Shown one piece after another: positions 1 to 13,629 of a stretch of DNA of 13,629 nt. The translations under genes were made by a program, and so were the position numbers. The notes under the pieces are model-generated. The model was not told the DNA's origin. It saw only the letters and a program-made list of their open reading frames with translations, and made no database searches. Every line of letters begins with the position of its first letter. The first letter of the stretch is position 1. This DNA comes from Gammaproteobacteria bacterium (lineage in GTDB: Bacteria; Pseudomonadota; Gammaproteobacteria; J113). The DNA lies in NCBI GenBank assembly GCA_003694425.1, contig RFJX01000012.1, positions 1 through 13,629 on the forward strand. The letters are read 5' to 3'.

Positions 1-17
1 GATGCGGACCATCCTTG

Positions 18-142
18 GCCCGCACCCTTCGGGCGCAGTTCCTGCGTCCCCTTCTGTTCCTGACAGAAGGGTCGACCAGCGCGCAGGGAGCGCGCTGGAA
101 CGGCGAAGCCGGCCCCGAAGGGGCGGAGTACATGGAAGTACT
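18..142. repeat. Array of seven consecutive hairpins (structured intergenic element)
   Basis: Almost every base from 18 to 142 lies in a short inverted repeat. The stems are 18-22/30-34, 34-38/42-46 (5 bp, loop TTC), 49-57/63-71 (9 bp, perfect), 76-84/90-98 (9 bp, perfect, loop AGGGA), 101-104/108-111 (4 bp, loop GAA), 112-116/120-124 (5 bp, loop GAA) and 127-131/138-142 (5 bp, AGTAC/GTACT). The left part is also partly the reverse complement of the right part: CGCAGT followed by a CCCCTTC block recurs inverted. No protein was recognised here. It could be a mosaic of REP-like intergenic repeats, a structured RNA on either strand, or the end of a larger element cut by the window edge. Confidence 0.6.
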
Positions 143-194
143 GCGTAATCCCACCCTCTCTGCCATCTGTCCCCCAACAGGGCCGGCTCGCCTC

Positions 195-204
195 TCCTAT
201 ACTT
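195..204 (+). promoter_or_regulatory. Probable promoter -10 element, sigmaS-like, for the phosphatase gene
   Basis: TCCTATACTT contains TATACT at 198-203, about 30 bases before the ATG at 234. No good -35 sits 16 to 18 bases upstream. A C directly before TATACT and a T after it match the known sigmaS-preferred -10 (CTATACTT). The identical 10-mer occurs before the glycine-zipper gene at 5479-5488. The sigma assignment is inference. Confidence 0.45.
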
Positions 205-233
205 GCTCCTGTCGAAGACAGGAGGCGCGGTGC

Positions 234-683
234 ATGGCGCTTGGCGAGATCCGCAACTTTCTCCACCCGCTGCCGGGGGTCTACTCTTCCGGCCAGCCGC
301 TCGCCCACCAGTTCAACGAGATCGCGGCTGCCGGCGTGCAGGCGGTCATCAATCTGGCCCTGGCCGATTCGGAAGGGGCGCTCCCGCACGAGGGTGGGCT
401 GGTCACGTCCCTGGGGATGGATTACTTCCATCTCCCGGTGAGCTTCGAGGCGCCCACGCTGGAGCGATTGCGCCTGTTCTGTGACCTCATGCGGGTCCTC
501 GAAGGACGCTGCCTCTGGGTCCACTGCGTCCTCAACTGGAGGGTCTCCGCCTTCCTGTACCTGTATCACAGGCGGATACTGGGCTGGAACGAGGAGGAGT
601 CGTCGAGGTTCCTGTTGCCCGGCTGGCAGCCGGACGGCGTCTGGAGGGGGTTCATCGACCGGGCCCTCGAGGCCCGATTCTGA
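234..683 (+). CDS. Small protein-tyrosine-phosphatase-like protein (HCxxNxR family)
   Basis: This 149-residue, probably cytoplasmic protein resembles the compact bacterial tyrosine/dual-specificity phosphatase-like family. It opens with a GVYSSGQP segment (residues 15-22), typical of this fold, followed by VINLAL (about 36-41). The signature loop is VHCVLNWRVSAF, with Cys98 as presumed nucleophile and Arg103 as presumed phosphate-binding residue. The spacing is therefore C-x4-R, one residue shorter than the classical HC-x5-R loop; from memory, relatives carry the same short form. The ATG at 234 is chosen because AGGAGG (220-225) lies eight bases upstream and the conserved fold starts here. 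The frame is open back to 15, but that extension runs through the hairpin array. The gene converges on yqhA with six bases between the stops. The substrate is unknown, and catalytic activity is inferred from the motif only. Confidence 0.8.
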   Translation: MALGEIRNFLHPLPGVYSSGQPLAHQFNEIAAAGVQAVINLALADSEGALPHEGGLVTSLGMDYFHLPVSFEAPTLERLRLFCDLMRVLEGRCLWVHCVLNWRVSAFLYLYHRRILGWNEEESSRFLLPGWQPDGVWRGFIDRALEARF

Positions 684-689
684 GACGTG

Positions 690-1196
690 TCAGTGGTCCC
701 GATGCGCCGCAAAGGCGATCCGGTCCACCACCGCCAGCATCAGGGCGGAGAACACCAGGGTCAGATGAATCAGGGTGTACCACATCAGCTTGTCGTTGCC
801 GATCTGCTCGGCATTCATGAAGGCGCGCAGCAGGTGGATCGCGGAGATGGCGACGATGGCGGCGGCCAGCTTGACCTTGATGGTGCCGGTGTCCAGCTTC
901 CCCAGCCAGCTCAGCTTCTCGGTGGCGTCGGCGGTGTCCAGACGGGAGACGAAGTTCTCGTAGCCGCTGAACATCACCATCACCACCAGCCCCCCCACCA
1001 GCGCCATGTCGATGAGGGAGAGCACGCTCAGCACGAGTGACTTCTCCTCCAGCTCCAGGAGCAGCGGGAACAGGTGGGCCAGTTCGGCGAAAAACTTGAC
1101 CGCCAGCAGGAGCAGCGCCAGGCCCAGCCCGAAATAGAGCGGGGCCAGCAGCCAGCGCAGGGCGAAGAGGACCCGCTCGAATTCTCTCTCCAGCAT
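690..1196 (-). CDS. yqhA: YqhA family inner-membrane protein (UPF0114, TIGR00645)
   Basis: This 168-residue integral membrane protein closely resembles E. coli YqhA along its whole length. Shared landmarks include RWLLAP near the N-terminus, LSLIDMALVGGLVVMVMFSG in the middle, the SGYENFVS segment, a WLGKLDTGTIKVK stretch, AIHLLRAFM and LMWYTLIHL. Four hydrophobic segments are visible, at about residues 10-32, 58-78, 108-127 and 136-157. The biochemical function of the family is not established. The start is firm: GAGGAG lies just upstream and overlaps the TGA stop of the preceding oxidoreductase gene, leaving only nine bases between the two genes. Co-transcription and translational coupling with that gene are therefore likely. 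No terminator is visible before the convergent phosphatase gene. Confidence 0.93.
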   Translation of the reverse strand: MLEREFERVLFALRWLLAPLYFGLGLALLLLAVKFFAELAHLFPLLLELEEKSLVLSVLSLIDMALVGGLVVMVMFSGYENFVSRLDTADATEKLSWLGKLDTGTIKVKLAAAIVAISAIHLLRAFMNAEQIGNDKLMWYTLIHLTLVFSALMLAVVDRIAFAAHRDH

Positions 1197-1205
1197 GGGG
1201 TCTCC

Positions 1206-4200
1206 TCAGATCCGGTCGATCGGCTGCGTGTCGAAGATGTAGTCCAGCCAGAGGTTGGAGAGCTTCTCCTGCACCGTGTTCTGCCGCAGGCGGGCATGCA
1301 GGTTGGGGAAGTCCACATGGTCCAGGGGCTGGTCCTGGTTGTAGCAGGAGTAGACGAAGTGCTCCTCGCCGGTCTCGGGGTCGACGTGCTTGCAGAGACA
1401 CTGGGCGCACACCCCCTTCATCATGCACTGCATCGGGGAGTTGATGGAGCCGATGGCCTCGTGCCGCTGTTTGAGGTAGGGGGCCAGGGCTCCGTGCCGG
1501 GCCTCCTTCACCGCCTGCATCATCCGGTCGGAGCCGATTACCACCATGTGGTCGACGTCGTCGAGATGGATGGGGGTCTCGCCCAGGTCGCCCTTCGCAT
1601 AGGCCAGGATCGACTCGACGATGTTGCCCACGAAGCTCTTGTCCTGCGGCCGGGTGACCGGGATCGGCTCCACCCCGGGGGCGGGATCGACCGACCAGAC
1701 GATGAGGTCGGAGGCCGCCTCGATCTCCTCGACCTTGAACACGTCGCTGGCAAGCTTGTAGCCGGCGAAGTAGATCACCTTGTCGCCCGCGGCGCGCATC
1801 GCCTTGCCGATGGAGAAGAGCACGGCATTGCCCAGCCCGCCGCCGACCAGCATCACGGTGCGACCGCTCGGGATCTCTGTGGGGGCGCCGGTGACACCCA
1901 TCACCAGGACCTCGTCACCCGGCTTCCAGGTGGCGCAGAGGCGGGAGGAGGTCCCCATCTCCAGCGCGATGAGGGAGATGGTTCCGGCCTCCTTGTCCAC
2001 CTCGGCGCCGGTCAGGGCGATGCCCTCGGTGGCCAGCAGGGTGCCTTCGTACTCCGCCGCATGGGCCTCGAAGTTCTGAACCCGGTAGAACTGCCCCGGG
2101 CAGAACTTCTCCGCCGCCCGCGGGGCCTTCACCACCACTTCGACGATGGTCGGTGTGAGTCGCCGGACCGCCACCACAGAGGCCCGCAGCTCGTGGTCGA
2201 GGCGGCCGAACAGTTCGCACAGGGCCGCCTCGCGTGCCGGCTGATCGGCCGGATCGAGCGCTTCCAGGTCCTTGCGGAAGAGGTTGACGATATAGGGGTG
2301 GCCGTCACGGGCGCTGGCCATCGCCTTGACCACGTTGCCGGCGTAGACTGGGTGGTTGTCCCCGTAGAAGCTGATGAACTTGCCGTGCCGCTGATAGGAG
2401 GTCAGGGGCGCCGGGCGGCCGATCTTGGGGTGGGGCTCGTCGTGCACCGGTTCGAGCTCGATCTCCGCGTCCCTCCAGGCCGGTTCGTAGCGCTGGAAGA
2501 ACTTGCCGTTCATCCTGAAGGTGCCGGGGAACTCGCTCTCGTAGATCGTGTTGGGTGAGGTCCCGGCGGCGATGAAGAGGCTGCGCAGCGGCACCTCCTC
2601 GGTGTAGCCGGTGCGGCCCCAGCGGCCGTCTTCCAGCGCCATGCGGTCGAAGCGCACCGCCCGCAGGTGGCCGTAATCGTCGGCCAGCGCCTCGACCGGG
2701 CTCATCCCCTCGGCCAGGCGGATGCCCTCGTCCAGGGCCTCGGCGATCTCCTCGTGGTTCTGCCGGTAGGCGGGGGAGTCCTTCATCCCCTTGCGGTAGA
2801 ACATGGTCACCCCGCCCCATTCGTTGAGCAGGGGGAGGAAATCGGGTGTCTCGCCGGCCTGTTCGGCCCGCCTGCGCTCGGCGCGGATTGCCCGGCCGTG
2901 GCCGAGGAACTCATCGAGGATCTCCGTCTCCTCCTCGTCGTACATCGCCCGGACCCGCTCCTCGCCGTAATGGAGGCAGAGGGCCTCGTAGCGCTGCAGC
3001 AGCTTCTCGACCTGGACCGGGTAATAGGCGAGCAGCTCGGTGGCGGTGTCGATGCCGGTGAGACCGCCGCCGATGACGCCGGCGGGGAGGCGGACCTGCA
3101 GGTTGGCCAGGCTCCCGTACTTGGCGGCGCCGGTGAGCTGCAGGGCCATGAGGAAATCGGAGGCCTTGCGGATCCCCCGGATCAGGTTGTTCTCCAGATT
3201 GATGATGGTGGGCTTGCCGGCACCGGCGGCGATGCAGATGTGGTCGAAGCCCAGGTCCCAGGCCTCGTTGATGGTGATGGTGCCGCCGAAGCGCACCCCG
3301 CCGTAGGCGCGGAAGCTGTGCCGGCGCAGGAGGTTGATGTAGATCACCTTGAGGAAGTTCTTGTCCCAGCGCGCGGTGATGCCGTACTCGGCCACCCCGC
3401 CGAAGCCGTTGAGACGGCGGCTCGCCAGGTCCTCGTAATGGTCCCGGAAGTCGCGGATCGGCTGCGGTGGGGTGTCACAGTCGCCGATCAGCTCCTTCGG
3501 CAGGGGCTCCAGCTTCAGACCGTCGATGCCGACCACGCCGAAGCCCTCGTTCAGCAGGTAGTGGGCCATGGTGTAGCCGGCCGGCCCCATCCCCACCACC
3601 AGCACGTTCTTGCCGTTGTAGGGCAGCGCCACCGGACGCTTCACGTTGAGCGGGTTCCAGCGAGTGAGCAGGCTGTAGATCTCGAAGCCCCAGGGCATGA
3701 ACAGGACATCCGTCAGGACATTGGTCTCGATCTGGGGGATGTTGACCGGCTCGGTCTTCTGATAGATGCAGGCCTTCATGCAGTCGTTGCAGATCCGGTG
3801 GCCGGTGCCCGGCAGCATCGGATTGTCGATGATGATCGTGGCCAGGGCGGCGATGTTGTCGCCCTGCCGCTTGAGCAGGTGCATCTCCGAGATCTTCTCG
3901 CCCAGGGGGCAGCCGGTGTTGATCACGCCCAGGGGATTGGTCTGGAACTTGCCGGTCTTCTTGTTGCGCATCCCCTTGGAGCAGGAGTCGGTATCCCGCT
4001 CGTGGCAGTAGATGCAGTGGTCCACCTCGTACAGGACCCTACGCTCCGGGAAGCGGGGATCGGTCAGATGAAATCCGTCGCGGCGACGATGTCTTCCCGG
4101 AGGGGAGACCCAGGCGCGATAGGGGCCGACCTCCACTTCACCGTGTGCCACCAGGTCGTCGAAGTCCCGCTTCTCCGGCTGGCGGAAGAGCTCCCAGCCG

Positions 4201-4904
4201 GCCACGCGCTGCCGCCACTCCGTCCGGTCCCGGGCGGCGAGGAACCAGCGGGCGGCCCGCTTCAGCAGGGCCTGGGTGAATTCCAGCGGGTCTTCCAGAG
4301 CAATCACTTCGGCAAGGCCGGCCTCCCCCGCGAGGGCCTGGCGCAGCCCCGCCAGCAGCCTCTCCGCCTCCGGGAACCCGCCCTCCTTGCCTCTGGCCAG
4401 GGCCTGGTAGTGGCCGGCGAGGCGGGCCAGGGTCGCGCCCACGCGGCTGACCGCCCGCTCCTCGTCCGCGTCTTCGGCGGCCCCGGGGATCGCCCGGCGC
4501 AGGAGGTTCATCTCCGCATCCAGGGCCTGAAGGTCATAAGAAGCAGGGTCCTCTCCCCGCAACAGGGCCTTGAGTTTCGCCACCAGCTCGCTGCGGCAGG
4601 CAAAGACGGTGTCGAAGACTTCCCCGATCTCTCCGGCCTGCTCCTCCCGCAGCTCCTCCACGCGGAAGAGGCGGGCGACGAAGGTACCCACGTGCGGCGC
4701 CACCTCCAGCATCAGCTGCGAGACCTCGGTCGGCGCCATGCCTTCGCCGCCACATTCGTGCCACTCACGGTACCGCCGGTAGAGGGGTTCGTCGATCTCC
4801 TCGAGGCGCCGCTCGAAGGCCGTCAGGAGGTCCGCCAAGCGTGTGGGATCGTGCAGATCCGGATAGCTGAAACCTTCCAGCCCGAGGCACAGGTCGTTGC
4901 TCAT
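1206..4904 (-). CDS. Large fused FAD/Fe-S oxidoreductase: unknown N-terminal domain + GltD/NfnB-like + PyrK/NfnA-like
   Basis: This 1232-residue, apparently cytoplasmic flavoprotein has three parts. Residues 1 to about 290 are charged, largely helical and unassigned. Residues about 295-880 resemble GltD or the NfnB large subunit. They contain C297-x2-C300-x7-C308-x23-C332-P, C372-x2-C375-x3-C379 with a later Glu393, a dinucleotide fold VVGMGPAG (about 435), a second one IGGGLTG (about 610), and GDNHPVYAGNVV near the end of the module. Residues about 900-1232 resemble PyrK/NfnA or ferredoxin reductase: CPGQFYR (about 935), VGGGLGNAV (about 1020) and a 2Fe-2S-type cluster C1160-x5-C1166-x2-C1169-x-C1171-x15-C1187. 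NfnAB transfers electrons between NADH, NADPH and ferredoxin by flavin-based bifurcation; whether this fusion does so is inference. An ATG further upstream would lie in the promoter -35, so 4904 was chosen; AGGGTGA precedes it. yqhA follows directly. Confidence 0.85.
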   Translation of the reverse strand: MSNDLCLGLEGFSYPDLHDPTRLADLLTAFERRLEEIDEPLYRRYREWHECGGEGMAPTEVSQLMLEVAPHVGTFVARLFRVEELREEQAGEIGEVFDTVFACRSELVAKLKALLRGEDPASYDLQALDAEMNLLRRAIPGAAEDADEERAVSRVGATLARLAGHYQALARGKEGGFPEAERLLAGLRQALAGEAGLAEVIALEDPLEFTQALLKRAARWFLAARDRTEWRQRVAGWELFRQPEKRDFDDLVAHGEVEVGPYRAWVSPPGRHRRRDGFHLTDPRFPERRVLYEVDHCIYCHERDTDSCSKGMRNKKTGKFQTNPLGVINTGCPLGEKISEMHLLKRQGDNIAALATIIIDNPMLPGTGHRICNDCMKACIYQKTEPVNIPQIETNVLTDVLFMPWGFEIYSLLTRWNPLNVKRPVALPYNGKNVLVVGMGPAGYTMAHYLLNEGFGVVGIDGLKLEPLPKELIGDCDTPPQPIRDFRDHYEDLASRRLNGFGGVAEYGITARWDKNFLKVIYINLLRRHSFRAYGGVRFGGTITINEAWDLGFDHICIAAGAGKPTIINLENNLIRGIRKASDFLMALQLTGAAKYGSLANLQVRLPAGVIGGGLTGIDTATELLAYYPVQVEKLLQRYEALCLHYGEERVRAMYDEEETEILDEFLGHGRAIRAERRRAEQAGETPDFLPLLNEWGGVTMFYRKGMKDSPAYRQNHEEIAEALDEGIRLAEGMSPVEALADDYGHLRAVRFDRMALEDGRWGRTGYTEEVPLRSLFIAAGTSPNTIYESEFPGTFRMNGKFFQRYEPAWRDAEIELEPVHDEPHPKIGRPAPLTSYQRHGKFISFYGDNHPVYAGNVVKAMASARDGHPYIVNLFRKDLEALDPADQPAREAALCELFGRLDHELRASVVAVRRLTPTIVEVVVKAPRAAEKFCPGQFYRVQNFEAHAAEYEGTLLATEGIALTGAEVDKEAGTISLIALEMGTSSRLCATWKPGDEVLVMGVTGAPTEIPSGRTVMLVGGGLGNAVLFSIGKAMRAAGDKVIYFAGYKLASDVFKVEEIEAASDLIVWSVDPAPGVEPIPVTRPQDKSFVGNIVESILAYAKGDLGETPIHLDDVDHMVVIGSDRMMQAVKEARHGALAPYLKQRHEAIGSINSPMQCMMKGVCAQCLCKHVDPETGEEHFVYSCYNQDQPLDHVDFPNLHARLRQNTVQEKLSNLWLDYIFDTQPIDRI

Positions 4905-4942
4905 GGAGTCACCCTGATGTTGCAGCACAACAAAGCGGGGCA

Positions 4943-4971
4943 TCATAACGGCTGGAGGCCCCTGCATCAAT
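4943..4971 (-). promoter_or_regulatory. Sigma70-like promoter of the fused oxidoreductase gene
   Basis: Read on the minus strand, TTGATG (4966-4971) and TATGAT (4943-4948) are separated by exactly 17 bases. They match the sigma70 consensus at four and five of six positions. Transcription would begin near 4936, giving a leader of about 32 bases before the ATG at 4904. This argues against any start codon upstream of 4936. Confidence 0.65.
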
Positions 4972-4984
4972 GCGGGAACGCGGC

Positions 4985-5350
4985 TCAGGCCAGGGCGGAG
5001 ACGACACCGAGGGCGATCAGCAGCCAGAGCGCCCCGCCGAGGAGGGAGACCACGGCCGCTGCCGGATGGCGGACCATCTGGTGTGCCAGCACCATCGCCG
5101 CCGCGAGCAGCCCCAGCGCGATGCCGGACAGCAGCAGGCCTGCCATGCCTGCCTGGACCCTGGCGACGCCGGGGACCCAGTCAAGGGCCAGCGCGACGAG
5201 CGAGAAGGGACCGGACAGGAGGAGCAGGAAACAGCCCGGGCACTGGTAGCGGATGCCGAAGCCGGTGCTGACGGCGAGGATGAGGGCCACGGAGGCCAGG
5301 CTCCAGGGTGAGAACTTCTGCACTTGCTGCTCCTGTGACGGGGTGGGCAT
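4985..5350 (-). CDS. Hypothetical small membrane protein with CPGC motif
   Basis: I do not recognise this 121-residue protein. After a polar start of about 12 residues it has four hydrophobic stretches, at roughly residues 15-32, 38-55, 67-87 and 96-119, so it is probably a four-helix inner-membrane protein. A short Tyr-Gln-Cys-Pro-Gly-Cys segment (about 35-40) between the first two helices contains the only paired cysteines, which could be redox-active or metal-binding; that is speculation. The only ATG available at the N-terminus is 5350, preceded by a weak GAG-type ribosome site. The gene ends 80 bases upstream of the large oxidoreductase, which has its own promoter, so co-regulation is possible but not shown. 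Codon use matches the neighbours. Confidence 0.65.
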   Translation of the reverse strand: MPTPSQEQQVQKFSPWSLASVALILAVSTGFGIRYQCPGCFLLLLSGPFSLVALALDWVPGVARVQAGMAGLLLSGIALGLLAAAMVLAHQMVRHPAAAVVSLLGGALWLLIALGVVSALA

Positions 5351-5478
5351 GGCCGCTCAGACGCAGGCGGGAACCATGGTTGTCGCCGTGTGTCCCCGTG
5401 CCGGACCGGGGCCCGGCCTCGCCACGGCCCCTTCCGCCCGTCAGGATAACCCATTCGTGGTCCACCATCGCCAGGCTG

Positions 5479-5488
5479 TCCTATACTT
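5479..5488 (+). promoter_or_regulatory. Probable sigmaS-like -10 element of the glycine-zipper gene
   Basis: TCCTATACTT, followed by AA, contains TATACT at 5482-5487. It is an excellent fit to the sigmaS-preferred CTATACTTAA and has no convincing -35. Transcription would start near 5494, leaving a leader of about 55 bases before 5549. The same 10-mer lies before the phosphatase gene at 195-204. Apart from this element I see nothing assignable between 5351 and 5548. Confidence 0.5.
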
Positions 5489-5548
5489 AACATCGTCGGG
5501 GTCCCGGATCCATGGGAACCCTGTATGGTCACCTGGAGAACGACAGTG

Positions 5549-6043
5549 ATGTTGAGAAATCTGGTCCTGGCACTTTCATTGCTGGCTCTGGCCCAGGCCG
5601 GTCACGCGGTGAATGACGAGTGTGGCGGCTCCTCCGGGGGCGGCGAGGTGATGGGGACCCTGCTGGGTGCCGCCATCGGCGGGCTGGTCGGCTCACAGTT
5701 CGGCAAGGGGACCGGCAAATCGGTGGCCATCGGCGCGGGCGTCTTCGCCGGCGGGTTGCTGGGCAACCAGATCGGCGAATCGCTCGATTGCCGGGACCGG
5801 CAGTACAACAACGCCACCGCCCAGAAGACCCTCGAGAGCCAGCCCTCCGGAACCACCTCCACCTGGGTCAATCCCGACAGCGGCAATCAGGGCAGCATCA
5901 CCCCCACCCGCACCTGGCAGCGGGAGGACGGCACCTATTGCAGGGACTTCGAACAGACCATCACGGTGGAGGGCAAGACCCAGAAGGCGACTGGCACCGC
6001 CTGCCGCCAGCCGGACGGTACCTGGCAGATCGTCAACAAGTGA
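5549..6043 (+). CDS. Exported glycine-zipper 2TM surface-antigen-like protein
   Basis: This 164-residue protein resembles the 17-kDa surface antigen / RT0821-Lpp0805 type of cell-envelope protein. It begins with a signal peptide (basic start, hydrophobic core at residues 5-15, likely cleavage after AGHA at 20). A glycine-zipper region follows at about 30-75, with repeated GxxxG spacing (LLGAAIGGLVGSQFGKGTG, then GVFAGGLLGNQIGE), a pattern known to insert in or associate with the outer membrane. The C-terminal half carries the family-like segments YCRDFEQTI and ACRQPDGTWQI. Four cysteines (25, 81, 131, 152) could form disulfides in the periplasm. There is no cysteine at the predicted cleavage site, so I do not call it a lipoprotein. 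The ATG at 5549 is preferred over 5525 because GGAG lies ten bases upstream and the signal peptide is then of normal size. Its precise role is unknown. Confidence 0.85.
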   Translation: MLRNLVLALSLLALAQAGHAVNDECGGSSGGGEVMGTLLGAAIGGLVGSQFGKGTGKSVAIGAGVFAGGLLGNQIGESLDCRDRQYNNATAQKTLESQPSGTTSTWVNPDSGNQGSITPTRTWQREDGTYCRDFEQTITVEGKTQKATGTACRQPDGTWQIVNK

Positions 6044-6053
6044 GCTGGCCGGA

Positions 6054-6863
6054 TCAGGCCAGCGCCTGCCTCGCCTGCTCGGCCGTCTCGCGGACCTCCT
6101 CGGCCTCGAGCTCCTCGGTGTCGGCGTTCAGCCCCAGTCGCCCGTAGGCGGTGACCTCGGACAGAGGGACCCCGGCCTCCCCGCCATTCTGCAGGAAGGC
6201 CACCTGCACCAGATCGACATAGTCGGCCTCACCATCGATCTGGCGGGTGAAGTCTACATAGTGCATCGGCACCGGCTGGACCGGCTCCGGCAGCTCCCAG
6301 GCCCGGGCGATCAGGCCGCCGACCAGCGGGTGCAGTTCCCTCACCAGCTCGCGGAAGGGCTCTTCCTCCAGTGAATCGGTGCGTTCCTCCGCGTACATCA
6401 GCAGCGGCAGGGCCCCGATCTGGTGGATAAGACCGGCCAGCATGGCCAGCTCGGGATTGAGCCGGGGGGCGAAGGCGACCAGGGCCCGGGCCATGGCGGC
6501 GACGCTGACGCTCTGTTCCCAGATCTCCCGCATCATCTGCGCCAGCATCTGTTTGCGGGGCTGGAACAGCTGCTGCATCGCCAGACTGGTGACAAGGGAC
6601 TGTACCGTGCCGAAGCCCATGCGCATGATCGCCGACTGCAGGTTCTCGAAGGGGACCGCGCCCCGGTAGAGGGGGCTGTTGGCCACCTGGAGCAGGCGCG
6701 CGGTCATGGCCGGGTCCTGGGCCACGATGTCGGACAGCTTCTTCGCCGTCACGTCGTCACTGGCCACCGCCTCGCGGACCCGCATGGCGACATCCGGCAG
6801 GGTGGGCAGGACCAGGGATTCGTCCGCGATCGCCTGGTGGATCTCGTTGAGCAGGTTTTCCAT
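6054..6863 (-). CDS. HDOD domain signalling protein
   Basis: This 269-residue cytoplasmic protein is dominated by an HDOD domain at about residues 18-210. It begins with LPTLPDVAMRV, continues with LSDIVAQDPAMTARLLQVAN and an AIMRMGFGTVQSLV helix, and has AGLIHQIG where true HD phosphohydrolases carry His-Asp. Because that Asp is replaced, catalysis is unlikely. HDOD proteins act as scaffolds in signalling, motility and cyclic-di-GMP networks. The C-terminal 40 residues are acidic (EELEAEEVRE). The ATG at 6863 is chosen because GGGAGAGG lies about seven bases upstream; the open frame continues to 6962 but runs through the tRNA terminator and the promoter. The gene is monocistronic, transcribed from a sigma28-like site, and converges on the glycine-zipper gene with ten bases between the stops. 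Confidence 0.9.
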   Translation of the reverse strand: MENLLNEIHQAIADESLVLPTLPDVAMRVREAVASDDVTAKKLSDIVAQDPAMTARLLQVANSPLYRGAVPFENLQSAIMRMGFGTVQSLVTSLAMQQLFQPRKQMLAQMMREIWEQSVSVAAMARALVAFAPRLNPELAMLAGLIHQIGALPLLMYAEERTDSLEEEPFRELVRELHPLVGGLIARAWELPEPVQPVPMHYVDFTRQIDGEADYVDLVQVAFLQNGGEAGVPLSEVTAYGRLGLNADTEELEAEEVRETAEQARQALA

Positions 6864-6903
6864 GGTACAGCCTCTCCCGGTGAGTAATGTGTCGCTACGG
6901 GAG

Positions 6904-6930
6904 GTATCGGCTGCCAGGAGGAAAGATTGA
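6904..6930 (-). promoter_or_regulatory. Sigma28 (FliA)-like promoter of the HDOD gene
   Basis: On the minus strand, TCAATCTT (6923-6930) and GCCGATAC (6904-6911) are separated by exactly 11 bases. The sigma28 consensus TAAAGTTT-N11-GCCGATAA is matched at five of eight positions upstream and seven of eight downstream. The site lies between the tRNA terminator and the HDOD start and would give a leader of about 30 bases. It suggests flagellar or chemotaxis-linked expression. Confidence 0.5.
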
Positions 6931-6943
6931 GCCCTGAAGAAAC

Positions 6944-6969
6944 AAAAAAGGCCTGCGTGCACGCAGGCC
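6944..6969 (-). terminator. Intrinsic terminator of the tRNA operon
   Basis: 6950-6969 is a perfect 20-base palindrome (GGCCTGCGTG/CACGCAGGCC). On the minus strand it is followed at once by six T residues (6949-6944) and then G, T, T. It lies ten bases past the end of tRNA-Lys. Confidence 0.92.
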
Positions 6970-6979
6970 CCGGAAGAGA

Positions 6980-7055
<76 letters not shown>

Positions 7056-7063
7056 GCAATGTA

Positions 7064-7140
7064 TGGGGTGAGCGATGGGACTCGAACCCACGACCACCGG
7101 GATCACAACCCAGGGCTCTACCAACTGAGCTACGCTCACC
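7064..7140 (-). tRNA. tRNA-His (anticodon GTG)
   Basis: The acceptor GTGAGCG pairs with CGCTCAC. An extra G at 7140 can pair with discriminator C73 (7067), the hallmark of tRNA-His. The anticodon stem CTGGG/CCCGG encloses loop TTGTGAT with anticodon GTG. CCA is encoded (7066-7064). It lies eight bases from tRNA-Lys. Confidence 0.96.
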
Positions 7141-7173
7141 ATAGTATCGTCGTTCCCCATTTTCTAGGGGGTG

Positions 7174-7247
7174 CGCCCCGGGAGGGACTCGAACCCCCGA
7201 CCTAGTGCTTAGAAGGCACTTGCTCTATCCAGTTGAGCTACCGGGGC
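7174..7247 (-). tRNA. tRNA-Arg (anticodon TCT), no encoded CCA
   Basis: The acceptor GCCCCGG pairs with CCGGGGC. The anticodon stem AGTGC/GCACT encloses loop CTTCTAA with anticodon TCT. A standard TTCGAGT T-loop is present. After discriminator G (7174) the sequence reads CAC rather than CCA, so the 3' end must be added by the CCA-adding enzyme, unlike the other three tRNAs of this operon. Confidence 0.95.
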
Positions 7248-7261
7248 CCAGGCAAACCTTA

Positions 7262-7338
7262 TGGTCGGGGCAGAGGGATTCGAACCCCCGACCCTCTGCT
7301 CCCAAAGCAGATGCGCTACCAGACTGCGCTATGCCCCG
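7262..7338 (-). tRNA. tRNA-Pro (anticodon TGG)
   Basis: This 77-base tRNA is the first gene of the operon. The acceptor CGGGGCA pairs with TGCCCCG. The anticodon stem CTGCT/AGCAG encloses loop TTGGGA-type bases with anticodon TGG. The D-loop GCGCAGTCTGGTAGCGC and T-loop TTCGAAT are typical of proline tRNA, and CCA is encoded (7264-7262). Confidence 0.96.
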
Positions 7339-7371
7339 ACGGACTGACGATGAGCCGGTCAAGGACAGGCG

Positions 7372-7400
7372 ATGATACGCAGGGACCCCGTTTTCGTCAA
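7372..7400 (-). promoter_or_regulatory. Strong sigma70 promoter of the tRNA operon with GC-rich discriminator
   Basis: On the minus strand, TTGACG (7395-7400) and TATCAT (7372-7377) are separated by exactly 17 bases. The bases after the -10 (CGCCTG) are GC-rich, as is usual for stable-RNA promoters under stringent control. The -35 begins four bases after the cysS stop codon. Confidence 0.85.
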
Positions 7401-7403
7401 TGG

Positions 7404-8795
7404 TCAGGCGCGGCGCCAGGTGGTTCCGCCGGGGCCGTCTTCCAGCACCACCCCGGCCTCCTTCAGCCGGTCCCGGATCCGGTCCGATTCGGCCCAGTCC
7501 CTGCGCTCCCGCGCCGCGCTGCGTTCGGCGACCAGGCGCTCGATTTCCTCGTTGGACAGCCCGCCGCCTGCGGCCGTTCCCTCCTTGAGGAACTGCTCCG
7601 GATCCTCCTGCAGCAGGCCGAGCACCCCACCCAGGCTCCTCAGGGTGTCGCCCAGGACCACGGCGCGGTCGGGGTCGCGGTCACGGACCCGGTTGATCTC
7701 GTGGGCCAGATCGAACAGCACCGCCAGTGCCTCGGGGGTGTTGAAGTCGTCGTCCATGGCCTCGGTGAAGCGCTCCACGTAGGACTGCTCGAGGGTGCCA
7801 TTGCCCCGCGGCAGGCCGCGCAGGGCGGTGTAGAGACGGGCCAGCGCCCCCCGGGCGTTCTCCAGGTTCTCCTCGGAATAGTTCAGTGGACTGCGGTAGT
7901 GGCTGGAGAGGATGAAGAAGCGGATCACTTCGGGCCGATAACGGGCCAGGACCTCGCGCACGGTGAAGAAGTTGCCCAGCGACTTGGACATCTTCTCCTC
8001 GTCCACCCGGACGAAGCCGTTATGCATCCAGATGTTGACGAAGGGCTCTCCGGTGGCCCCTTCGGACTGGGCGATCTCGTTCTCGTGATGGGGGAACTGC
8101 AGGTCCTGTCCGCCGCCATGGATGTCGAAGTGGTTGCCCAGGCAGGAGGTGGACATGGCCGAGCACTCGATGTGCCAGCCGGGGCGGCCCGGCCCCCAGG
8201 GTGAGTCCCAGCTCGGCTCACCCGGCTTGGCCCGCTTCCACAGGACAAAGTCCAGGGGGTCGTCCTTGCTCTCTTCCACCTCGACCCGGGCCCCGGCCCG
8301 CAGCTCCTCGGGGTTCTTGCCGGAGAGCCTGCCGTAGCCCTCGAAGGCGCTGACGTCGTAATAGACGTCGCCGTTCTCGCCCACGTAGGCCAGCCCCCGG
8401 TCAATCAGGGCCTGGATCATGGCGATGATCTCGTCGATGTGTTCGGTGGCGCGCGGCTGCTCGTCCGGCGGCAGGACTCCAAGGGCGGCGGCGTCCTCTT
8501 CCATGGCCCGGATGAAGCGATCGGTGAGGGTGCGGATGTCCTCGCCGTTCTCGGCTGCCCGGCGGATGATCTTGTCGTCTATGTCGGTGATGTTGCGCAC
8601 GTAGTGGACGTCGTAGCCGCGCCAGCGCAGGTAGCGGGTCACCATGTCGAAGACCACCATCACCCGGGCGTGGCCGATGTGGCAGTAGTCGTACACGGTC
8701 ATGCCGCAGACGTACATGCGTACCTTGCCCGGCTCGATCGGCCTGAGCGGCTCCTTGCGCCGGGTCAGGCTGTTGTAGATCATCACTTCGCTCAT
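7404..8795 (-). CDS. cysS: Cysteinyl-tRNA synthetase
   Basis: This 463-residue class I aminoacyl-tRNA synthetase charges tRNA-Cys in the cytoplasm. HIGH is at residues 39-42 and KMSKS at 268-272. The zinc ligands match the E. coli arrangement: Cys30 (YVCGMTVYD), Cys211 (WHIECSAMS), His236 and Glu240 (HHENE). Length is normal (E. coli 461). The C-terminal part ([27 protein letters not shown]) is the usual anticodon-binding region. The start is uncertain: the ATG at 8795 is best placed for homology, but the only good ribosome site, AAGGAG (8819-8814), lies 18 bases away; an ATG at 8786 or a TTG at 8822 are alternatives. The gene is divergent from the cyclophilin genes and directly upstream of the tRNA operon, which has its own promoter. 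Confidence 0.97.
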
Positions 8796-8830
8796 GACGG
8801 TCGGCGTCCGTGGCTCCTTCAAGGGCGCGC

Positions 8831-8859
8831 ATGGTAAAGTAAAAATCCTGTCTCACCAA
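8831..8859 (-). promoter_or_regulatory. Possible cysS promoter in the divergent cysS/cyclophilin region
   Basis: On the minus strand, TTGGTG (8854-8859) and TACCAT (8831-8836) are 17 bases apart, each with only partial consensus match. Transcription would start near 8824, about 30 bases before the cysS ATG. On the plus strand the AT-rich TAAAGTAAAAA (8835-8845) could serve the cyclophilin operon, but I find no convincing -35 for it. Confidence 0.35.
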
Positions 8860-8883
8860 ACCGTGAGGGGCCGTTTCCCGAAG

Positions 8884-9456
8884 ATGCGTAGATCGATACT
8901 GCTGCTGCTAGCCGCCCTGCTGCTGACCTCCTCCCTCGGCTTCGCCGCCGACCTGCCGCGGGTCCGTCTGGTCACCAGCCTCGGCGACATCGTGGTCGAG
9001 CTCTATCCCGACAGGGCACCGAAGACGGTGGCCAATTTCCTGCGCTACGTCCGCGAGGGCTTCTACGACGGCACCATCTTCCACCGGGTGATCCGGGACT
9101 TCATGATCCAGGGGGGCGGCTTCACCACCGATTTCCGCTTCAAGGAGACCCATGAGCCGATCCCGAACGAGGCCGACAACGGGCTCTCCAACGAGCGCGG
9201 AACCATCGCCATGGCACGCACCGCCGATCCCCATTCCGCCACCGCCCAGTTCTTCATCAACGTGGTGGACAATCCCTTCCTGGACTTCCGGGTGAAGACG
9301 GTGCGCGGCTGGGGCTACACCGTCTTCGGCCGGGTGGTCGAGGGGATGGAGACCGTCGACCGGATCCGCGAGCTGCCCACCGGCCCCGGCGGCCCCTTCC
9401 CGGCCGACGTCCCGCGGCAGCAGGTGGTGATCGAGAAGGCGGTGGTGGAGGAGTGA
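8884..9456 (+). CDS. Exported peptidyl-prolyl cis-trans isomerase, cyclophilin (PpiA-like)
   Basis: This 190-residue cyclophilin catalyses cis-trans isomerisation of Xaa-Pro bonds, probably in the periplasm. A signal peptide covers residues 1-21 (MRRS, then a leucine-rich core, cleavage near GFA/AD). The cyclophilin core follows: FHRVI with the key Arg68, then Phe73 and Gln76 in [24 protein letters not shown], and [12 protein letters not shown]. The start was placed at 8884 because this ATG opens a normal signal peptide; the frame is open back to 8794 but that runs into the cysS start region. The ribosome site is weak (GAGGGG 13 bases upstream). The gene ends two bases before the ATG of the cytoplasmic cyclophilin, so they form an operon. 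The two genes share unusually similar DNA (see findings). PpiA is the likely counterpart, but orthology is not proven. Confidence 0.93.
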
Positions 9457-9458
9457 CC

Positions 9459-9962
9459 ATGCGGGTGAAACTTGAGACCACGCACGGCCCCGTCGTGCTG
9501 GAGCTGGACGAGGAGAGGGCGCCGCAGACGGTGGAGAACTTCCTCCGTTACGTGCGCGAGGGCTTCTACGACGGCACCATCTTCCACCGGGTGATCGGGG
9601 GCTTCATGATCCAGGGTGGTGGCCTGACCGCGAACCTGGAGCGCAAGCCCACCGGCGAGCCGATCCCCAACGAGGCGGCCGGCGGCCAGTCCAACCTGAC
9701 CGGCACCATCGCCATGGCGCGCACCGCCGACCCCCACTCCGCCACCGCCCAGTTCTTCATCAACACCGCCGACAACACCTTCCTCGACCATCAGGGTGAG
9801 ACCCCCGAGGGTTGGGGTTACGCGGTCTTCGGCCGGGTGGTGGAGGGCATGGAGGTCGTGCGCCGGATCGAGGGGCAGGCCACCGGCAGCCGGGGAGGGT
9901 ACCAGGACGTCCCGCTGGAGAGTGTGGTCATCGAGCGGGCCACCCTGCTCGAGAGTGAATAG
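9459..9962 (+). CDS. ppiB: Cytoplasmic peptidyl-prolyl cis-trans isomerase B (cyclophilin)
   Basis: This 167-residue cyclophilin without a signal peptide should assist folding in the cytoplasm. It carries the complete core: FHRVI with Arg44, then Phe49 and Gln52 in [29 protein letters not shown] and [15 protein letters not shown]. Its length is normal for bacterial PpiB (about 164). The ATG at 9459 is used because GGAGGAG (9447-9453) lies at proper distance inside the end of the upstream gene; a GTG at 9453 is less likely. It sits between the exported cyclophilin and lpxH; a ppiB-lpxH neighbourhood near cysS is common in Pseudomonas-type genomes. Confidence 0.95.
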   Translation: MRVKLETTHGPVVLELDEERAPQTVENFLRYVREGFYDGTIFHRVIGGFMIQGGGLTANLERKPTGEPIPNEAAGGQSNLTGTIAMARTADPHSATAQFFINTADNTFLDHQGETPEGWGYAVFGRVVEGMEVVRRIEGQATGSRGGYQDVPLESVVIERATLLESE

Positions 9963-10040
9963 CACGGGAAGGCCTGGAGGCGGCGGCCACCGGCACGATC
10001 AGGCGCCTGAACGGTCTCGCCGGTCCAGGGCCCGGCTGCC

Positions 10041-10766
10041 GTGACGGCGCTGCTGGTCTCCGATCTCCACCTGGACGAGGCGCGCCCGGAGAAACTGGCG
10101 CTCTTTCTGCGCCTGCTCGAGCGGGCGCGGGCCTGCCGCGAGCTCTACATCCTGGGGGACCTGTTCCAGCTCTGGCTGGGTGACGACGACCTCCGGCCAC
10201 CGCACCCGGAGATCCTGCAGGGGCTGCGCGGTCTCAGCGAGGTCGGCGTCCGGGTCCGGGTACAGCGCGGCAATCACGACTTCCTCATGGGGCGGGGATT
10301 CTGCCGGGCCACCGGTGCGCGGCTGCTGCCCGACGAGGCGAGGGTGGAACTGGCCGGGGTCCCGGCCCTGTTGATGCATGGCGACACCCTCTGCACCCTC
10401 GACCGCGAGTACCAGCGTTTCCGCCGGTTCACCCGCATCCGTCCGCTTCAGCCGCTGTTCACAGCCATGCCGCTCGCCTGGCGGCTCCGCAAGGCGGCCT
10501 CGATCCGGGACCAGGCCATGACCCGGGGACGGAACAAGGCTCCGGAGCTGATGGACGTGACCCGGGAGGCGGTGGCTGGAGCGATGCGCCGCCACGGCGT
10601 GCGGCTCCTGGTCCACGGCCACACCCATCTGCCCGCCGTCCACCGCTTCGAGCTGGACGGGGCGCCGGCACGGCGTATCGTCCTTGGTGACTGGTTCGGC
10701 AACGAGAATGTGCTGGTGTGCGATGAAGGGGGCCAGCGACTGTTGCCGCTGGGGGAGTTCCTGTAG
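10041..10766 (+). CDS. lpxH: UDP-2,3-diacylglucosamine diphosphatase LpxH
   Basis: This 241-residue calcineurin-like metallophosphoesterase hydrolyses UDP-2,3-diacylglucosamine to lipid X and UMP, the fourth step of lipid A synthesis, at the cytoplasmic face of the inner membrane. All metal-binding positions of the E. coli enzyme are present with matching spacing: Asp8 and His10 (SDLHLD), Asp40 (LGDLFQLW), Asn78 and His79 (RGNHD), His113 (HGD) and His194 and His196 (HGHTH). Length equals the family norm (240). It begins with GTG; a weak AGGG lies about eleven bases before it, and no ATG is available that would keep the SDLHLD motif. It is 78 bases downstream of ppiB, probably in the same operon, and converges on ampE. 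Confidence 0.97.
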   Translation: MTALLVSDLHLDEARPEKLALFLRLLERARACRELYILGDLFQLWLGDDDLRPPHPEILQGLRGLSEVGVRVRVQRGNHDFLMGRGFCRATGARLLPDEARVELAGVPALLMHGDTLCTLDREYQRFRRFTRIRPLQPLFTAMPLAWRLRKAASIRDQAMTRGRNKAPELMDVTREAVAGAMRRHGVRLLVHGHTHLPAVHRFELDGAPARRIVLGDWFGNENVLVCDEGGQRLLPLGEFL

Positions 10767-10787
10767 CGGCTCCGGCCGGCGGCCGCC

Positions 10788-11636
10788 TCAGCCGACCCAG
10801 CCGGCCAGGGTCAGCAGTGCCAGCAGGGTGAGCCAGAGCAGGAGGGCGCGCTTGACCAGCTCCCAGGCCTGGGCGACCAGCTCCCGTTCATCCGTCTCCC
10901 CGGCCTCGGGCCGGAGCGCGGCCAGGCCGCTGTCGCGCAGCAGGGGATGGCTGGCATCCAGATTGGTCCATTCACGCCAGCCCGGTACCGCCAGGGCATG
11001 GGTCATGCTGCCGGCCAGGGCGTAACCCAGCGCCAGCAGGCGGGCCGCGGGCCATTGCAGGATCCGGTGCAGGTCCCGGGCGGCACCGGCGAAGCCACCG
11101 TCGGCGCCCGCGCAGCGCTCCAGCTCCGCTCCCATGCGGTAGAGCAGGGCGCCGGTGGGCCCCAGGACCGTGAACCAGAAGAAGGCCCCGAACAGCCGCT
11201 CGCAGGCGAGGACCATCACCGCCCCGGCGACGTCACGCCCGTTCTGCTCCCCGGGAGTGAGGCCCGAATCCTCCAGCAGGGCATAGGCCATGCGGCTGGC
11301 CGCGGCCTGATCACCCGATTCCAGTGCCGCGAGATACTCCCGCAGCTGTCGTCCGAGGTCCTGCGGACCGAGGGCGTAGAGCAGGATGAGCAGTCCCAGC
11401 AGAAAGCCGAGCAGCAGCGACCGGTCGCCCACCGCCTCCAGGACGAGCGCGATCAGGACCAGCGGCAGCGCCAGCACCACGAGAACGCCCACCGGTCCCT
11501 GCCAGAGTTCGAAGCGGCCCAGGTGCCGCTGCATCCGGGCGGTGTAGACCCGGAACCAGTTCCAGCGGCGCAGGTCCTCGAGCGGCCCCATCAGGTACTC
11601 CACCAGCAGGACCAGGAGGATGGCGATCAGGGTCAT
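10788..11636 (-). CDS. ampE: AmpE-like inner-membrane regulatory protein (CobD/CbiB superfamily)
   Basis: This 282-residue polytopic membrane protein matches the length of E. coli AmpE (284). Hydrophobic segments are at about residues 1-15, 48-68, 72-90, 145-165 and at the C-terminus (about 258-280). Landmarks are the opening LLVEYLMGPLEDLRRWNWF, the cytosolic stretch with LEDSGLTPGEQ, FWFTVLGPTGALLYRM and a DLHRILQWPAARLLALGYAL segment, typical of AmpE. AmpE is linked to AmpD and to beta-lactamase induction by peptidoglycan recycling, but its biochemical activity is not settled. The ATG at 11636 is chosen over upstream in-frame starts because those lie inside ampD and this one begins the conserved N-terminus. 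It follows ampD by 13 bases with a weak AAGAG ribosome site, so translational coupling is likely. Confidence 0.9.
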   Translation of the reverse strand: MTLIAILLVLLVEYLMGPLEDLRRWNWFRVYTARMQRHLGRFELWQGPVGVLVVLALPLVLIALVLEAVGDRSLLLGFLLGLLILLYALGPQDLGRQLREYLAALESGDQAAASRMAYALLEDSGLTPGEQNGRDVAGAVMVLACERLFGAFFWFTVLGPTGALLYRMGAELERCAGADGGFAGAARDLHRILQWPAARLLALGYALAGSMTHALAVPGWREWTNLDASHPLLRDSGLAALRPEAGETDERELVAQAWELVKRALLLWLTLLALLTLAGWVG

Positions 11637-11649
11637 GCGCTGCGTCTCT

Positions 11650-12204
11650 TCAGGAGGCGGTGAGCAGGTCCCGGAAGAGCCTCCAGTCGAAGGCCGGCCC
11701 GGGGTCGGTCTTGCGGCCGGGGGCGATGTCGGCATGGCCGACGATGCGCTCCGGACAGAGGGCAGGATAGCAGGCCATCAGCGCCCGCGCGATCTCCGCC
11801 AGGCGCCGGTACTGGGCCGGTGCATAGGGGATGTCGTCCATCCCCTCCAGCTCGATGCCGATGGAGTAGTCGTTGCAGTCGGGACGCCCCTCGTAACAGG
11901 ACCGGCCGGCGTGCCAGGCGCGCCGGCTGAAAGGGACATACTGGATCGCTTCCCCGTCCCGGCGGATCAGCAGATGGGCAGAGACCCGGAGTCCCGCGAT
12001 CTCCCGATAGTAGGGGTGCGCCCCGGGGTCGAGCCGGTTGGTGAACAGCTCGGTGATCCCCTCCCCACCGTACTCGCCCGGAGGAAGGCTGATGCCGTGG
12101 ACCACCAGCAGGTCGATCTCCCCTTCCCCCGGGCGCTCGTCCGCGTTGGGCGAGGGGATGAAGCGGACACCCTCCAGCAGTCCGCTGCGCGGGTCGACCC
12201 GCAT
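11650..12204 (-). CDS. ampD: 1,6-anhydro-N-acetylmuramyl-L-alanine amidase AmpD
   Basis: This 184-residue cytoplasmic zinc amidase cleaves the stem peptide from anhydro-muramyl peptides during cell-wall recycling and so lowers the inducer of AmpR-controlled beta-lactamase. Zinc ligands and catalytic residues align with E. coli AmpD (H34, E116, H154, K162, D164): His36 in VVHGIS, Glu118 in IGIELEG, His157 in VGHADI, Lys165 and Asp167 in APGRKTDPG. No signal peptide is present, as expected for AmpD rather than a periplasmic paralogue. The ATG at 12204 follows the TAG stop of the ankyrin gene with no base between them, and GGAG inside the upstream gene acts as ribosome site. AmpE follows directly. 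No ampR or ampC is visible in the window. Confidence 0.97.
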   Translation of the reverse strand: MRVDPRSGLLEGVRFIPSPNADERPGEGEIDLLVVHGISLPPGEYGGEGITELFTNRLDPGAHPYYREIAGLRVSAHLLIRRDGEAIQYVPFSRRAWHAGRSCYEGRPDCNDYSIGIELEGMDDIPYAPAQYRRLAEIARALMACYPALCPERIVGHADIAPGRKTDPGPAFDWRLFRDLLTAS

Positions 12205-12711
12205 CTACTGCTTCTGCTCCGCCGGCTCCTCCGCGCCGGCTGCCTTGAGCACCTCGACCACCGCCTGGTGCCCGCCCCGGGTGGCCAGGGAAAGGGCGTT
12301 CTGTCCCCCCTTGTTGGCGGCGTTGACCTCGACGCCCCGGCCCAGCAGCATTTGCACTGCCTCGAGCTGGCCATTGGCCGCCGCCTCGGTCAGGGCGGTG
12401 TTGCCGGCCTCGTCGGCGGCCGCCGGGTCGGCGCCCCAGGCGAGCAGCAGCCGCATCACGCGGGCGTTGCCATAGGCCGCTGCCACCATCAGCGCGGTGC
12501 GGCCGCCCGGACCCCTGGCATTGACATCGGCGCCGGCGGCCAGCAGGGCGCGCAGCTGCTCAATCCTGCCCGCCGCGGCGGCGGCCAGCAGTTCCTGTGC
12601 CGCGGGCGTACCGGCGGCCGCCTGCCCTCCGGTGCCCCCGGCGGGGGCGGCGCCGGTCACCGGCGAGAGGGCGGTCAGCAGCAGGAGGGCGATGGTCATC
12701 AGTCTCGTCAT
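12205..12711 (-). CDS. Secreted ankyrin-repeat protein
   Basis: This 168-residue protein has a signal peptide (TRLM, then a leucine-rich core, cleavage near residue 21 after VTGA), a Gly/Ala-rich linker and four ankyrin repeats at about residues 37-66, 70-99, 103-132 and 136-163. Each repeat carries the usual consensus pieces, for example GRTALMVAAAYGN, LLLAWGADP, GNTALTEAAANGQ and LLGRGVEVNA. It should be a periplasmic protein-binding module; the partner is unknown. No cysteine is present at the cleavage site, so it is not a lipoprotein. It is first in an operon with ampD and ampE, and its stop abuts the ampD start, which hints at a link to cell-wall recycling. The ATG at 12711 lacks a clear ribosome site; an ATG at 12699 would also work. 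Confidence 0.88.
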   Translation of the reverse strand: MTRLMTIALLLLTALSPVTGAAPAGGTGGQAAAGTPAAQELLAAAAAGRIEQLRALLAAGADVNARGPGGRTALMVAAAYGNARVMRLLLAWGADPAAADEAGNTALTEAAANGQLEAVQMLLGRGVEVNAANKGGQNALSLATRGGHQAVVEVLKAAGAEEPAEQKQ

Positions 12712-12747
12712 GGAGGGGATATCGGCAGCACCGCCAGTTTACTTGAA

Positions 12748-12764
12748 CCGGCGCGGGCGTTGCA
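12748..12764 (+). promoter_or_regulatory. Possible sigma54 (-24/-12) promoter for the symporter gene
   Basis: The site reads CCGGCGCGGGCGTTGCA. It has the invariant GG (12750-12751) and GC (12762-12763) at the required ten-base spacing and a perfect TTGCA, but differs from TGGCAC at two positions. Transcription would begin near 12776, about 95 bases before the ATG. In DNA this rich in GC, chance matches occur. An alternative sigma70 reading (TTGCAC, 17 bases, TACAAA) overlaps it. Confidence 0.3.
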
Positions 12765-12869
12765 CGGGGCGGCGCGAGAAGGTACAAAGCTGCCACGCCC
12801 CGTTTCCTGGAGGGCCCGGCAAGGGGACGGAAGCGGCGCGCGAGGCAGGAACAGACCGGAGAGCCAGCC

Positions 12870-13629
12870 ATGATCGAGCAACTGACCGAACTGAGCGGAA
12901 GGATATCCGGCCTGATCTGGACTTCCCCCGTCACCCTCATGGTCCTGCTGGGGACCGGCCTCTATCTGACCATCCGCATGGGCCTCATCCAGATCCGGGG
13001 CTTCAGACATTCCCTCGACCTGGTCCGCGGCCGCTACAGCCACCCCGAGGACGTCGGCGAGGTCTCCCACTTCCAGGCCCTCTCCACCGCCCTCTCCGCC
13101 ACCGTGGGCACCGGCAACATCGCCGGGGTGGCAACCGCCATCTCCCTCGGCGGGCCCGGGGCGCTCTTCTGGATGTGGGTGACCGCCTTTCTCGGCATGG
13201 CCACCAAGTTCACCGAATGCACCCTGGCGCTGAAATTCCGGGAGGTGGACCCGGACGGGACCGTCGCCGGGGGCCCCATGTACACCCTCGCCAACGGCCT
13301 GAAGATGCGGCGCCTGGCGGTGGCCTTCGCCACCTTTGCCATGATCGCCTCCTTCGGTATCGGCAACATGGTCCAGGCCAACTCGGTGGTGGACGGCCTG
13401 GGGTATATCTGGCCCGGTCTGGAGCAGCAGGCCTGGTGGCTGGGCCTGTTCATGGCCCTGGGGGTCGGGCTGGTGATCATCGGCGGGGTCAGGCGCATCG
13501 CCAGGGTGGCCAGCGCCCTGGTCCCCTTCATGGCCATCCTCTATGTCAGCGGCGCGATCATGGTCCTGGTCCAGCACTACGCGGAGATCCCCGCCACCCT
13601 CGGAAGGATCCTGAACCACGCCCTCAACC
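12870..13629 (+). CDS. Sodium:alanine/glycine symporter, AGCS family (5' part, runs off window)
   Basis: The frame is open from the ATG at 12870 to the right edge (253 codons, no stop), about half of a typical AGCS carrier of 450-500 residues. Members import alanine or glycine with sodium across the inner membrane. Family landmarks are visible: ALSATVGTGNIAGVATAI at about residues 74-91, SLGGPGALFWMWVTAFLGM next to it, KFTECTLALKFRE, GGPMYTL at about 134-140 and ASFGIGNMVQANSV at about 158-171. Several long hydrophobic segments fit the multi-helix LeuT-like fold. GGAGAG lies seven bases before the start. It is divergent from the ankyrin-ampD-ampE operon. Substrate preference cannot be read from this part. 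Confidence 0.95.
   Translation, partial: MIEQLTELSGRISGLIWTSPVTLMVLLGTGLYLTIRMGLIQIRGFRHSLDLVRGRYSHPEDVGEVSHFQALSTALSATVGTGNIAGVATAISLGGPGALFWMWVTAFLGMATKFTECTLALKFREVDPDGTVAGGPMYTLANGLKMRRLAVAFATFAMIASFGIGNMVQANSVVDGLGYIWPGLEQQAWWLGLFMALGVGLVIIGGVRRIARVASALVPFMAILYVSGAIMVLVQHYAEIPATLGRILNHALN

Follow-up and report, generated by a model that had tools for sequence, protein, structure and literature searches.

A large single-chain protein with the build of a bacterial ferredoxin-NAD(P)H transhydrogenase and an additional N-terminal helical domain

The closest described systems are the ferredoxin-NAD(P)H transhydrogenases of the NfnAB type, for which structures from P. furiosus (NfnI, 5jca and 5jfc) and T. 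maritima (4ylf and 4yry) are available. According to a survey of these enzymes (Liang et al., 2019, PMC6405883), the cluster-binding regions of NfnB carry the motifs RCx2Cx4Cx3CPV and GRVCPQExQCx3C...ER, the arginine that T. maritima NfnB places on N5 of its bifurcating FAD (Arg187) is conserved in all Nfn, and identity to C. kluyveri NfnAB ranges from 40 to 90% among the homologues considered. The same survey describes an uncharacterized fused form with a C-terminal small (NfnA) module, termed 'Pattern C', which is about 200 residues longer than a clostridial fusion of 2,274 bp. A further study reports that, Fix excepted, aerobes have almost no bifurcating enzymes (PMC6085437).

The window, i.e., the whole stretch of 13,629 nucleotides that was analyzed, contains a gene for a protein of this general build. 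The following features were assigned:

1206..4904, minus strand: whole gene, 1232 codons plus stop, with an ATG start (frame read 4904-1206)
4170..4904, minus strand: residues 1-245, N-terminal domain made up of helices only, evolving fast and with no PDB fold match
3705..4052, minus strand: residues 285-400, two predicted [4Fe-4S] sites (conservation; alignment with NfnI L)
2295..3644, minus strand: residues 421-870, NfnB/GltD-like Rossmann domains for FAD-1 and NADP(H)
3369..3371, minus strand: codon of Arg512, which aligns with Arg187 of T. maritima NfnB
2814..3026, minus strand: residues 627-697, a helical insertion within the NADP(H) domain that has no counterpart in the NfnI L alignment
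1476..2189, minus strand: residues 906-1143, FAD-2/NAD domain, PyrK/NfnA-like (5jca_S, E 3.4e-17; Foldseek TM 0.89 by target)
1209..1457, minus strand: residues 1150-1232, predicted four-Cys [2Fe-2S] site and end helix (conservation; structure model)
690..1196, minus strand: gene for a UPF0114/TIGR00645-type membrane protein (PF03350, E 1.5e-33)

An alternative TTG start at position 4970 is possible and would lengthen the frame; against it, at least 90% of the sequences in an alignment of 198 have methionine at position 1, where the proteins taken from the loci had been trimmed beforehand to their first ATG. The UPF0114-type gene starts 9 bases past the stop codon of the target gene and also adjoins it in two of the 119 loci scanned (L123 and L040). 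It is a possible operon partner and probably lies outside the enzyme proper.

The sequence-only reading had proposed that NfnB/GltD-like and PyrK/NfnA-like modules follow each other in one chain, with two dinucleotide folds and then an FAD/NAD module bearing its own Fe-S cysteines. Profiles and the structure model both bear this out, a domain search of the C-terminal half returned a PyrK/NfnA-like module, and the two modules match NfnAB by sequence as well as by structure. Dihydropyrimidine dehydrogenase (DPD) is also among the structural matches. The proposed extra helical domain is present, but it extends over residues 1-245 and not to about residue 290; in this extent it is predicted to fold on its own. 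Its prediction is confident, yet no fold match was found in the PDB, and its median identity is 0.33. The protein is a large single chain built like the bacterial ferredoxin-NAD(P)H transhydrogenase with a helical domain added. The fusion and the order of large before small module had been read as signs of an under-described enzyme; 'Pattern C' is already in print, so that neither trait is new in kind. Judged by description and not by sequence, both forms carry their NfnA module at the C-terminal end of one continuous chain; the window protein is about 475 residues longer than the clostridial fusion.

Compared with NfnAB, the protein has both modules in common, together with the two [4Fe-4S] ligand sets including the glutamate, the arginine at N5 of FAD, and an FAD-2/NAD module with a [2Fe-2S] site. 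It differs in being one chain with the large module first, in the N-terminal domain and in an insert of 70 residues in the NADP domain. Its identity to the solved Nfn proteins is about 19-29%, whereas the surveyed homologues reach 40-90% when measured against C. kluyveri NfnAB. Cysteines are found at positions 297, 300, 308, 332, 372, 375 and 379 of the N-terminal cluster region and at positions 1160, 1166, 1169, 1171 and 1187 of the C-terminal part. The predicted [4Fe-4S] ligand sets are C297/C300/C308/E393 and C332/C372/C375/C379, where we assume that each ligand belongs to its site as in dihydropyrimidine dehydrogenase. All eight NfnB cluster ligands are therefore kept, while the spacings Cx2Cx7Cx23CP and Cx2Cx3C depart from the letter of the published motifs; the unusual gap of 23 residues between the third cysteine and the CP motif, already seen in the sequence-only reading, runs from C308 to C332. 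The C-terminal site reads C-x5-C-x2-C-x17-C, with four cysteines where the NfnA motif DGTGMCGxCRx10CV supplies an aspartate and three cysteines, and the FAD-2 strand reads EGIALT (EGxALT) in place of the ERxPxT of NfnA. A [2Fe-2S] motif of four cysteines also occurs in PyrK, the subunit of dihydroorotate dehydrogenase B (DHODB), which has the FAD/NAD module in common with the window protein as well; the latter is fused to an NfnB-like module and has no PyrD-like domain in the chain. The four-Cys site, the retained glutamate of the NfnB motif and the arginine at N5 of FAD had gone unmentioned in the sequence-only reading.

Conservation of these residues was determined in two alignments that include the window protein. 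In the larger, from which frames under about 1,000 residues had been dropped, C297, C300, C332, C372, C375, C379, E393, C1160, C1166, C1169 and C1187 are present in all 318 sequences and C308 in 317, while C1171 is variable (194/318). In the more diverse set of 113, from which frames under 1,100 or 1,000 residues had been dropped, the twelve ligands are kept in 112 or 113 sequences, and all 113 have the four cysteines of the C-terminal site. One locus, L140, lies outside the counts through this filter. Arg512, which by alignment corresponds to the arginine on N5 of the bifurcating FAD, is an arginine in every sequence of both sets, and it is conserved along with the twelve ligands in relatives down to 38% identity. 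In the diverse set, Thr965 of the FAD-2 strand is kept in 104 sequences and Arg704 in all 113, and residue 705 is lysine in 89, arginine in 21 and another residue in 3. Residues 704 and 705 may be the contacts of the NADP 2'-phosphate, a place held by two arginines in Nfn.

At least 7,999 homologues were found, which excludes a chance origin, and the best 120 listed are full-length with 66-92% identity. The matches listed include methanotrophs, myxobacteria, Acidobacteriota and one Leptolyngbya cyanobacterium; the named genera among them are, as far as we recognize them, mostly aerobes. One metagenome-assembled genome among these matches is labelled Desulforudis, an anaerobe. The nearest named family is NCBIfam NF005128 (PRK06567), the best model for the window protein (602.3 bits) and for all eight relatives scanned (473-820 bits), in most of which the match also covers the N-terminal domain; all nine proteins score below its curated cut-off of 1072 bits, and the profile has 1031 positions compared with 1232 residues. 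The GltD-PyrK fusion model NF009415 (PRK12779) reached 97.4 bits against a curated cut-off of 1519. The suggestion that the enzyme is under-described stands insofar as no characterized or biochemically described relative was found in openly licensed texts, but the family is large and has a named neighbor.

The gene neighborhoods of some distant relatives suggest that electrons are moved between NAD(P)H and ferredoxin. That ferredoxin and sulfate-assimilation genes stand beside such relatives had not been noted in the sequence-only reading. In 4 of 23 loci (G004, G025, G026 and G394), FdxA (at least 80 bits) is encoded no more than 5 kb from the gene, against 0.15 expected, in a test run after the adjacency had been noticed; the loci come from 22 Pseudomonadota carriers and include the window, which has no FdxA nearby. 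G004 and G026 have a GrxD-like gene and, by eye, a NadA gene as common neighbors, so that a single event may underlie both adjacencies; counted as three events, the test gives P 0.0005. FdxA also adjoins the target gene on plasmid pTcM1. An FdxA-like ferredoxin occurs in all 22 carriers scanned of the 23 known, 14 of them above the family cut-off, and likewise in 17 of 22 non-carriers of our choosing. With tblastn, FdxA was detected near the gene in one of 80 loci of close relatives (6.4 kb away) and in none of 18 Acidobacteriota loci, and neighbor clustering of these loci revealed no recurrent partner beyond shared synteny. In L133 and L134, the opposite strand next to the target carries the genes for the 2-oxoacid:ferredoxin oxidoreductase KorAB; KorA is found in 6 of 22 carriers only.

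Taken together, the protein is probably a soluble, Nfn-type oxidoreductase of one chain that works between NAD(P)H and ferredoxin. From fold, ligands and neighbors we infer its cofactors, pyridine nucleotide, direction and partner as follows. NADPH (or NADH) would bind the second Rossmann fold and pass a hydride to FAD-1, whose N5 would face Arg512. Single electrons would leave through the Glu-ligated and the all-Cys [4Fe-4S] clusters to a ferredoxin, for which an FdxA-type protein is the likeliest candidate, and the other branch would lead through the C-terminal [2Fe-2S] cluster (C1160, C1166, C1169, C1187) and FAD-2 to NAD(H). In the cell, the enzyme may fill or empty the ferredoxin pool on which other steps depend; sulfite reduction would be one of these steps in some lineages.

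Whether such an oxidoreductase would also bifurcate electrons, coupling NADPH, NAD+ and ferredoxin as NfnAB does but in aerobes, is a separate matter. Sites for every NfnAB cofactor are present and the N5 arginine is invariant; the missing aspartate ligand of the high-potential [2Fe-2S] cluster argues against it, since a site of four cysteines probably lacks the +80 mV sink of Nfn, as do the altered FAD-2 strand and the mostly aerobic genera named among the matches listed, given the reported scarcity of such enzymes in aerobes. We regard bifurcation as less likely than not. Reduction of an organic substrate, as by DPD or DHODB, with the N-terminal domain serving a substrate or partner, draws on the DPD match and on the lack of an assignment for that domain. 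Both enzymes use a TIM-barrel FMN domain, which the model lacks, and an all-helical, fast-varying domain is unlike an active site; this reading is very improbable. Still less credible is a subunit-like role in glutamate synthesis or ubiquinone hydroxylation, taken from the database name of PRK06567: that name reflects no more than the homologous modules, the neighbors inspected by eye included no recognizable GltB-type partner, and GltD-type models score weakly in the NCBIfam scans of the nine proteins.

A dedicated donor to assimilatory sulfite reductase, directly or via ferredoxin, would take the place of CysJ, the FMN/FAD diflavin flavoprotein of NADPH sulfite reductase, from which the window protein differs in architecture. 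In G115 the target gene is the last of a run encoding sulfite reductase, a CysG-like protein, CysH, CysD and CysN; in G406 it follows CysD-CysN, and in G154 about 4 kb separate it from a preceding run that encodes a sulfite/nitrite reductase-like protein, CysH, CysD and CysN. CysJ matches are lacking in all three genomes, and sulfite reductase is present in G115 and G406. An NF010029 sulfite reductase is encoded in 70 Pseudomonadota genomes, 67 of which also match CysJ with at least 500 bits; the target gene occurs in 2 of the 3 without and in 1 of the 67 with CysJ (Fisher p 0.0037), a comparison that turns on three genomes, two of them already known from their operons. The window's genome, 76% complete, encodes a 563-residue sulfite/nitrite reductase-like protein and FdxA and has no CysJ match. 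On the other side, G012 carries both CysJ (513 bits) and the target gene, and the NIR_SIR domain is absent from 4 of 22 carriers (G004, G026, G049 and G394), so that sulfite reductase cannot be the general partner. Among 41 genomes of close relatives, which account for 43 of the 80 loci, 37 lack the NF010029 type and 4 have it, and tblastn with cys queries found none near the target in the 80 close-relative and 18 Acidobacteriota loci. CysJ replacement as the role of the protein is accordingly doubtful, and somewhat less likely than bifurcation. The fullest reading, a widespread aerobic Nfn branch that bifurcates with a four-Cys high-potential branch, selects ferredoxin through its helical domain and has displaced CysJ in some bacteria, is unlikely as a whole.

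The differences from Nfn that stand are the four-Cys [2Fe-2S] site and the helical domain, for which no similar fold was found in the PDB. Surveys of Nfn based on similarity to the clostridial enzymes would probably miss this family. Its four-Cys cluster provides a natural test of whether the aspartate ligand is needed for bifurcation. If electrons do pass from NAD(P)H to low-potential ferredoxin, the enzyme would help to explain how ferredoxin-dependent steps are fed in bacteria in which a usual reductase is not found, such as CysJ in G115 and G406, and an aerobic bifurcating branch, if true, would overturn the survey result that such enzymes, Fix aside, are nearly absent from aerobes.

The fused Nfn-like flavoenzyme and the other window genes considered here are as follows.

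4904-1206, reverse strand: the flavoenzyme, 1232 residues, ATG start
690-1196, reverse strand: UPF0114/TIGR00645 membrane protein, directly after the flavoenzyme gene (9 bases)
6980-7338, reverse strand: a four-gene tRNA cluster, transcribed in the order Pro, Arg, His, Lys
8794-9456 and 9453-9962, forward strand: two adjacent cyclophilin-like peptidyl-prolyl isomerases, identified by eye
12205-12711, reverse strand: small ankyrin-repeat protein with a signal-like start

The cyclophilin-like pair overlaps by 4 bases and its first gene has a signal-like start; an AmpD-like gene, recognized by eye, lies just downstream of the ankyrin-repeat gene.

A Pfam scan of the flavoenzyme placed only Pyr_redox_2 above its cut-off, and the PF14691 profile found one protein in the window's own genome, encoded elsewhere. 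The top NCBIfam model was NF005128/PRK06567 (602 bits, cut-off 1072); further GltD-PyrK fusions, PRK12778 and PRK12779, ranked next, far under their cut-offs. Both subunits of P. furiosus NfnI were the nearest solved proteins by sequence (small, E 3.4e-17; large, E 8.7e-16).

Two [4Fe-4S] sites are predicted from eight residues (C297, C300, C308, C332, C372, C375, C379 and E393, the last of which falls opposite ER in the NfnB motif), and a [2Fe-2S] site from C1160, C1166, C1169 and C1187. With the window included and short frames excluded, all twelve ligands are present in 318/318 aligned sequences and in 113/113 of a broader set, except C308 (317/318 and 112/113). Among 25 aligned rows, the contig-truncated L140 lacks the first eight. 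The 23-residue gap between C308 and C332, which the sequence-only reading had singled out as unusual, is indeed present; these rows show that the family shares it, its length varying slightly. Arg512, invariant in both sets (113/113 and 318/318), aligns opposite Arg187 of T. maritima NfnB, which according to passages of PMC6405883 sits on N5 of the bifurcating FAD and is conserved in all Nfn. The same paper gives the Nfn [2Fe-2S] site an Asp ligand, the motif DGTGMCGxCRx10CV and a potential of +80 mV; in contrast, no Asp ligand was found in the target family alignments, where four Cys occupy the site, and the Nfn strand ERxPxT is replaced by EGxALT.

The chain is probably a ferredoxin-NAD(P)H oxidoreductase. 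Electrons from a pyridine nucleotide would enter at FAD-1 and pass through the two [4Fe-4S] clusters to ferredoxin, with the [2Fe-2S] cluster and FAD-2 offering a putative second outlet to NAD(H). Bifurcation is a more doubtful prospect: it is allowed by the retention of Arg512 at FAD-1 and of all clusters, while the four-Cys [2Fe-2S] site disfavours Nfn-type energetics.

Partner genes appear in distant members only, which are the sole source of context evidence. The 80 close-relative and 18 Acidobacteriota loci showed no recurrent neighbour beyond synteny; by tblastn, the ferredoxin gene fdxA was near the target in 1/80 (6.4 kb off) and 0/18, respectively, and KorAB in 1/18 of the latter. The tblastn recount adds one weak FdxA case and leaves the odds for the ferredoxin and bifurcation readings unchanged. 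Among distant Pseudomonadota members, FdxA lies within 5 kb of the target in 4/23 loci against 0.15 expected, in a test devised after the adjacency had been noticed and with two of the four loci having common neighbours. FdxA adjoins the target on Acidithiobacillus caldus plasmid pTcM1, and KorAB does so in L133 and L134. The relevant gene orders are:

pTcM1 (L082), 4582-11471: AprA-like flavoprotein (PRK08275), 77-residue Fe-S protein, HEAT protein, FdxA, target; ABC transporter genes nearby
G115 (L137): sulfite reductase, CysG-like, CysH, CysD, CysN-CysC, target
G406 (L138): CysD, CysN-CysC, target (4-base overlap between CysN-CysC and target)
G406 (L191, separate contig): sulfite reductase, a second gene, CysH
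G154 (L129, L186): sulfite/nitrite reductase-like, 180-residue gene, CysH, CysD, CysN, two regulator-like genes, target
L123, 5157-5708, reverse strand: UPF0114/TIGR00645 gene, directly before the target (33 bases), in a distant relative

The first four pTcM1 genes recur 3.4-5 kb upstream of the target in L125, and this set together with the target possibly represents an unstudied sulfur pathway. ABC transporter genes lie between the four genes and the target in L125. In L121 and L124, from two genomes of different families, FdxA and a GrxD-like gene occur together with the target, NadA and another ferredoxin-like gene (these last two identified by eye). The UPF0114/TIGR00645 gene, also 68 bases from the target in L040, shares its strand in the window, L123 and L040 (2/119 loci besides the window), and the two are possibly linked in function.

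The sulfate-assimilation operons raise the alternative of a general role in sulfite reduction. The sulfite reductase NF010029 occurs in 70/398 Pseudomonadota genomes, 67 of which have a CysJ match of at least 500 bits (59 over the cut-off, eight at 513-637 bits); G115, G396 and G406 have none. The target is present in two of these three (G115, G406) versus 1/67 with CysJ (G012; Fisher p = 0.0037, uncorrected for kinship and with G115 and G406 already known from their operons). The window's genome encodes FdxA and a 563-residue sulfite/nitrite reductase-like protein and gave no CysJ match, at only 76% completeness. Since NIR_SIR domains are absent from 4/22 carriers (G004, G026, G049, G394) and NF010029 occurs in only 4/41 genomes of close relatives, a general role of this kind is disfavoured. 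Three of those four carriers have FdxA near the target. On these counts ferredoxin is the more general link among carriers, with sulfite reduction as one application.

Searches from the window protein and from a Pyrinomonadaceae member each returned at least 7,999 homologues, all significant in the former, for which the best 120 were listed. Methylococcus, Methylobacter, Methylocaldum, Archangium, Corallococcus and Leptolyngbya, all aerobes, are named among the matches listed, as is one MAG labelled Candidatus Desulforudis, an anaerobe. Distribution is patchy: the gene occurs in 17/398 Pseudomonadota genomes including the window's own (E<=1e-50) and in 18/149 of the phylum of the Pyrinomonadaceae genome, and of 56 relatives, counting the window's own genome, 15 gave some match at 1e-3 and eight a strong one. 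Two full copies occur in Methyloglobulus morosus (L027/L055; ~66-68% identity to the window), Methylocaldum sp. 14B (L030/L058; ~61%) and G025 (L122/L125).

As described in parts of Poudel et al. 2018 (PMC6085437), Nfn was found in a single aerobe only, and bifurcating enzymes other than Fix are called nearly absent in aerobes. Passages of Liang et al. 2019 (PMC6405883) sort Nfn homologues into four patterns. Three are uncharacterised fusions, among them Pattern C, with the NfnA part C-terminal, in Actinobacteria, Alpha- and Gammaproteobacteria. Compared with the patterns described there, the target family is further from solved Nfn and carries an extra domain. The architecture therefore has precedent, in a large family named only by computer, with a putative function and an unassigned N-terminal domain.
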